58,250 bases of DNA, from positions 47,044-105,293 of the forward strand of contig NZ_KB899927.1 in NCBI RefSeq assembly GCF_000378465.1. The letters run 5' to 3'. Positions 1 through 58,250 of this stretch are shown piece by piece. The position numbers and the translations under genes were made by a program. This stretch comes from Elioraea tepidiphila DSM 17972. Its GTDB lineage: Bacteria > Pseudomonadota > Alphaproteobacteria > Acetobacterales > Acetobacteraceae. The notes under the pieces were generated by a model. It had not been told where the DNA came from and ran no database searches. It was given only the letters and a program-made list of their open reading frames with translations. Numbering within the stretch: position 1 is the first letter of the stretch; every line of letters starts with the position of its first letter.

Positions 1-130
1 GCCGGTCCTATCGGGTGGCAGCGCGCCGGGTGTCCTTTAGCCGACGGACCATGCGTTCGATCGCGTGGCGGCCGCGGTGCGGTGGCCGACTGAGCCGGAT
101 CTTTCGGCGGCGCTTCGCCTCGGGCGGACT
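1..130 (-). pseudogene. Remnant of an IS5-family transposase C-terminus
   Basis: The minus strand encodes PPEAKRRRKI, then GRHAIERMVRRLKDTRRAATR, then a TAG stop and D-R. IS5-family transposases carry a C-terminal block of the form RHxIERxFxRLKDxRRxATRYDR around the last catalytic acidic residue (E of IER). Here the tyrosine codon of the expected RYDR appears as TAG, giving a nonsense stop. Nothing upstream on this strand continues a recognisable transposase, so this is a decayed end or one cut by the window edge. Family knowledge supports the motif; the decay is read directly. A chance resemblance is possible because the block is short. Confidence 0.5.
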
Positions 131-498
131 GTTCGGCGCCGCGCCGCCGCGGAGGTCGGCGGCGGCGCCGCGCGGGAGACGGGATGCGGTCGGCGAGCCG
201 TCATGGTTTGCCGCCGCGCGGATCCCGGGCGTTCGCCCCGCGCGCATGCGATCGGGCGCTCGCGCGCGCTTGCCCCTGCGGCGTCCGGCCGGCCTTCGGA
301 CGCCCCGCCCGAGGCCCTGCTCTGCGCCGTGGCGTTGGTCGCATCCGGTACCAGCCCGCAGGGCGGGCCCCCATCCTCCGCGAGTCACTCAACGATCCGT
401 GGACAGCGCCCCTTGATCGTCCAGCGGACGGAAGGGCTGCGCACTGTCTGTCGGGAGCCGCACTCGCAGCGCGTGTCGTCCAAGGGGATGGCCGAGCG
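131..498. other. Stretch without a supported gene
   Basis: Open frames run through this GC-rich stretch on both strands, but none shows a recognisable domain, a convincing ribosome binding site or a conserved-looking composition. It lies downstream of the rhodanese gene and beside the transposase remnant, so it may be degenerate insertion-sequence DNA. Confidence 0.4.
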
Positions 499-1023
499 CT
501 AACTCGGCCGCCGCCGGTTCCAGGGCATCGCCGCGAGCAGGCGCGCCATGCCGCAGAACCCGGTGACGCCGGCGACCAGGAGCCCGGCGCCGGCGAAGGC
601 GGGCAGGGCGAGGAACCAGGGCGAGACCAGCCAGCCGAGCCCGAGGCCCGCAAGGATCATCGCGCCGACCGCGATCTGCACCTGGCGCATCAGTTCGAGC
701 GGGGCGCGCGCATCGCGCGTCACTGGCAGGCCGGCCCGCTTCCAGGCCTCGATCCCGCCATCCAGCACGGCCATCCCCGTCGGGCAGCGCATCCTCAGGC
801 GCTGCGCGTGCGACCTGGTGCGGTCGCCGCTGCGGCAGGTGAGCACGACAAGCAGGCCGGCCTCGGCGGCGATGTCGCGGCGCTCCCACGCCGACAGCGG
901 CACGTGCCGTGCACCCGGAATGCGCTCGCGGGCGAACTCGTCAGCCTCCCGGATGTCGATCAGCATCGCGGTGCCGTCGTCAAGGCGGCGCTTCAGCGTC
1001 GCCGGATCGATGAACTCGGCCAT
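499..1023 (-). CDS. Rhodanese-domain protein with C-terminal membrane segment (YgaP-like)
   Basis: A 174-residue protein. Residues 1-100 form a rhodanese domain: the ID(I)RE motif near residue 23, and the active-site loop CRSGDRT near residue 63 whose cysteine would carry the persulfide. A DUF2892-type hydrophobic region follows (about 115-165, two membrane spans), as in E. coli YgaP, a membrane-anchored sulfurtransferase. The catalytic domain should face the cytoplasm. It is divergent from the Blh/thioredoxin pair, so the three genes probably share a control region and handle sulfane sulfur together; that link is inference. The ATG follows a GAGGGAG-like ribosome binding site. Confidence 0.88.
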   Translation of the reverse strand: MAEFIDPATLKRRLDDGTAMLIDIREADEFARERIPGARHVPLSAWERRDIAAEAGLLVVLTCRSGDRTRSHAQRLRMRCPTGMAVLDGGIEAWKRAGLPVTRDARAPLELMRQVQIAVGAMILAGLGLGWLVSPWFLALPAFAGAGLLVAGVTGFCGMARLLAAMPWNRRRPS

Positions 1024-1090
1024 GGGGGCTCCCTCGTCGAGGTGGGCGGCGGCGCGCCACGGTCGCCGACGCCAGGCCCGCCCGCTATCC

Positions 1091-1120
1091 TTGACGCGAG
1101 CCTATCCCGATCTCTACCTT
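1091..1120 (+). promoter_or_regulatory. Candidate sigma-70 type promoter for blh/thioredoxin
   Basis: TTGACG at 1091-1096 and TACCTT at 1115-1120 are separated by 18 bases, in the divergent gap between the rhodanese and Blh genes. No clear palindromic operator of the BigR type was found. Motif match only. Confidence 0.3.
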
Positions 1121-1149
1121 CGAGGCAATGAAGATATGGGGAGCCTGAG

Positions 1150-2025
1150 ATGACCGGTCGTCCCAACCGCCCCGAGGTCCGCACCTTCTTCCATGAGCCG
1201 ACCAACACGGCGGCGCATCTCGTGTGGGATCCGACCACCAAGGCGGCGGCGATCGTCGACTCCGTGCTCGACTACGATGCCGCCGCGGGCCGCACCGACA
1301 CCGCCTTCGCCGACCGGATCCTCGCCGGCGCGGCGGAGGAGGGGGTGCAGATCGCCTGGATCCTCGAGACCCACGCGCATGCGGACCACCTCTCCGCGGC
1401 CCCGTACCTCAAGGACCGCACCGGCGCGCCGATCGGCATGGGCAAGCGCATCATCGAGGTGCAGAAGGTGTTCCGGCCGATCTTCCACGCGACGGATCTC
1501 AACCCCGATGGCGGCCAGTTCGACCGGCTGTTCGACGACGAGGAGACCTTCCCGCTCGGCAACCTGACCGTGCGCGTGCTGCACACGCCCGGCCACACCC
1601 CCGCCTGCTCGACCTATGTGATCGGCGATGCGGCCTTCGTGGGCGATACGCTGTTCATGCCCGACTACGGCACCGCGCGGGCGGACTTCCCGGGCGGTGA
1701 CGCGCGCACGCTCTACCGCTCGATCCGGCGGGTGCTCTCGCTGCCCGCGACCACGCGGCTGTTCCTCTGCCACGACTACAAGGCCAAGGGGCGCGACCAC
1801 TATGCGTGGGAGACCACGGTCGCGGAGGAACGGTCCGCCAACGTGCATGTCCGCGACGGCATCACCGAGGACGAGTTCGTGGCGATGCGCGAGGCGAGGG
1901 ACAGGACGCTGAAGATGCCCGCGCTGATCATCCCCTCGATCCAGGTGAACATGCGCGCGGGCCGCATGCCGCCGCCCGAGGAGGACGGCCATGTCTATCT
2001 CAAGGTGCCCGTGAACCGGCTGTGA
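1150..2025 (+). CDS. MBL-fold persulfide dioxygenase-like hydrolase (Blh/ETHE1 type)
   Basis: A 291-residue metallo-beta-lactamase-fold protein. The metal-binding motif THAHADHLSA is near residues 74-83, a second histidine sits in HTPGHTPAC near 150, the metal-bridging aspartate in FVGDTLF near 168, and a late histidine in LCHDY near 210. Spacing and the N-terminal FF(H)EPxTNTAAHLVWD segment match bacterial Blh and ETHE1-type persulfide dioxygenases, which oxidise glutathione persulfide to sulfite using one iron. Its stop codon overlaps the thioredoxin start (GTGA), and the rhodanese is divergent, both consistent with persulfide detoxification. A generic glyoxalase II-type thioesterase is the less likely alternative. 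Confidence 0.85.
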   Translation: MTGRPNRPEVRTFFHEPTNTAAHLVWDPTTKAAAIVDSVLDYDAAAGRTDTAFADRILAGAAEEGVQIAWILETHAHADHLSAAPYLKDRTGAPIGMGKRIIEVQKVFRPIFHATDLNPDGGQFDRLFDDEETFPLGNLTVRVLHTPGHTPACSTYVIGDAAFVGDTLFMPDYGTARADFPGGDARTLYRSIRRVLSLPATTRLFLCHDYKAKGRDHYAWETTVAEERSANVHVRDGITEDEFVAMREARDRTLKMPALIIPSIQVNMRAGRMPPPEEDGHVYLKVPVNRL

Positions 2026-2456
2026 CCGACGCGCTGATCCTCGTCTGCCCGCGCTGCGGGACGCTGAACCGCGTGCCGAAGGCGCGGCTCGCGGAGCGGC
2101 CGAACTGCGGCTCCTGCAAGGCGGCGCTGCTGCCCGGCGCGCCGATCGAGCCTGACCCGGCGCTGCTCGACAAGCTGCTGAGCCGCGACGAGCTGCCGCT
2201 GCTGCTCGATCTCTGGGCGCCGTGGTGCGGCCCGTGCCGCAGCTTCGCCCCGGTCTTCGCCGAGGCGGCCTCGCGCCTGCCCGGGATCCGCTTCGCCAAG
2301 CTCGACACCGAAGCCCACCCGGAGGCCGCCGCGCGCTTCGGCGTGCGCGCGATCCCGACCCTGATCGCCTTCCGCGGCGGGCAGGAGGTGGCGCGGCGCG
2401 CCGGCGCGATGCCGCTCTCGGAGCTGCTGCGCTTCGCCCAGGCGCTCGCCGGGTAG
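2022..2456 (+). CDS. Thioredoxin with N-terminal zinc ribbon (TrxC/thioredoxin-2 type)
   Basis: A 144-residue protein. Residues 1-30 carry two CxxC pairs (CPRC and CGSC), the zinc-binding extension typical of thioredoxin 2. The thioredoxin fold follows, with the active site WCGPC (WAPWCGPCRSF, about residues 63-73) and the conserved cis-proline in RAIPTLIAF. It is a cytoplasmic disulfide/persulfide reductase. The GTG start was chosen because it overlaps the blh stop by four bases (GTGA), which implies translational coupling. Neighbours suggest it may regenerate rhodanese or release sulfide from protein persulfides; this is inference. Confidence 0.9.
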   Translation: MTDALILVCPRCGTLNRVPKARLAERPNCGSCKAALLPGAPIEPDPALLDKLLSRDELPLLLDLWAPWCGPCRSFAPVFAEAASRLPGIRFAKLDTEAHPEAAARFGVRAIPTLIAFRGGQEVARRAGAMPLSELLRFAQALAG

Positions 2457-2610
2457 AGCGGTTTCCAGATCGGTGGAGGTCAGCCTGGGCCTTCCGTGCG
2501 AGCATCGCCACCGCCACGGCTGAGTTGCGCCCTGGGCGATCCGCTCCGGGGGGCTCGACGGCACGCCCCGGGCGCGGCACGGTGCGGCGCCAACGCACGG
2601 AGGAGACCGC

Positions 2611-3315
2611 ATGGCCGCGCACGACAAAGCCCTTCTGGAAGCCCTCGGCAAGATCGATACGCCAACGATCTGCAACGCGCTCGAGGAGCTCGTCTCGCCG
2701 CGGCAGCTGATCCGCTTCACGACGAAGCCCTTCGTGCACAACGACAACCCCGATGCGATCTTCGTCGGCTACGCGCGCACCGCGATGATCCGCGCCGAGA
2801 GCCCCGCGGCGATGAGCCCGGCCGAGCGCAACCGGCTGCGCGTGGCCTATTACGAGCACGTCGCCACCGCCCAGCCGGGCCCGAACGTCTCGGTGATCCA
2901 GGACCTGGATTCCACGCCCGGCACGGGCGCGTTCTGGGGCGAGGTGCAGACCACCGTGCACAAGGGGCTCGGCGTGGTCGGCTGCGTCACCAACGGCTCG
3001 ATCCGCGACCTCTCGATGATGGCGAAGGGCTTCCCGATCATCGCCGGCATGATCAACCCGAGCCATGCCTTCGTGCACGTGGTCGCGGTCGGCACCACCG
3101 TCAGCATCCACGGCATGACCGTGCATGACGGCGAACTGATCCATGCCGACCGCCACGGCGCGGTGGTCATCCCGCATGACGTCGCGGCGAAGGTGCCGGG
3201 CGCGGTGGATCTCGGCGCGCGGCGCGAGAAGGTGATCCTGGATGCCGCCAAGGCGCCCGGCTTCGGCATCGCGCAGCTGCGCGAGGCGCTCGCGAAGATG
3301 GCGGAGATCCACTGA
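2611..3315 (+). CDS. RraA-family protein (possible class II aldolase/decarboxylase)
   Basis: A 234-residue protein of the RraA / HMG-aldolase fold. Visible are the N-terminal TPTICNAL block (family form TPTVSDAL), the central GLGVVGCVTNGSIRDL with the R-D pair used for divalent metal and substrate in the aldolase members, and the C-terminal HADRHGAVVIP motif. Several members cleave 4-hydroxy-4-methyl-2-oxoglutarate or decarboxylate oxaloacetate; others only inhibit RNase E. Position beside an HpcH/HpaI aldolase and a sugar-type importer favours a catabolic role. A clear ribosome binding site (GGAGGAG) precedes the ATG. Substrate unknown. Confidence 0.8.
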   Translation: MAAHDKALLEALGKIDTPTICNALEELVSPRQLIRFTTKPFVHNDNPDAIFVGYARTAMIRAESPAAMSPAERNRLRVAYYEHVATAQPGPNVSVIQDLDSTPGTGAFWGEVQTTVHKGLGVVGCVTNGSIRDLSMMAKGFPIIAGMINPSHAFVHVVAVGTTVSIHGMTVHDGELIHADRHGAVVIPHDVAAKVPGAVDLGARREKVILDAAKAPGFGIAQLREALAKMAEIH

Positions 3316-3319
3316 CCGG

Positions 3320-3350
3320 CCGGCGCGGGCGGCACCTCCGCCCGCGCCGG
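3320..3350. terminator. Perfect 13-bp stem-loop between convergent genes
   Basis: CCGGCGCGGGCGG (3320-3332) pairs perfectly with CCGCCCGCGCCGG (3338-3350) across a CACCT loop. It sits between the RraA-like gene and the convergent aldolase gene, so it probably ends transcripts from both sides. No T-run follows on either strand. Confidence 0.6.
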
Positions 3351-3357
3351 ACCGATC

Positions 3358-4158
3358 TCAGTACGGGCCCGCGCCCTTGGCCGCGCCGGCCTCGCCGCCC
3401 TTCGCCGCCGTCACGGCCGCCTTGGCGGCGTTCACCAGCAGCGCGGTGTCGGCGAGCACGGTCGCGAACTGATAGCCCATGCCGAACATCCGCTTCGCGC
3501 CCTCCGGGCTGCCGGTGTGGATGCCTGCGACCACGCCATGCTTCTTCGCCGCCGCGGCGATCCGCCGGATCTCGCCCAGCGTCTTCTCGCTGGTCGGGTC
3601 GCCGACCGGCTGCTCGCCGATCGCGAGCGCGAGATCGGCCGGGCCGACATAGATCGCATCCAGCCCCGGCGTGGAGAGGATCGCGTCGAGGTTGTCGAGC
3701 GCGCCCTTGGTCTCGATCATCGCGAAGGTGATCACGGTGTCGTTGGCGTTCTTCCAGTAGTCCGCGCCCGCGTACCAGTTCGCGCGCGTCGGCCCGAAGC
3801 TGCGATAGCCCTTGGGCGGATAGCGGCAGGCCTGCACGAAGCGCTCGCACTCCTCGCGGTTGTTCACCATCGGGCAGATGATGCCGAAGCAGCCGGCATC
3901 GAGCATCTTCATGATGATGCCGGGCTCGTTCCAGGGCACGCGCGCGAGCGGGGTGATCGGGCTGGTCGAGATCGCCTGCAGCATGCCGACGGCGGTGTCG
4001 TAGTGGACGAGGCCGTGCTGGAGATCGACCGTCAGGCTGTCCCAGCCGCCCTGCACCATCGCCTCGGCGGCGACGCCATGCGGGATGCCGAGCCAGCCGT
4101 TCACGGCGTGGCCGCCCGATGCCCAGATCTCACGAAGCCTGTTGGCGCGCACGCGCAT
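3358..4158 (-). CDS. HpcH/HpaI-family class II pyruvate aldolase
   Basis: A 266-residue TIM-barrel aldolase of the 2-keto-3-deoxy-sugar-acid (RhmA/GarL/HpaI) type. These cleave 2-keto-3-deoxy acids to pyruvate plus an aldehyde with Mg2+ or Mn2+. Motifs in order: VDLQHGLV with the catalytic-region histidine, ARVPWNEP, CFGIICPMVN, FAMIET with a metal-binding glutamate, and YVGPADLALA with a metal-binding aspartate. The C-terminus is an Ala/Gly/Lys tail. The ATG lies unusually close to GGGAGG; a GTG two codons downstream is better spaced and may be the real start. Divergent from the importer operon, suggesting shared control. Exact substrate cannot be read. Confidence 0.85.
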   Translation of the reverse strand: MRVRANRLREIWASGGHAVNGWLGIPHGVAAEAMVQGGWDSLTVDLQHGLVHYDTAVGMLQAISTSPITPLARVPWNEPGIIMKMLDAGCFGIICPMVNNREECERFVQACRYPPKGYRSFGPTRANWYAGADYWKNANDTVITFAMIETKGALDNLDAILSTPGLDAIYVGPADLALAIGEQPVGDPTSEKTLGEIRRIAAAAKKHGVVAGIHTGSPEGAKRMFGMGYQFATVLADTALLVNAAKAAVTAAKGGEAGAAKGAGPY

Positions 4159-4395
4159 CCTCCCTCGTCGGTGTCGGTGGGGCGGGGGCCGGATGCCCCT
4201 GCGGAGACGCCGCATCTGAGCCCAGCGCGGGCGCTCCGCCAAGCCCCGGACGGCCGTTTCCGCCATGCATGGAGGCGATTGCGGGGCTGAGACATCACCG
4301 ATACAGTCCCCTTTGCAGGGACGAGCCAGGCGCGTCGCACGACCGATCGTGCCGAGACCGGGCCGCCGGCGAGGGAGCCAAGAAAGGAGAGATTC

Positions 4396-5751
4396 ATGGC
4401 CAGAGATGTCGTTTCCCGTCGCACGCTGCTGAAGGCGAGCGCCGCTGGATCGGCCGCCGCCGCGCTGCCGCTGGTGAATGTGCACGGCCAGCCGCGCACG
4501 ACGTTGCGCTGCGGCTTCTGGGACCACTGGGTGCCGGCCGGCAACGGCGCGCTGCGGGAACTCTGCGCCGAATGGGGAAGCCGTGAGCGGGTGGATGTGC
4601 AGTTGGACTTCATTACCTCGGCCGGCAAGCAGAATGAACTCACGATCGCGGCGCAGGCGCAGAGCCGGTCGGGCCATGACATCCTGTCCTTTCCGACTTG
4701 GTTCCCATCAGCCTATGCCGACCAGCTCGTGCCGGTGGACGATGTGATGGGACGGCTGATCGCGAAGTACGGGCCGGTGACCTCAGCGGCCGAGTATCTC
4801 GCGAAGCGGGACGGAAGATGGGTGGCAGTTCCTGCCGTTTCCGGTACGCAGATGAAGCCTTCCCTGGGCCGGATCGACCTGCTGAAGCAGCATGCCGGCA
4901 TAGATGTGCGCGAGATGTGGCCGGCCGAGGATCGTGCCGGGCCCGGTGCCGCCACCTGGAACTGGGACGCGTTCCTGGTCGCGGCCGAGAAGTGCCATGC
5001 CGCCGGCGTGCCGTTCGGCCTGCCCATGAGCAACTTTAGCGACTCGGTGGACTGGGTCGGCTGCCTGTTCGAGTCCTTCGGCGCGCGCATGCTGGACGAG
5101 GACGGCAAGCCGACGGTGCGCAACAATCCGAAGCTGCTCGCCGCCGTCGAGTACATGGTCAAGCTGATGAAGTTCGTCCCGAGCGATGTCTGGGCGTGGG
5201 ACGATGCGGCCAACAACCGCGCGATTCAGGGCGGCCGGTCGGCGCTGATCTTCAACCCGCCCTCCGCCTGGGCGGTGGCGCGGCGCGACAACATGGCCGG
5301 CCACGACCAGCAATGGACCTTCCCGATGCCGTCGGGCCCCGAGGGCCGGTTCGTTCCCTACCTGCCGTATTTCTGGGGGATCTGGAACTTCAGCCGCAAC
5401 CAGACGGCGGCGAAGAACCTGCTCGAGTTCCTCTCCGAACGGGAGTCGGCGGACAAGCAGACCTCAACCAGCGCGGGCTACGACATCCCGCCGTTCCTCA
5501 GCATGAACGACTTCAATGTCTGGAAGACCGAAGGCCCGCCGGTCGGCGTGGTGTACAACTACCCGCTGAAGCCGCACCACAACGCCAAGACCGCCGTCGC
5601 CTTCGCCCCGGCGCCGCCGGAGATCGCGGTGCAGGCCTACAACCAGGGCCTCAACACCGGCCTGATCGCGCGCATCGCGCAGGGCGGGCAGACGATCGAC
5701 CAGGCGCTCGCCTGGGCCGAGCGTGAGCTGCGCGCCTTCGCGCGCGGATGA
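4396..5751 (+). CDS. Extracellular solute-binding protein, family 1, Tat-exported
   Basis: A 451-residue periplasmic binding protein. The N-terminus has a twin-arginine signal (SRRTLLKASAAGSAAAALPL) with a likely cut near residue 31. The mature part follows the MalE/UgpB-like pattern: a distal hydrophobic-aromatic pocket (FWDHW, FPTWFPSAY), NWDAFLVAAEKC, and a conserved ending with WAERELRAF. It is followed by two permeases and a MalK-type ATPase in the same direction, so it delivers substrate to that importer. The neighbouring aldolase and dehydrogenases hint at a sugar acid or polyol, but the ligand is unknown. A GAAAGGAGAG ribosome binding site precedes the ATG. Confidence 0.92.
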   Translation: MARDVVSRRTLLKASAAGSAAAALPLVNVHGQPRTTLRCGFWDHWVPAGNGALRELCAEWGSRERVDVQLDFITSAGKQNELTIAAQAQSRSGHDILSFPTWFPSAYADQLVPVDDVMGRLIAKYGPVTSAAEYLAKRDGRWVAVPAVSGTQMKPSLGRIDLLKQHAGIDVREMWPAEDRAGPGAATWNWDAFLVAAEKCHAAGVPFGLPMSNFSDSVDWVGCLFESFGARMLDEDGKPTVRNNPKLLAAVEYMVKLMKFVPSDVWAWDDAANNRAIQGGRSALIFNPPSAWAVARRDNMAGHDQQWTFPMPSGPEGRFVPYLPYFWGIWNFSRNQTAAKNLLEFLSERESADKQTSTSAGYDIPPFLSMNDFNVWKTEGPPVGVVYNYPLKPHHNAKTAVAFAPAPPEIAVQAYNQGLNTGLIARIAQGGQTIDQALAWAERELRAFARG

Positions 5752-5761
5752 TCCGATGCTC

Positions 5762-5793
5762 CGGGCGCCGACCCCCGCGCGGGCCGGCGCCCG
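5762..5793 (+). terminator. Intercistronic stem-loop after the binding-protein gene
   Basis: CGGGCGCCG (5762-5770) pairs with CGGCGCCCG (5785-5793); the loop can pair further. It lies 10 bases after the binding-protein stop and before the first permease. Such hairpins commonly stabilise the 5' mRNA or partly terminate, so that binding protein exceeds permease. Structure read directly; function inferred. Confidence 0.5.
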
Positions 5794-5808
5794 TCATTAT
5801 GGTAGGCG

Positions 5809-6765
5809 ATGATGGCACCTGACGGGTCGGCCCGGGCGATCGCGACGCCGGCGCCGCTGCGCCCGGCGCGTTCGCCGGGCGTCTCCTCCCTCGAACGTCT
5901 GGCGCGGCGGCGCTCGACCATCGCCTTCGTGATGACCGTGCCGCTGATCCTGGTGATCGCCGGGCTGGTGGCGTGGCCGGCCGCCTATGCCATGTACCTG
6001 TCGACGCTGAACCGCCGCATGACCGCGAGCGTCGGCTTCGACAACTACATGTTCATGATCGAATCCGAGACGTTCTGGATGGTGGCGTGGCAGTCCTGCT
6101 TCTTCGCCATCACCGCGGTGCTGCTGAAGGCGCTGATCGGGTTCTGGCTCGCGCACATGCTGCACAACCTGCCGGTGCGCGGGCAGCGCAAGTGGCGCGG
6201 CATGCTGCTGGTGCCGTGGGTGATCCCGCCGGCGCTGTCGACGCTCGGCTGGTGGTGGATGTTCGACCCCAGCTACTCGTCGATCAACTGGATCATCAAC
6301 GTGTTCGGCTTCCCCGACGTGCCCTGGCTCGGCCATCCGTGGTGGGCGCGGATCGCCGTCATCATGGTCAATGTCTGGTACGGCGCGCCGTTCTTCATGA
6401 TCATGTATCTTGCGGCACTCAAGTCGGTGCCCGAGCAGCTCTACGAGGCCGCCGCGATCGACGGCGCGACGTCGAGCCAGAAGCTGTTCTACGTCACCCT
6501 GCCGATGATGCAGAACATCATCAGCATCACCGTGCTGTTCAGCCTGATCGTCACCTTCGCGAACTACGACATCGTCCGCGTGCTGACGAATGGTGGGCCG
6601 CGCGACACGACGCATCTGTTCGCGACCTATGCGGCGCAGGTCGGCATCCTGTCCGGCCACCTGCCGCGCGGTGCCGCGGTGTCGCTGTTCATGTTGCCGG
6701 TGCTCGCGGTCGCGGCGTTCTTCATCCTGCGCGGTGTCACACGGCGCACCCGGGAGATGATGTGA
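5809..6765 (+). CDS. Carbohydrate ABC transporter permease (MalF/UgpA type)
   Basis: A 318-residue inner-membrane protein. After about 40 N-terminal cytoplasmic residues there are six predicted membrane spans. The cytoplasmic coupling motif EAAAIDGATSSQKLFYVTLPMM (the EAA loop that docks on the ATPase) lies around residues 222-243. It probably pairs with the next permease and the MalK-type ATPase, with the upstream binding protein as the ligand donor. The start is uncertain: two ATGs are adjacent and the ribosome binding site is weak. Confidence 0.92.
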   Translation: MMAPDGSARAIATPAPLRPARSPGVSSLERLARRRSTIAFVMTVPLILVIAGLVAWPAAYAMYLSTLNRRMTASVGFDNYMFMIESETFWMVAWQSCFFAITAVLLKALIGFWLAHMLHNLPVRGQRKWRGMLLVPWVIPPALSTLGWWWMFDPSYSSINWIINVFGFPDVPWLGHPWWARIAVIMVNVWYGAPFFMIMYLAALKSVPEQLYEAAAIDGATSSQKLFYVTLPMMQNIISITVLFSLIVTFANYDIVRVLTNGGPRDTTHLFATYAAQVGILSGHLPRGAAVSLFMLPVLAVAAFFILRGVTRRTREMM

Positions 6766-6766
6766 G

Positions 6767-7663
6767 ATGACCGCCGCCACTGCACGCCGCGACTTCCCGC
6801 GGGCCTACGGCAAGGTCGGCAGCCTGCACCGAGAGCGGCTCTGGGCGCTCAGGCTGTCCTACACCTCGCTGATCGTCGCCGCGATCATCTTCCTCGCCCC
6901 GCCCGTCTACATGCTGATGACCAGCCTGAAGACGAATGCGGAGATGGCGGATCAGACGCTGAGCCCCTGGCTGGTCCGCTCGCCCACCCTCGAGCATTAC
7001 GGCGCCACGCTCGAAAACCCGCTGTTCCTGGGCTTCTTCGCCAACAGCGCGATCGTGACGCTGCTGGTGGTCTCCATCACCATGGTGATCTCGGTGCTCG
7101 CCGCCTTCGCGCTCTCGCGCATGCGGTTCTGGGGCAGCCAGACCCTGGCGACCGGCGTGTTCCTCACCTATCTGGTTCCCGACACGCTGCTGTTCATCCC
7201 ACTCTACCAGATCGTCGGCGGACTCGGCCTCCTGAACTCCATCTGGGGCCTCGTGCTGGTCTACCCGACGCTCACGGTGCCGTTCTGCACCTGGATCATG
7301 ATCGGCTACTTCGCCTCGATCCCGAAGGAGCTGGACGAGGCGGCGCTGATCGACGGCGCCTCATGGCCGCAGATGCTGCTGAAGATCTTCATCCCCGTCG
7401 CCCTGCCCGGGATCATCGCCGCGACGATCTTCGCCTTCACCGTGTCCTGGGCGGCGTTCGTCTATCCGACCGCGTTCATCACCCGGCCGGAGGAGATGCC
7501 GCTGACCATCGGCGTCGTCAGCCAGCTGGTGCGCGGCGACACCTTCGCCTGGGGCCAGATCATGGCCGGCGCCCTGCTCGCGGCGCTGCCGCCGGTGGTG
7601 GTCTATGTGTTCCTGATGGACTACTACATCGCGGGGCTGACCGCCGGCGCGACCAAGGGGTGA
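6767..7663 (+). CDS. Carbohydrate ABC transporter permease (MalG/UgpE type)
   Basis: A 298-residue inner-membrane protein with six predicted spans. The MalG-type EAA loop is ELDEAALIDGASWPQMLLKI, about residues 188-207. The gene begins one base after the previous stop, so the two permeases are almost certainly cotranslated as a heterodimer. The first span (LIVAAIIFLAPPVYMLMTSLK) and the ending YYIAGLTAGATKG are typical of the family. Confidence 0.93.
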   Translation: MTAATARRDFPRAYGKVGSLHRERLWALRLSYTSLIVAAIIFLAPPVYMLMTSLKTNAEMADQTLSPWLVRSPTLEHYGATLENPLFLGFFANSAIVTLLVVSITMVISVLAAFALSRMRFWGSQTLATGVFLTYLVPDTLLFIPLYQIVGGLGLLNSIWGLVLVYPTLTVPFCTWIMIGYFASIPKELDEAALIDGASWPQMLLKIFIPVALPGIIAATIFAFTVSWAAFVYPTAFITRPEEMPLTIGVVSQLVRGDTFAWGQIMAGALLAALPPVVVYVFLMDYYIAGLTAGATKG

Positions 7664-7679
7664 GAAGACGGATCGAGCG

Positions 7680-8780
<1,101 letters not shown>

Positions 8781-8784
8781 GACG

Positions 8785-9543
8785 ATGGCAGCACTGGACG
8801 GCAAGGCCGCCTGGGTCACCGGGGCGGGCTCGGGGATCGGCCGCGCGACCGCGATCGCATTCGCCAAGGCCGGCGCGCGCGTCGCGCTGACCGGCCGCAG
8901 GCGCGCGCCGCTGGAGGAGACCGCGGCCATGATCGGCGCGGGCGCGCCGGTCGTGCCGGCGGATCTGACCGACGCCGCGCAGGTGAACGCCGCGCGCGAT
9001 GCCGTGCTCGCCGCCTTCGGCCGTCTCGACATCGTCGTCTCGAATGCCGGGCTGAACGCGCCCGAGCGGCGCTGGGCGGTGCTGAAGCAGGAGACCGCCT
9101 CGGCGCTGATCGATGCGAACCTGAAGGCGCCGTTCTATGTCGCCCAGGCCTGCCTGCCCGCGCTGCGCGCCTCGGGCGCGGGGCTGATCGTGCATGTCGC
9201 CTCCTGGGCCGGCCGCTTCATCGGCCATGTCTCCGGGCCCACCTATGTCGCGGCCAAGCACGGGCTGGTCGCGATGAGCCACACGCTCAACTTGGAGGAG
9301 TGCGGCAACGGCATCCGCTCCTGCGTGATCGAGCCGGGCGAGGTGAACACGCCGATCATGGACCTCCGTCCGGTGAAGCTGCCGCCGGAGGTGCGCGCGA
9401 GGATGCTGCAGCCCGAGGACGTGGCGAACGCGATCGTCTACGTGGCCTGCCAGCCGCCGCATGTCTGCATCAACGAGATCCTGATCAGCCCGACCCACAA
9501 TCGCGGCTACCTTGCCGAGATGGCCCGCGCGGCGCAGGGTTAG
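8785..9543 (+). CDS. SDR-family NAD(P)-dependent oxidoreductase
   Basis: A 252-residue classical short-chain dehydrogenase. It has the nucleotide-binding TGAGSGIG motif near residue 12, the NAG-type SNAGLNAP motif near 89, a serine in HVASWAG near 139 and catalytic YxxxK as YVAAK near 153. The gene starts five bases after the ATPase gene and so belongs to the importer operon. It probably oxidises the imported polyol or sugar derivative. Substrate not readable from sequence. Confidence 0.9.
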   Translation: MAALDGKAAWVTGAGSGIGRATAIAFAKAGARVALTGRRRAPLEETAAMIGAGAPVVPADLTDAAQVNAARDAVLAAFGRLDIVVSNAGLNAPERRWAVLKQETASALIDANLKAPFYVAQACLPALRASGAGLIVHVASWAGRFIGHVSGPTYVAAKHGLVAMSHTLNLEECGNGIRSCVIEPGEVNTPIMDLRPVKLPPEVRARMLQPEDVANAIVYVACQPPHVCINEILISPTHNRGYLAEMARAAQG

Positions 9544-9573
9544 CGCCGTTCCCTCCGCTGCCCGGGTGCCGCC

Positions 9574-10662
9574 ATGCTGATCCAAGCCCAGCGTCTGCGC
9601 GACTTTGCCGCCGACATCTTCACCGCCGCCGGAACCTCGCGCGAGGAGGGCGAGCGGGTGGCCCGCTACCTGGTCGAGGCGAACCTCACCGGCCATGACA
9701 GCCACGGCGTGGTGCGCGTGCCGCGCTACGTGCAGTGGCTGCAATCGGGCTTCATCGTCGCGGGCGTGACGCCGACGATCGAGCGCGAGACACCGATCAC
9801 CGCGGTGGTGGACGGGAAGTACGGCTTCGGCCAGACGGTGACGCCGATCGCGGTGCGGCTCGGCATCGCCAAGGCGAAGGCGAGCGGGCTCGCGGCGATC
9901 GCGCTGAAGAACAGCTCGCATCTCGGGCGGGTGGGCGACTGGGGCGAGATGGCCGCCGCCGAGGGCCTGGTCGCGATCCATTTCGTCAATGTGCATGGCA
10001 GCCTGCTCGTCGCGCCCTTCGGCGGGGTCGACCGCCGGCTCTCCACCGCGCCCTATTGCGTTGCCGTGCCGCTGCCGGACCGCGCGCCGGTGGTGCTCGA
10101 CTTCGCCACCAGCTACGTCGCCGAGGGCAAGGTGCTGGTGGCCTCGCGCGGCGGCAAGAAGATCCCCGCCGACGCGCTGATCCGCCCCGACGGCACGCTG
10201 TCGGGCGATCCGGAGACGCTCTACGGTCCGCTCGGTTCGGGTGACCGCACGCCCGAGAACGGCGAGGGTGCGATCCGCGCCTTCGGCCTGCACAAGGGCT
10301 CGGGCCTCGCCTTCATGTGCGAGATCCTCGGCGGCGCGCTGACCGGCAACGGCACCTGCGGCCCGCGCGAGCAGGGGCGCGGGCGGATCACCAACGGGAT
10401 GCTGAGCTTCTACCTCCGCCCCGACGTGATCGACGAGCCCGCGGCCTTCGTCGCGCGCGCGGAACGCTACATCGCCTTCTACAAGTCCTCGCGCCCGGCC
10501 GAGCCGGGCGGCGAGGTGCTGATCCCGGGCGAGATGGAGGCGCGCAACCGCGCCGAGCGGGGCGCGAAGGGCATCCCGCTGCCGGACGACACCTGGAACA
10601 GCATCGTCGCCACCGCGCAGGCGGTGGGGGTCGAGGGCGGGCGCATCCCGGCGGCGGCGTGA
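9574..10662 (+). CDS. Ldh-family (malate/L-lactate/sulfolactate type) oxidoreductase
   Basis: A 362-residue NAD(P)-dependent dehydrogenase of the family that includes malate, sulfolactate, ureidoglycolate and 2,3-diketo-L-gulonate dehydrogenases, distinct from classical Rossmann LDH. Seen: HDSHGVVRVPRYV near residue 46 with the conserved histidine, the nucleotide-site region (KNSSHLGRVGDWGEMAA, VDRRLSTAPYCVAVP), and the C-terminal IPLPDDTW. It ends the sugar-acid operon, where it would interconvert a 2-hydroxy and a 2-keto acid. That role is inferred from context. Confidence 0.9.
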   Translation: MLIQAQRLRDFAADIFTAAGTSREEGERVARYLVEANLTGHDSHGVVRVPRYVQWLQSGFIVAGVTPTIERETPITAVVDGKYGFGQTVTPIAVRLGIAKAKASGLAAIALKNSSHLGRVGDWGEMAAAEGLVAIHFVNVHGSLLVAPFGGVDRRLSTAPYCVAVPLPDRAPVVLDFATSYVAEGKVLVASRGGKKIPADALIRPDGTLSGDPETLYGPLGSGDRTPENGEGAIRAFGLHKGSGLAFMCEILGGALTGNGTCGPREQGRGRITNGMLSFYLRPDVIDEPAAFVARAERYIAFYKSSRPAEPGGEVLIPGEMEARNRAERGAKGIPLPDDTWNSIVATAQAVGVEGGRIPAAA

Positions 10663-10833
10663 GTCGCGCCGGCGCGCCGCCGCGCAACCGTCGGTGAACC
10701 GAACGGGCGGGCCGACATCGTCGTCCCGCGGGATCGCCGCATCGCGCGCCGCCGCCGCCTTGCCGCACGCGGCAAGTGCACGCAGCATGGGTCGCACCGA
10801 CCACGCCTCGACACGTCACACCCAGGGGAGAGA

Positions 10834-12504
10834 ATGGCGCAGCCCACGGACATCGCGATCGCGCGCGCGGCAACGCTGCGCCCGATCGGAACGATCGCAG
10901 CCGCGCTCGGCCTGCCGGACGACGCGCTCCATCCGTTCGGGCGCCACATGGCCAAGGTGCGGCTGGAGGCGCTCGGGCCGCGCCCCGCGACGGGGCGGCT
11001 CGTGCTCGTCACCGGCATCAACCCGACACCGGCGGGCGAGGGCAAGACCACGACCACGGTCGGGCTCGCCGACGCGCTGAGCCGCCGCGGCCTGCGCACG
11101 GCGGCGTGCCTGCGCGAGCCGTCGCTCGGCCCATGCTTCGGCGTGAAGGGCGGGGCCACGGGCGGAGGCTATGCGCAGGTCGTGCCGATGGAGGAGATCA
11201 ATCTCCACTTCACCGGCGACTTCCATGCCGTGACCGCCGCCAACAATCTGCTGGCGGCGATGATCGACAACCATCTCTACTGGGGCAACGCGCTGCAGCT
11301 CGATCCGCGCCGCATCACCTGGCGGCGCGGCCTCGACATGAACGACCGCGCGCTGCGACAGCTCGTCGTCGGCCTCGGCGGGGTGGCGAACGGATATCCG
11401 CGCGAGGACGGGTTCGACATCGCGGTCGCCTCGGAGGTGATGGCGGTGCTGTGCCTCGCGCGCGATCTGGCCGATCTGAAGGCGCGCCTCGGCCGGTTGA
11501 TCGTCGGCAACCGGCGTGACGGCTCGGCGGTGACGGCGGCCGACCTGAAGGCCGACGGCGCGATGGCGGTGCTGCTGCGCGACGCGCTCAACCCCAACCT
11601 GGTGCAGACGCTGGAGGGCACGCCCGCCTTCGTCCATGGCGGCCCGTTCGCCAACATCGCGCATGGCTGCAACAGCGTGATCGCCACGCGCACGGCGCTG
11701 GCGCATGCCGACGTGGTGGTCACCGAGGCCGGGTTCGGCGCGGATCTCGGCGCGGAGAAGTTCCTGCACATCAAGTGCCGCCAGGCCGGGCTCGCGCCGG
11801 ACTGCGTCGTGATCGTCGCGACGGTGCGCGCGCTCAAGATGCATGGCGGCGTGGCGAAGGCGGCGCTCGGCCGCGAGGATGTCGCCGCCGTCCGGCGCGG
11901 CACGGCGAACCTGCTGCGCCACATCGACAACATGGGACGGTTCGGACTGCCCGTGGTGGTGGCGCTGAACCGGTTCGACAGCGACACGGCGGCGGAGCTC
12001 GACGCGGTGCGCGAGGCGGTCGCCTCGGCCGGATCGGAGGCGCATCTCTGCACCCATTGGTCGGACGGTTCGGAAGGTGCGGCGGCGCTGGCCGAGGCGG
12101 TGGCGGCGCGGCTCGGGTCGGGGCCCGCGTCCTTCACGCCGCTCTATCCGGCCGGGCTGGGGCTTGCCGAGAAGATCCGCACGATCGCCACGCAGGTCTA
12201 TCGCGCGGCCGATGTCGCGATCGCGCCCGCGGCGGCGAAGCGGCTCGCGGGCTTCGAGGCGGCCGGGTTCGGCCATGTGCCGGTCTGCATCGCCAAGACG
12301 CAGTACAGCTTCAGCGCCGATCCGACGCTGCTCGGCGCGCCGGAAGGGCACGTGCTGCCGGTGCGCGAGGTGCGGCTCGCCGCGGGGGCCGGGTTCGTGG
12401 TCGCGCTCGCGGGCGACGTGATGACCATGCCCGGGCTGCCGCGCGTACCGGCGGCCGAGACCATCACGCTGAACGACGCGGGCGAGATCGAAGGGCTGTT
12501 CTGA
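10834..12504 (+). CDS. fhs: Formate--tetrahydrofolate ligase
   Basis: A 556-residue cytoplasmic enzyme that makes 10-formyl-THF from formate, THF and ATP. The family P-loop region [19 protein letters not shown] is near residues 67-85, followed by [19 protein letters not shown] and the [15 protein letters not shown] block. Length matches the usual ~557 residues. It stands alone: 171 bases upstream and a convergent gene downstream. It supplies one-carbon units for purines and formylmethionine and allows formate assimilation. A GGGGAGA ribosome binding site precedes the ATG. Confidence 0.97.
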
Positions 12505-12510
12505 GTCGGC

Positions 12511-13296
12511 TCAGAGCCGCAGGTTGAGCTTCGCGCCGACGAGGCCGAGCAGGCCGTTCGCCGTGCCGTCGCCCGCGCCGCCGAACAGGGCGAGGCGCGG
12601 GTCGGAGGCCGGGCTCGCCGCGTCCTCGTTCAGCGTCAGATAGCGCTGCACGAAGCGGTTCACCCAGGCGGGGTCCTTGAATTTCTCGGGGTCCAGCCGC
12701 TTCTCGAGGATCGCCTTCTGCTGCTCGTATTCGAGCAGGCCGAACTGCTTGGGCAGGCCGAGCGCGGTGCGGGCGACGGCGGTAAGCACCCGGTCCCCCA
12801 TCAGGCCCTTCACGTCGCTCACCGTGCCGATCATGCGCTGGAAGTAGAGCGCCTCGCGCAGGCCGGGGTTCGCCTCGCCGTTCGCCTTCTCGAAGCGGTT
12901 GGTGAGGGTGAGCTTGATGATCCGGTCCACCCGTGCGGGGTCGGCCAGGGGACGATCGCCCGGTTCGTCGAAACCGAAGGTCTGGTTGAGCTGCCGATAG
13001 CGCGGATCGACCATGCGGTTGGCGAAGCTGCGCAGGTCGGCGGGATCATCCGTCAGCAGGCGCTTGATGACCGCGCGCTTGTCGACCTCGCCCTCGAGCT
13101 GGAACGCCTCCAGCACGAAGGTGAGCGTGCGCCGGTCCTTCATCAGCTCGTCGATCGAGCCGATCTCGGCCGCGCGCTCGCGGAACCGTTCGACATCGCG
13201 CGCGACGTCCTTGCGCGCTTCCCAGCGCGCCTGCATCGCCTCGCCGTTCCTCTGCAGGACCGACCAGGCGGTGGCGGCGCCGAGGCCGTAGAGCAT
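12511..13296 (-). CDS. DUF1217-domain protein of the flagellin operon
   Basis: A 261-residue mainly helical protein. The block FQLEGEVDKRAVIKRLLTDD, then SFANRMVDPRYRQLNQTFGF, matches the DUF1217 pattern found in alphaproteobacterial flagellar clusters. Function in the family is not well established; a role in filament assembly or secretion is plausible. Its ATG overlaps the flaF stop by one base (TGATG), so it is translationally coupled to flaF. The C-terminus converges on fhs with only six bases between stops. Confidence 0.8.
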   Translation of the reverse strand: MLYGLGAATAWSVLQRNGEAMQARWEARKDVARDVERFRERAAEIGSIDELMKDRRTLTFVLEAFQLEGEVDKRAVIKRLLTDDPADLRSFANRMVDPRYRQLNQTFGFDEPGDRPLADPARVDRIIKLTLTNRFEKANGEANPGLREALYFQRMIGTVSDVKGLMGDRVLTAVARTALGLPKQFGLLEYEQQKAILEKRLDPEKFKDPAWVNRFVQRYLTLNEDAASPASDPRLALFGGAGDGTANGLLGLVGAKLNLRL

Positions 13297-13697
13297 CAGG
13301 CGACCGCAGGGACGAAGCGCTGGCCGGCGGGCGCGGCCGACGGCTCGGCGGCGGTGGCGGGCGGGCGGGCGGACAGCGCCTCGATCATGTCGCGGTGCAC
13401 CGCCATCAGGGGTTCGAGGCTCGCGGCATCGCTCATGCGCACGAAGCATTCGCGCTGCGCCCACAGCCCGAGCGAGGCGAGCCGGCCCTTCAGCTCGGCC
13501 GGCAGGGGATTGGCGGGCGAGGCGAGGTCCATCAGCAGGATGCCCCAGAGCTGGTGGGTCTTGTGCAGCGCCGCGACGCGCGACGGCGTGTCGGTGGCGG
13601 AGGCGAGCAGGCCGTTGACGTGGCGGAAGGCGCGCGCCTCGGCCTCGCGCGGGGTCTCGGCGGCGTCGAGCACGGCGGCGTAGCGGCGGAAGGACAT
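13296..13697 (-). CDS. flaF: Flagellar biosynthesis regulator FlaF
   Basis: A 133-residue helical protein. It contains EAEARAFRHVNGLLASA and HKTHQLWGILLMDLASPANPLPAELKGRLASLGLWAQREC, the conserved FlaF core. In Caulobacter, FlaF is needed for flagellin secretion and works against FlbT, which limits flagellin mRNA. It lies directly downstream of flagellin and overlaps the DUF1217 gene by one base. The last ~25 residues are Ala/Pro rich. No flbT gene is visible in this window. Confidence 0.9.
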   Translation of the reverse strand: MSFRRYAAVLDAAETPREAEARAFRHVNGLLASATDTPSRVAALHKTHQLWGILLMDLASPANPLPAELKGRLASLGLWAQRECFVRMSDAASLEPLMAVHRDMIEALSARPPATAAEPSAAPAGQRFVPAVA

Positions 13698-13722
13698 GGC
13701 GCGACCTCACGCGGAACGGGGT

Positions 13723-13746
13723 GGGGGCGGCGCGCACGCCGCCCCC
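13723..13746 (-). terminator. GC-rich stem-loop between flagellin and flaF
   Basis: GGGGGCGGCG (13723-13732) and CGCCGCCCCC (13737-13746) form a perfect 10-bp stem with a CGCA loop, nine bases after the flagellin stop. With no T-run it may act as a partial terminator or as a 3' stabiliser that keeps flagellin mRNA above flaF mRNA. Confidence 0.55.
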
Positions 13747-13755
13747 GTTGGTCAC

Positions 13756-15012
13756 TCAGCGGAACAGGCCGAGCAGGCTCTGGCCCTGCTGGTTGGCGAT
13801 CGAGAGCGACTGGATCGCCAGCTGCTGCTTGGTCTGCAGGCTGGTGAGCCGCGCGCTCTCCTCGGCCAGGTCGGCGTCCACCAGCGCGCCAAGACCCTCC
13901 TTGATCGAGTCGGTGAGCTGCTTGTTGTAGTCCTGCAGCCCTTCGACCTGGCGGATCGACGCGCCGAGATTCGCGAGCGTCGTGTTGATGGTCGAGATCG
14001 CCGCGTCCACGGCCGCGATCGCGGTGTTGCCGGCCGCCGCGCCCGTGATGGTGGCGACGGTTGCGGCCGCCGAGGCACCGCTACCGATGATCGCGTTCGG
14101 GATCGTCGTGCCATCGTACAGCGTGACGGTGTCCTCGGTCGCCGCGGCATCGACCGCGCCGGTGATGTCGAGCGTGAACCCGCCGCCGGTCGTGTTCAGG
14201 CTGGCGCCGAAGCCCTCGGCCTGGATCGCGTTGGCGAGCGCCGAGATGGCGTCGAACGGCGTCTGCGACGTGGCGTCGTACTGGACCTGGATCACCTTCA
14301 CCATCTCGTTGGTGCCGGTGGTGCCCGGGTCGTCGCCCCTAGGCTGGGTGACCAGAGCCGCCGAGCCGTCGGTGAACTCGAACACGTAGCGCGCGCCGTC
14401 CTGGGCCTGGATCGCGAACACCTCGTTGTTCGCGACGTCGAAGCCGGTGCCGAAGGTCACCTGCACGCCGCCCTGGTTCAGGCGCAGGCCGGTGAGCTGG
14501 ATGTCGGCCACGGTGCCGGCCTGGTTGTTCACCGTGAGCGAGTTGCTGCCCTGGATGTTGGTGATCACGCTCAGGTTCGAGTTGGCGGTGCTGCTGGCGG
14601 CGTTGGCGTCCAGCAGGTTCACGCCGTTGAAGGTGGCGCTGCGGGCATAGGCGTCGATGTTCTGCAGCGCCTGATCGATCTGGTTCTGCACCGTCGTCGC
14701 GTCGATGCCCTGCTGCTGGCCCTGCGTGACCGTCTGCTTCAGCCGCGCAAGCTCCTCGGAGATCTTGGTCGCCGCGTCGCGCGCCACGGTGAGGGTCGCC
14801 TTGCCGAAGGCGAGGCTGTCCTTGACCGCCTCCATGCCCTTCAGGTCGGCGCGCATGGTCTGGGCGATCGCGAACACGGCCGGATCGTCGTTGGCCTTGT
14901 TGATGCGCAGGCCGGACTCGACGCGCGCCTGCGTGGTCTGCATGTTGTTGTTGATCATCGACAGCGAGCGGATCGCCGCCATCGCCGTCACGTTCGTGTT
15001 GATCGAGGACAT
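13756..15012 (-). CDS. Flagellin
   Basis: A 418-residue filament subunit. The N-terminal D0/D1 region (MSSINTNVTAMAAIRSLSMI to about residue 150) and the C-terminal D1/D0 region (from about 340, ending NQQGQSLLGLFR) show the usual flagellin ends. Between them is a variable Thr/Ala/Gly-rich exposed domain. In the N-terminus, SGLRINKANDDPAVFAIAQTM is the conserved flagellin core. AAGGAGAAGG precedes the ATG, and a perfect sigma-54 promoter lies 92 bases upstream. Followed by flaF and the DUF1217 gene. It is exported unfolded through the flagellar secretion system. Confidence 0.96.
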   Translation of the reverse strand: MSSINTNVTAMAAIRSLSMINNNMQTTQARVESGLRINKANDDPAVFAIAQTMRADLKGMEAVKDSLAFGKATLTVARDAATKISEELARLKQTVTQGQQQGIDATTVQNQIDQALQNIDAYARSATFNGVNLLDANAASSTANSNLSVITNIQGSNSLTVNNQAGTVADIQLTGLRLNQGGVQVTFGTGFDVANNEVFAIQAQDGARYVFEFTDGSAALVTQPRGDDPGTTGTNEMVKVIQVQYDATSQTPFDAISALANAIQAEGFGASLNTTGGGFTLDITGAVDAAATEDTVTLYDGTTIPNAIIGSGASAAATVATITGAAAGNTAIAAVDAAISTINTTLANLGASIRQVEGLQDYNKQLTDSIKEGLGALVDADLAEESARLTSLQTKQQLAIQSLSIANQQGQSLLGLFR

Positions 15013-15103
15013 CGTCCTTCTCCTTCAACCGGGTTTCCGTTCCGCCGCCCCGCGCGCCCCAACCCAGTCCAGGACGGGCGGCGGCCGGCTGGCACGCCAT
15101 CTC

Positions 15104-15118
15104 GCAAGCACCGTGCCA
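15104..15118 (-). promoter_or_regulatory. Sigma-54 (RpoN) promoter of the flagellin gene
   Basis: Read on the minus strand the site is TGGCAC-GGTGC-TTGC, an exact match to the -24/-12 consensus TGGCAC-N5-TTGC with GG and GC ten bases apart. It lies 92 bases before the flagellin ATG, leaving a leader of roughly 80 bases. Flagellins of Caulobacter and relatives are sigma-54 dependent, with an FlbD-type activator. No activator gene is in the window. Confidence 0.85.
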
Positions 15119-15437
15119 GATCGCTACGCAAGCGCGACAAATCTGAATCCTTGGTTAATCGAGCAAAATCAACGCGTTGCGCGCAGCGCGGCGCACGCGG
15201 CAGCATGTGCCGGGATGCCGGCATCCGCGACCGGGCAATCCCTTCCGGGGTCGCGTTCCGCCCGGCAGGAATTGCCGTGCCGGCAGGCGGGTTTTGCCGG
15301 CCCGTCCGGGCCGTTCGCACGACGCAACCCTGCCGCCCGCGGCGACATCGCGGTTGACCCGCTCACGCTGCTTTGCCATATCGCCCGCGCGTCGCGGATG
15401 GCCGCGGCGCGCATCGCAACAGCCGATGGAGACCCCG
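15119..15437. other. Divergent intergenic region between flagellin and the mgtE leader
   Basis: About 320 bases with no supported gene. The part nearest the sigma-54 site (15125-15180) is relatively AT-rich (CTTGGTTAATCGAGC, AAAATCAACG), which fits an upstream activator-binding or bending region. The rest is GC-rich and should hold the mgtE promoter, but no convincing -35/-10 pair was seen. Confidence 0.4.
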
Positions 15438-15518
15438 ATGGACGACGGAAGCGGAAGTCCTCGCTTCACGTTGCACCGCGCCGCACGGCGTCGGGGTGGA
15501 CGCGCGCTGAGCCTCTGA
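15438..15518 (+). CDS. Candidate leader peptide of mgtE (MDDGS type, 26 aa)
   Basis: A short frame reads MDDGSGSPRFTLHRAARRRG and ends GRALSL, stopping at 15516-15518, 60 bases before mgtE. GGAG at 15428-15431 is six bases from the ATG, a usable ribosome binding site. The first 14 bases, ATGGACGACGGAAG, recur exactly at the start of the leader before the second mgtE (16931), and the peptide there also begins MDDGS. Acidic residues at the start of MgtL-type leaders destabilise translating ribosomes at low Mg2+, so a sensing role is plausible. Translation is not proven. Confidence 0.45.
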   Translation: MDDGSGSPRFTLHRAARRRGGRALSL

Positions 15519-15551
15519 CCGGCCGCCACATCCTCCCCGGGCCCTGAGCGC
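15438..15551 (+). promoter_or_regulatory. Conserved mgtE leader, copy 1
   Basis: Three blocks recur in the same order before the second mgtE: ATGGACGACGGAAG (15438-15451), CTGACCGGCCGCC (15515-15527) and CCGGGCCCTGAGCGC (15537-15551). ACCCCGA (15432-15438), which covers the spacer and the first base of the leader start codon, can pair with TCGGGGT (15491-15497). The arrangement suggests a cis-acting Mg2+-responsive leader. It does not match the M-box consensus. Confidence 0.45.
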
Positions 15552-15578
15552 CCGTTTTCGAGACGGAGGATTGTGGCC

Positions 15579-16895
15579 ATGACCCGTACGCTCCTCGGCG
15601 CCGCCGGCGCCCTGCCGCCCGAGACCGCGACGGCCCTGCATCCGGCGGACCTCGCCGCGCTGCTCGACCGCCGCGCGCCCGGGGATGCGTGGGAGGTGCT
15701 GGCGCGCCTGCCGCTTGCCCGCCGCGCCGAGACCTTCGGCTATCTCGCCGCCGCCACCCAGGTCGCGATCGCCGGGATCGCGCCGCCGCGCGACCTGGCT
15801 GCGGTGATCTCGGCGATGGACGCCGACGAGCGCGCCGATCTCTGGAACCAGCTTGACGAGGAGGCGCGCGCCGCCCTCGCGCCGGCGCTCGCCGCGGCCG
15901 AGCGCGAGGACATCCGCAAGCTCTCCTCCTACGAGCCCGGCACCGCCGGCGCGGTGATGACCAGCGAATACGCCGTGCTGCGCCCCGACCTCACCGCCCG
16001 CGAGGCGATCGAGGCACTGCGCGGCCAGGCGCATTCCAAGGAGACCATCCAGGTCGCCTATGTGCTCTCGCCGCAGCGGCGCCTGCTCGGCACGGTGCTG
16101 CTGGAGGATCTCGTGCTCGCCCCCGCCGATCGCCGGGTCGAGGCGCTGATGCGCAAGGACCCGCCCTTTGTGCATGCCGGCGATCCGGCCGAGGCGGCCG
16201 CGCGCGCGATCGCGAAGTACGACCTGCCGGCGATCCCGGTGATCAATGGCGGCGAGATGATGGTCGGCATCGTCACTGCGGACGACGCGATGGACGTCGC
16301 CGCCGAGGAGGCCACCGAGGACTTCCACAAGGCGGGCGGCTCGGCGAGCCTCGGCGTATCGATCCGCGAGGCGACCATCGGGCTGCTCTATCGCAAGCGG
16401 ATCGCCTGGCTGGTGGTGCTGGTGTTCGCCAACGTCTTCTCGGGCGCCGGGATCGCGGCGTTCGAGGACGTGATCGCGGCGAATGTCGCGCTGGTGTTCT
16501 TCCTGCCGTTGCTGATCGACAGCGGCGGCAATGCCGGCAGCCAGTCGGCCACGCTGATGGTCCGCGCGCTCGCGACCGGCGAGGCACGCCTGGGCGACTG
16601 GGCGCGCATGCTGGGGCGGGAGGTCTCGGTCGCCGGGCTGCTCGGCCTGACCATGGCCGGCGCGGTCTCGATCCTCGGTCTCGTGCGGGGCGGGCCGGAG
16701 ATCGCCGTGATCGTCGCCATGACGATGGTGTGCGTGGTGCTCGTCGGCAGTGTGATCGGGCTCTCGCTCCCCTTCCTGCTGACGAAGATGAAGCTCGACC
16801 CCGCCACCGCCTCGGCGCCGCTGATCACCTCGATCGCGGACGCCACGGGGGTGCTGATCTACTTCGCGATCGCCTCGGCGCTCCTGGTCGGGTGA
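15579..16895 (+). CDS. mgtE: Magnesium transporter MgtE (copy 1)
   Basis: A 438-residue Mg2+ channel/transporter. An N-terminal superhelical domain (about 1-125) is followed by paired CBS domains (EREDIRKLSSYEPGTAGAVM through VGIVTADDAMD, about 115-245) that close the channel when Mg2+ is high. Five membrane spans follow (about 270-438), with the conserved SGGNAGSQSATLMVRALATGE in the pore region. The ATG at 15579 was chosen over a GTG two codons earlier because GGAGGA lies eight bases before it. A second, divergent mgtE follows on the same strand. Confidence 0.93.
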   Translation: MTRTLLGAAGALPPETATALHPADLAALLDRRAPGDAWEVLARLPLARRAETFGYLAAATQVAIAGIAPPRDLAAVISAMDADERADLWNQLDEEARAALAPALAAAEREDIRKLSSYEPGTAGAVMTSEYAVLRPDLTAREAIEALRGQAHSKETIQVAYVLSPQRRLLGTVLLEDLVLAPADRRVEALMRKDPPFVHAGDPAEAAARAIAKYDLPAIPVINGGEMMVGIVTADDAMDVAAEEATEDFHKAGGSASLGVSIREATIGLLYRKRIAWLVVLVFANVFSGAGIAAFEDVIAANVALVFFLPLLIDSGGNAGSQSATLMVRALATGEARLGDWARMLGREVSVAGLLGLTMAGAVSILGLVRGGPEIAVIVAMTMVCVVLVGSVIGLSLPFLLTKMKLDPATASAPLITSIADATGVLIYFAIASALLVG

Positions 16896-16930
16896 ACGCG
16901 GGGATGGCGCGACAGCGCGAGGAGGCCGCC

Positions 16931-17059
16931 ATGGACGACGGAAGTAGACGGCGGGGGAGGCTGCATGAGCGGGCCAGAGGTGCAGACCTCCCCCTCTCGG
17001 ACCCGGCCCGATCCCATCACCTGACCGACCGCATCGCCACGAGGATGCCGGGCGCCTGA
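16931..17059 (+). CDS. Candidate leader peptide of second mgtE (MDDGS type, 42 aa)
   Basis: A short frame begins MDDGSRRRGRLHERARG and ends DRIATRMPGA, stopping at 17057-17059, 52 bases before mgtE copy 2. GAGGAGG at 16919-16925 is a strong ribosome binding site five bases from the ATG. The opening 14 bases are identical to those of the leader before mgtE copy 1, while the rest of the peptide differs. The two aspartates followed by an Arg run resemble the acidic start and Arg run of E. coli MgtL. Translation and sensing are inference. Confidence 0.45.
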   Translation: MDDGSRRRGRLHERARGADLPLSDPARSHHLTDRIATRMPGA

Positions 17060-17063
17060 GCGC
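16931..17063 (+). promoter_or_regulatory. Conserved mgtE leader, copy 2, with strong hairpin
   Basis: It repeats the three blocks of copy 1: ATGGACGACGGAAG (16931-16944), CTGACCGACCGC (17021-17032) and CCGGGCGCCTGAGCGC (17048-17063). Inside it, GGGGGAGGCTGCA (16953-16965) pairs with TGCAG-A-CCTCCCCC (16981-16994) with one bulged A. The CCTCC arm could instead pair with the leader's own GGAGG, giving two alternative folds. The leader begins 35 bases after mgtE copy 1, so it may control copy 2 separately within a joint transcript. Confidence 0.45.
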
Positions 17064-17111
17064 GCGCGTCTTCGTCTCTCGGCCGCGGCCGGCCACGACG
17101 GAGACGCAGTT

Positions 17112-18488
17112 GTGATCAAGCCTCTCGAGAAGAACGCGCTGGTCGCGTTCATCGAGCGCAAGGACCTCGACTCGGTCCGCGCCGCACTCAAGCCCTGTCA
17201 CCCCTTCGACATCGCCTCGCTCCTGCCCGAGCTGCCGCCCGAGCAGCAGGTCGAGATCCTGCTGTCGCTGCCGGCCAAGCGGCAGGCGCAGGTGTTCGGC
17301 TACCTCGATGCCGAGGAGCAGCTCGCGCTTGCGCGCGCGCTCCGGCGCGAGGATCTCGGCCGGCTGTTCGCCGACATGGACCCGGACGAGCGGGCCGACC
17401 TGTTCAAGCGCCTGCCCGCAGCGGTGCGCGAGGCGATCGTGCCCGGGCTCGCCCAGGCCGAGCGCGAGGACATCCGCAAGCTTGCCGCCTATCCGGAGAG
17501 CACCGTCGGCGCGGTGATGACCTCGGCCTACGCCGCGGTGCCGCCGGACGTGACCGCGCGCGAGGCGATCGACCTGCTGCGCCAGGAGGCGCCGAACCGC
17601 GAGACCATCTACGAGGTGTTCGTCATCGACGCGACACGCGAGCTGCTCGGCGTGGTGTCGCTGCGCGAGCTTCTGCTTGCGCCACCCGAGTCGCGCGTCT
17701 CGGAGGTGATGCGCCGCGAGGTGGTGAAGGTCGCGGCCGAGGCGCCCCGCGCCGAGGCCGCGCGGCTGATCGGCGAGTACGACCTGATCGCGCTGCCGGT
17801 GACCAATGGCGGCGGGAAACTCGTCGGCATCGTCACCGCCGATGATGCGATGGAGGTCGCCGAACAGGAGGAGCTGAAGCGGATCCAGACCTTCGGCGGC
17901 ACCCTCGCCGTCGGCGGCCCAGACCTCGATCTGCTGAACTCCCCGTTCCGGCAGCTCTTCACCGCACGCTTCTTCTGGCTGGCGCTGCTCACGGTGTTCG
18001 GGCTCGCGACCAGCCATATCGTCGCCGCGCAGGAGGAGATGCTGGAGAAGGCGATCGTGCTCGCCGCCTTCATCGCGCCCATCGTCGACATGGGTGGAAA
18101 CACCGGTAGCCAGACCGCGACGATGGTGATCCGCGCCATGGCGCTCGGCCAGATCGCGCTGCGCTTCTCTGACTTCTTGAAGGTGCTGAAGCGCGACCTC
18201 CCGGTGGCGCTGGCCCTGGGGGGCGGTGTCGCCGTGCTGGAAGCGGTGCTCGCCTACACGATGAAGAGTCTCGGCTGGGACGTCGTCGCCGTCATCGGGC
18301 TCTCGATGTTGGCGTGCACGGTCCTGGGCAGCCTGTTCGGCATCCTCCTGCCCTTCGCGGCACGGGCGATGAAGCAGGATCCGGCGACCCTGTCCTCGCC
18401 CGTGATCACGTCGGTGATGGATCTGGTGGGAGTGCTGATCTATTTCGGCATCGCCTGGATCGTCCTCGCGCATCTCTTCGTTGATTGA
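17112..18488 (+). CDS. Magnesium transporter MgtE (copy 2)
   Basis: A 458-residue MgtE paralogue: N-terminal domain with repeated VEILLSLPAKRQAQVFGYL-type helices, CBS pair (EREDIRKLAAYPESTVGAVM to VGIVTADDAMEV), and five membrane spans with GGNTGSQTATMVIRAMALG. It is clearly related to copy 1 but has diverged over most of its length, so this is an old duplication rather than a recent repeat. The start is GTG, preceded at a distance by GGAG. Expected in the inner membrane as a dimer. The two copies may differ in gating or ion preference; this cannot be judged from sequence. Confidence 0.92.
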   Translation: MIKPLEKNALVAFIERKDLDSVRAALKPCHPFDIASLLPELPPEQQVEILLSLPAKRQAQVFGYLDAEEQLALARALRREDLGRLFADMDPDERADLFKRLPAAVREAIVPGLAQAEREDIRKLAAYPESTVGAVMTSAYAAVPPDVTAREAIDLLRQEAPNRETIYEVFVIDATRELLGVVSLRELLLAPPESRVSEVMRREVVKVAAEAPRAEAARLIGEYDLIALPVTNGGGKLVGIVTADDAMEVAEQEELKRIQTFGGTLAVGGPDLDLLNSPFRQLFTARFFWLALLTVFGLATSHIVAAQEEMLEKAIVLAAFIAPIVDMGGNTGSQTATMVIRAMALGQIALRFSDFLKVLKRDLPVALALGGGVAVLEAVLAYTMKSLGWDVVAVIGLSMLACTVLGSLFGILLPFAARAMKQDPATLSSPVITSVMDLVGVLIYFGIAWIVLAHLFVD

Positions 18489-18501
18489 AACGAAACGGTC
18501 A

Positions 18502-18534
18502 GTCCCGATGCGGCGCGCGCGGTCGCGTCGGGAC
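18502..18534 (+). terminator. Stem-loop after second mgtE
   Basis: GTCCCGATGCG (18502-18512) pairs with CGCGTCGGGAC (18524-18534), eleven pairs with one G-T wobble, starting 13 bases after the mgtE stop. It lies just before the small exported-protein gene and may terminate or attenuate the transcript. Confidence 0.45.
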
Positions 18535-18567
18535 CCTCCGCACGCCCTTGACATGGAGCCGCCGCCC

Positions 18568-19155
18568 ATGCGCACCCGTCTCCGCGCCGCCGCAGGCATC
18601 GCCGCGGCCTTCGTGTTCGCCCCCGTCGCCGCATCCGCCGAAGGCGGGCCCTTCCGTGTGGACAATGTCGGCGTCGAGGAAGCCGGCACGATCAAGCTGG
18701 AGTCCTTCGGCGCCTTCTCGGTGAACCCCAGCCGCGAGCGCGAGGTCTCCGTCCGGCCCGGCTTCGTGCCCACCGCGCTGCCCTTCGTCGAGTTCAGCCT
18801 CGGCCTCACGCGCAGCGCCGAGGCGTGCGACCCGGACGACGGCAGGCGCCCGTTCTGGGCGACACGCCTGGAGCCCGAGGCCAAGGTCGAGCTTTTCCCG
18901 GTCGAGCGGTTCGGCATCGGCCTCGGCGTCAAGACGGGCGCGGCCTGGCGGCTCTCGGCGCAGCGTGCCGGTGCCGGTGCCGATGCCGATCCGGACGCGC
19001 CGGGCGTCCGTCGGCCGGAGACCCTGTTCGCGACCGGCATCGCGACGGTCCGGCCGGTCGAGCCGCTCGCCCTCAACCTCGATCTCGTGGTCGGGCGCCA
19101 TCTGAGCGACGACCGGGCGAGGTGGCTGGTCGGCGGGTTCGCGGCGCGCTTCTGA
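18568..19155 (+). CDS. Small exported protein of the magnesium island, possible outer-membrane barrel
   Basis: A 195-residue protein not recognised as a named family. It has a signal peptide (MRTRLRAAAGIAAAFVFAPVAASA, cut before EGGPF). The mature part is rich in alternating beta patterns (TIKLESFGAFSVNP, EPEAKVELFPVERFGIGLGVKTGAAW, LNLDLVVGRHLS) and ends in a terminal phenylalanine (GGFAARF), as in outer-membrane beta-barrels. An in-frame ATG at 18553 would give the alternative start MEPPP. Set between mgtE and the MgtC-like gene, it may help cation passage or envelope adaptation; that is inference. Confidence 0.65.
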   Translation: MRTRLRAAAGIAAAFVFAPVAASAEGGPFRVDNVGVEEAGTIKLESFGAFSVNPSREREVSVRPGFVPTALPFVEFSLGLTRSAEACDPDDGRRPFWATRLEPEAKVELFPVERFGIGLGVKTGAAWRLSAQRAGAGADADPDAPGVRRPETLFATGIATVRPVEPLALNLDLVVGRHLSDDRARWLVGGFAARF

Positions 19156-19165
19156 GCCCGGCGGA

Positions 19166-19211
19166 CAGGGCGCGGCCTGGGGGCGCCCCGGCCCGCCAGG
19201 CCGCTGCCCTG
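19166..19211 (+). terminator. Long stem-loop after the exported-protein gene
   Basis: CAGGGCGCGGCCTGG (19166-19180) pairs with CCAGGCCGC-T-GCCCTG (19196-19211), fifteen pairs with one bulged T, ten bases after the stop codon. The loop contains the palindrome GGGCGCCC. A likely terminator or strong attenuator, without a T-run. Confidence 0.55.
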
Positions 19212-19429
19212 GTCCTGCTGCGCTTCGCGGTGATCGGTCGCGGTCGGGTCGAGAGGCTGCTGCGCTGTCGGATCATCGGCATCGGGTCGGCGACCCGCCG
19301 TCTCGGCCTGCTCAGGCCGCCCGTCGCGCTGTCACAGAAGCTTCTTGCCCGCTGAGCGGCCGCCAGGCTCGACCGTTTCGAGGTTCTCGGCCATCGCGTC
19401 GAACACGACAGGGAGAGGAGGTCCTCGCC
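19212..19429 (+). other. Leader region of the MgtC/SapB-like gene
   Basis: No gene is supported here. Two compact hairpins are visible: CGGGTC-ggc-GACCCG (19283-19297) and CGGCCT-gctc-AGGCCG (19304-19319). The MDDGS leader sequence found before both mgtE genes is absent. GAGAGGAGG near 19412-19420 is the ribosome binding site of the next gene. Confidence 0.4.
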
Positions 19430-20143
19430 ATGGTGACACTCGAGCAGACGATGCTGCGCCTCGCGGTCGCGCTGGCGCTGGGCGCGCTGATCGGCGCCGA
19501 GCGGCAATGGCGCCAGCGGATGGCCGGGCTGCGGACCAATGCGCTGGTCGCCCTCGGCGCAGCGAGCTTCACCGTGTTCGGGCTGATGACCCCGGGCGAC
19601 CAGAGCCCCACGCGGGTCGCCGCGCAGGTGGTCTCCGGCATCGGCTTCCTCGGCGCCGGCGTGATCATGCGCGAGGGGCTGAACATCCGCGGCCTGAACA
19701 CCGCCGCGACGCTGTGGTGCTCGGCCGGCATCGGCGTCTTTTGCGGCGCCGGCGCGCTGATCCCGGCGGCCGGCGCGACGGCGCTGATCGTGGCGGCGAA
19801 TCTCGGCCTCCGCCCGCTGGTGCGGCTGATCGACCGCCAGCCCCAGGCCGGCGCGGAGGTCGATCATCACTACGTGATCGAACTGACCTGCAAGGCCTCC
19901 AAGGAGAGCCACATCCGGGCCCTGCTGTTGCAGGCCGTGGCGGCGGCCGATCTCCGGCTGCGCCGCCTCGACTCGGTGGATGTCGGCGCGCCGTCCGAGG
20001 GCGCGGCCGAGCGCGTTGCCGTCACGGCCGAGCTGGTGGCGCCCGGGCGGCGCGAAACCTGGCTGGAGGAGACGGTCGGCCGGCTCTGCCTGGAATCCTC
20101 GGTCAGCCGGGCCGGGTGGTCGGAGGCGCGCGCGCCAGCGTGA
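19430..20143 (+). CDS. MgtC/SapB family membrane protein
   Basis: A 237-residue protein. The N-terminal half has about four membrane spans and the family motifs GALIGAERQWRQRMAGLRTNALVALGAA and GIGFLGAGVIMREGLNIRGLNTAATLW. The C-terminal soluble region (from about residue 140, HHYVIELTCKASKESHIRALLLQ) looks ACT-like, as in MgtC. MgtC supports growth at low Mg2+ and in Salmonella modulates the F-type ATP synthase; many homologues remain uncharacterised. Location in the mgtE island supports a magnesium-stress role. A strong GGAGG precedes the ATG. Confidence 0.9.
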   Translation: MVTLEQTMLRLAVALALGALIGAERQWRQRMAGLRTNALVALGAASFTVFGLMTPGDQSPTRVAAQVVSGIGFLGAGVIMREGLNIRGLNTAATLWCSAGIGVFCGAGALIPAAGATALIVAANLGLRPLVRLIDRQPQAGAEVDHHYVIELTCKASKESHIRALLLQAVAAADLRLRRLDSVDVGAPSEGAAERVAVTAELVAPGRRETWLEETVGRLCLESSVSRAGWSEARAPA

Positions 20144-20198
20144 TTGCGCAGGCGCCTTGGGGCGGAGGATAGTGCGGCTGTCCTGACTGGGGGCGAAG

Positions 20199-20300
20199 GT
20201 GCGTGCATTTGCAGGGTTCCTGTTGCTGGCCGCGGGGCTCGGCGTGCCAGCGCTGGCGACGATCGGCGCGGCGGTGCTGACCGCGTTCGGCTGGCGATGA
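20199..20300 (+). CDS. 33-residue hydrophobic peptide before xpaC
   Basis: A GTG-started frame encodes VRAFAGFLLLAAGLGVPALA then TIGAAVLTAFGWR. It is one hydrophobic span long and its stop overlaps the next ATG (ATGA), which is the usual arrangement for a coupled gene in this genome. It could be a small membrane component of the XpaC/TelA system or simply a translational coupler. The ribosome binding site (GGGGGCGAAG) is weak. No family recognised. Confidence 0.45.
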   Translation: MRAFAGFLLLAAGLGVPALATIGAAVLTAFGWR

Positions 20301-21145
20301 GCCTGCCGCCACCCCCGCGTCCGCCGGGGCCGCCGCGCGCGCTCGCGACCGAAGGGCTGCGCGCGGCGCTGCTCTATCTGTTCGCCTGGCCGCTGCCGCT
20401 CTCGGCGCTGGTGTCGCTCTTCCTCGGCCGGCTGGACATGGTGGCCGGCACGGCGGGGGCCTTCGCGCTGGTGATCCTGGCGTCGTCGCTGATCGCGCGC
20501 GGGCTCGCCGCACGGCGCGAGCAGCGCCCCGCCACCGGTGTGCCGCGGCCGCTGGCGCTCGGCGCGGCGCTGGTCGGGCTTGCGGGGTTCCTCGCCGCTT
20601 GGCTCGGCGCGGGATATGGCGTGGCGATGAGTCTCGTCTTCGCCGCCTGCTCGGGCGCGGGCACGGCGCTGCTGTTCGGGCTGGACGAGGCGCCGCCGCG
20701 CCCCGCGCTGCCCGAGGGCGCGAGCCCGCTCACGGCCGACGAGCGGCGCGTGCTCGCCGAGGCGAAGGGGCGGGTCGCGGCGCTGGAGCAGGCCGCGCGC
20801 CGGATCGCCTCGGCCGAGTTCCGCGACCGGCTCGGCCGGATTGCCGGCTGGGCCGGCGCGGTGGTGACGGAGATCGAGCGCGATCCGCGCGATCTGCGCC
20901 GGGCGCGCAAGTCGCTGACGGTCTATCTCGACGGCGCGGAGAAGGTGACGGCGAAGTATCTCGCGACGCATGCGCGCGCCGGCGACCAGCAGGGCGCCCT
21001 GGAACAGAACTTCCGCACGCTGCTGGAGGAGCTGGAGCGCGCCTTCGCCGAGCAGCACGCGAGGCTGCTCCAGAACGACACGATGGACCTCGATGTGCAG
21101 ATCGAGGTGCTGACCACGCGTTTGAAGCGCGAAGGCGTGATGTAG
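20297..21145 (+). CDS. XpaC-like protein (5-bromo-4-chloroindolyl phosphate hydrolysis family)
   Basis: A 282-residue protein. A Pro-rich N-terminus is followed by four hydrophobic segments (about 30-125: LLYLFAWPLPLSALVSLFLG, AFALVILASSLIARG, LALGAALVGLAGFLAAWLG). A cytoplasmic helical domain (about 140-282) carries DLRRARKSLTVYLDGAEKVTAKYL and ENLFRT-like EQNFRTLLEELERAF, typical of XpaC. XpaC and TelA genes are adjacent in many bacteria, and the biochemical role of XpaC is unproven. Start coupled to the 33-residue peptide. Confidence 0.8.
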   Translation: MSLPPPPRPPGPPRALATEGLRAALLYLFAWPLPLSALVSLFLGRLDMVAGTAGAFALVILASSLIARGLAARREQRPATGVPRPLALGAALVGLAGFLAAWLGAGYGVAMSLVFAACSGAGTALLFGLDEAPPRPALPEGASPLTADERRVLAEAKGRVAALEQAARRIASAEFRDRLGRIAGWAGAVVTEIERDPRDLRRARKSLTVYLDGAEKVTAKYLATHARAGDQQGALEQNFRTLLEELERAFAEQHARLLQNDTMDLDVQIEVLTTRLKREGVM

Positions 21146-21157
21146 CAGGAGACTGGC

Positions 21158-22288
21158 ATGACCGAGCCCCGCACCGCGACCGAGCCCGTGCTCGCGTCGA
21201 CCCCGCCCGTGGCCGACGCGCTGGTGAGCTATGCCGAGGCGCCGCCCGATCGGCGCGCGCGCATCGAGGCCGCGCTCGCCGAGCTCGACATCAGCGACAG
21301 CAACTCGGTGATCAGCTTCGGCGCGCGGGCGCAGGCGCAAGTGACCGAGATCGCCGACTCGATGCTGGAGGGCGTGCGCAACAAGGACACGGGCGCGGCC
21401 GGCGCGGTGCTGTCCGACATGGTGGCGACCCTGCGCGGTTTCGATGTCGAGGAGCTGAAGAAGGGCGGCGGGTTCTTCGCCCGCCTGCTCGGCCGCTCGC
21501 GCCCGATCGTGAAGGTGCTGCAGCGCTACGAGCAGGTGCGTGGCCAGATCGACGGCATCACCGACCGGCTGGAGAGCCACAAGACCCGGCTGATGACCGA
21601 TATCGCCCAGCTCGACCGGCTGTACGGCGCCACGCTGGAGTATTTCCACTCCCTCGCCGACTACATCGCCGCCGGCGAGGAGGCGCTGCGCCGGCTCGAT
21701 GAGGAGGACATCCCCAAGCTCCAGGCGGCGGCGCAGGCCTCGGGCGACATGCTCGCCGCCCAGGCGCTCCGCGATCTGCGCGCGCGCCGCGACGAGCTGG
21801 AGCGGCGCGTGCACGACCTCAAGCTCACGCGCCAGGTGACGATGCAGGCGCTGCCCTCGATCCGCCTGGTACAGGAGAACGACAAGGCGCTGATCGGCCG
21901 CATCACCTCGACGGTCGCGAACACCGTGCCGCTCTGGCGCCAGCAGCTCGCCCAGGCGGTGACGATCGCGCGCAGCCAGGAGGCGGGCAAGACGCTCAAG
22001 GAGGCGACCGACCTGACGAACGAGCTGCTCGCGGCGAATGCCGAGAACCTGCGCATGGCGAACAAGGAGATCCGCGAGCAGATCGAGCGCGGCGTGTTCG
22101 ACATCACGATCGTCAAGAAGGCGAATGACGACCTGATCGCGACCATCAACGAGAGTCTCGCGATCGCCGACGAGGGCAAGCGCAAGCGCGCCGAGGCCGA
22201 GAAGGTGCTGGTGCAGTGCGAGGCCGAGCTGAAGCAGGTGCTCTCGGCCGCCAAGGCGCGCGCGACCGGCGCCGAGCCGCAGGGCTGA
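21158..22288 (+). CDS. TelA-family (toxic anion resistance) protein
   Basis: A 376-residue almost entirely helical, coiled-coil-rich cytoplasmic protein. Family features: FGARAQAQVTEIADSML, KKGGGFFARLLGRSRPIVKVLQRYEQV, RQVTMQALPSIRLVQENDKALI and PLWRQQLAQAV. TelA homologues are linked to tellurite resistance and to tolerance of envelope-active agents, but the mechanism is unclear. It follows xpaC by 12 bases, and four bases separate it from the SPFH gene, so they are one operon. Confidence 0.9.
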   Translation: MTEPRTATEPVLASTPPVADALVSYAEAPPDRRARIEAALAELDISDSNSVISFGARAQAQVTEIADSMLEGVRNKDTGAAGAVLSDMVATLRGFDVEELKKGGGFFARLLGRSRPIVKVLQRYEQVRGQIDGITDRLESHKTRLMTDIAQLDRLYGATLEYFHSLADYIAAGEEALRRLDEEDIPKLQAAAQASGDMLAAQALRDLRARRDELERRVHDLKLTRQVTMQALPSIRLVQENDKALIGRITSTVANTVPLWRQQLAQAVTIARSQEAGKTLKEATDLTNELLAANAENLRMANKEIREQIERGVFDITIVKKANDDLIATINESLAIADEGKRKRAEAEKVLVQCEAELKQVLSAAKARATGAEPQG

Positions 22289-22292
22289 CGCG

Positions 22293-23411
22293 ATGGTCTG
22301 GAACCTGATCCGCGGCCAGTTCGTCGATGTCATCGGCTGGACCGACGACACCGGCGACACGATGTGCTGGCGTTTCGAACGCCACGGCAACGAGATCAAG
22401 TACGGCGCGCAGCTCACGGTGCGCGAGGGCCAGATGGCGGTGTTCGTCAACGAGGGCCGCATCGCCGACGTGTTCCCGCCCGGCATGTACACGCTGGAGA
22501 CACGCAACCTGCCGGTGCTCTCGACCTTGCAGGCCTGGCCGCACGGGTTCGAGAGCCCGTTCAAGGCCGAGGTCTATTTCGTCGCCACGCGCCGCTTCCC
22601 CAACCTGAAATGGGGCACGCGCAATCCGATCATGCTGCGCGACCGCGAGTTCGGCCCGGTCCGCCTGCGCGCCTTCGGCACCTACGAGGTGCGCGTGACC
22701 GACGCGCCCACCTTCCTGCGCGAGATCGTCGGCACGGATGGGCGCTTCACCACCGACGAGATTTCCGAGGCGCTGCGCAACATGATCCTGACCCGGATCG
22801 CGACCGCGCTCGGCGCCGGCGCGATCCCGGTGCTCGATCTCGCGGCCAACCAGCAGGCGCTGTCGGAGTATCTGACCAACGCGCTCAAGCCCGATTTCGG
22901 CCAGTACGGGCTCGATCTGACGCGGATGCTGGTCGAGAACATCTCGCTGCCGCCCGAGGTCGAGCAGGCGCTCGATACCCGCACGAAGATGGGCGTGATC
23001 GGCGATCTGCGCGCCTACACCCAGTTCCAGGCGGCCGAGGCGATGGCCAAGGCGGCCGCGAACCCCGCCGGCGGCGCGGGGGCCGCGGTCGGCGCCGGGG
23101 TCGGGCTCGGGCTCGGCCAGCAGATCGCCGCGGCGCTCGCGCAGAACCCGTGGGCGGCGGCGCCCGCGCCACCGCCGCCGCCGGCCGCGGCCCCGCCGCC
23201 CGTGCCGCAGCGGCAATGGTTCCTCGCCTTCGGCGGCACCGCCCACGGCCCGCTCGCCGAGAGCGCATTGCCCGACGAGGCGCGCGCGGGCCATCTCAAG
23301 CGCGACACGCTGGTGTGGCGCGAGGGCATGACCGACTGGAAGCCCGCCTCCGAGGTGCCCGAGCTTGCCTTCGCCCTGGTCCCGGTCCCGCCCCCGCTCC
23401 CCGGGGCCTGA
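22293..23411 (+). CDS. SPFH-domain protein with C-terminal GYF_2 domain (YdjI-like)
   Basis: A 372-residue protein. Residues 1-250 match the SPFH/virion core protein-like family (IEWxDD-type start VIGWTDDTGDTMCWRFERHGNEIKYGAQLTVREGQMAVFVNEG, then KAEVYFVATRRFPNLKWGT). A Gly/Ala linker and an Ala/Pro stretch (about 255-310) lead to a GYF_2 (DUF4339) domain with QWFLAFGGTAHGPL, LVWREGMTDWKPASEVPEL. SPFH proteins form membrane-associated oligomers. Context with TelA and XpaC suggests an envelope-stress assembly; B. subtilis YdjI is the nearest known parallel. Confidence 0.85.
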   Translation: MVWNLIRGQFVDVIGWTDDTGDTMCWRFERHGNEIKYGAQLTVREGQMAVFVNEGRIADVFPPGMYTLETRNLPVLSTLQAWPHGFESPFKAEVYFVATRRFPNLKWGTRNPIMLRDREFGPVRLRAFGTYEVRVTDAPTFLREIVGTDGRFTTDEISEALRNMILTRIATALGAGAIPVLDLAANQQALSEYLTNALKPDFGQYGLDLTRMLVENISLPPEVEQALDTRTKMGVIGDLRAYTQFQAAEAMAKAAANPAGGAGAAVGAGVGLGLGQQIAAALAQNPWAAAPAPPPPPAAAPPPVPQRQWFLAFGGTAHGPLAESALPDEARAGHLKRDTLVWREGMTDWKPASEVPELAFALVPVPPPLPGA

Positions 23412-24522
23412 CCCCGCGCCCGAGGCGGCGGAGGAACGGCTCGATCGCATTCCGTGCTCGCAATGCGGCGCGGAGCTCACCTATGCGCCGGGCACGCGCA
23501 TGGTGCGCTGCGCCTATTGCGGCCACGAACAGCAGATCACCGGCTCGCCCTGGCAGGTGGTGGTCGAGCGCGACCTCGCGGCCGCGTTGGCGAAGGCCGC
23601 CGACGAGCACCTGACCGAGGATCGCCGCGTCCTGAAGTGCCAGACTTGTGCTGCGAGCTTCGACGCGGCGGAGGGGCAGGGGGCGGGGCAATGCCCGTTC
23701 TGCGGCTCGGCGATCGTTGCCGATCCGGCGCGCACGCGGCGCATCCGCCCGGACGGCGTGGTGCCCTTCGCGATCCCGCGCGAGAAGGCGCAGGACTCGC
23801 TCCGGCAATGGCTCGCCGGGCTGTGGTTCGCGCCGTCGGACCTGTCGCGCAAGGCCGAGGCCGAGGCGCGCATCCAGGGACTCTATCTGCCGTTCTGGAC
23901 CTATGACTGCGACACCAGCACCGAGTACCAGGGCGCGCGCGGCATCCGCGTGGTGCGCCACGTGCCGGTGACGCGCCAGGTGCAGGGTAAGCTCGTGACC
24001 CAGATGCAGCCGGTGACGGAACTGCGCTGGACCCCCGTCACCGGCCGGGTGGCGCGCCGCTTCGACGACGTGCTGGTGCCGGCCGCGCGGGCGCTGCCGC
24101 TCGCTGATCTCGGCCGCGCCGGGGTTTGGAACACGCAGACCGTGCGGCCCTATGCGCCCGACTGGCTCGCCGGGTTCCGCTCGGCCCTCTACGACGTGGC
24201 GCTGGCCGACGGGTTCGCGGCTGCGCAGGGCATCATGCGCGGCATCATCGAAGCCGACATCCGCCGCGACATCGGCGGCGATGCGCAGCGCATCACCGCC
24301 TCGCGCACGTCCTGGCGCGACGCGACCTTCAAGCACGTGCTGCTGCCGGTCTGGGTGGCGGCGTATCGCTATCGCGGCAGGACGTTCCGCTTCGTTGTCA
24401 ATGGCCAGACCGGACAGGCGCATGGCGAGCGGCCGTGGAGTGTCGGCAAGATCGCGCTCGCGCTGCTGGGCGCGCTCGCGGTGGCGGGGCTGATTGCGTT
24501 GATCGCCGGGCAGACGGGGTGA
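23365..24522 (+). CDS. Zinc-ribbon protein with C-terminal membrane span
   Basis: A protein of up to 385 residues. Two zinc ribbons are visible: CSQCG...CAYCG (about 31-55) and CQTC...CPFCG (about 92-115). A long central domain of unknown function follows (FWTYDCDTSTEYQGARG, PVTELRWTPVTGRVARRFDDVLVPA), then one membrane span near the end (LALLGALAVAGLIALIAG). The only in-frame start before the first ribbon is TTG at 23365, which overlaps the SPFH gene by 47 bases, so the start is uncertain. Similar zinc-ribbon genes often follow SPFH/TelA genes. Confidence 0.75.
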   Translation: MPSPWSRSRPRSPGPDPAPEAAEERLDRIPCSQCGAELTYAPGTRMVRCAYCGHEQQITGSPWQVVVERDLAAALAKAADEHLTEDRRVLKCQTCAASFDAAEGQGAGQCPFCGSAIVADPARTRRIRPDGVVPFAIPREKAQDSLRQWLAGLWFAPSDLSRKAEAEARIQGLYLPFWTYDCDTSTEYQGARGIRVVRHVPVTRQVQGKLVTQMQPVTELRWTPVTGRVARRFDDVLVPAARALPLADLGRAGVWNTQTVRPYAPDWLAGFRSALYDVALADGFAAAQGIMRGIIEADIRRDIGGDAQRITASRTSWRDATFKHVLLPVWVAAYRYRGRTFRFVVNGQTGQAHGERPWSVGKIALALLGALAVAGLIALIAGQTG

Positions 24523-24526
24523 GCGG

Positions 24527-24949
24527 TCAGGGCGTGTGCTGGCCGCACAGGATCGCGGCGAGAACCCGCCGTGCACCTCCCGCACCGGCCGCCATCCGGC
24601 TCACAGCCTCGGGCAGCACCCGGGCGAGGTCCGCGACCAGGGCCGACGGCTCCATCCCCACCTGGCGCGCCCATTGGTTCACCCGCGCCTCGCCGAGCGC
24701 GTGACGCAGCACCTCCGGCGGCAACGGCACGCGCGGTCCCGGGCCGGTCCAGCGCCGCAGCTGCGCGCCGAACCCCGCCCGTTGCAGTGCAATGACCACG
24801 GTCAGCAGCAGCCGGAGCTGCGGCGGCGCCAGCATCACAGGGGCGCCGCGCAGCATCGGCGTCAGCAGCGCGGCGAGCGGATCCTGGGGCCGCTCGCCTT
24901 GCGCGACCCATCGCGCGGCTGCGGCTGCAAGCTGGTGCAGCAGCGACAT
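24527..24949 (-). CDS. YidB-like (DUF937) protein
   Basis: A 140-residue protein. The central and C-terminal blocks QRAGFGAQLRRWTGPGPRVPLPPEVLRHALG and QVGMEPSALVADLARVLPEAVSRM match the YidB pattern (GLGDxVxSWIGTGxNxPISPxQLxxALG ... LAxxLPxxVDxLTP). Function in the family is unknown. It converges on the zinc-ribbon gene with only four bases between stops, so the mRNAs can overlap. Confidence 0.75.
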   Translation of the reverse strand: MSLLHQLAAAAARWVAQGERPQDPLAALLTPMLRGAPVMLAPPQLRLLLTVVIALQRAGFGAQLRRWTGPGPRVPLPPEVLRHALGEARVNQWARQVGMEPSALVADLARVLPEAVSRMAAGAGGARRVLAAILCGQHTP

Positions 24950-25046
24950 CCCGTGCCCTGCGTCTCGCTCCGAGGTTGGCGCAACCGTGACACCCGCGCT
25001 TGAGGCAACGCAAGGCCGGGGGACGATCGCGTGCTAGACAGGACGG

Positions 25047-26063
25047 GTGCGCGCGCTGATCCGCCTGGCCATTGCCATCCTTCTCGTCGGTGCCGTGGGC
25101 GGGGCGGCCTGGTGGTGGTTCGCGCGCCCGCCGCTCGTGCAGACGGCCGAGGTGGTGACGGGCCCCGCCGTCGAGGCGGTCTATGCCACCGGCACGGTGG
25201 AGCCGGTGATCTGGGCCCGCATCGGCCCGGTGGTGAAGGGGCGGCTGATGACGCTCGCCGCCGAGGAGGGCCAGCGCGTGCGCCCCGGCGATGTGCTCGC
25301 CCGGCTCGATGACACGGTGGCGCAGGCCCAGGTGCAGGAGGCCGAGGCGCGCGCCAGCTTCCTGCGCGAGGAGGCGGTCCGGCTGCGGGCGCTGGCCGCG
25401 CGCGAGATCGTCGCCCGCGCGGCACTCGACCGCGCCGAAAGCGAGGCGCGCGCGGCCGAGGCGATCGTCGAGGCGGCGCGCCGGCGGCTCGACGACTACG
25501 TGCTGCGCGCGCCGATGGGGGGCGTGGTGCTGCGCCGCGACGGCGAGATCGGCGAGGTGGTCGATACCTTGAACACCATCTTCGTGGTCGGCGAGAAGAG
25601 CCCGCTGCGCATCACCGCCGAGGTGGACGAGGAGGACATCACGCGGATCGCGCCCGGCCAGCGCGCGCTGGTGAAGGCCGATGCGTTCCCCGGCCGCCCG
25701 CTCGCCGGCACCCTCGCCGAGATCACGCCCAAGGGTGACCCGCGGCTGAAGGTGTATCGCGTGCGCATCGCGCTCCCCGCGGACACGCCGCTGCTGGTCG
25801 GCATGACGGTCGAGGCGAACATCATCATCCGCGAGGAGGCGCGCGCCGTGCTCGCGCCGGCGGCGAGCGTGCGGGACGGCGCGGTGTTCGTGCTCGACGG
25901 GACGGTCGTGCGCCGCGTGCCGGTCACGCTCGGCGTGCAGGGGCCGCAGCGCGTCGAGGTGCGGGAAGGGCTGGAGGCGGGGATGCGCGTGGTGGTCGAT
26001 CCGCCGGCCGCGCTCGCCGATGGCGCGCGCGTGCGCGTGCCGACCAACGCGGTGGCGCGCTAG
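25047..26063 (+). CDS. HlyD-type periplasmic adaptor of an ABC exporter
   Basis: A 338-residue membrane-fusion protein. One N-terminal membrane anchor (IRLAIAILLVGAVGGAAWWWF) precedes a lipoyl-like half motif (IGPVVKGRLMTLAAEEGQRVRPGDVLARLDD), a short helical hairpin (about 90-140), the second lipoyl half (LRAPMGGVVLRRDGEIGEVV), and a beta-barrel domain. The GTG start lacks a strong ribosome binding site. The permease gene starts directly after its stop, giving an adaptor-permease-ATPase operon like DevBCA or MacAB-type exporters. Cargo unknown. Confidence 0.9.
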   Translation: MRALIRLAIAILLVGAVGGAAWWWFARPPLVQTAEVVTGPAVEAVYATGTVEPVIWARIGPVVKGRLMTLAAEEGQRVRPGDVLARLDDTVAQAQVQEAEARASFLREEAVRLRALAAREIVARAALDRAESEARAAEAIVEAARRRLDDYVLRAPMGGVVLRRDGEIGEVVDTLNTIFVVGEKSPLRITAEVDEEDITRIAPGQRALVKADAFPGRPLAGTLAEITPKGDPRLKVYRVRIALPADTPLLVGMTVEANIIIREEARAVLAPAASVRDGAVFVLDGTVVRRVPVTLGVQGPQRVEVREGLEAGMRVVVDPPAALADGARVRVPTNAVAR

Positions 26064-27314
26064 ATGCCGCTCGCGCTCGACATCGCGCTCGGCCATCTCA
26101 AGCGCCGCAAGCGGCAGACCCTAGTGTCGGTGCTCGGGGTCGCGCTCGGCGTCGGGTTCTTCATCGGCATGACCTCACTGATGCGCGGGTTCCAGACCTA
26201 CTTCGTGCAGCAGGTGATCGACGTCGCGCCGCATGTGGTGATGAAGGACGAGTTCCGCCGCCCCGACCTCCAGCCGGTGGAGCTCGCCTTCGCCGGCGGG
26301 GCGGTGGAGGTGCGGGGTGTGAAGCCGCGCGACACCGTGCGCGGCATCCGGGAGGCCGGCGCCAAGCTCGCCGCGATCGAGGCGATGCCGGGCGTGGCGG
26401 TCGCGCCGATGCTGCGCGGACCGGCGCTGCTGCGCTACGGCGCGCGCGACACCTCGGTCTCGATCGGCGGGATCGACCCCGAGCGCGAGCGCCGCGTCAC
26501 CAACATCGAGAAGGACATGACCGAGGGACGGCTCGAGGATCTGCGCTCGACCGCGAACGGCGTGATCGTCGGCATCGGCGTGGCGCAGCGGCTCGGCGCC
26601 AAGGTCGGTGACACGGTGACAGCGATCTCGCCCGCCGGCGTCACGCAGCCCTTCCGCATCGTCGGCATCATCGCCACGGGCGTCACCGCAATCGACGCGA
26701 GCGAGGCCTATGTGCTGCTGCGCCTCGCCCAGGTGCTGCTGGACCGGCCGAACGTGATCAATTCGCTCCGGATTCGGCTCGATGACGTGCGCGAGGCCGA
26801 ACCGCTCGCGCGAAGGCTGGAATCCGTGTTCCGTTATCGTACCGAGTCGTGGGAGGAGAGCAACCGCAACATCCTCGGCCTGTTCGTGATCCAGAACGCG
26901 ATCATGTACAGCGTGGTCGGCGCGATCCTGCTGGTCGCGGCGTTCGGCATCTACAACATCATCTCGACCGTGGTGCACGAGAAGGCGCGCGACATCGCGA
27001 TCCTGAAATCGCTCGGGTTCCGCGCCGCCGACATCCAGCGGATCTTCGTGCTGGAAGGCGCGATCGTCGGCGTGGCCGGCGCGATCGCCGGCTGGGGTGT
27101 CGGGATCGGGCTGATCGAGGCGCTCGCGCAGGTGCGCTTCGATCAGGTCGGGCCGGTGATCCAGGGCCGCAGCGGGTTCCTGCTCGCGCGCGAGTGGTGG
27201 CCCTATCTTGCCGGTGCCGTGTTCGCGCTGGTCGCGGCGACGGTCGCGGCGTTCATACCCGCGCGCCGCGCCTCGCGGCTCAACCCGGTCGAGATCGTGC
27301 GGGGTGCGGCGTGA
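26064..27314 (+). CDS. ABC exporter permease (MacB/FtsX/DevC type)
   Basis: A 416-residue inner-membrane protein with the four-span MacB/FtsX arrangement: one N-terminal span (about 20-40), a large periplasmic domain (about 45-275), then three spans (IMYSVVGAILLVAAFGIYNI, IVGVAGAIAGWGVGIGLI, YLAGAVFALVAATVAAFIP). It ends with ARRASRLNPVEIVRGAA, the usual permease ending. The coupling segment EKARDIAILKSLGFRAADIQRIFVLEG is conserved. The ATPase gene overlaps it by four bases (GTGA). Confidence 0.92.
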   Translation: MPLALDIALGHLKRRKRQTLVSVLGVALGVGFFIGMTSLMRGFQTYFVQQVIDVAPHVVMKDEFRRPDLQPVELAFAGGAVEVRGVKPRDTVRGIREAGAKLAAIEAMPGVAVAPMLRGPALLRYGARDTSVSIGGIDPERERRVTNIEKDMTEGRLEDLRSTANGVIVGIGVAQRLGAKVGDTVTAISPAGVTQPFRIVGIIATGVTAIDASEAYVLLRLAQVLLDRPNVINSLRIRLDDVREAEPLARRLESVFRYRTESWEESNRNILGLFVIQNAIMYSVVGAILLVAAFGIYNIISTVVHEKARDIAILKSLGFRAADIQRIFVLEGAIVGVAGAIAGWGVGIGLIEALAQVRFDQVGPVIQGRSGFLLAREWWPYLAGAVFALVAATVAAFIPARRASRLNPVEIVRGAA

Positions 27315-28000
27315 GCACGATCCTGCGCGCCGAAGGCGTGACGCGCGTGCTGCCCGGACCGCAGCCGGTGACGCTGGTGCGCGACATCGACTTCGCGCTG
27401 TCGCCGGGCGAGTTCGTCGCCGTCACCGGCCCCTCGGGCTCGGGCAAGTCCTCGCTGCTCTACCTGCTCGGCCTGCTCGACCGGCCGACCGAGGGGCGCA
27501 TCTCGATCGAAGGCCGCGACACTGCGGCGATGAGCGAGAACGAGCTCGCCGCCACGCGGCTCGCGCGGCTCGGCTTCGTGTTCCAGTTCCACTTCCTGCT
27601 GCCCGAGTTCACCACCCTCGACAACCTGCTGATCCCGATGCGGCGGCTCGGGCGCTGGGACGAGGCGGAGCGCGAGGATCGCGCGCGCGCGCTGCTCGCC
27701 TCGCTCGGCATGGACGAGGCCGCGGGGAAGCTGCCGGAGCAGCTTTCGGGCGGGATGCGCCAGCGCGCGGCCATTGCCCGGGCGCTCGCCAACGATCCCG
27801 CGCTGCTGCTGGCCGATGAGCCGACCGGCAACCTCGACACCCGCAACGCGCGCACCGTGTTCGACATCTTCGAGCGCCTGGTCGCGGATGAGCATCGCAG
27901 CGTGATCGTGGTCACGCATGACCAGGAGCAGGCCGCGCGTGCGCCGCGCCAGGTGCGGCTGGTGGACGGACGGATCGTGCATGACAGCGCGCGCGACTGA
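27311..28000 (+). CDS. ABC exporter ATP-binding protein (LolD/MacB-ATPase type)
   Basis: A 229-residue ATPase. Walker A GPSGSGKSS is near residue 40, Q-loop VFQFHFLLPEFTTLDN near 92, signature LSGGMRQR near 143, Walker B LLLADEPTGNLD near 166 and H-loop VVTHDQEQA near 201. The LPEFT(A/T)LDN and ADEPTGNLD forms are typical of LolD/MacB/FtsE-type ATPases. Start GTG overlaps the permease stop. Confidence 0.93.
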   Translation: MSTILRAEGVTRVLPGPQPVTLVRDIDFALSPGEFVAVTGPSGSGKSSLLYLLGLLDRPTEGRISIEGRDTAAMSENELAATRLARLGFVFQFHFLLPEFTTLDNLLIPMRRLGRWDEAEREDRARALLASLGMDEAAGKLPEQLSGGMRQRAAIARALANDPALLLADEPTGNLDTRNARTVFDIFERLVADEHRSVIVVTHDQEQAARAPRQVRLVDGRIVHDSARD

Positions 28001-28075
28001 CCGGCCCCTTGCGCAAAGCGTCCGGCGCCGGCATCTCCGCCCCATGGGCGACGGGGCGATGCGCGGGGCCGGGCG

Positions 28076-28876
28076 GTGAGGGCGGAGACGCCCTTCGTCG
28101 CGCTCGACCGCGTCAGCCTGACCTATGGCGGCGAGGGCGGCGGCACGCTTGCGGTCGAGGGGCTCGATCTGGCGATCTCCCGAGGCGAGTTCGCCGCCGT
28201 GGTCGGCCCGTCCGGCTGCGGCAAGTCCACCCTGATGAAGCTGGTGACGGGGCTTGCCCCGGCGAGCGCGGGTTCGGTCGCGGTCGGCGGTCAGCGCGTC
28301 GCGGGGCCGCTGAAGATCGTCGGCATGGCGTTCCAGAACCCGACCCTGCTGCCCTGGCGCACCACGCTCGACAACGTGCTGCTGCCGCTCGAGATCGTCG
28401 AGCCGCACCGCGCGGCGTTCCGCCGCGAGCGCGCGCGCCATGTCGAGCGGGCGCGTGCGCTGCTCGCGACCGTCGGGCTCGCCGGCTTCGAGGGGAAGTA
28501 TCCGTGGCAGCTCTCGGGCGGGATGCAGCAGCGCGCGAGCCTCTGCCGGGCGCTGATCCACGAGCCCGAGCTCTTGATGCTGGACGAGCCCTTCGCCGCC
28601 CTCGACGCCTTCACGCGCGAGGAGCTCTGGGGCGTGTTGCAGGACCTCTGGCTCGTGCGGCGTTTCACCTGCATCCTGGTCACGCATGATCTGCGCGAGG
28701 CGGTGTATCTGGCCGACACGGTGCATGTGATGAGCGCGCGGCCGGGCCGCATCATCGCCACGCGCGCGATCGATCTGCCCCGCCCGCGCACGCTCGAGGG
28801 CAGTTTCGAGCCGCATTTCGTCGATCTGGTGCACGGATTGCGCGACCGCATCGCGGCGGCGCGTGCGGAGGCCTGA
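28076..28876 (+). CDS. ABC ATP-binding protein of the nitrate/sulfonate/taurine (NitT/TauT) family
   Basis: A 266-residue ATPase with Walker A GPSGCGKST, the family-specific MAFQNPTLLPWRTTLDNVLLPLEI, signature LSGGMQQRASLCRAL, Walker B LLMLDEPFAALDAFTREELW and H-loop LVTHDLREAVYLAD. The combination is typical of SsuB/TauB/ThiZ-like importers. No permease or binding-protein gene of that type lies nearby, so its partners must be elsewhere or it is an orphan. It overlaps the creatininase-like gene by one base and is probably cotranscribed with it. Confidence 0.9.
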   Translation: MRAETPFVALDRVSLTYGGEGGGTLAVEGLDLAISRGEFAAVVGPSGCGKSTLMKLVTGLAPASAGSVAVGGQRVAGPLKIVGMAFQNPTLLPWRTTLDNVLLPLEIVEPHRAAFRRERARHVERARALLATVGLAGFEGKYPWQLSGGMQQRASLCRALIHEPELLMLDEPFAALDAFTREELWGVLQDLWLVRRFTCILVTHDLREAVYLADTVHVMSARPGRIIATRAIDLPRPRTLEGSFEPHFVDLVHGLRDRIAAARAEA

Positions 28877-29679
28877 TGCCCGCGCGGTTCTGGCACGATC
28901 TCGCCTGGCCCGAGTTCGCGGCACTCGATGCCGCGCGCGCGGTCGCGCTGCTGCCGATCGCCGCGACCGAGCAGCACGGCCCGCACCTGACGGTGAGCGT
29001 GGACACGACGATCAACGAGGGCGTGGTGCGCGCGGCGATGGCGCTGATCCCGGACGAGGTGACGCTGCTGGTGCTGCCGACCCAGGCGATCGGCGTCTCG
29101 GTCGAGCACGGGCGCTTCCCGGGCAGCCTGACCGTGTCGCCCGAGACGGCGATCGCGGCCTGGACGGAGATCGGCGCCTCGGTGGCGCGCGCCGGCATCC
29201 GGCGCCTGCTGCTGCTGAACAGCCATGGCGGCCAGCCGCAGGCCGCGGAGATCGTCTGCCGGCGGCTGCGCATCGCGCACCGGATGTTCGCCGCCACCGC
29301 GATGTGGGACCGGATCACGCCGCTCGCCGACCTGATTGCGGCGGACGAGCGGCGTTTCGGCATCCATGCGGGCCAGATGGAGACCGCGCTGATGCTCGCC
29401 CTCGCGCCGGAGCGCGTGCGCGCGGAGAAGCTGCGCGACTTCGCGAACGCCACCGCCGGCTGGGACGGCAACGCGCAGCTTCGCGCGGGCGGCGCGGTCG
29501 CGTTCGGCTGGCAGGCGCAGGACCTCAACCCCTCGGGCGCGGTCGGCAACGCCGCCGCCGCGACCGTCGGGCTCGGCGCGGCGGTGCTGGCGCGCGCGGC
29601 CGAGGCGGTCGCGCGGCTGGTGGGCGAGATCGCCGCGGTCGATGTCGAGACCTGGCTGACGGAGGCCCCGCGTGACTGA
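28876..29679 (+). CDS. Creatininase-family amidohydrolase
   Basis: A 267-residue metalloenzyme of the creatininase/MftE/ArfB family. Metal-site motifs are seen in order: IAATEQHGPHL near residue 31, NSHGGQ near 115 and HAGQMETALML near 155, where HAGExET is more usual. Members cleave amide bonds in creatinine, formamidopyrimidines or modified peptides. Context with a flavoenzyme and an importer ATPase suggests breakdown of an imported compound, unidentified. Confidence 0.88.
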   Translation: MPARFWHDLAWPEFAALDAARAVALLPIAATEQHGPHLTVSVDTTINEGVVRAAMALIPDEVTLLVLPTQAIGVSVEHGRFPGSLTVSPETAIAAWTEIGASVARAGIRRLLLLNSHGGQPQAAEIVCRRLRIAHRMFAATAMWDRITPLADLIAADERRFGIHAGQMETALMLALAPERVRAEKLRDFANATAGWDGNAQLRAGGAVAFGWQAQDLNPSGAVGNAAAATVGLGAAVLARAAEAVARLVGEIAAVDVETWLTEAPRD

Positions 29680-31048
29680 TCTCGCCCCGTTCCTCGCCGC
29701 GATCGAGGGCGTCCCCGTCGAGACTGACCGCGCGCTCGTGCGCCAGAAGAGCCGCGACTTCTTCTGGTACTCGCCGGTGCTGAAGCGGCAGTTGAACCGC
29801 GTGACCGCCGACGCCGTGGTCACACCGCGCGACGAGGCCGAGGTCGCGCGCGTGCTCGCCGCCGCGGTGCGCCATCGCGTGAACGTCACGCCGCGCGGTG
29901 CCGGCACCGGCAACTACGGCCAGGCCATGCCGATCCGCGGCGGCATCGTGCTCGACCTTTCGGCGCTCGACCGTGTGGTCTGGACACGGCCGGATGCCGT
30001 GCGTGCGCAGTGCGGGGCGAAGCTGATCGACATCGATGCGCACACGCGTGCCTCTGTCGGCGGCGAGCTGCGCTTCCACCCCTCGACGAAGCGCACCGCG
30101 ACGCTCGGCGGCTTCATCGCCGGCGGCTCGTCGGGCATCGGCTCCTGCACCTGGGGCATCCTGCGCGAGCCGGGCAACATCCTCGGGCTGCGCCTCCTGA
30201 CGATGGAGCAGACGCCCCGCGCGATCGAGCTGCGCGGCCTCGACATCCAGAAGGCGAACCACGCCTATGGCACGAACGGCGTGATCACCGAGGTCGAGAT
30301 GCCGCTCGCCCCCGCGTGGGAGTGGGTGGACGTGGTGGCGGCCTTCCCGACGCTGATGGACGCCGCCCGCTTCGCCGACGGCTTCACGCGCCAGGACGGG
30401 ATCGCGAAGAAGCTTGTGTGCGTGCTCGCGGCCGGGATCGCGCAGGCGCATTTCCGTGCGCTCGCGCCCGTGCTGCCGGCGGGGCGGGCGATTGCGCTCC
30501 TGATGGTCGCGGCCCCCTTCCTGGAGTTCCTGCCCGCGCTGCTCGCCCCGCATGGCGGCACGGAGGTGCACCGGCAGCGGAGCGATGCGGCCGAGGTGCC
30601 GCTCTACGAGTATTCCTGGAACCACACCACCTTGCAGGTGCTGAAGACCGACAAGTCGGTGACCTATCTGCAGACGCTGTTCCCGCCGCCCGTGCATCTC
30701 GCCAAGGTGGCGGAGATGGAGGCGGCGTTCGGCGACGAGGTGCCGATCCATCTGGAGTTCGTGAAGTTCGGCGGCGAGGTGGCCTGCTTCGGCTTGCAGC
30801 TCGTGCGCTTCACCACCGAGGCGCGGCTCGCCGCGATCATCGCTGCGCACGAGGCGGCCGGCTGCCCGATCTTCAACCCCCACGCCTTCACGCTGGAGGA
30901 GGGGGGCATGAAGAAGGTCGATCACGACCAGTTGGCGTTCAAGCGCGAGGCGGACCCGCTGGGGCTGCTCAACCCCGGCAAGATGCTCGCCTGGGAGAAC
31001 CCGGACTGGCGGCCCTCGCAGTCTCGGCACCTCTACGAGACGGCATAG
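29672..31048 (+). CDS. FAD-binding oxidoreductase (GlcD/VAO type)
   Basis: A 458-residue flavoenzyme. The FAD-binding PCMH domain is at about 40-220: [63 protein letters not shown]. The C-terminal VAO domain ends in [13 protein letters not shown]. It likely oxidises a 2-hydroxy acid. The GTG start overlaps the creatininase-family gene by eight bases (GTGACTGA), so the two are coupled. Confidence 0.9.
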
Positions 31049-31139
31049 GACCGTCCCGGACAGCGCGGTTGCCCTTTCGTTCGGCCCCGCGCTAGAACCC
31101 CGCCAACCCCCGACACCCCCCGTTCCGAAGGCCGAGCCC

Positions 31140-32822
<1,683 letters not shown>

Positions 32823-32834
32823 CAGGCGGTACCG

Positions 32835-33743
32835 TCACACGGGGTCCCAGGAGAACACGTCGCCGCTGCGCTCCAGCGCGTAGAAATGCGCGCGCAGCGC
32901 CGGCATCGCATGCTCGGCGATCGTCTCCGGCGTCCAGCCCCCGTCGCGATGCACCGTGCGCAGCGGCCGGTTCTGGCTGAACAGGATCAGCTCGTTCTGG
33001 CGCATCCCGAAGATCTGGCCCGTCACATCCTTCGCCGCATCCGAGGCGAGAAAGACCGCGAGCGGGGCGATTGTCTCCGGCGTCATCTTCTGCAGCTTCG
33101 CGACGCGCGCCTGCTGCTCGGGCGTGTCGGTCGGGATCGAGCCGATCATGCGGCTCCAGGCGAAGGGGCTGATGCAGTTTGAGCGCACGCCGAACCGTTC
33201 CATGTCGAGCGCGATCGACTTCGAGAGCGCCGCGATGCCGAGCTTGGCGGCCGCATAGTTCGCCTGGCCGACATTGCCGATGAGCCCCGAGGTCGAGGTC
33301 ATGTGCACGAACGCGCCCGCGCCCTGCTCGCGGAACAGCGGCGCGGCCGCGCGGCTGACGAAGAAGCTGCCGTTCAGGTGCACGCCGATCACCGCGAGCC
33401 AGTCCTCGACCGACATCTTGTGGAAGATCGCATCGCGCAGGATCCCGGCATTGTTGACGACGATGTCGAGCCGGCCGAACGCCTCGGTCGCGCGCGCGAC
33501 GATGCGCTGGGCGCTGTCCCACTCGGCCACGCTGTCGGTGTTCAGCACCGCGCGCCCGCCGGCCTCCGTGATGGCCTTGACGGTCTCCGCGCCGGGGCCC
33601 TCGTCGCTGCCGGTGCCGGCGACCGAGGCGCCGACGTCGTTCACCACCACCGACGCCCCGGCCTTGGCCATCGCGAGCGCGACGGCTCGGCCGATGCCGC
33701 GTCCCGCGCCGGTGACGATCGCGACCTTGCCCGACAACATCAT
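32835..33743 (-). CDS. SDR-family oxidoreductase with C-terminal extension (3-hydroxyacyl-CoA dehydrogenase-like)
   Basis: A 302-residue short-chain dehydrogenase. TGAGRGIG near residue 12, NNAGILRD near 101, serine in MTSTSGLIGN near 150 and YAAAK near 165 form the cofactor and catalytic set. The NDVGASVAGTGSDEGPGAETVKAI segment and the ~50-residue extension resemble the dehydrogenase part of multifunctional enzyme type 2 of beta-oxidation. It lies downstream of the Ugp-type importer on the same strand and may act on its substrate; substrate unknown. Confidence 0.87.
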   Translation of the reverse strand: MMLSGKVAIVTGAGRGIGRAVALAMAKAGASVVVNDVGASVAGTGSDEGPGAETVKAITEAGGRAVLNTDSVAEWDSAQRIVARATEAFGRLDIVVNNAGILRDAIFHKMSVEDWLAVIGVHLNGSFFVSRAAAPLFREQGAGAFVHMTSTSGLIGNVGQANYAAAKLGIAALSKSIALDMERFGVRSNCISPFAWSRMIGSIPTDTPEQQARVAKLQKMTPETIAPLAVFLASDAAKDVTGQIFGMRQNELILFSQNRPLRTVHRDGGWTPETIAEHAMPALRAHFYALERSGDVFSWDPV

Positions 33744-33818
33744 GCGCGCGTTCCTCCGTGGTCCTGTCTCGCTTGGCGGTTGTAGAGCCGGCGGGGCAGG
33801 CGGGGAAGCCCGGCGGGG

Positions 33819-34679
33819 CTACTTGATCCCGGCGCGCATGAAGGACTGCACGAACTGGCGCTGGAACAGCAGGAAGCCGAGCAGCAGGGGGGCGGAGGTC
33901 ATCAGCGTCGCGGCACTGATGATCGCCCAGTCGATGCCCTGATCCAGGGTGGCGAACACCGCGAGCCCGACGGTCAGCGGCCGGGTCTCGACCGAGTTGG
34001 TGATCACGAGCGGCCAGAGGAAGTTGTTCCAGTGGAAAGAGACCGAGACGAGCCCGTAGGCGAGGTAGGTCGGCTTCGCGAGCGGCACATAGACGCGCAG
34101 CAGGATCGCCATCGTACCGCAGCCCTCGACGCGTGCGGCCTCCTCGAGTTCGAGCGGCACCTGCTTGAAGGTCTGGCGCAGCAGGAAGATGCCGAAGGCC
34201 GAGGCCATGTAGGGCAGGCCGATCGCGAGGATGGTGTCGACCAGGCCGAGCGCGCTCATCGTCCGGTAGTTCTCGACCAGCAGCACGTCGGGCGTGATCA
34301 TCAGCTGAACGAGCACGAGCGCGAACAGGATGCCCGCGCCCGGGAAGTCGGCGCGCGCGAACACGAAGGCGGCGAGGGTGCACAGCACGAACTGCGCGAC
34401 CAGGATCATGGTCACGAGGAGGAAGGTGTTGAGGAAGTAGCGCGCGAAGGGCGCCGAGACCCAGGCGGTGGCGAAGTTCTCGAGCGTCAGCGGCGCGAAC
34501 AGGTCGAAGGTGGTGGCGTAGCCGGTAGGGTGGATCGCCGCCCAGACCGCGTAGAGCAGCGGTGCGATCCAGACGATGCCGAACAGCCAGGCCGCCGCGG
34601 TCTCGATCCAGACCCAGAGGTCGAAGCGCGGGAGCGGCGCCGTTTCGGTCGCGGCCGCTGTGATCGCGGTGCCGCTCAT
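33819..34679 (-). CDS. ABC transporter permease (UgpE/MalG type)
   Basis: A 286-residue membrane protein with six predicted spans. The EAA loop is ELEEAARVEGCGTMAILLRVYVPL (about 190-213). The motif LRQTFKQVPLELEEAARVEGC and the ending QRQFVQSFMRAGIK are typical of UgpE. The start overlaps the stop of the companion permease (ATGA), so the two are translated together. Confidence 0.92.
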   Translation of the reverse strand: MSGTAITAAATETAPLPRFDLWVWIETAAAWLFGIVWIAPLLYAVWAAIHPTGYATTFDLFAPLTLENFATAWVSAPFARYFLNTFLLVTMILVAQFVLCTLAAFVFARADFPGAGILFALVLVQLMITPDVLLVENYRTMSALGLVDTILAIGLPYMASAFGIFLLRQTFKQVPLELEEAARVEGCGTMAILLRVYVPLAKPTYLAYGLVSVSFHWNNFLWPLVITNSVETRPLTVGLAVFATLDQGIDWAIISAATLMTSAPLLLGFLLFQRQFVQSFMRAGIK

Positions 34680-35551
34680 CGGTAGTGCACCCGCCGTTCG
34701 AGCACGAGGAACTGGAACGCCGCCGTCGCGGCCAGGATCGCGAGCAGGATCATGGTCAGCGCCGACGCGGAGGCGGTGTCCCAGAACCGGAAGCCGAGCT
34801 CGTAGATGTAGGTCAGCAGCAGCGCGGTCGCGTTGTCCGGCCCGCCGCGTGTCATGACGATGATGTGGTCGACGAGGCGGAAGGCGTTGATCACCGCGTT
34901 GACCAGGATGAACAGCGTGGTCGGTCCCAGCAGCGGCACGGTGACGCGCCAGAACACCCTGGCGCGCGAAGCCCCCTCGATCGCCGCGGCCTCGTAGAGC
35001 GAGGGCGGGATCGCCTGCAAGGCGGCGAGGTAGAAGATCATGAAGAAGCCGGCTTCCTTCCACACCGCGACCGCGATCATCGCGCCGAGCGCGGTCTCGC
35101 GCGAGCCGATCCAGTTGGTCGGACCCCAGCCGAACAGGGCGGCCGTCACGCGATCGAGCAGGCCGTAATCGGGCGTGTAGAAGAACAACCAGAGATTGGC
35201 GACCGCGATCATCGGCAGCACGGTCGGCGTGAAATAGGCCATGCGCAGCGCCGTGCGGCCGGCGATCCGGCTGTTCACCCAGAGCGCCATGGCGAGCGCG
35301 ATCGCGATGGAGAGCGGAATGGTCGCGAGGGCGTAGATGGCGTTGTTCCAGAGCGCCTGGAGAAACACCGGATCCTCGAACAGGTAGGTGTAGTTCTCGA
35401 ACCCGACCCAGCGGGCGGGGCGGCTGCCGCGCGGGGTGGAGAACAGCGAGTGCCAGAAGGTCGCGACGGCCGGGTAGTGCGTGAAGCCGAACAGCAGCAC
35501 GAGGGCCGGCGTCAGCATCAGCCAGGCATGGATGGTGGTGCGTCGCGGCAT
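34676..35551 (-). CDS. ABC transporter permease (UgpA/MalF type)
   Basis: A 291-residue membrane protein with six predicted spans and the EAA loop SLYEAAAIEGASRARVFWRVTVPL (about 190-213). It pairs with the next permease by ATGA overlap and follows the binding-protein genes. The ATG at 35551 was chosen because the frame upstream reads into the binding-protein gap with no family similarity. Confidence 0.92.
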   Translation of the reverse strand: MPRRTTIHAWLMLTPALVLLFGFTHYPAVATFWHSLFSTPRGSRPARWVGFENYTYLFEDPVFLQALWNNAIYALATIPLSIAIALAMALWVNSRIAGRTALRMAYFTPTVLPMIAVANLWLFFYTPDYGLLDRVTAALFGWGPTNWIGSRETALGAMIAVAVWKEAGFFMIFYLAALQAIPPSLYEAAAIEGASRARVFWRVTVPLLGPTTLFILVNAVINAFRLVDHIIVMTRGGPDNATALLLTYIYELGFRFWDTASASALTMILLAILAATAAFQFLVLERRVHYR

Positions 35552-35601
35552 CGTCTCGTATGCGGAATAAGGGGCGCGACCAGCGCCGCGCCCCGGGGTT
35601 C

Positions 35602-36891
35602 TCAGCCGCGGCGGAACGGCCGCAGCACGCGATCGGCCTCGGCCTGCGCGTCGGCCATCGCCTGCTGCGCCGACTTCGATCCGGTCAGCAGCGCCTGGAG
35701 GTTGTCGTTCAGCGCCTTGTAGACGCGCTGGTTCTCGTAGGTGGAGAGTTCGCCGGTCGCAACCGGCAACTGCTCCTTCGCCACCAGCGCCGGCGGGAAC
35801 TCGGCCGTGTAGCGCTTCAGCGCCTCGGTCTCCCACGCGTCCGGCCGCACCGCCAGATAGCCGGTCTTGATGCACCAGTCGGCGGCGAGTTCGGGCGAGG
35901 TCAGGAAACGGGCGAAGCGCAGCACGGCCTGACGCTCAGCCGGATTGGCGTTCTTGAAGATGTAGAGATTGCCGCCGCCGACGACGGTGCGCGGCGCCTC
36001 CTTGCCCGGCAGGCCCGCCACGCCGAACTCGAAACTCGCGTTCGTACGCACATTGGTGAGGTTGCCGGTGGTGGACCAAATCATCGCCGCCGTGCCCTGC
36101 AGGAAGTTGGGCGCCAGCACGGCCCACTCGGTGACGCCCTGCGGCGTGATCTGATGCGTGAACGCCATGTCGCGCCAGAACGACGCCGCCTCGATCGCGC
36201 GCGGATGGTTGAAGTACACCTCCGTGCCGGCCTCGTTCATCAGCGTGTGGTTCACCTGGTTGCATAGCGCGCCGAAGGTCCATTGCGCGGTGCCGTGGTT
36301 GGTGGCGAGCTGCACGCCCCAGCGCCCGCCCGCGCCCTCGCGGCGGGTCAGCTTCTTGCCCGCGTCCACCAGTTCGGCCCAGGTGCGCGGCGGCGCATCC
36401 GGGTTGAGCCCGACCTCGCGGAACATCGCCTTGTTGTAGAAGTAGATCGAGGTCGAGCGCTGGAACGGCACCGACCAGGTCTTCCCCTCGGCCAGGCTGT
36501 TCGCCATGAAGGCCGGGAAGAAGCCCGAGAGCCACGCCTTGGTCTCGGCCGAGTTGTCGATGTCCTCGATGGGGGCGAGGATGTCCATGTCGCGCAGCGA
36601 ATGAAGCTCGGCGGCGAGCAGCACCGAGAAATGCGGCCCCGTGCCGCCGCGGATGGCGGTGACCGCCTTGGTCAGCGTCTCGCCGTAGAAGCCCGAGTAC
36701 ACGGGCTTCACGGTGATGCCGCTCTCGCGCTGGAACGCCTCGCAGTAGCCGTCGATGATCCGCGGCACCGGGCCGCCGATCGCGATCGGATAGTAGAAGG
36801 TGAGCTCGCGCACCTGCTGTGCGCGCAGCACGGCAGGCGCGGCGAGGGTCGCGGCAGCGGCGGCGAGCGCCGTGCGTCGGGTGAGAGTCAT
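35602..36891 (-). CDS. Extracellular solute-binding protein (UgpB-like), intact copy
   Basis: A 429-residue periplasmic protein with a signal peptide (MTLTRRTALAAAAATLAAPAVLRA). The mature part reads ELTFYYPIAIGGPVPRIIDGY, then PFQRSTSIYFYNKAMFREVGL, and ends with STYENQRVYKALNDNLQALL, matching UgpB-type binding proteins of Ugp-like importers. A close paralogue, frameshifted, lies directly upstream, evidence of a tandem duplication. Probably binds a glycerol-phosphodiester-like or sugar ligand; not determined by sequence. Confidence 0.93.
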   Translation of the reverse strand: MTLTRRTALAAAAATLAAPAVLRAQQVRELTFYYPIAIGGPVPRIIDGYCEAFQRESGITVKPVYSGFYGETLTKAVTAIRGGTGPHFSVLLAAELHSLRDMDILAPIEDIDNSAETKAWLSGFFPAFMANSLAEGKTWSVPFQRSTSIYFYNKAMFREVGLNPDAPPRTWAELVDAGKKLTRREGAGGRWGVQLATNHGTAQWTFGALCNQVNHTLMNEAGTEVYFNHPRAIEAASFWRDMAFTHQITPQGVTEWAVLAPNFLQGTAAMIWSTTGNLTNVRTNASFEFGVAGLPGKEAPRTVVGGGNLYIFKNANPAERQAVLRFARFLTSPELAADWCIKTGYLAVRPDAWETEALKRYTAEFPPALVAKEQLPVATGELSTYENQRVYKALNDNLQALLTGSKSAQQAMADAQAEADRVLRPFRRG

Positions 36892-36910
36892 CGGAGGGCT
36901 CCGTCCAGAC

Positions 36911-38178
36911 TCAGCGATAACGGCGGAGAATCCGCTCCGCCTCGGCCTGTGCGTCCGCCATGGCGGGGCCGGCCTGCTTGCGGCCGGTCAGCGCCGCCTG
37001 GAGGTTGTCGTTCAGCGCCTTGGTGACGCGCTGGTTCTCGTGCGTCGAAAGCTCCGCGACCGCATGGGAAGCTGGTCGCGCGCGACGGCGGCAGCGGGGA
37101 AGTCGGCCACATAGGCCTTCATCGCCTGGGTCTCCCACGCCGCCGGCGTGACGGCGACATAGCCGGTGTCGATGCCCCATTGCGCGGCCAGTTCGGGGGC
37201 GGTCAGGAACTTCGCGAAGCGCACGGCCGCCTCGCGCTGCGCCGCGTTGGCCTTCTTGAAGACGTAGATGTTGCCGCCGCCGGTCGCGCTGCCGCGCCGG
37301 CGCCCGGCCGGCAGCATCGCGACGCCGAACGGGAAGGGCGCGTTGCGCCGGACATTGGTCAGGTTGCCGGTGGTGGTCCACATCATCGCCACCTTGCGCT
37401 CGAAGAAGTCGCGCGGCGTGGTGCCCCACTCGACGATGCCGGGCGGGTGCACCCGATGCGTCATCGAGAGGTCCATCCAGTACTGCAGCGCCTCGACCAC
37501 CTTCGGGTCGTCGTAGAAGGTGCGGTTGCCCTCGGGGTTCATCAGCCGCACGTCGTTCTGCGTCGTCAGCCCCTGGAACAGCCAGTAGGGGAAGCCGGAG
37601 GAGGGGATCTGGATGCCCCACTGCGCCGTCTGGTCACCCTCGCGCCTGGTCAGCCGGCGCGCGAACTCCAGCTGCTCGGCCCAGGTCGCGGGCGCGACCT
37701 CGGGATCGAGCCCGGCGTCGCGGAACATCTCCTTGTTCCAGTAGAGCACCTTGGTCGAGCGCTGGAACGGGATGCCCCAGGTCTTGCCGCCGGTGCGGCT
37801 GTTCTCGAGGAAGGCGGGATAGAAGCTGTCGAGCCAGGCACGATCCACGCCGGGCAGATCGTCCCAGGGCAGGATCGCGTCCTCGTCGATCAGCGTGAAG
37901 ATGTCGACCGAGAGCAGGCACGCCGTTTCGGGCGCGTCACCGCCGCGCGCGGCCGTCAACGTCTTGGTCAGCGTGTCCTGGTATGTGCCCGCGTAGATCG
38001 GGCGTACGCGGAAGCCCGGATTGGCGCGCTCGAAATCGGCGCAGTAGCCGTCGATCAGGCGCGTGATCGGTCCGCCGACGGCGATCGGGTAGTTGAACAC
38101 GATCTCGACGGGCGCCTGCGCCAGCACGGCGGGGGCGGCGGCGAGGCTTTGCAGCGCCCGGCGTCGGGTCAGGGTCAT
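36911..38178 (-). pseudogene. Second UgpB-like binding protein, frameshifted near its 3' end
   Basis: A signal peptide (MTLTRRRALQSLAAAPAVLAQA) and a full mature domain, paralogous to the neighbour throughout (IVFNYPIAVGGPITRLIDGY, PFQRSTKVLYWNKEMFRDAGL). At about 37063-37068 the frame breaks after AVARDQLP. The original frame continues into an unrelated tail ending SFRRTRTSASPRR, while the next frame carries the expected ending AVAELSTHENQRVTKALNDN to ILRRYR. Aligned with the paralogue, one base is missing beside a GGG run. Either a real one-base deletion, costing about 50 conserved residues, or a sequencing error. Confidence 0.85.
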
Positions 38179-38203
38179 GTGCGGTCTCCGTTGCGGGGAG
38201 GGG

Positions 38204-39316
38204 TCAGGCGTCCACGGGCACGCGCCCGGGGATGGGTTCGGGCAGGCGACGTCCCGTGGTCGGATCGAACAGGTGCAATGCCGGCGGCAGGCGCAGGCGC
38301 AGCGGCGTGCCGGACGCGACGGCGTGATTGCCGTGCACACGCGCCTGGATCGTCTCCTCCGCCGCGCCGACGCGGCACGAGAGCACGGTCTCGGCGCCGA
38401 GGAACTCGGCCGAGATCACCGTCACGGCAAGGCCGGGACCGTCGGTCAGCGCGATCTCCTCCGGCCGCACGCCGAGGATCGCGCCCGCGGCTTCGGCCGG
38501 AGCGACCACGGGGCCGGGCGTGCCGGCGATCACCGCGCCGTCCGCGCCGGGCTCGAGACGCAGCAGCGACATCGGCGGCGTGCCGATGAAGGCGGCGGCG
38601 AACAGCGAGGCGGGGCGGGCGTAGAGCTCGGCCGGCGTCGCGTCCTGCTCGATCCGGCCTTCGTTCATCAGCACGACCTGATCGGCCATGCTCATCGCCT
38701 CGGCCTGGTCGTGCGTGACATAGACCATGGTGAGCCCGAGCCGCTGTTGCAGCGCGCGGATCTCGCGGCGCATCTCGGCGCGCAGCTTGGCGTCGAGGTT
38801 GGAGAGCGGCTCGTCCATCAGGCAGATCGGCGCCTCGGCGACGACGGCGCGGGCCAGCGCGACGCGCTGCTGCTGCCCGCCCGAGAGCTGGTTGGGCCGG
38901 CGGTGCAGAAGCTGCGTGAGCCCGAGCATGCCGGCCGCGCGCGCCAGCCGCGCCTCGCGCTCGGCCCGCGGCGCGCCGCGCGCGCGCAGCCCGAACACGA
39001 TGTTCTCGGCGACCGAGAGATGCGGAAACAGCGCGTAGTTCTGGAACACCATGGCCACGCCGCGCTCCTTCGGCGGCAGGCCCGTGACGTCGCGGCCGCT
39101 CAGGTACACCCGGCCGGTGTGTTGCGTGTCCAGCCCCGCAACGATCCGCAGCAGGGTCGATTTGCCGCAGCCCGAGGGGCCGAGCAGCACGACGAAGCGC
39201 CCGCCCGCGGTCGCGAGCGACACGCCAGACAGCGCGGCGGTCGTGCCGAACCGCCGCGTGACATCCTCGAGGCGGAGCTCTCCCCTCGACCTTGCCCCCG
39301 CATCCATGCCACGCAC
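38204..39316 (-). CDS. ABC transporter ATP-binding protein (UgpC/MalK type)
   Basis: A 370-residue ATPase: Walker A GPSGCGKST, Q-loop VFQNYALFPHLSVAEN, signature LSGGQQQR, Walker B CLMDEPLSNLD, H-loop YVTHDQAEAM, then a C-terminal TOBE domain (GVRPEEIALTDG, ending PTTGRRLPEP). First gene of the Ugp-like operon, followed by two binding proteins, two permeases and an SDR. Start either GTG at 39316 or ATG three codons later. Confidence 0.93.
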   Translation of the reverse strand: MRGMDAGARSRGELRLEDVTRRFGTTAALSGVSLATAGGRFVVLLGPSGCGKSTLLRIVAGLDTQHTGRVYLSGRDVTGLPPKERGVAMVFQNYALFPHLSVAENIVFGLRARGAPRAEREARLARAAGMLGLTQLLHRRPNQLSGGQQQRVALARAVVAEAPICLMDEPLSNLDAKLRAEMRREIRALQQRLGLTMVYVTHDQAEAMSMADQVVLMNEGRIEQDATPAELYARPASLFAAAFIGTPPMSLLRLEPGADGAVIAGTPGPVVAPAEAAGAILGVRPEEIALTDGPGLAVTVISAEFLGAETVLSCRVGAAEETIQARVHGNHAVASGTPLRLRLPPALHLFDPTTGRRLPEPIPGRVPVDA

Positions 39317-39400
39317 CCTAGCACAGGTCGCTCACGGTTGGGTGAAGGGCGCATGACGATGCGGTGCAGCAATCGTCGCGCCGGACTGCGGCGTTCCGGT

Positions 39401-39880
39401 TCAGCCCGGCGCGGGGCGCCTGCGGAACGACCGGACGATCTCCAGCATCTCCTCGCGCCGGTCCTCGAAGGAGGCTTCATCGACGGTCGCCACGCACTCG
39501 GTCAGCACGTCCGCGTCGATGCGCAGCACATGGACCTGCGCCAGCGTGGCGATCGGCGTCGGGAACTGGATGTCGAGCGAGAGCCCCGCGCCGCCGTCGT
39601 CGAACGCGAACGGCTCCGGGCCGCGCAGGACCCGCAACCCGGCAACGCTCTGGAGCATGTTCGTGCGCGTCATCTCGATCGCCGTCTCGAGGGTGAGGGG
39701 CTCGGTCAGAAGCCGCCGGCCGACCACGACATTCGCACGCGGGCCGGGCGGCAGGGTCTCTCCCGAAGCGAGCTCGGTCACGATCGCCGGCTCGACGAAG
39801 GTCGCCTGCAGCGCGACCTGCCAGCCCTCGCGGTCGCGCAGGGCCGGCAGGTCGAACAGCAACATCTCGGGAATGGTCAT
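39401..39880 (-). CDS. DcrB-related (DUF1795-like) protein
   Basis: A 159-residue protein with no obvious signal peptide. The pattern (NVVVGRRLL near 50, LTLETAIEMTRTNMLQSVAGLRVLRGPEPFAFDDGGAG in the middle, VLRIDADVLTECVATVDEASFEDRREEMLEIVRSFRR at the end) follows the PsbP/DcrB-like DUF1795 fold. Such proteins occur beside secretion-system genes, including type VI. It is third in an overlapping operon with the FlhA-C-like protein and a membrane protein; the start overlaps the previous stop (ATGA). Confidence 0.6.
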   Translation of the reverse strand: MTIPEMLLFDLPALRDREGWQVALQATFVEPAIVTELASGETLPPGPRANVVVGRRLLTEPLTLETAIEMTRTNMLQSVAGLRVLRGPEPFAFDDGGAGLSLDIQFPTPIATLAQVHVLRIDADVLTECVATVDEASFEDRREEMLEIVRSFRRRPAPG

Positions 39881-42606
39881 GACGGTGCTCCCCTGACGGT
39901 GCCCGGCCCGATGCGGCCTCGCACCCACGCCGCGAGGCCGCGCGGCAGCTCGTGCGCGGCGATGACCTGAAGCATCGGGTGACGTGCAGCGATGCGCCGG
40001 CGGATCTCGGCCCGCCGCGACGCCGGCGCCAGCACCACGCCGCCGGCGCGCGCGCATCCGTCCAGGCGCCGGGCGAAGGCGTCGTTCCATGCCGCCTCGT
40101 CGGCCGCGCCGGCACCGGGGGCGTCGGCGAGCGCCGCCTCCTCAACCAGCCACAGCCCGATCCGGCCGGCCCCGTGAACCGCCGCCAGGGTCGCGGGGAC
40201 CAGCACCGCGCGGGCGATCGCCAGACGTTCGGGGTCGGGCGCGGCCGTGCCCGGATGCGGCAGCGCCAGGTGCCCGGGCAAGGCGGCCGCCACCAGCCCC
40301 TCACGCGCGAGCCAGCGCACCCGGCGCGCCGGCTCGGCGAGCGGCAGGGCGACACGGTCGAGCGCGTCCAGCGAGACCCCCTCCGCGATCAGTGCGCGCA
40401 GCAAGCGGCCGAGCGGCGCAAGGCCGAGCCGGAGCAGGGCCGTCGCCTCGCGGGCCGGTATGGTGGCGAGACGCGCCAGCACGGCCGCATCGTCGAGGCA
40501 GCGCACCGCGATGGCCGGGCCAAGCGCGGCAAGGGCGCGCGCGACCCAGGCCGCGGGGGAGAAGACCGAAGGGAAGTCGCCCGCGACCAGCGCGGCCTCG
40601 GCCACGCCTTCGACCAGCGTGGCCGGTGTCGCCGGATGCCTGGGGTCGCTGATGGGGACAAGACGTTCCGTGTCCGCCACGAGCGCGCGAACCCGTTCCG
40701 GCGAGTCGAGGACGACAAGGGCGCCGGCGGGCGGCGCCTCCGCCTCCGCCAGCACCTCCGTCCCGCAGGCAAGCCGCCATCGTCGCGGCGTCAGCGGCTC
40801 CTCGGCGACCAGGCGCAGCGGCGGCAGCCCGACGCCGAGGGCGCGCGCGGCCTGCTCGATCGCGCGCTCGACCACGGCGTTCCGCGCCGCGGCGAGCTCG
40901 GCGTGCAGCGCGGGGCCGGCGGTGAGCGTGAGCGACCAGTCCGCGCTGATCCAGGGCGCCTCGGCGGACCCGGCGGCCGGAAGGGCGACCCCCCGGCGCC
41001 AAGCGGGGGGATCGCCCCGCTGGACGGGCTCGGGCGGCGGGTCGAGCGGCGCGACCGGCCGCCCGCCGCACTCCGCCCGCGCGACCACCGGCACGTCGGG
41101 GCGGTCGATCCGCAGCAGCGCGCGGATCAGGGGCCTGAGCCGCGCGTCGCGGACGACCAGGGCAGGCCAGAGCCCGTCGCCGTCCGGGGACAGGGCTGCG
41201 ACGATCCGACGCAGGCGCGCGGGCTCGGTCGCGATCGCGGGGCCATCCACGCCGGCGGCCAGCGCCGCCTCGTCATCGCGCGGCAGCCAGCGCAGGGAGC
41301 GATCGGGTTCGAGCCCCCAGGGCGGCGGTTCTCGGGGCGTGAGCCGCTCGATCGTCAGCGCCGTCATGGCATCGCTGAAGGCCTCGGGCACGGGCTGCAC
41401 GTCGGCCGCGGGGGCCTCCATGCGCTCCGCCAGACGCAGCCGCGCGAGCGCCGCCGGCCAGTGGCTCAGCGTGCTGTCGAGGGGCATGCGGTCGAGGCCG
41501 CGCAGGGCCACTTGTGCGAGGGCGCGCAACGCTGCAGGCGCGGCGGCGTGGGCCTCCCACCAGTCGAGATCCCCGGCGGGGATCTCGGCGGGGACGCTCA
41601 GGGGAGGCTGCTCGGGCGCGCGGATCACGGCAGCGCCCTCGCCCAGCGCGGCGGCGCGCAGGCTGATCCCCGGCAGGATCACGCCGAAGCGCTGACGCAG
41701 CGCGGCACGCAGCCCGATGATCGACGGGCTGCCCGCGCCATCCGTGCCGGTCCCGATCAGCGCGTTCGCGGCGGCCTCGATCCGCTTCTCATCGGCGCCG
41801 CCGATCTCCAGCACGATCCGCACCTCCAGAGCCGGCGGCACCGGCCGGCCAAGGCGGAGCGCGAGCTCGGCGGCCATCTCGGGCAGCGCGTCGCCGTGGC
41901 GATCGAGCCAGGCCGGGTCCGCAATCGCGGCAAGGGCGCGCAGGGGGCTGCCCTGCCGCACCCGCGCGGCCGGTCCTTCGGCATAGCGGACGACGCTGCG
42001 CACGGACTCGCGCCAGCCCTCGTTCAGCCAAGGCGCGTCGGCAAGCGCGCGCAGCCGTGCGGCGGCGCCATCGGCATCGCCGAGCGCGATCGCGGTCATG
42101 GCGCGCATCAGATGCACGTAGGCTTCGTGCGGCGCGGCCTGCACGGCCTCCTCGGCAAGCCGCGCCGCGTCGCGGAGCGAGCGGTCGATCGAGCCGGGCG
42201 GGATCTCCCATTCGGCGGCGCAGCGCGCGAGCATCGCCATCGTCTCGGCGCGCAGCAGCCTCAGATGCGCGAGCGCCTCGAGGTCGCGGCCGGCATCCTC
42301 GAGCGCGGCGCTCTCCCGCTTCAGCGACCGCAGGACGCGCGCGAGATGGGCGAGGCAGCCACGCCGATCGCCCGCGCCGAAGGCCGCCTGTGCGGCGATC
42401 ATCTCGAGCGTCCGCGCGCCGGAGAGACCATCGGACCGGGCAGGCGACAGCACGCGCGGCGGCATGCTCTCGCCGGACGAGGCGATGAAGGCGGAGACGG
42501 CGCGCACCGCGTCGCGTTCGGCGGCGAGCGCCGAGAGGGTCTGCCACGCCGGTTCGGGCGGCGCCGTGCGCAGCGGTGCCAAGAGGCGCTGCACGGTCCG
42601 GATCAT
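39877..42606 (-). CDS. Large soluble protein with two regions resembling the cytoplasmic domain of FlhA/SctV
   Basis: A 909-residue protein with no membrane span or signal peptide. Residues 20-230 are helical, TPR-like. Residues 262-515 contain RAALRQRFGVILPGISLRA and WPALVVRDARLRPLIRALLR. Residues 552-892 contain EQAARALGVGLPPLRLVAEE with RRWRLACGTEVL, then PLGRLLRALIAEGVSLDALD, then AGGVVLAPASRRAEIRRRIA. These follow, in order, the FlhA C-terminal blocks (GF-PPVxIRD, RILxKGVE, VLQNLLxExVPIRD, PVLLVxxxLRPLLxRFL). FlhA-C is the docking platform for export substrates. Start and stop each overlap neighbours by four bases. Homology is judged by eye. Confidence 0.65.
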   Translation of the reverse strand: MIRTVQRLLAPLRTAPPEPAWQTLSALAAERDAVRAVSAFIASSGESMPPRVLSPARSDGLSGARTLEMIAAQAAFGAGDRRGCLAHLARVLRSLKRESAALEDAGRDLEALAHLRLLRAETMAMLARCAAEWEIPPGSIDRSLRDAARLAEEAVQAAPHEAYVHLMRAMTAIALGDADGAAARLRALADAPWLNEGWRESVRSVVRYAEGPAARVRQGSPLRALAAIADPAWLDRHGDALPEMAAELALRLGRPVPPALEVRIVLEIGGADEKRIEAAANALIGTGTDGAGSPSIIGLRAALRQRFGVILPGISLRAAALGEGAAVIRAPEQPPLSVPAEIPAGDLDWWEAHAAAPAALRALAQVALRGLDRMPLDSTLSHWPAALARLRLAERMEAPAADVQPVPEAFSDAMTALTIERLTPREPPPWGLEPDRSLRWLPRDDEAALAAGVDGPAIATEPARLRRIVAALSPDGDGLWPALVVRDARLRPLIRALLRIDRPDVPVVARAECGGRPVAPLDPPPEPVQRGDPPAWRRGVALPAAGSAEAPWISADWSLTLTAGPALHAELAAARNAVVERAIEQAARALGVGLPPLRLVAEEPLTPRRWRLACGTEVLAEAEAPPAGALVVLDSPERVRALVADTERLVPISDPRHPATPATLVEGVAEAALVAGDFPSVFSPAAWVARALAALGPAIAVRCLDDAAVLARLATIPAREATALLRLGLAPLGRLLRALIAEGVSLDALDRVALPLAEPARRVRWLAREGLVAAALPGHLALPHPGTAAPDPERLAIARAVLVPATLAAVHGAGRIGLWLVEEAALADAPGAGAADEAAWNDAFARRLDGCARAGGVVLAPASRRAEIRRRIAARHPMLQVIAAHELPRGLAAWVRGRIGPGTVRGAPS

Positions 42607-43787
42607 GTGGGCGTGTCCGGCGGCTTCAGGGCGGGCTCGACGCCGGTCCTGCGCGGCGGCGGCTGGCTGGGCGGCGACGCGCGGATCTCGTCCGCCGGCT
42701 CCGATGGCGGCGGCGGGGCGGCCGGCGCCTGCGCCGCCGGCGCGACCGACGGTGCCGCGCCCATGCTGCCGAAGAACGCGCTCTGCTCGCGCACGCGGCG
42801 CAGCGTCGCGATGTCCTGCGCGGTCAGGATGCCGGGCCACGCATCGCGCGCGACCGCGCGTTCGGGCAGCCAGACATCGTCGTCGGCATGGCGGTCGTGG
42901 AAGAACGCGCGGTGCAGCCGCGCCAGTTCGCTCGAGAACAGCCGCGCGAACGCCTCCAAAGCCTCGGTCGCCTCGACAACGCGCGGAAGCTGGTCGCGGA
43001 GCCAGGTGGCGAAGCGGTCCTGGCTCGCCGTCAACCCGGCCTCGGCGAGCCATGCCGGGTCGCCGATCCGCGACGAGCCGATATCGGCGGCCCCGTCCTT
43101 GCCGCGCGGGGCCTTGGTCTCCGTCTGCAACAGGATCGTGGCCGCGAGACTGCCCGAGCTTCCGCCTTCGGCCGGGGGCAGCAGGCCCATGAACCGGTTG
43201 TACAGACGGCGGAGCTGCTGGCCGGCGCCGTGGCTCGGCAGCAGGTAGGTGTTGCTGCCACGGAACTGGAACGAATCCAGGTGCCAGACCAGCCGGACGA
43301 GATGCGGGAACAGCGCGCGCGACGCATCGCTGGCCGCGACCCTGAGGGCCTCGCGCATGGCCGCGTGGTCGCGTCGTGTCAGGCTGTCGTCGCGCAGGTC
43401 GAGATAGAGCGTGATCTCGACCTGGCGCAGATAGGCGCGCAGCCCGTGCGCGAGCGTGCCGGAGGCGTTCGCAACGGTCCAGTAATGGCTGCGCGAGAGC
43501 GAGGCGACGTCCTTGGCCGTCTGCGCGCCGAACTCGCGCTGGATCTTCAGGTGCGACGAGTACTGATCGAACAGCCACTTGCCGAGGAAGCCGATCGCCG
43601 GCAGCAGGAACAGCAGCAGGAACACGACCCAGGTGGAGAGGGTCGCGCTCTCCAGGCGTGCGACCAGGCGGTCGACCCCGGTGATGACGGCATCCAGCTT
43701 GTCGGGCGGAAGCTGCGCGGCGGCGGGCGGGATCGTCAGAGCCGGCCCCAGCGTGCCGCCGATCGCCGCCGTGATCCTTCGCCTCAT
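42603..43787 (-). CDS. Membrane-anchored protein of unknown family, first gene of the FlhA-C-like operon
   Basis: A 394-residue protein, not recognised. The N-terminus resembles a signal peptide or first span (MRRRITAAIGGTLGPALTIP) and one strong span follows at about 51-73 (TWVVFLLLFLLPAIGFLGKWLF). The rest (about 75-350) is soluble and helical, followed by a Pro/Ala-rich tail. KDVASLSRSHYWTVANASGTLAHGLRAYLRQVEITLYLDL and SFQFRGSNTYLLPSHG are distinctive. Its stop overlaps the next start (ATGA). It may anchor the large soluble protein to the membrane; that is inference. Confidence 0.6.
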   Translation of the reverse strand: MRRRITAAIGGTLGPALTIPPAAAQLPPDKLDAVITGVDRLVARLESATLSTWVVFLLLFLLPAIGFLGKWLFDQYSSHLKIQREFGAQTAKDVASLSRSHYWTVANASGTLAHGLRAYLRQVEITLYLDLRDDSLTRRDHAAMREALRVAASDASRALFPHLVRLVWHLDSFQFRGSNTYLLPSHGAGQQLRRLYNRFMGLLPPAEGGSSGSLAATILLQTETKAPRGKDGAADIGSSRIGDPAWLAEAGLTASQDRFATWLRDQLPRVVEATEALEAFARLFSSELARLHRAFFHDRHADDDVWLPERAVARDAWPGILTAQDIATLRRVREQSAFFGSMGAAPSVAPAAQAPAAPPPPSEPADEIRASPPSQPPPRRTGVEPALKPPDTPT

Positions 43788-43905
43788 GCGCGTCCCCCAG
43801 GCGAGGAGGAGCTTCGCACGCGGCCGGCGCGCGGTCCATCGCGCGTTGGGGGAGCGGATCAGCCCGCGCCCGGGGTGATCATGACGGAGAAAGGACGATC
43901 GCGCA

Positions 43906-43981
43906 TGGTGCCCAGGGCCGGAATCGAACCAGCGACACCGTGATTTTCAGTCACGTGCTCTACCAACTGAGCTACCTGGGC
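43906..43981 (-). tRNA. tRNA-Phe (GAA)
   Basis: On the minus strand a 76-base cloverleaf: acceptor GCCCAGG paired with CCTGGGC, D-arm AGCTCAGTTGGTAGAGC, anticodon stem CGTGA/TCACG with loop CTGAAAA (anticodon GAA), T-arm GCTGGTTCGATTCCGGC and an encoded CCA end. The upstream yacG gene ends inside it: the yacG TAG stop is tRNA bases 8-10. Confidence 0.97.
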
Positions 43982-44193
43982 CCACGGCGCGAGGGCGGGG
44001 TCATAGCCGGATCGGCCTTGGCTGTCCACTCCGCCTCGCCTGGATCGGGCGTCTCCTCGGTCTCGACCCGGTAGGCGCCGCTGAACCAGCGATGCAGGTC
44101 CACATCCGCGCAGCGGCGGGAGCAGAACGGGCGGAACGGCTGTGCGGTCGGCTTGCCGCAGATCGGGCAGCGCGGGGTGTGGGCCTCAGCCAT
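43972..44193 (-). CDS. yacG: DNA gyrase inhibitor YacG (zinc-binding)
   Basis: A 73-residue protein with the YacG zinc site CPICGK...FCSRRCADVDLHRWFSGAYRV: CxxC, then Cys pairs in the FCSxRC block. YacG binds GyrB and inhibits gyrase in E. coli. Its start overlaps the rng stop by eight bases. The last codons are read from the acceptor arm of tRNA-Phe (43975-43981) and the stop TAG is tRNA positions 8-10. An ATG three codons earlier is also possible. Confidence 0.92.
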   Translation of the reverse strand: MAEAHTPRCPICGKPTAQPFRPFCSRRCADVDLHRWFSGAYRVETEETPDPGEAEWTAKADPAMTPPSRRGPR

Positions 44194-45406
44194 GCCCGGC
44201 ATCCTCCACGCTCCAGCCGAGCGGCGCCAGCGCAGGGTCGGCCACGAGGTCCGGCGGCCGACCGAGGCGCGCGGCCAGGAAGGCGAGCGCCGCGGCCTCG
44301 TCGCGCGCCGCATCGATGACGGCCGGCGCGCCACGGAGGCGGGGCAGCCTGCCGCGCCGCGCCTCCGCCTCGCGCCAGAGGGTGCGCAGTGCCGTCAGCG
44401 CTGCGGTCACCGCCGAGGGCACCACCGTGGCGACGGGCGTGCCGAGCACCTCGGCGAGCGGCGGGCGGATGCGCGGCCGCACGACTTCGAGCAGGCCGGC
44501 GCGCGAGAAGCCGAGCACGCGCGCGCGCAGCGGATCGTCCGCGAAGGCCGCCTCCGCCGCCTGACGCAGCGCCTCGCGCGCGCCGCGCGCGCCCGGCAGT
44601 CCGGCGAGGTCGATCGCGATCACGCCCGAGAGGTTGCGCAGCACCACCTGCCGCGCGATCTCCGCGAGCGCCGTGCGGTTCGCCGTCTCGCGCCGATGCC
44701 GCGCCGCCTCGCGCCCGGTGCCGCCCGAGAGATCGACGTCGATCGCCGTCAGTGCCGGCGTGATCGCGATGCGGAGCGTGAGTCCCGGCGCGATCTTGAC
44801 CGCGGGCTCGGCGAGGGCCGCGAGCTCCGTCTCGATCGCCTCGTCGAGCAGCGGCGCCGGGCCGCGATGGACCGCGATCCGGCCGGCGAGCGCGGGCAGC
44901 GCCGCGCGCAGCGCCAAGACGTGGTCCACCTCATCGACCACGATTTCCGCCGGTGGCGCGCTCTCCGTCAGCCATTCGACCGCGCGCGGCGGCGCGGCCC
45001 GGATGAGCGCCGGCGCGGCCGGCGGGCTCGCCCCGTCGGTGAGCGCCGGGGCGAGGCGCGCCGTCACGCGCGGTCCCTTGCCGCCCATGGCGGCGCGGAC
45101 GACGCGCACGACGACGGCCTGACCCTCCCGCAGGAGCGTGCCGATCGGGCGCACCTGAGCGCCATCCTCGCGGCCGGGATCGGCCTCCTCGGCCGGCAGG
45201 AACGCCTGAACATCATCGGCCAGCGCGACGAAGGCGCCGGCGAGCGCGGGGACCACCGACACCACGCGCGCGCGATGCACCTCGCCGACACGGTCAGGAT
45301 GACCGGGCCGCTCGATCGCGAACGCGACGATCCGCTCGCCCGCCAGCCCGACCAGCCGGCGCTCGCCCGGGCCGCAGGCGATCAGCAGCCGCTCGACGCG
45401 AGCCAT
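44186..45406 (-). CDS. rng: Ribonuclease E/G family protein, short form
   Basis: A 406-residue protein, shorter than RNase G (~490). An S1-like N-terminal region (VGEVHRARVVSVVPALAGAFVAL, FLPAEEAD) is followed by RNase-H-like and catalytic regions with ITPALTAIDVDLSGG, where the aspartates would bind Mg2+, then VLRNLSGVIAIDLAG and LGFSRAGLLEVVRPRIRPPL. It corresponds to the rne/rng gene of the alphaproteobacterial infA-maf-rne-yacG cluster. The C-terminal zinc-link CPxCxGxG motif of full RNase E/G is absent, so oligomerisation may differ. It overlaps maf by 25 bases. Confidence 0.85.
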   Translation of the reverse strand: MARVERLLIACGPGERRLVGLAGERIVAFAIERPGHPDRVGEVHRARVVSVVPALAGAFVALADDVQAFLPAEEADPGREDGAQVRPIGTLLREGQAVVVRVVRAAMGGKGPRVTARLAPALTDGASPPAAPALIRAAPPRAVEWLTESAPPAEIVVDEVDHVLALRAALPALAGRIAVHRGPAPLLDEAIETELAALAEPAVKIAPGLTLRIAITPALTAIDVDLSGGTGREAARHRRETANRTALAEIARQVVLRNLSGVIAIDLAGLPGARGAREALRQAAEAAFADDPLRARVLGFSRAGLLEVVRPRIRPPLAEVLGTPVATVVPSAVTAALTALRTLWREAEARRGRLPRLRGAPAVIDAARDEAAALAFLAARLGRPPDLVADPALAPLGWSVEDAGHG

Positions 45407-46011
45407 GGCGGAGCGAAGCCGAGCCCGCTGAGCAGCGCCGTCGTTTCCATCACGGGCAGGCCGACGACGGCACTGTACGATCCAGAAATGAAGCGCACGA
45501 ACGCGCCGGCCCGACCCTGGATCGCGTAGCCGCCGGCCTTGCCGCGCCATTCGCCGGTCGCGAGGTAGCCGTCGATCTCCGCCGCGGTGAGGCGCTTGAA
45601 GGTGACGATCGTCGTGACCAGGCGCTCGGCGCGCCGGCCGTCCGGCGCGATCACGCATACCCCCGCATGCACGCGATGCCGCCGCCCCGAGAGCAGCGCG
45701 AGGCACGCGCGTGCCTCCTCCTCGGTCTCGGCCTTCGGCAGGGCGCGCCGTCCGGCAGCGACCACGGAATCCGCGCCCAGCACCAGCGCGCCGGGATGCG
45801 CGGCCGCCACCGCCTCGGCCTTGGCGCGCGCGAGCCGGCGCGCCATCGGCGCGGGCAGCTCGCGCGGCAGGGGCGTCTCGTCGATCTCGGCGGGCACGAT
45901 CGCGTCGGGCGCGAGGCCGATCTGGGCGAGCAGGTCGCGCCGACGCGGCGAGGAGGAAGCAAGCACGAACGGGCCGCGCAACGGCGCGGCCATGGCCGGG
46001 GCGGCCGTCAC
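45382..46011 (-). CDS. maf: Maf-like nucleoside triphosphate pyrophosphatase
   Basis: A 209-residue house-cleaning enzyme that hydrolyses non-canonical or modified NTPs to NMP and PPi. Motifs: [16 protein letters not shown] near the N-terminus, LGADSVV with the catalytic-region aspartate, [43 protein letters not shown]. Start overlaps the infA stop (ATGA). Encoded between translation and RNA-processing genes, as usual for this cluster. Confidence 0.94.
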
Positions 46012-46226
46012 TTGAAGCGGAAGGTGATCCTGCCCTTCGTCAGGTCGTAGGGCGTCATCTCCACCTTCACCCGGTCGCCCGCCAGCACACGGATCCGGTT
46101 CTTGCGCATCTTGCCCGAGGTATGGGCAAGGATGACGTGGTCGTTGTCGAGCTTCACACGGAACATGGCATTGGGCAGCAGCTCCGTGACCATGCCGTCG
46201 AACTCGATCATGTCTTCTTTCGGCAT
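46008..46226 (-). CDS. infA: Translation initiation factor IF-1
   Basis: A 72-residue S1/OB-fold protein, [20 protein letters not shown] to KGRITFRFK, matching the usual 72 residues exactly. IF-1 binds the 30S A site during initiation. The ATG at 46226 follows AGAGG at a proper distance; an earlier in-frame ATG at 46241 would add five residues not found in the family. Confidence 0.98.
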
Positions 46227-46262
46227 CAGACCTCTTTCCAAGGGGTATTCGATTTGGCCGGG

Positions 46263-46291
46263 AACATGATCCCCGGCATATCAGGGGTCAA
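46263..46291 (-). promoter_or_regulatory. Candidate promoter of infA
   Basis: On the minus strand TTGACC (46291-46286) and CATGTT (46268-46263) are 17 bases apart, in the 102-base gap between hisD and infA. The leader would be about 30 bases. It may allow infA-maf-rng-yacG-tRNA-Phe to be transcribed apart from the his genes. Confidence 0.4.
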
Positions 46292-46328
46292 GGACGCGCG
46301 CGGTGGGGCGATCCGCACCCCAATCCCG

Positions 46329-47617
<1,289 letters not shown>

Positions 47618-47621
<4 letters not shown>

Positions 47622-48319
47622 CCGGCCGCGACCGCGGCGCGGAATCGGGCGATCCAGGCACCGATCTGTTCGGGCCGCGTCTTGAGCGCCGTGCGGTTGA
47701 CGATCAGCCGCGACGAGACATCGGCCACGTGCTCGATCTCCACGAGCCCATTGGCGCGCAGCGTCGAGCCGGTCTGCACGAGATCGAGGATCAGCCGCGA
47801 CAGCCCGAGCGAGGGGGCCAGCTCCATCGCGCCCGAAAGCTCGATCACCTCCGCCTGCACGCCGCGTGCGGCGAAGTGCCGGCGCGCGATGTTGGGGTAC
47901 TTGCTCGCGACCCGCACCTGGCTCCAGCGCGAGGGGTCGTCGGCGATCCCGTTCTCGCGTGGCGCGGCGATCGACAGGCGGCACAGCCCGAGCCGCAGAT
48001 CGAGCGGCGCGTAGAGTTCGGGATAGTCGAACTCCATCAGCACGTCCGAGCCGACCACGCCGATCGCGGCGGCGCCGAAGGCGACGAAGGTGGCGACATC
48101 GAACGGACGCACGCGCACGACGTCGAGCCCGCGCTCGTTGGTCGGGAAGCGCAGGCGCCGGCTGTCCTCGTCGAGATAGTCGGGCGCGGGGTCGAGGCCG
48201 GCGCGCTCCAGCAGAGGGGACAGCTCCTTCAGGATCCGGCCCTTCGGCAGGGCCAGCACCAGCGGGGCGTCGGGATTGCGCAGGCGGAGGGTCGTGGCGG
48301 CGGGCAGGGGAACGGTCAC
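47618..48319 (-). CDS. hisG: ATP phosphoribosyltransferase, short form
   Basis: A 233-residue catalytic subunit of the first histidine step (ATP + PRPP to PR-ATP). Seen: [33 protein letters not shown] and the PRPP-binding [15 protein letters not shown]. It lacks the C-terminal regulatory domain of long HisG (~300 residues), so it should need HisZ, which is not in this window. Coupled to hisD. Confidence 0.95.
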
Positions 48320-48340
48320 GGCGGTGGTGGTAGCATCGCC

Positions 48341-48367
48341 CCCGCACGCTGCGCCACCCCGTGCGGG
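48341..48367 (-). terminator. Stem-loop between the SGNH hydrolase gene and hisG
   Basis: CCCGCACG (48341-48348) pairs with CGTGCGGG (48360-48367), an 8-bp perfect stem nine bases beyond the SGNH-hydrolase stop. It separates the opgC/SGNH pair from hisG. No T-run. Confidence 0.4.
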
Positions 48368-48376
48368 ACGGGGCTG

Positions 48377-49111
48377 CTATCGCGACAGCCGCATGCCCTC
48401 AACGACCGTCTCGGCGAGGGCCTTGCCCAGGCAGGCATGCAGCCGGTCGGTCTCGCGCGGCCAGGCGGCGCGCGGGGCGCGTTCGACGTCCACCTGGCCG
48501 GTCTCGGCCCAGTAGCGCATCAGATCGTAGCGGCGGAACAGCATCCCGTTCGGGGCCGCTGCCGCCACCGCCTGCATGGCCTCGCGATAGGCGCCGTAGT
48601 TCATGGCCGCACGGCCGAAGCGGCTGAACTGCATGTCGATCAGCACGAGATCGGCCCTGGCCTCGGTCACCTTGACGAAGCCCGCCACCAGCGTGGCGGC
48701 GAACAGGTCGGGGTCCAGACCGCGCACCGCGTCCACCGTCCCGGTCTGCCAGATCACCAGATCGGGCTTCACCTCCGGCAGGGCCTGCTCGAGCACCTTG
48801 AGCAGGTCGGGCGCGGTCAGGCCGCGACCGCCCCGCGGTGTGACCTCGACCTCGGTGCCGGGCAGCAGGGTGCGCAGGGCCTCCTGGAGGCGCGCAGGAT
48901 AGACGTTGTCCGGCGCCGAGGTGCCGCTGCCGGTGGTCGAGGCCGAGCCGACCACGAGCACGCCAAGGCGCCGCTTCTGGGCCACGGCGCGGGTGGCGTG
49001 GGGGAAACTGTCGCTCGCCGCGGTCAGGTCGCGCGGCGCGGTGCAGCGTTCGGCGGCCGGCGCGGGCAGCGCGGCGGCGAGCAGCAGGACGAGGATCGCG
49101 GCCATCCTCAT
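48377..49111 (-). CDS. SGNH/GDSL-type hydrolase, exported
   Basis: A 244-residue protein with a signal peptide (MRMAAILVLLLAAALPAPAAA-type, cut near residue 20). SGNH blocks: LGVLVVGSASTTGSG with the likely nucleophile serine, GGRGLTAPDLL, DLVIWQTGTVDAV in place of the usual GxND, and DRLHACLG with the catalytic D-x-x-H. Probably a periplasmic esterase or acyl-transfer enzyme. Its start overlaps the opgC stop (ATGA), so it may act on or transfer acyl groups to the same glucan; that is inference. Confidence 0.83.
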   Translation of the reverse strand: MRMAAILVLLLAAALPAPAAERCTAPRDLTAASDSFPHATRAVAQKRRLGVLVVGSASTTGSGTSAPDNVYPARLQEALRTLLPGTEVEVTPRGGRGLTAPDLLKVLEQALPEVKPDLVIWQTGTVDAVRGLDPDLFAATLVAGFVKVTEARADLVLIDMQFSRFGRAAMNYGAYREAMQAVAAAAPNGMLFRRYDLMRYWAETGQVDVERAPRAAWPRETDRLHACLGKALAETVVEGMRLSR

Positions 49112-50268
49112 GACGCCCCTCGGGTATCAGGCGGCGAGGGCGTCGCCAAGGCCGGACGTTTCGCCGCGCCCTTGCCGTCGTACCAGGCCTGGGTCGCGGC
49201 GAGCGCCACCATCAGCGTGAGCCCGCCGGCGGCGATCGCGAACTGGGTGGGCAGCGAGGCATCGAACTCCTGCATGATCAGGCGGCCGAGGAAGGACAGG
49301 AACACGCCGAGCGAGAACACCGCGAGCCCGTGCTGGCCCGTCAGCGTGAAGGGTTGCGCCGGCGGCGAGGTGAGCCAGGCCGCGCCCGGCCTGACGATCC
49401 GCGTGGCGAGATAGGCCATCGACAGGAAGTGCAGCAGCCGCGCGGGGTGCAGCGACGACTTGTCGATCCGCGTGTAGATCGCGAGCGCGACCGGTTCGGG
49501 CAGCAGGGCGTAGGCCGCCGGGATGCGCCAGACCGCGCTGATCGCGCCGCCGCAGAGCACGCCGAGGATCGAGAGCGCCAGCAGCGTGCGGCGGTGGCGC
49601 AGCAGCCGCGCCCGCTCCTCGTCCGGCAGCCGCCCCATCGCGACGCCGATCATGAACAGGAACTGCCAGGCGAGCGGGTTGAAGAACCAGTCGCCGGTGG
49701 CGGTCTTGAGCGTGATGCCGGTCAGCCGTACCGCGACATAGAGCGCCCCCGACACGCCGATCAGCCAGAGCGGCCGGCGCACCAGCGGCAGGAACAGGAT
49801 CAGCAGCAGCAGGATGACGATGTAGAGCGGCAGGATGTCCATGAAGGCGGGCTGGAACCGCAGCGTCAGCGCGTCCAGCACCGCCTCGTAGGGTGTTTCG
49901 AGGAACGCGCCGACATTCTGTTCGTCCACATAGGCGGGATTGGCGAAACGGTTGGCACTCCACGACACCTGCGCGACGAAGGCGAGGAACATGAAGACGT
50001 GGACGATGTAGAGCTGCCAGATGCGCAGGCCCACCGCGACGGCCGCATAGGCGAGCCCGTTGCGGTCGAGCGCGCGGCCATACGCGAAGGCGGCCGAGTA
50101 GCCGGCGAGGAAGATGAAGGTCTCGGTCGCGTCCGAAGGCCCGAGCACCTGGATCGTGGCGACCCAGAGCACGTGGTCGGCTATATGCCCGATGAAGATG
50201 CAGTAGAGCGCGAAGCCGCGGAAGAAGTCGACGCGGATGTCGCGGTTCTGGCGGATCAGATGGCGCAT
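49108..50268 (-). CDS. opgC: OpgC-family acyltransferase (periplasmic glucan succinylation)
   Basis: A 386-residue inner-membrane protein with about ten predicted spans. The N-terminal RDIRVDFFRGFALYCIFIGHIADHVL is the acyltransferase-3/OpgC start with the catalytic-region H. OpgC adds succinyl groups to osmoregulated periplasmic glucans. AGGAGG lies six bases before the ATG at 50268. It is followed by a coupled SGNH hydrolase; no opgG or opgH gene is in the window. Confidence 0.9.
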   Translation of the reverse strand: MRHLIRQNRDIRVDFFRGFALYCIFIGHIADHVLWVATIQVLGPSDATETFIFLAGYSAAFAYGRALDRNGLAYAAVAVGLRIWQLYIVHVFMFLAFVAQVSWSANRFANPAYVDEQNVGAFLETPYEAVLDALTLRFQPAFMDILPLYIVILLLLILFLPLVRRPLWLIGVSGALYVAVRLTGITLKTATGDWFFNPLAWQFLFMIGVAMGRLPDEERARLLRHRRTLLALSILGVLCGGAISAVWRIPAAYALLPEPVALAIYTRIDKSSLHPARLLHFLSMAYLATRIVRPGAAWLTSPPAQPFTLTGQHGLAVFSLGVFLSFLGRLIMQEFDASLPTQFAIAAGGLTLMVALAATQAWYDGKGAAKRPALATPSPPDTRGAS

Positions 50269-50317
50269 CACGCCTCCTGACCACCGTGCGCGGGCCGCGT
50301 GGCCGAGCGAGGCGACA

Positions 50318-52150
50318 TCACGCCCCGACCCCGTCCGGTCGCGGCGCATCGCCGGGCGGTACGGCGATGCGCGACGGCTGCTCGGTCAGCGCGATGCGGC
50401 GATGGAAGCGATGCCCGGCCACCGGGCGATGCGCGATCGTCACGATCGCGGTTTCCGGCAGGCGTGTCACCAGCAGGCCCATCAGTCGCTCCTCGCTCTC
50501 GGCATCCAGGCCGCTGGTCGCCTCGTGCATCAGCAGCCAGCGTGGCCGGTGCAGCAGCGCGCGCGCGAAGCCGAGGCGCTGCTGGTCCTCCACGCCCAGT
50601 TCCTCGTCCCACGCCGCGACCGTGCCGAGCCGCGGCACGAGATGCGCGAGCCCCGCGTCCACCATCGCCTGCGCGACATCCCCGGGCGGGAAGCTCGCCA
50701 CCTCACGCGGCGCGGCAAGCAGCTCGGCGAGCGGCGCCTCGGTGAGATAGGGGCGGTCGGACATGAAGAAGGGTTGCGCGTCGTCGGGCAATTCGATCCG
50801 CCCGGCACCCCAGGGCGAGAGGCCGGCGATCGCCCGGAACAGGGCCGTCGCGGCCTGCGGCGTCGTCTCGACCAGCACGCGCTCGCCGGGCCGGATCTCG
50901 GCATCGAGATGCGCGACCAGCACCTCGCCCGCGGGCGAGACCAGGCTGAGATCGCGGAACGCGAGGCCCGGGCCGTTCTCGGGCACGCGGCGGAGCCGCC
51001 CCGGCTCGTCATCGTACTGGCCGTCGATCAGATCCGAGACCGCGTCGTGCAGACGCAACACGCGCTCCGCCGAGGCCTCCCACTCCGCGATCGCGGGGTA
51101 GTTGTCCGAGATCCAGGAGAGTGCTGCGGTCACCTGCCCGAAGGCGAGGGCCACCTGCATCATCGTCCCGAGGGTCATGTCGCCGGCAAAATGCCGTGGT
51201 GCCAGCAGCAGCAACGGCAGGACGACCGTGAGCTGGGTGTAGCCGGAGGAGAGGAAGACGAGCTTGCGGAACGAAGCGGTCTGCTCGGCCCAGGCCGTGC
51301 GCACGACGGCGAAGGCCGCCTCCATGCGCGCCCGTTCCGCCGCCTCCGCGCCGGTGAGCGCGATCGTCGGCGAGTTCGCGAGCGCGTGCAGCAGCCGCGC
51401 CCGGTGCCCGGCCTCGGCCTGCTGGCGGCGGTCGGTCGCGCGCACGAGCGGATATCCGACCTTGGTCGTGAGCGTCGCGCCGGCCGTGGCGTAGAGCAGC
51501 GCGACCCAGACCATGTGGCCGGGCAGGGTGATGGAGATCGGCCCGAGCGTCAGGGTCAGGGGGCCGGAGGTCAGCCAGAGCACGCCGACGAACAGGATCA
51601 GCTGCAGGATCGCGTAGAGCAGCGAGGCCAGGAAATCGACCACCATCTCGCAGACGATCCGCCCGTCCTCGGCGATCCGTCCGTCCTCGTTGTCGTGCTC
51701 CCCGGGCAGCGCGCGCAGGCGGTAATGCCGTCCGTCCGCCATCCAGGCATCGCGCACGGTGCGTGTCAGGTGCAGGCGGAGCTCGATCTGCAACCCGCGC
51801 CGGAAATGGATGCCCGCCGCCTGCACCACCATCAGCCCGAACACGATGGCGGCGAAGATCGCCGCCTGGGTCGTCAGGCCGGACATCGACTTGCGCTCGA
51901 CGATGTCGAAGAAATCGGCGTTCCACGCATTCAGTCGCAGGATCAGCAGCACCTGCGCGACTGTCGTCGCGATCACGCCCGCGAGCAGCGCGGCCGCCCG
52001 CCACCGCGCCCGGGTCGCGAAGATGCCGCCCAGCAGGCGGAGCATGCGGAGCGCGTCCGGTCCCGGGTGCGGACGCGCGAGGGTGCGTGCGCGCGCCTCG
52101 GCGTGGCTCGCGAGGCGGTCCTTCAGGCCCGCCGGGTGGTCGATGTGCAT
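50318..52150 (-). CDS. SbmA/YddA-like ABC membrane protein with degenerate ATPase motifs
   Basis: A 610-residue fused membrane/ATPase protein of the ABCD/YddA type: about six spans (20-360) with the family block NEDGRIAEDGRIVCEMVVDFLASLLYAILQ, then a nucleotide-binding-like domain. Its catalytic motifs are altered: the Walker A place reads VETTPQAAT (no GK[ST]), the signature reads LGVEDQQR (normally LSGGEQQR), and Walker B ends LLMHEATSGLD (H for D). The D-loop and the H in VTIAHRP remain. ATP hydrolysis is unlikely. The start is uncertain: a TTG 31 codons upstream (52243) is possible. Confidence 0.8.
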   Translation of the reverse strand: MHIDHPAGLKDRLASHAEARARTLARPHPGPDALRMLRLLGGIFATRARWRAAALLAGVIATTVAQVLLILRLNAWNADFFDIVERKSMSGLTTQAAIFAAIVFGLMVVQAAGIHFRRGLQIELRLHLTRTVRDAWMADGRHYRLRALPGEHDNEDGRIAEDGRIVCEMVVDFLASLLYAILQLILFVGVLWLTSGPLTLTLGPISITLPGHMVWVALLYATAGATLTTKVGYPLVRATDRRQQAEAGHRARLLHALANSPTIALTGAEAAERARMEAAFAVVRTAWAEQTASFRKLVFLSSGYTQLTVVLPLLLLAPRHFAGDMTLGTMMQVALAFGQVTAALSWISDNYPAIAEWEASAERVLRLHDAVSDLIDGQYDDEPGRLRRVPENGPGLAFRDLSLVSPAGEVLVAHLDAEIRPGERVLVETTPQAATALFRAIAGLSPWGAGRIELPDDAQPFFMSDRPYLTEAPLAELLAAPREVASFPPGDVAQAMVDAGLAHLVPRLGTVAAWDEELGVEDQQRLGFARALLHRPRWLLMHEATSGLDAESEERLMGLLVTRLPETAIVTIAHRPVAGHRFHRRIALTEQPSRIAVPPGDAPRPDGVGA

Positions 52151-52286
52151 GCGGCGTGGTCCGGCGGCTACCGGCGGCGTGGCGTGTCGGGAGGACGGAG
52201 GGGCAGCGGCACGATCGTGCGCATGGGCAACGATATGCGCCAAGAGGGCATGGCCCGCCGCTCACGACCCCGTGCGGGGCGGCGGA

Positions 52287-53549
52287 TCAGCCGGGGATGC
52301 GCTCGATCGCCGCGCCGCAGGCGGCGAGCTTCGCCTCCACCCGCTCGTAGCCGCGGTCGAGATGGTAGACGCGGTTGACGACCGTCTCGCCCTTCGCCGC
52401 GAGCCCGGCGAGCACCAGGCTGACCGAGGCGCGCAGGTCGGTCGCCATCACCGGCGCGCCCGACATCGCCGGCACGCCGCGGATGATGGCCGACGCACCG
52501 TGCACGTTGATGCGGGCACCCATGCGGTTCAGTTCGGGCACATGCATGAAGCGGTTCTCGAAGATCGTCTCGGTCACCATCGCCGCGCCGTCGGCGACGC
52601 ACATCAGGGCCATGAACTGGGCCTGCATGTCGGTGGGGAAGCCGGGATAGGGCTCGGTCATGACATCGACGCCGTGCAGGCCGTTGAGCCGCTTCACCGA
52701 CAGCCCGCCCTCGGTCTCGGCGATCTCGACGCCGGCCTCGCGCAGGATGCGCACGACCGCGCCGAGATGGTCGAGCTTGGCGTTCGCCAGCACCACCTCG
52801 CCGCCGGTGATCGCGGCCGCGCAGGCATAGGTGCCGGTCTCGATCCGGTCGGGGATGATCGCATGGGTCGCGCCGTGCAGCCGGGCCACGCCGGTGACCG
52901 TCAGCCGGTCCGTGCCGATGCCCTCGATGCGCGCGCCCATGGCGGTGAGGCAGCGCGCGAGATCCTCGATCTCCGGCTCGCGCGCCGCGTTCGCCAGCAC
53001 GGTGGTGCCCTCGGCGAGGCTCGCGGCCATCAGCAGGTTCTCGGTCGCGCCGACCGAGACGAAGGGGAAGACGATCTTCGCGCCCTTCAGCCCCTTCGCC
53101 GCGCGGGCGGTGACGTAGCCGCCCTCGAGCAGGATCTCGGCGCCCATCTGCTCCAGGCCCTTGAGGTGCAGGTCGATCGGGCGCGTGCCGATCGCGCAGC
53201 CTCCCGGCAGCGACACCCGCGCCTCGCCGCAGCGCGCCACCAGCGGCCCGAGCACGAGCACCGAGGCGCGCATCTTGCGCACGATGTCGTAGGGCGCCTC
53301 GGTGTTGGTGATCGCGCCGCCGATCGAGAGCGTGCGGCCGTCATTGTCCACGCGCTCCACCGCCACGCCGTGCTGGGCGAGGAGCAGCGACATCGTGTCG
53401 ATGTCGGCGAGCCTGGGGACATTGGTGAGCATGAGCCGCTCGTCGGTCAGCAGCCCCGCGGCCATGAGCGGCAGGGCGGCATTCTTGGCGCCGCCGATCG
53501 GGATCGTGCCCGACAGGGGCTGGCCGCCGCGAATCCTGATCCGGTCCAT
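52287..53549 (-). CDS. murA: UDP-N-acetylglucosamine 1-carboxyvinyltransferase
   Basis: A 420-residue enzyme, the first committed step of peptidoglycan synthesis (UDP-GlcNAc + PEP). The N-terminal [16 protein letters not shown] has the K22-N23 pair, and the active-site loop [22 protein letters not shown] keeps the cysteine that fosfomycin alkylates. [14 protein letters not shown] and [21 protein letters not shown] complete the family set. Directly downstream of dcd (17-base gap). In alphaproteobacteria murA often precedes hisD and infA; here three other genes intervene. Confidence 0.97.
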
Positions 53550-53566
53550 CTCAGACGATCCTCAAC

Positions 53567-54121
53567 CTACAGGCGGGGCAACGCCACGCCGCGCTGGCGC
53601 ATGTACTTGCCGGCGCGGTCGGCATAGCTGGTCTCGCATACCGACTCGCCCTTGAGGAACAGGAACTGGCAGATGCCCTCGCCGGCGTAGATCTTGGCCG
53701 GCAGCGGCGTGGTGTTGCTGATCTCGATGGTCACCTGCCCTTCCCACTCCGGCTCGAGCGGGGTGACGTTCACGATGATGCCGCAACGCGCATAGGTGGA
53801 CTTGCCGAGGCAGATCACCAGCACCTCGCGCGGGATTCGGAAATACTCGACCGTGTGCGCGAGGGCGAAGCTGTTGGGCGGGATCACGCACACCGCCGCC
53901 TCGCGATCGACGAACGAGGCCGGGTTGAAGTCCTTCGGATCCACGATCGCGGACTCGACGTTGGTGAAGATCTTGAACGCGTGCCCCACCCGGGCGTCGT
54001 AGCCGTACGAGGACAGGCCGAAGGAGATCATCCCCTCGCGCGTCTGCTTCTCCACGAACGGTTCGATCATGCCGTGCTCGACGGCCATGCGGCGAATCCA
54101 GGTGTCGGGCATGATGGCCAT
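53567..54121 (-). CDS. dcd: dCTP deaminase
   Basis: A 184-residue enzyme converting dCTP to dUTP. Motifs: [42 protein letters not shown] with the catalytic-region arginine, [33 protein letters not shown] with the catalytic glutamate. Length fits Dcd. Two in-frame ATGs (54121, 54112) are possible. Confidence 0.96.
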
Positions 54122-54264
54122 GGCGGGGATCCGGGGGACGCGGGAGGCCGTCACCCGCCACGGCCCGCCGCGCGAGTCAAGGCCGCGCTGGAGCACCGCG
54201 CCGCCTCCGTCGGTCCGGCTGCGTCGGCCCAACGCGGCCTGCCCGCGCCGCTCGGCCCGTTCCG

Positions 54265-55287
54265 TCACACGGCCATCCATCGTCCCTGCTCGGCCGAGCC
54301 GTAGCACGCCTCGACCAGGCGCAGCGTCGCGAGATAGTCGCGCGCGCCGTTCTCCACGGCCGCGCCCTCCGTCAGATGGGCGATCACGTGCCGCTGCAGC
54401 GCGAACACGCAGTCCCCGCCGTAGCCCTGGGCGGGGCGATCGTAGCCGTGTTCGCGCTCGTCCGCCGCGCCGCGGGCGCGCCGCCACAGCCGGCCGGCTC
54501 CGTCCAGCCTGAGCGTGCCCGCCGTTCCCTCGGCGAGCAGCTCGCCCATGGTCAGCCGTGGATTCGCCGCCGCGTGATCGACGAGCCGGTTGCCGTCGAA
54601 CACCGCGCGCCGACCGTCGCCGTAGCGCAGGATGATCAGTCCGGCATCCTCGCCGGCGATCGCCGGGTTGAGCCGGCGCAGATCGGCGAACACCGCCTCC
54701 GGCATGCCGAACAGGAAACGGAACACGTCGAGCAGATGCACCGCAGTCTCATGGACGAGAAAGCGCGGCAGGGTCTGGAAATAGGGCTGGCGGTCGAGAT
54801 AGGCCCGCGGCCCCTGACCATCGCCGGGCCGCAGCCGGAACGCGAGCTGCAGGGGTTCGCCCAGCGCCCCATGCGCGACCAGCCGGGCGACCTCGCGATA
54901 CCAGGGCTGGAAGCGGAAGTTCTCGTGCACGACGAGACGCAGGCCGGCTGCCTCGGCCTCGGCGGTGATCGCCTCCGCCGCCGCGAGCCCGCCGCAGAAC
55001 GGCTTCTGGCAGATTACCGTCCCGATGCCGGCGGCGATCGCGGCACGGATCGCCGGCGCGTGGGCGGGCGGCGGGGCGGCGATGTCGAGGATGTCGAGCC
55101 GTGCCGCGGCGAGCATGGCCGCGAGGTCGCCGAACACCGCGCCACCGTATCGCGCGGCGGTGGTCTCCGCCCTGGCGCGATCGGGATCGCAGATCGCGGC
55201 GAGCCTCGTCCCGGGCATGCGCGCCCAGGCCTCGGCGTGGAACTGCGCGAAATAGCCCGCGCCGACGAGGCCGACCGCGAGCGTCAT
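54265..55287 (-). CDS. Gfo/Idh/MocA-family oxidoreductase
   Basis: A 340-residue NAD(P)-dependent dehydrogenase. The N-terminal Rossmann motif is [17 protein letters not shown]; the EKP-like motif of the family appears as CQKPF near residue 94; [13 protein letters not shown] and [18 protein letters not shown] form the catalytic C-terminal domain with a conserved histidine. It probably oxidises a sugar or inositol derivative. Its start overlaps the dehydrogenase upstream (ATGA), so they form one operon. Confidence 0.9.
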
Positions 55288-56390
55288 GCCGCTCCGGCGG
55301 GATCGAGGGCCGCCATCGCGGCGCCGACCGCGGCGGCGACCGCGCGCGTCCCCGCCGCGCCGCCGTGCTCCGGGGTGATGAGCCGTCCGCCGGCGAAGGC
55401 GGCATCGACCGCGCGCCGAATCAACGCGCCCGCCCGCTGCGCGCGCGGCTCGCCGTGCCGCCCGCCCAGCCACTCCAGCATCATCGCCCCCGAGAGGATC
55501 ATCGCGGTCGGGTTGGCGATGCCCCTGCCGGCGATGTCCGGCGCCGAGCCGTGGCAGGGCTGGAACACCGCATGCGCCTCGCCGATATCGGCCGAGGGCG
55601 CATAGCCCATGCCGCCCATCAGCGCCGCCCCCAGGTCCGAGAGGATGTCGCCGAACATGTTCTCGGTCAGCATCACGTCGAAGTCCCAGGGCCGGCGGAC
55701 GAGGTCGAGCGCCATCGCGTCAATGTAGTGGTGGGCCGCGCGCACGTCCGGGTGCGCGGCCGCGCGCTCGTCGAACACCCGCCGGAAGAACGCGAAGGAC
55801 GTGAACACGTTCGCCTTGTCCACGCAGGTGACGAGGTTCTTGCCGCCGCGATCGCGCCGGGCCCGGGCGAGCGCGAAGGCGAAGTCCGACAGCCGCGCGG
55901 TGGTCGCGCGGGTGATCACCAGCGTGTCGCGCGCCTCGGCGTCGTTCCGCACCTCGCCCCGGCCGCGCGACCAGAACAGCCCCTCGGTGGATTCGCGCAG
56001 GATGACGAGGTCGATCGCGGCGGCGCGCGGATCGGCGAGCGGCGTCTTCACGCCGGGGATCACGCGCACCGGCCGCACGCCGGCGTAGAGGCCGAGATCG
56101 AAGCGCAGATCGAGCTGGGGCGCGATCTCGGTGCCGTCGGGGTAGCGGATCGCCGGATCGCCCATGGCGGCGAGCAGGATCGCATCGGCCGCCCTGCACG
56201 CCGCCATGGTCGCCTTGGGCAGCGCCTCGCCGGTGTCGCGCCAGCACACCGCGCCGGCCGGGTGCTCCTCGGTCGCGAGCCCAAGCCCCACGCGCTCGGT
56301 CGCCGCGCGCAGCAGGTCGAGCGTGGGCGCCATCACCTCCGGGCCGATCCCGTCCCCGGGCAGCACGGCGATGCGGAAACTGGGCGCCAT
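55284..56390 (-). CDS. Tartrate/isopropylmalate/isocitrate-type dehydrogenase
   Basis: A 368-residue decarboxylating dehydrogenase of the IMDH-like fold: VLPGDGIGPEVM at the start, LRESTEGLFWSRGRGE with the substrate-binding arginine region, KNLVTCVDKANVF with a catalytic lysine, and VMLTENMFGDILSDLGAALMGGMG with metal-binding aspartates, then PCHGSAPDIAGRGIANPTAMILS. The context (no leuCD) and form resemble tartrate dehydrogenase (TtuC) more than LeuB, but specificity is not certain. GGAGGAG precedes the ATG. Confidence 0.87.
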   Translation of the reverse strand: MAPSFRIAVLPGDGIGPEVMAPTLDLLRAATERVGLGLATEEHPAGAVCWRDTGEALPKATMAACRAADAILLAAMGDPAIRYPDGTEIAPQLDLRFDLGLYAGVRPVRVIPGVKTPLADPRAAAIDLVILRESTEGLFWSRGRGEVRNDAEARDTLVITRATTARLSDFAFALARARRDRGGKNLVTCVDKANVFTSFAFFRRVFDERAAAHPDVRAAHHYIDAMALDLVRRPWDFDVMLTENMFGDILSDLGAALMGGMGYAPSADIGEAHAVFQPCHGSAPDIAGRGIANPTAMILSGAMMLEWLGGRHGEPRAQRAGALIRRAVDAAFAGGRLITPEHGGAAGTRAVAAAVGAAMAALDPAGAA

Positions 56391-56525
56391 CGGTTGCTCC
56401 TCCCCCACGGCAGTGCGCTGACGCATAAGGGCTCACGGGGATCGCCGCCAGCCCGTTGGCCGCGCCTTGTGCCGGCCCGGTGCCGCTGCGATCCTCGCCG
56501 CCGGTCAGCCGCAGGGGAGGGGACG

Positions 56526-57314
56526 ATGTGGGAGGTGTTCGCCGTCAAGTATGCCGAGAACACCGGGCGGCGGCGGCGCAACCACTTCATCGTCCAGGAC
56601 GACCTGCACGACACGCCGCATCCGATCTTCTACTACGTCTGGGCCGCGCGCCGCGGCGGCACGGTGGTGGTGTTCGACACCGGCTTCGCGCGCGAACTCG
56701 CCGCCCCGCGCGGTGCGACCTATGAGCGCACCCCCGCCGAGGCGTTGGCCGCGATCGGCATCGACGCCGCCTCGGTGCGCGACGTCGTCATCACCCATTT
56801 CCACTACGACCATGCCGGCGGCATCGCCGCCTTCCCGAACGCGCGCTTCCACGTGCAGGACGCCGAGATGGCCTACGCCACCGGCCGCTGCATGCTGCAC
56901 GCGCATCTGAAGAAGCCCTTCATCTGCGAGGACGTCACGGCGCTGGTGCGCGCCCTCTATGACGGGCGGATGGTGTTCCACGACGGCGACGCCGAGCCTT
57001 GGCCGGGCATCCGTCTGATGCGGATCGGCGGCCACTCGGCGGGGCTGATGTCGGCGCGGATCGACACGGCCGAGGGCCCGGTCGTGCTCGCCTCGGATGC
57101 CGCGCATTTCTGGGAGACGCTGGCCGGCGAGCCGTTCCCGATCGTCTATGACATGCGCGCCGTGCTGGAGGGCTACCAGCGGCTGATCCGCGAGGCGGGC
57201 GGCGATCCGAACCGGGTGGTGCCGGGCCACGACCCGGCGGTGATCCGCCGCTATCCCTCGGCCGGCCCGGGCCTGGAGGGGGTGGCGGTGCGGCTCTCCG
57301 GCCCCGCCTCCTGA
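56526..57314 (+). CDS. N-acyl homoserine lactonase-like MBL-fold hydrolase
   Basis: A 262-residue MBL-fold protein. The metal motif HFHYDHAGG is near residues 91-99, then IGGHSAGLMSA, the bridging aspartate in VLASDAAHFWE, and the final histidine in VVPGHDP. The N-terminal YAENTGRRRRNHFI and PIFYYVWAARRGGTVVVFDTGF match the quorum-quenching lactonase family, many members of which act on other lactones. Divergent from the tartrate-type dehydrogenase operon; a role in lactone hydrolysis in the same pathway is as likely as quorum quenching. Confidence 0.85.
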   Translation: MWEVFAVKYAENTGRRRRNHFIVQDDLHDTPHPIFYYVWAARRGGTVVVFDTGFARELAAPRGATYERTPAEALAAIGIDAASVRDVVITHFHYDHAGGIAAFPNARFHVQDAEMAYATGRCMLHAHLKKPFICEDVTALVRALYDGRMVFHDGDAEPWPGIRLMRIGGHSAGLMSARIDTAEGPVVLASDAAHFWETLAGEPFPIVYDMRAVLEGYQRLIREAGGDPNRVVPGHDPAVIRRYPSAGPGLEGVAVRLSGPAS

Positions 57315-57439
57315 GCCTGGCGCGCGCGGGCCTGCGCCTTGCGCCGGCGCAGGTTCTCGCGCAGCGCGGCGGCGCGGCGGGCGGCGCGGGCTTCGGCCTC
57401 GCCGCGGCCGCGTTCGCTCAGGGTGGGCGGAGGTTTCAT
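57251..57439 (-). CDS. Small basic protein (62 aa)
   Basis: MKPPPTLSERGRGEAEARAARRAAALRENLRRRKAQARARQA-type sequence: a short, highly basic helix. The segment AALRENLRRRKAQARAR resembles small conserved hypothetical proteins often seen in Rhodospirillales and Rhizobiales genomes. Its last 64 bases lie opposite the end of the lactonase-like gene, giving convergent overlap. Function unknown; possibly nucleic-acid binding. Confidence 0.55.
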   Translation of the reverse strand: MKPPPTLSERGRGEAEARAARRAAALRENLRRRKAQARARQAQEAGPESRTATPSRPGPAEG

Positions 57440-57494
57440 GGCCTGATCTCGTGCGATGCTGCACGGGCCGTCAAGTCATGCCACCGGAGTCGGG

Positions 57495-58076
57495 ATGCGC
57501 GTCCTGCTGGTCTACTGCCACCCCCGCGCGGACAGTTTCTCGGCTGCCTTGCGCGAGACCGTGCGCGAGGCGCTCGCGGCGCGCGGCCACGACGTCGAGC
57601 TCGTCGATCTCTACGCCGAGGGGTTCGCCCCCGCACTCACGGCCGAGGAGCGGGCGGCCTACCACACCGAGGGTGGCAACCTCGCGGGTGTCGAGGCGCA
57701 TGTGGCGCGGCTGCGCGCCACCGACGCGCTGGTGTTGGTCTATCCCACCTGGTGGTACGGCATGCCGGCGATGCTGAAGGGCTGGTTCGACCGGGTGTGG
57801 GTGCCGGGCGTGGCCTTCCGCCTGGGCGACGGCGCGATCGAGCCCTTGCTGACCAACATCCGCCGCATCGCCGTGGTGACGACCTATGGCAGCCCGCGCT
57901 GGCTGCTCTGGTACCTGGGCTGGCCGGATCGGCGCCTGCTGGGGCGCGGCTTGCGGCGGCTCTGCGCGCGGGGGTGCCGGCTGGACTGGCTGTCGCTGAC
58001 CCGGATGGACCAGCGCCAGCGGAGCGAGCTGGCGGCGTTCCGTGACCGGGTGGCGGGGCACTTCGCCCGGTGGTGA
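57495..58076 (+). CDS. NAD(P)H-dependent oxidoreductase, flavodoxin_2 fold
   Basis: A 193-residue FMN/FAD enzyme of the NQO1/KefF/MdaB group. Seen: VLLVYCHPRADSFSAAL (flavin phosphate region), VLVYPTWWYGMPAMLKGWFDRVWVPGVAF (flavin ring and substrate contact), and VTTYGSP. Probably a cytoplasmic two-electron quinone or nitro reductase. The ATG at 57495 follows a GGAG-like site. It stands alone between the small basic gene and the right-edge transposase start. Confidence 0.9.
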   Translation: MRVLLVYCHPRADSFSAALRETVREALAARGHDVELVDLYAEGFAPALTAEERAAYHTEGGNLAGVEAHVARLRATDALVLVYPTWWYGMPAMLKGWFDRVWVPGVAFRLGDGAIEPLLTNIRRIAVVTTYGSPRWLLWYLGWPDRRLLGRGLRRLCARGCRLDWLSLTRMDQRQRSELAAFRDRVAGHFARW

Positions 58077-58100
58077 GCGGGTCGTGCGGCGGCCCGTGAG

Positions 58101-58132
58101 TTGTCTTCTTAACCTTCTAGGCTTGCTATGAT
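58101..58132 (+). promoter_or_regulatory. Candidate promoter of the right-edge transposase gene
   Basis: An AT-richer patch holds TATGAT (58127-58132) preceded by TGC, an extended -10 element, and TTGTCT at 58101-58106 as a weak -35 with a long 20-base spacer. The base composition differs from its surroundings, as expected for insertion-sequence DNA. Confidence 0.35.
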
Positions 58133-58155
58133 GTGGGCGAGGAGAGGGGGTTGGG

Positions 58156-58250
58156 ATGTCGCAGAAGCAGGGTGAGCGGTTGGCGAAGGCGGTGGCGCGC
58201 GACGCGGCGACGAAGGTGGCGCGGCAGCGTCTTTCGGTGCTGGAGCTGGC
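58156..58250 (+). CDS. 5' end of a probable IS481-like helix-turn-helix transposase (cut by window edge)
   Basis: Only 31 residues are visible: MSQKQGERLAKAVARD, then AATKVARQRLSVLEL. The ending KVARQRLSVLEL resembles the start of the N-terminal helix-turn-helix of IS481-type transposases, where a block of the form LGNVSEACRxxGMDRTSFYEWKRRF would follow. The gene runs off the window, so the assignment rests on this short stretch and on the AT-rich promoter patch. Confidence 0.4.
   Translation, partial: MSQKQGERLAKAVARDAATKVARQRLSVLEL

Follow-up and report, generated by a model that had tools for sequence, protein, structure and literature searches.

According to the articles cited here, chaperone-substrate complexes dock on the cytoplasmic domain of the export gate protein FlhA (FlhA-C), which serves as their platform (PMC8166844, PMC9431611), with a GYXLI motif in D1 acting as a switch (PMC9431611). 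In Yersinia, the TPR chaperone YscY sits together with its substrate on the cytoplasmic domain of YscV (PMC9163089, in excerpt). Eag chaperones and DcrB (DUF1795, PF08786) belong to type VI secretion, according to PMC7773334. Searches of the open-licence literature brought up no free-standing FHIPEP protein, and the FHIPEP passages of two papers concern flagellar genes.

Here we describe a three-gene operon of Elioraea tepidiphila DSM 17972, in which a protein with no membrane half probably carries two distant relatives of the FlhA/SctV cytoplasmic domain (PF00771). Overall, we regard the locus as unusual and plausible; the central homology is probable, and recurrence of the operon is unsupported. 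In the window, by which we mean the whole 58,250-nucleotide stretch of DNA analysed, genes of 394, 909 and 159 codons follow one another in that order on the minus strand (43787-39401). The gene order and overlaps reported in the initial annotation were borne out: the upstream (42603-43787), middle (39877-42606) and downstream (39401-39880) genes, all on the minus strand, share a 4-base ATGA overlap at each of the two junctions. These overlaps suggest the translational coupling that the same annotation had taken as given. The stretch is 76% GC and the opposite strand also has long open frames, so that frame length alone is little proof of a gene; the ATGA overlaps and the codon-position base composition are better evidence. 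The composition of the trio is coding-like and similar to that of the adjacent ABC transporter gene, and is least coding-like in the alanine-rich middle gene. The trio is a rare bacterial cassette, the role of which in the cell can only be predicted.

The 909-residue middle protein has a tripartite layout. A TPR-like N-terminus, as proposed earlier, is recovered in residues 1-239 (41890-42606, minus strand) by the family TPR_19 (18.4 bits, E 0.0027), at a score below the Pfam curated cut-off of 25; the same residues gave non-significant matches to HrpB1_HrpK (E 0.4) and T3SS_chap_SctY (E 2.3). Two FlhA-C-like regions follow, copy 1 at residues 257-520 (41047-41838, minus strand) and copy 2 at residues 552-902 (39901-40953, minus strand). 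Copy 1 is shorter than FlhA-C, its middle part being missing or unrecognisable. The eight-span membrane half of FlhA/SctV is clearly absent, as had been claimed, the scan for 19-residue hydrophobic windows over 1.6 yielding a single marginal window in the 909 residues (1.62, from residue 795).

The resemblance to FlhA/SctV lies in the order of three elements, the D1 helix-strand block, a VLQxLL-type helix (copy 2) and the terminal block, and in a profile score above those of both shuffled and genomic decoys. Against a first profile of the cytoplasmic domains of 31 FHIPEP-family sequences the middle protein scored 8.4 bits, and none of 4000 shuffles did as well (the best reached 7.3). With a wider profile of 51 sequences, to which 20 further and more diverse members had been added, it scored 12.4 bits (E 3.3e-6 for a single comparison), while the same 4000 shuffles got no further than 4.9. 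In 400 kb of the same genome, the 970 ORFs of at least 200 codons scored no more than 5.6 with the wider profile. A second decoy set comprised 409 ORFs at least 300 codons long, taken from the fetched loci and the window, those above 100 bits (FlhA proteins) being left out; here the best score was that of the middle protein's own frame (9.9 bits), and the next was 2.8.

Both copies also scored on their own. Residues 410-909 with a short extension gave 13.1 bits against the FHIPEP cytoplasmic-domain profile, copy 2 alone (residues 534-909) 9.0 bits (0/3000 shuffles) and copy 1 alone (residues 241-533) 6.2 bits (1/3000 shuffles). Copy 2 aligned in three blocks in FlhA order, profile positions 33-82, 174-209 and 292-334 falling on residues 585-634, 729-764 and 857-899, and copy 1 in two, positions 27-48 and 288-321 falling on residues 296-317 and 478-512. 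The blocks lie where the initial annotation had placed them, the VLQNLL-like helix having been assigned to the second copy only. An extra match, of residues 86-122 to profile positions 175-211, is probably noise from TPR helices. Pairwise global alignment gave copy 2 a mean z-score of 4.0 over the 51 sequences and 2.1 against the host's own FlhA; the mean for copy 1 was 1.2, and the two copies showed no direct likeness to each other (z 0.3). Pfam FHIPEP matched the whole middle protein at 9.6 bits (E 0.38) and was the sole Pfam family returned for all three pieces that contained copy 2 (10.8-11.1 bits, E 0.14-0.17).

The main competing explanation is that the likeness to FlhA-C arose by chance or convergence in a helical protein rich in Ala and Arg (22% and 11% of residues), which would be a TPR/alpha-solenoid scaffold of other origin doing membrane work with its neighbours. 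Several results are in keeping with this. The Pfam scores of 9.6-11.1 bits fall far short of the curated FHIPEP cut-off of 29.1, and no library match attains a curated threshold; copy 1 alone returned no Pfam family, and NCBIfam and PDB sequence searches with the middle protein returned nothing relevant. Profile-profile comparison by hhalign with the single sequence, in which copy 2 aligned over residues 584-900, gave probabilities below 5% that were equalled by shuffles (n=100), and thus no gain over them. Among 38 FlhA-C columns with conservation of 90% or more across the 51 sequences, copy 2 matched 15 and copy 1 matched 13, both within the range of 100 realigned shuffles (mean 12.5, maximum 19, and mean 11.1, maximum 16, respectively).

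Structure prediction, proposed earlier as a means of comparison with FlhA-C, yielded models of low confidence. The single-sequence model of copy 2 (residues 523-909) had a pLDDT of 43, averages of 63-79 being confined to some 50 residues towards the C-terminus (model residues 321-370), and that of copy 1 (residues 240-533) a pLDDT of 39.5. Searched with Foldseek against 350,542 PDB chains, the copy 2 model had no match with E below 0.001; ten cytoplasmic domains of FlhA, InvA or CdsV were nevertheless among the matches listed (50 of 172), with E values of 0.74-3.0, TM-scores of at most 0.18 to this poor model, and ranks below several designed helical repeats. None of the 12 matches to the copy 1 model was FlhA, which indicates that not every poor model of such composition would draw the matches seen with copy 2. 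We consider the copy 2 list suggestive and short of proof of the four-subdomain FlhA-C fold.

Chance or convergence would have to produce a score that no shuffle and no genomic ORF attained, that rose when the profile was widened, and that comes from two partial matches in FlhA order, one of them in the copy whose model drew FlhA and SctV proteins from Foldseek. We think this explanation unlikely, while giving it more weight than any other rival. The significance of the similarity, as judged from sequence, is moderate. Distant homology to the FlhA/SctV cytoplasmic domain is the best-supported reading of residues ~257-520 and ~552-902, and we hold with some confidence that the two regions are such homologues.

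The differences from FlhA and SctV are as marked as the likeness. Unlike them, the middle protein has tandem copies behind a TPR-like N-terminus in place of a membrane half, scores far below the family cut-off, and has lost conserved motifs. The GYXLI motif is kept in neither copy (the aligned residues of copy 2 are G-P-A-L-H), and neither are the EPAFGLPxxWI and VVDxxxVxxTHL stretches of the aligned FlhA sequences. The loss of GYXLI suggests that any cargo would differ from flagellar cargo. Comparison with SctX:SctY on SctV, as far as the excerpt of PMC9163089 goes, is similarly two-sided: TPR-like and SctV-C-like units that are separate proteins in the injectisome would here be joined in one chain, although the SctY match is at E 2.3 and the one FHIPEP-family gene over the cut-off in this genome, on another contig, is of the full-length FlhA type. 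By analogy, a fused TPR and FlhA-C-like chain after the YscY-YscV pattern is at most imaginable.

The flanking genes of the trio provide candidates for an anchor and a partner. The 394-residue upstream protein has one strong hydrophobic span at about residues 50-72 in hydropathy windows, together with a signal-like N-terminus (by eye) and a Pro-rich tail, and its large domain is presumably cytoplasmic; library searches gave it no convincing family match. The single span of the anchor described earlier is thus present, and anchoring itself is what the span would predict. The 159-residue downstream protein scored 8.2 bits against a profile built from five DcrB-family sequences of relatives, a value reached by one of 5000 shuffles and above the 6.7 bits of the best of 1961 genomic ORFs; with its longer open frame it scored 6.7 bits, the same as that best ORF. 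Its reported DcrB-like character holds as this weak profile similarity and found no echo in Pfam DcrB, which did not match the protein at E 10 or anything in the genome at E 1. The protein has no hydrophobic window over 1.6. The genomic settings of the 159-residue protein and of the Eag/DcrB proteins differ. The five DcrB loci of relatives have Hcp-, VgrG- or PAAR-like neighbours (named by eye from the protein starts) and no FlhA-C-like neighbour (best -0.3 bits), whereas the trio segment contains three genes only, none of them Hcp-, VgrG- or PAAR-like, and has no type VI secretion neighbourhood.

Our data are compatible with a model in which part of the middle protein derives from the FlhA/SctV cytoplasmic domain, as two diverged tandem units behind a TPR-like region. 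The upstream protein would cross the inner membrane once and hold the middle protein there, and the distantly DcrB/Eag-like downstream protein, bound by the scaffold, would act as its partner or carry its client. Together, the TPR region and the two FlhA-C-like units would then make up a membrane-tethered scaffold on which, as on FlhA-C, a complex of chaperone and client is received. We infer each of these elements, namely homology rather than chance, the tether, the partner role and the docking function. That the trio makes an FlhA-C-derived, membrane-tethered docking scaffold with a single-span anchor and a DcrB/Eag-like partner, outside an export channel, is a tentative proposal to which we assign somewhat less than an even chance. 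The more specific version, a free-standing tandem FlhA-C-like platform with a TPR chaperone-like region, a separate inner-membrane anchor and a DcrB/Eag-like chaperone, is doubtful. The initial annotation's proposal of a soluble platform for docking, held by an anchor of its own, keeps the status of a prediction, with GYXLI and the two other FlhA stretches not kept. If the model were true, the cargo-receiving half of a type III export gate would have found a new use apart from secretion systems of any kind. Such a tandem platform, free of membrane spans and encoded in an operon of its own, would demonstrate that docking is detachable from the export channel, and would offer a separate system in which to ask what the FlhA-C fold alone recognises.

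The genomic site of the operon bears on its history. The trio lies between a tRNA-Phe gene (GAA; 43906-43981, minus strand, 3' end toward the operon) and the ABC transporter gene, with an RNase E/G gene also on the tRNA side, and no flagellar or injectisome gene neighbourhood is found beside it. In the congener G006, the tRNA-Phe and ABC genes are about 110 bases apart, and about 29 unrelated bases replace a segment of approximately 4.5 kb equivalent to 39383-43899 (limits approximate), which holds the trio and about 130 flanking bases; the trio may have been lost there or may never have been present. In a second congener, G002 (locus L002, 1440-1800), the operon is reduced by three deletions: the third gene retains its last ~25 bases, the middle gene two pieces of its N-terminal part, and the first gene its start. 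As remnants of all three genes stand at the same site, the trio appears to be older than the split of this genome and G002, and to have decayed in G002, a draft of 75% completeness in which an assembly fault is possible. In the 74 codons of the remnant, 14 differences alter the amino acid and 4 are silent; the corresponding numbers for 300 codons of the ABC gene in the same comparison are 12 and 37, giving a pN/pS of about 1.4 in the remnant vs 0.12 in its neighbour. Congeners G001 and G003 have the tRNA-Phe gene with no ABC-gene orthologue next to it, their ATPases being only ~25% identical; the contig of G004 ends at the site, and G005 gave a short match only.

Wider searches, in genome samples that overlap one another, found no second intact operon in genomes, contigs, plasmids, phages or viral contigs. 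The middle protein was found in 2 of 60 relatives (itself and the G002 remnant), in 1 of 150 family genomes (itself) and, at E 0.1, in 3 of 142 class genomes (itself and two matches with internal stops, E 0.008 and 0.023). None of its 41 pattern matches in wider genome contigs or 5 in viral contigs was confirmed, and phages gave none. Two plasmid records matching it at E 0.6 were both read as chance; the one examined shares its strand, in a different frame, with a polyketide-synthase-like gene. The upstream protein occurred in 1 of 147 genomes, with no confirmation among 76 pattern matches and nothing in plasmids; its 12 hits in 142 class genomes at E 0.1 were itself and 11 others (best E 0.0035) that we read as noise. 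For the downstream protein, 9 of 147 genomes gave a hit at E 0.1, namely itself and 8 others (best E 0.014), and plasmids one at E 3; wider stretches around 6 of its 9 foreign places held no trio, the best FlhA-C score among 457 ORFs being 5.4 bits. The reach of these searches is limited: the middle protein was missing from the hits when the genome that carries the operon was searched for FHIPEP at E 10, so distant relatives may be missed. The only other trace found of the three genes together is the decayed operon in G002, which comes close to the lack of co-occurrence that, by the initial annotation, would speak against its reading.

Patchy presence and decay, as seen in these comparisons, point to an accessory role, possibly conflict-related. 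Taken further, the trio could be a lineage-specific conflict or defence cassette, a tethered sensor or scaffold with a small partner that was gained near a tRNA gene, is easily lost and has recruited an FlhA-C-like fold for binding. The absence of the segment in G006, its large deletion at the same site in G002, the lack of another copy in the sampled genomes and the 14 amino-acid-changing differences among the 18 in the remnant all fit this possibility. However, the trio had no PADLOC match and no integrase, nuclease or toxin family among its library matches, and direct repeats at the segment ends were not noticed by eye; we consider such a cassette improbable.

We think it quite improbable that the middle protein is an accessory regulator of host flagellar export that competes with FlhA for chaperone-substrate complexes. 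The genome does have its one full-length FlhA-type gene, the window contains a flagellin gene, and FlhA-C binds chaperone complexes (PMC8166844, in excerpt), but the genes adjacent to the operon are not flagellar and the GYXLI motif is gone. A decaying relic without function, to which the three deletions and the raised pN/pS in G002 might point, is very improbable here, where all three frames are intact with coding-like codon-position composition and both gene overlaps are kept.

Outside the operon, the window has several features of its own. At 35602-38340 (minus strand), beside an ABC ATPase, two neighbouring genes encode proteins that resemble each other and look, by eye, like substrate-binding proteins; either one matches the other's counterpart in locus L060 at about 52% over 363-406 residues. 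The flagellin gene, at 13756-15012 on the minus strand (Flagellin_N E 3e-23, Flagellin_C E 2e-13), is about 24 kb from the operon. On the plus strand, two MgtE-type divalent cation transporter genes, both encoding MgtE_N and CBS domains, lie in near tandem at 15573-16895 and 17112-18488. Further along the same strand, 21158-24522 encodes in a row TelA, a GYF_2-containing SPFH/Band-7 protein and a protein that weakly matches zf-LSD1, a cluster that we take to be reminiscent of stress-response loci.
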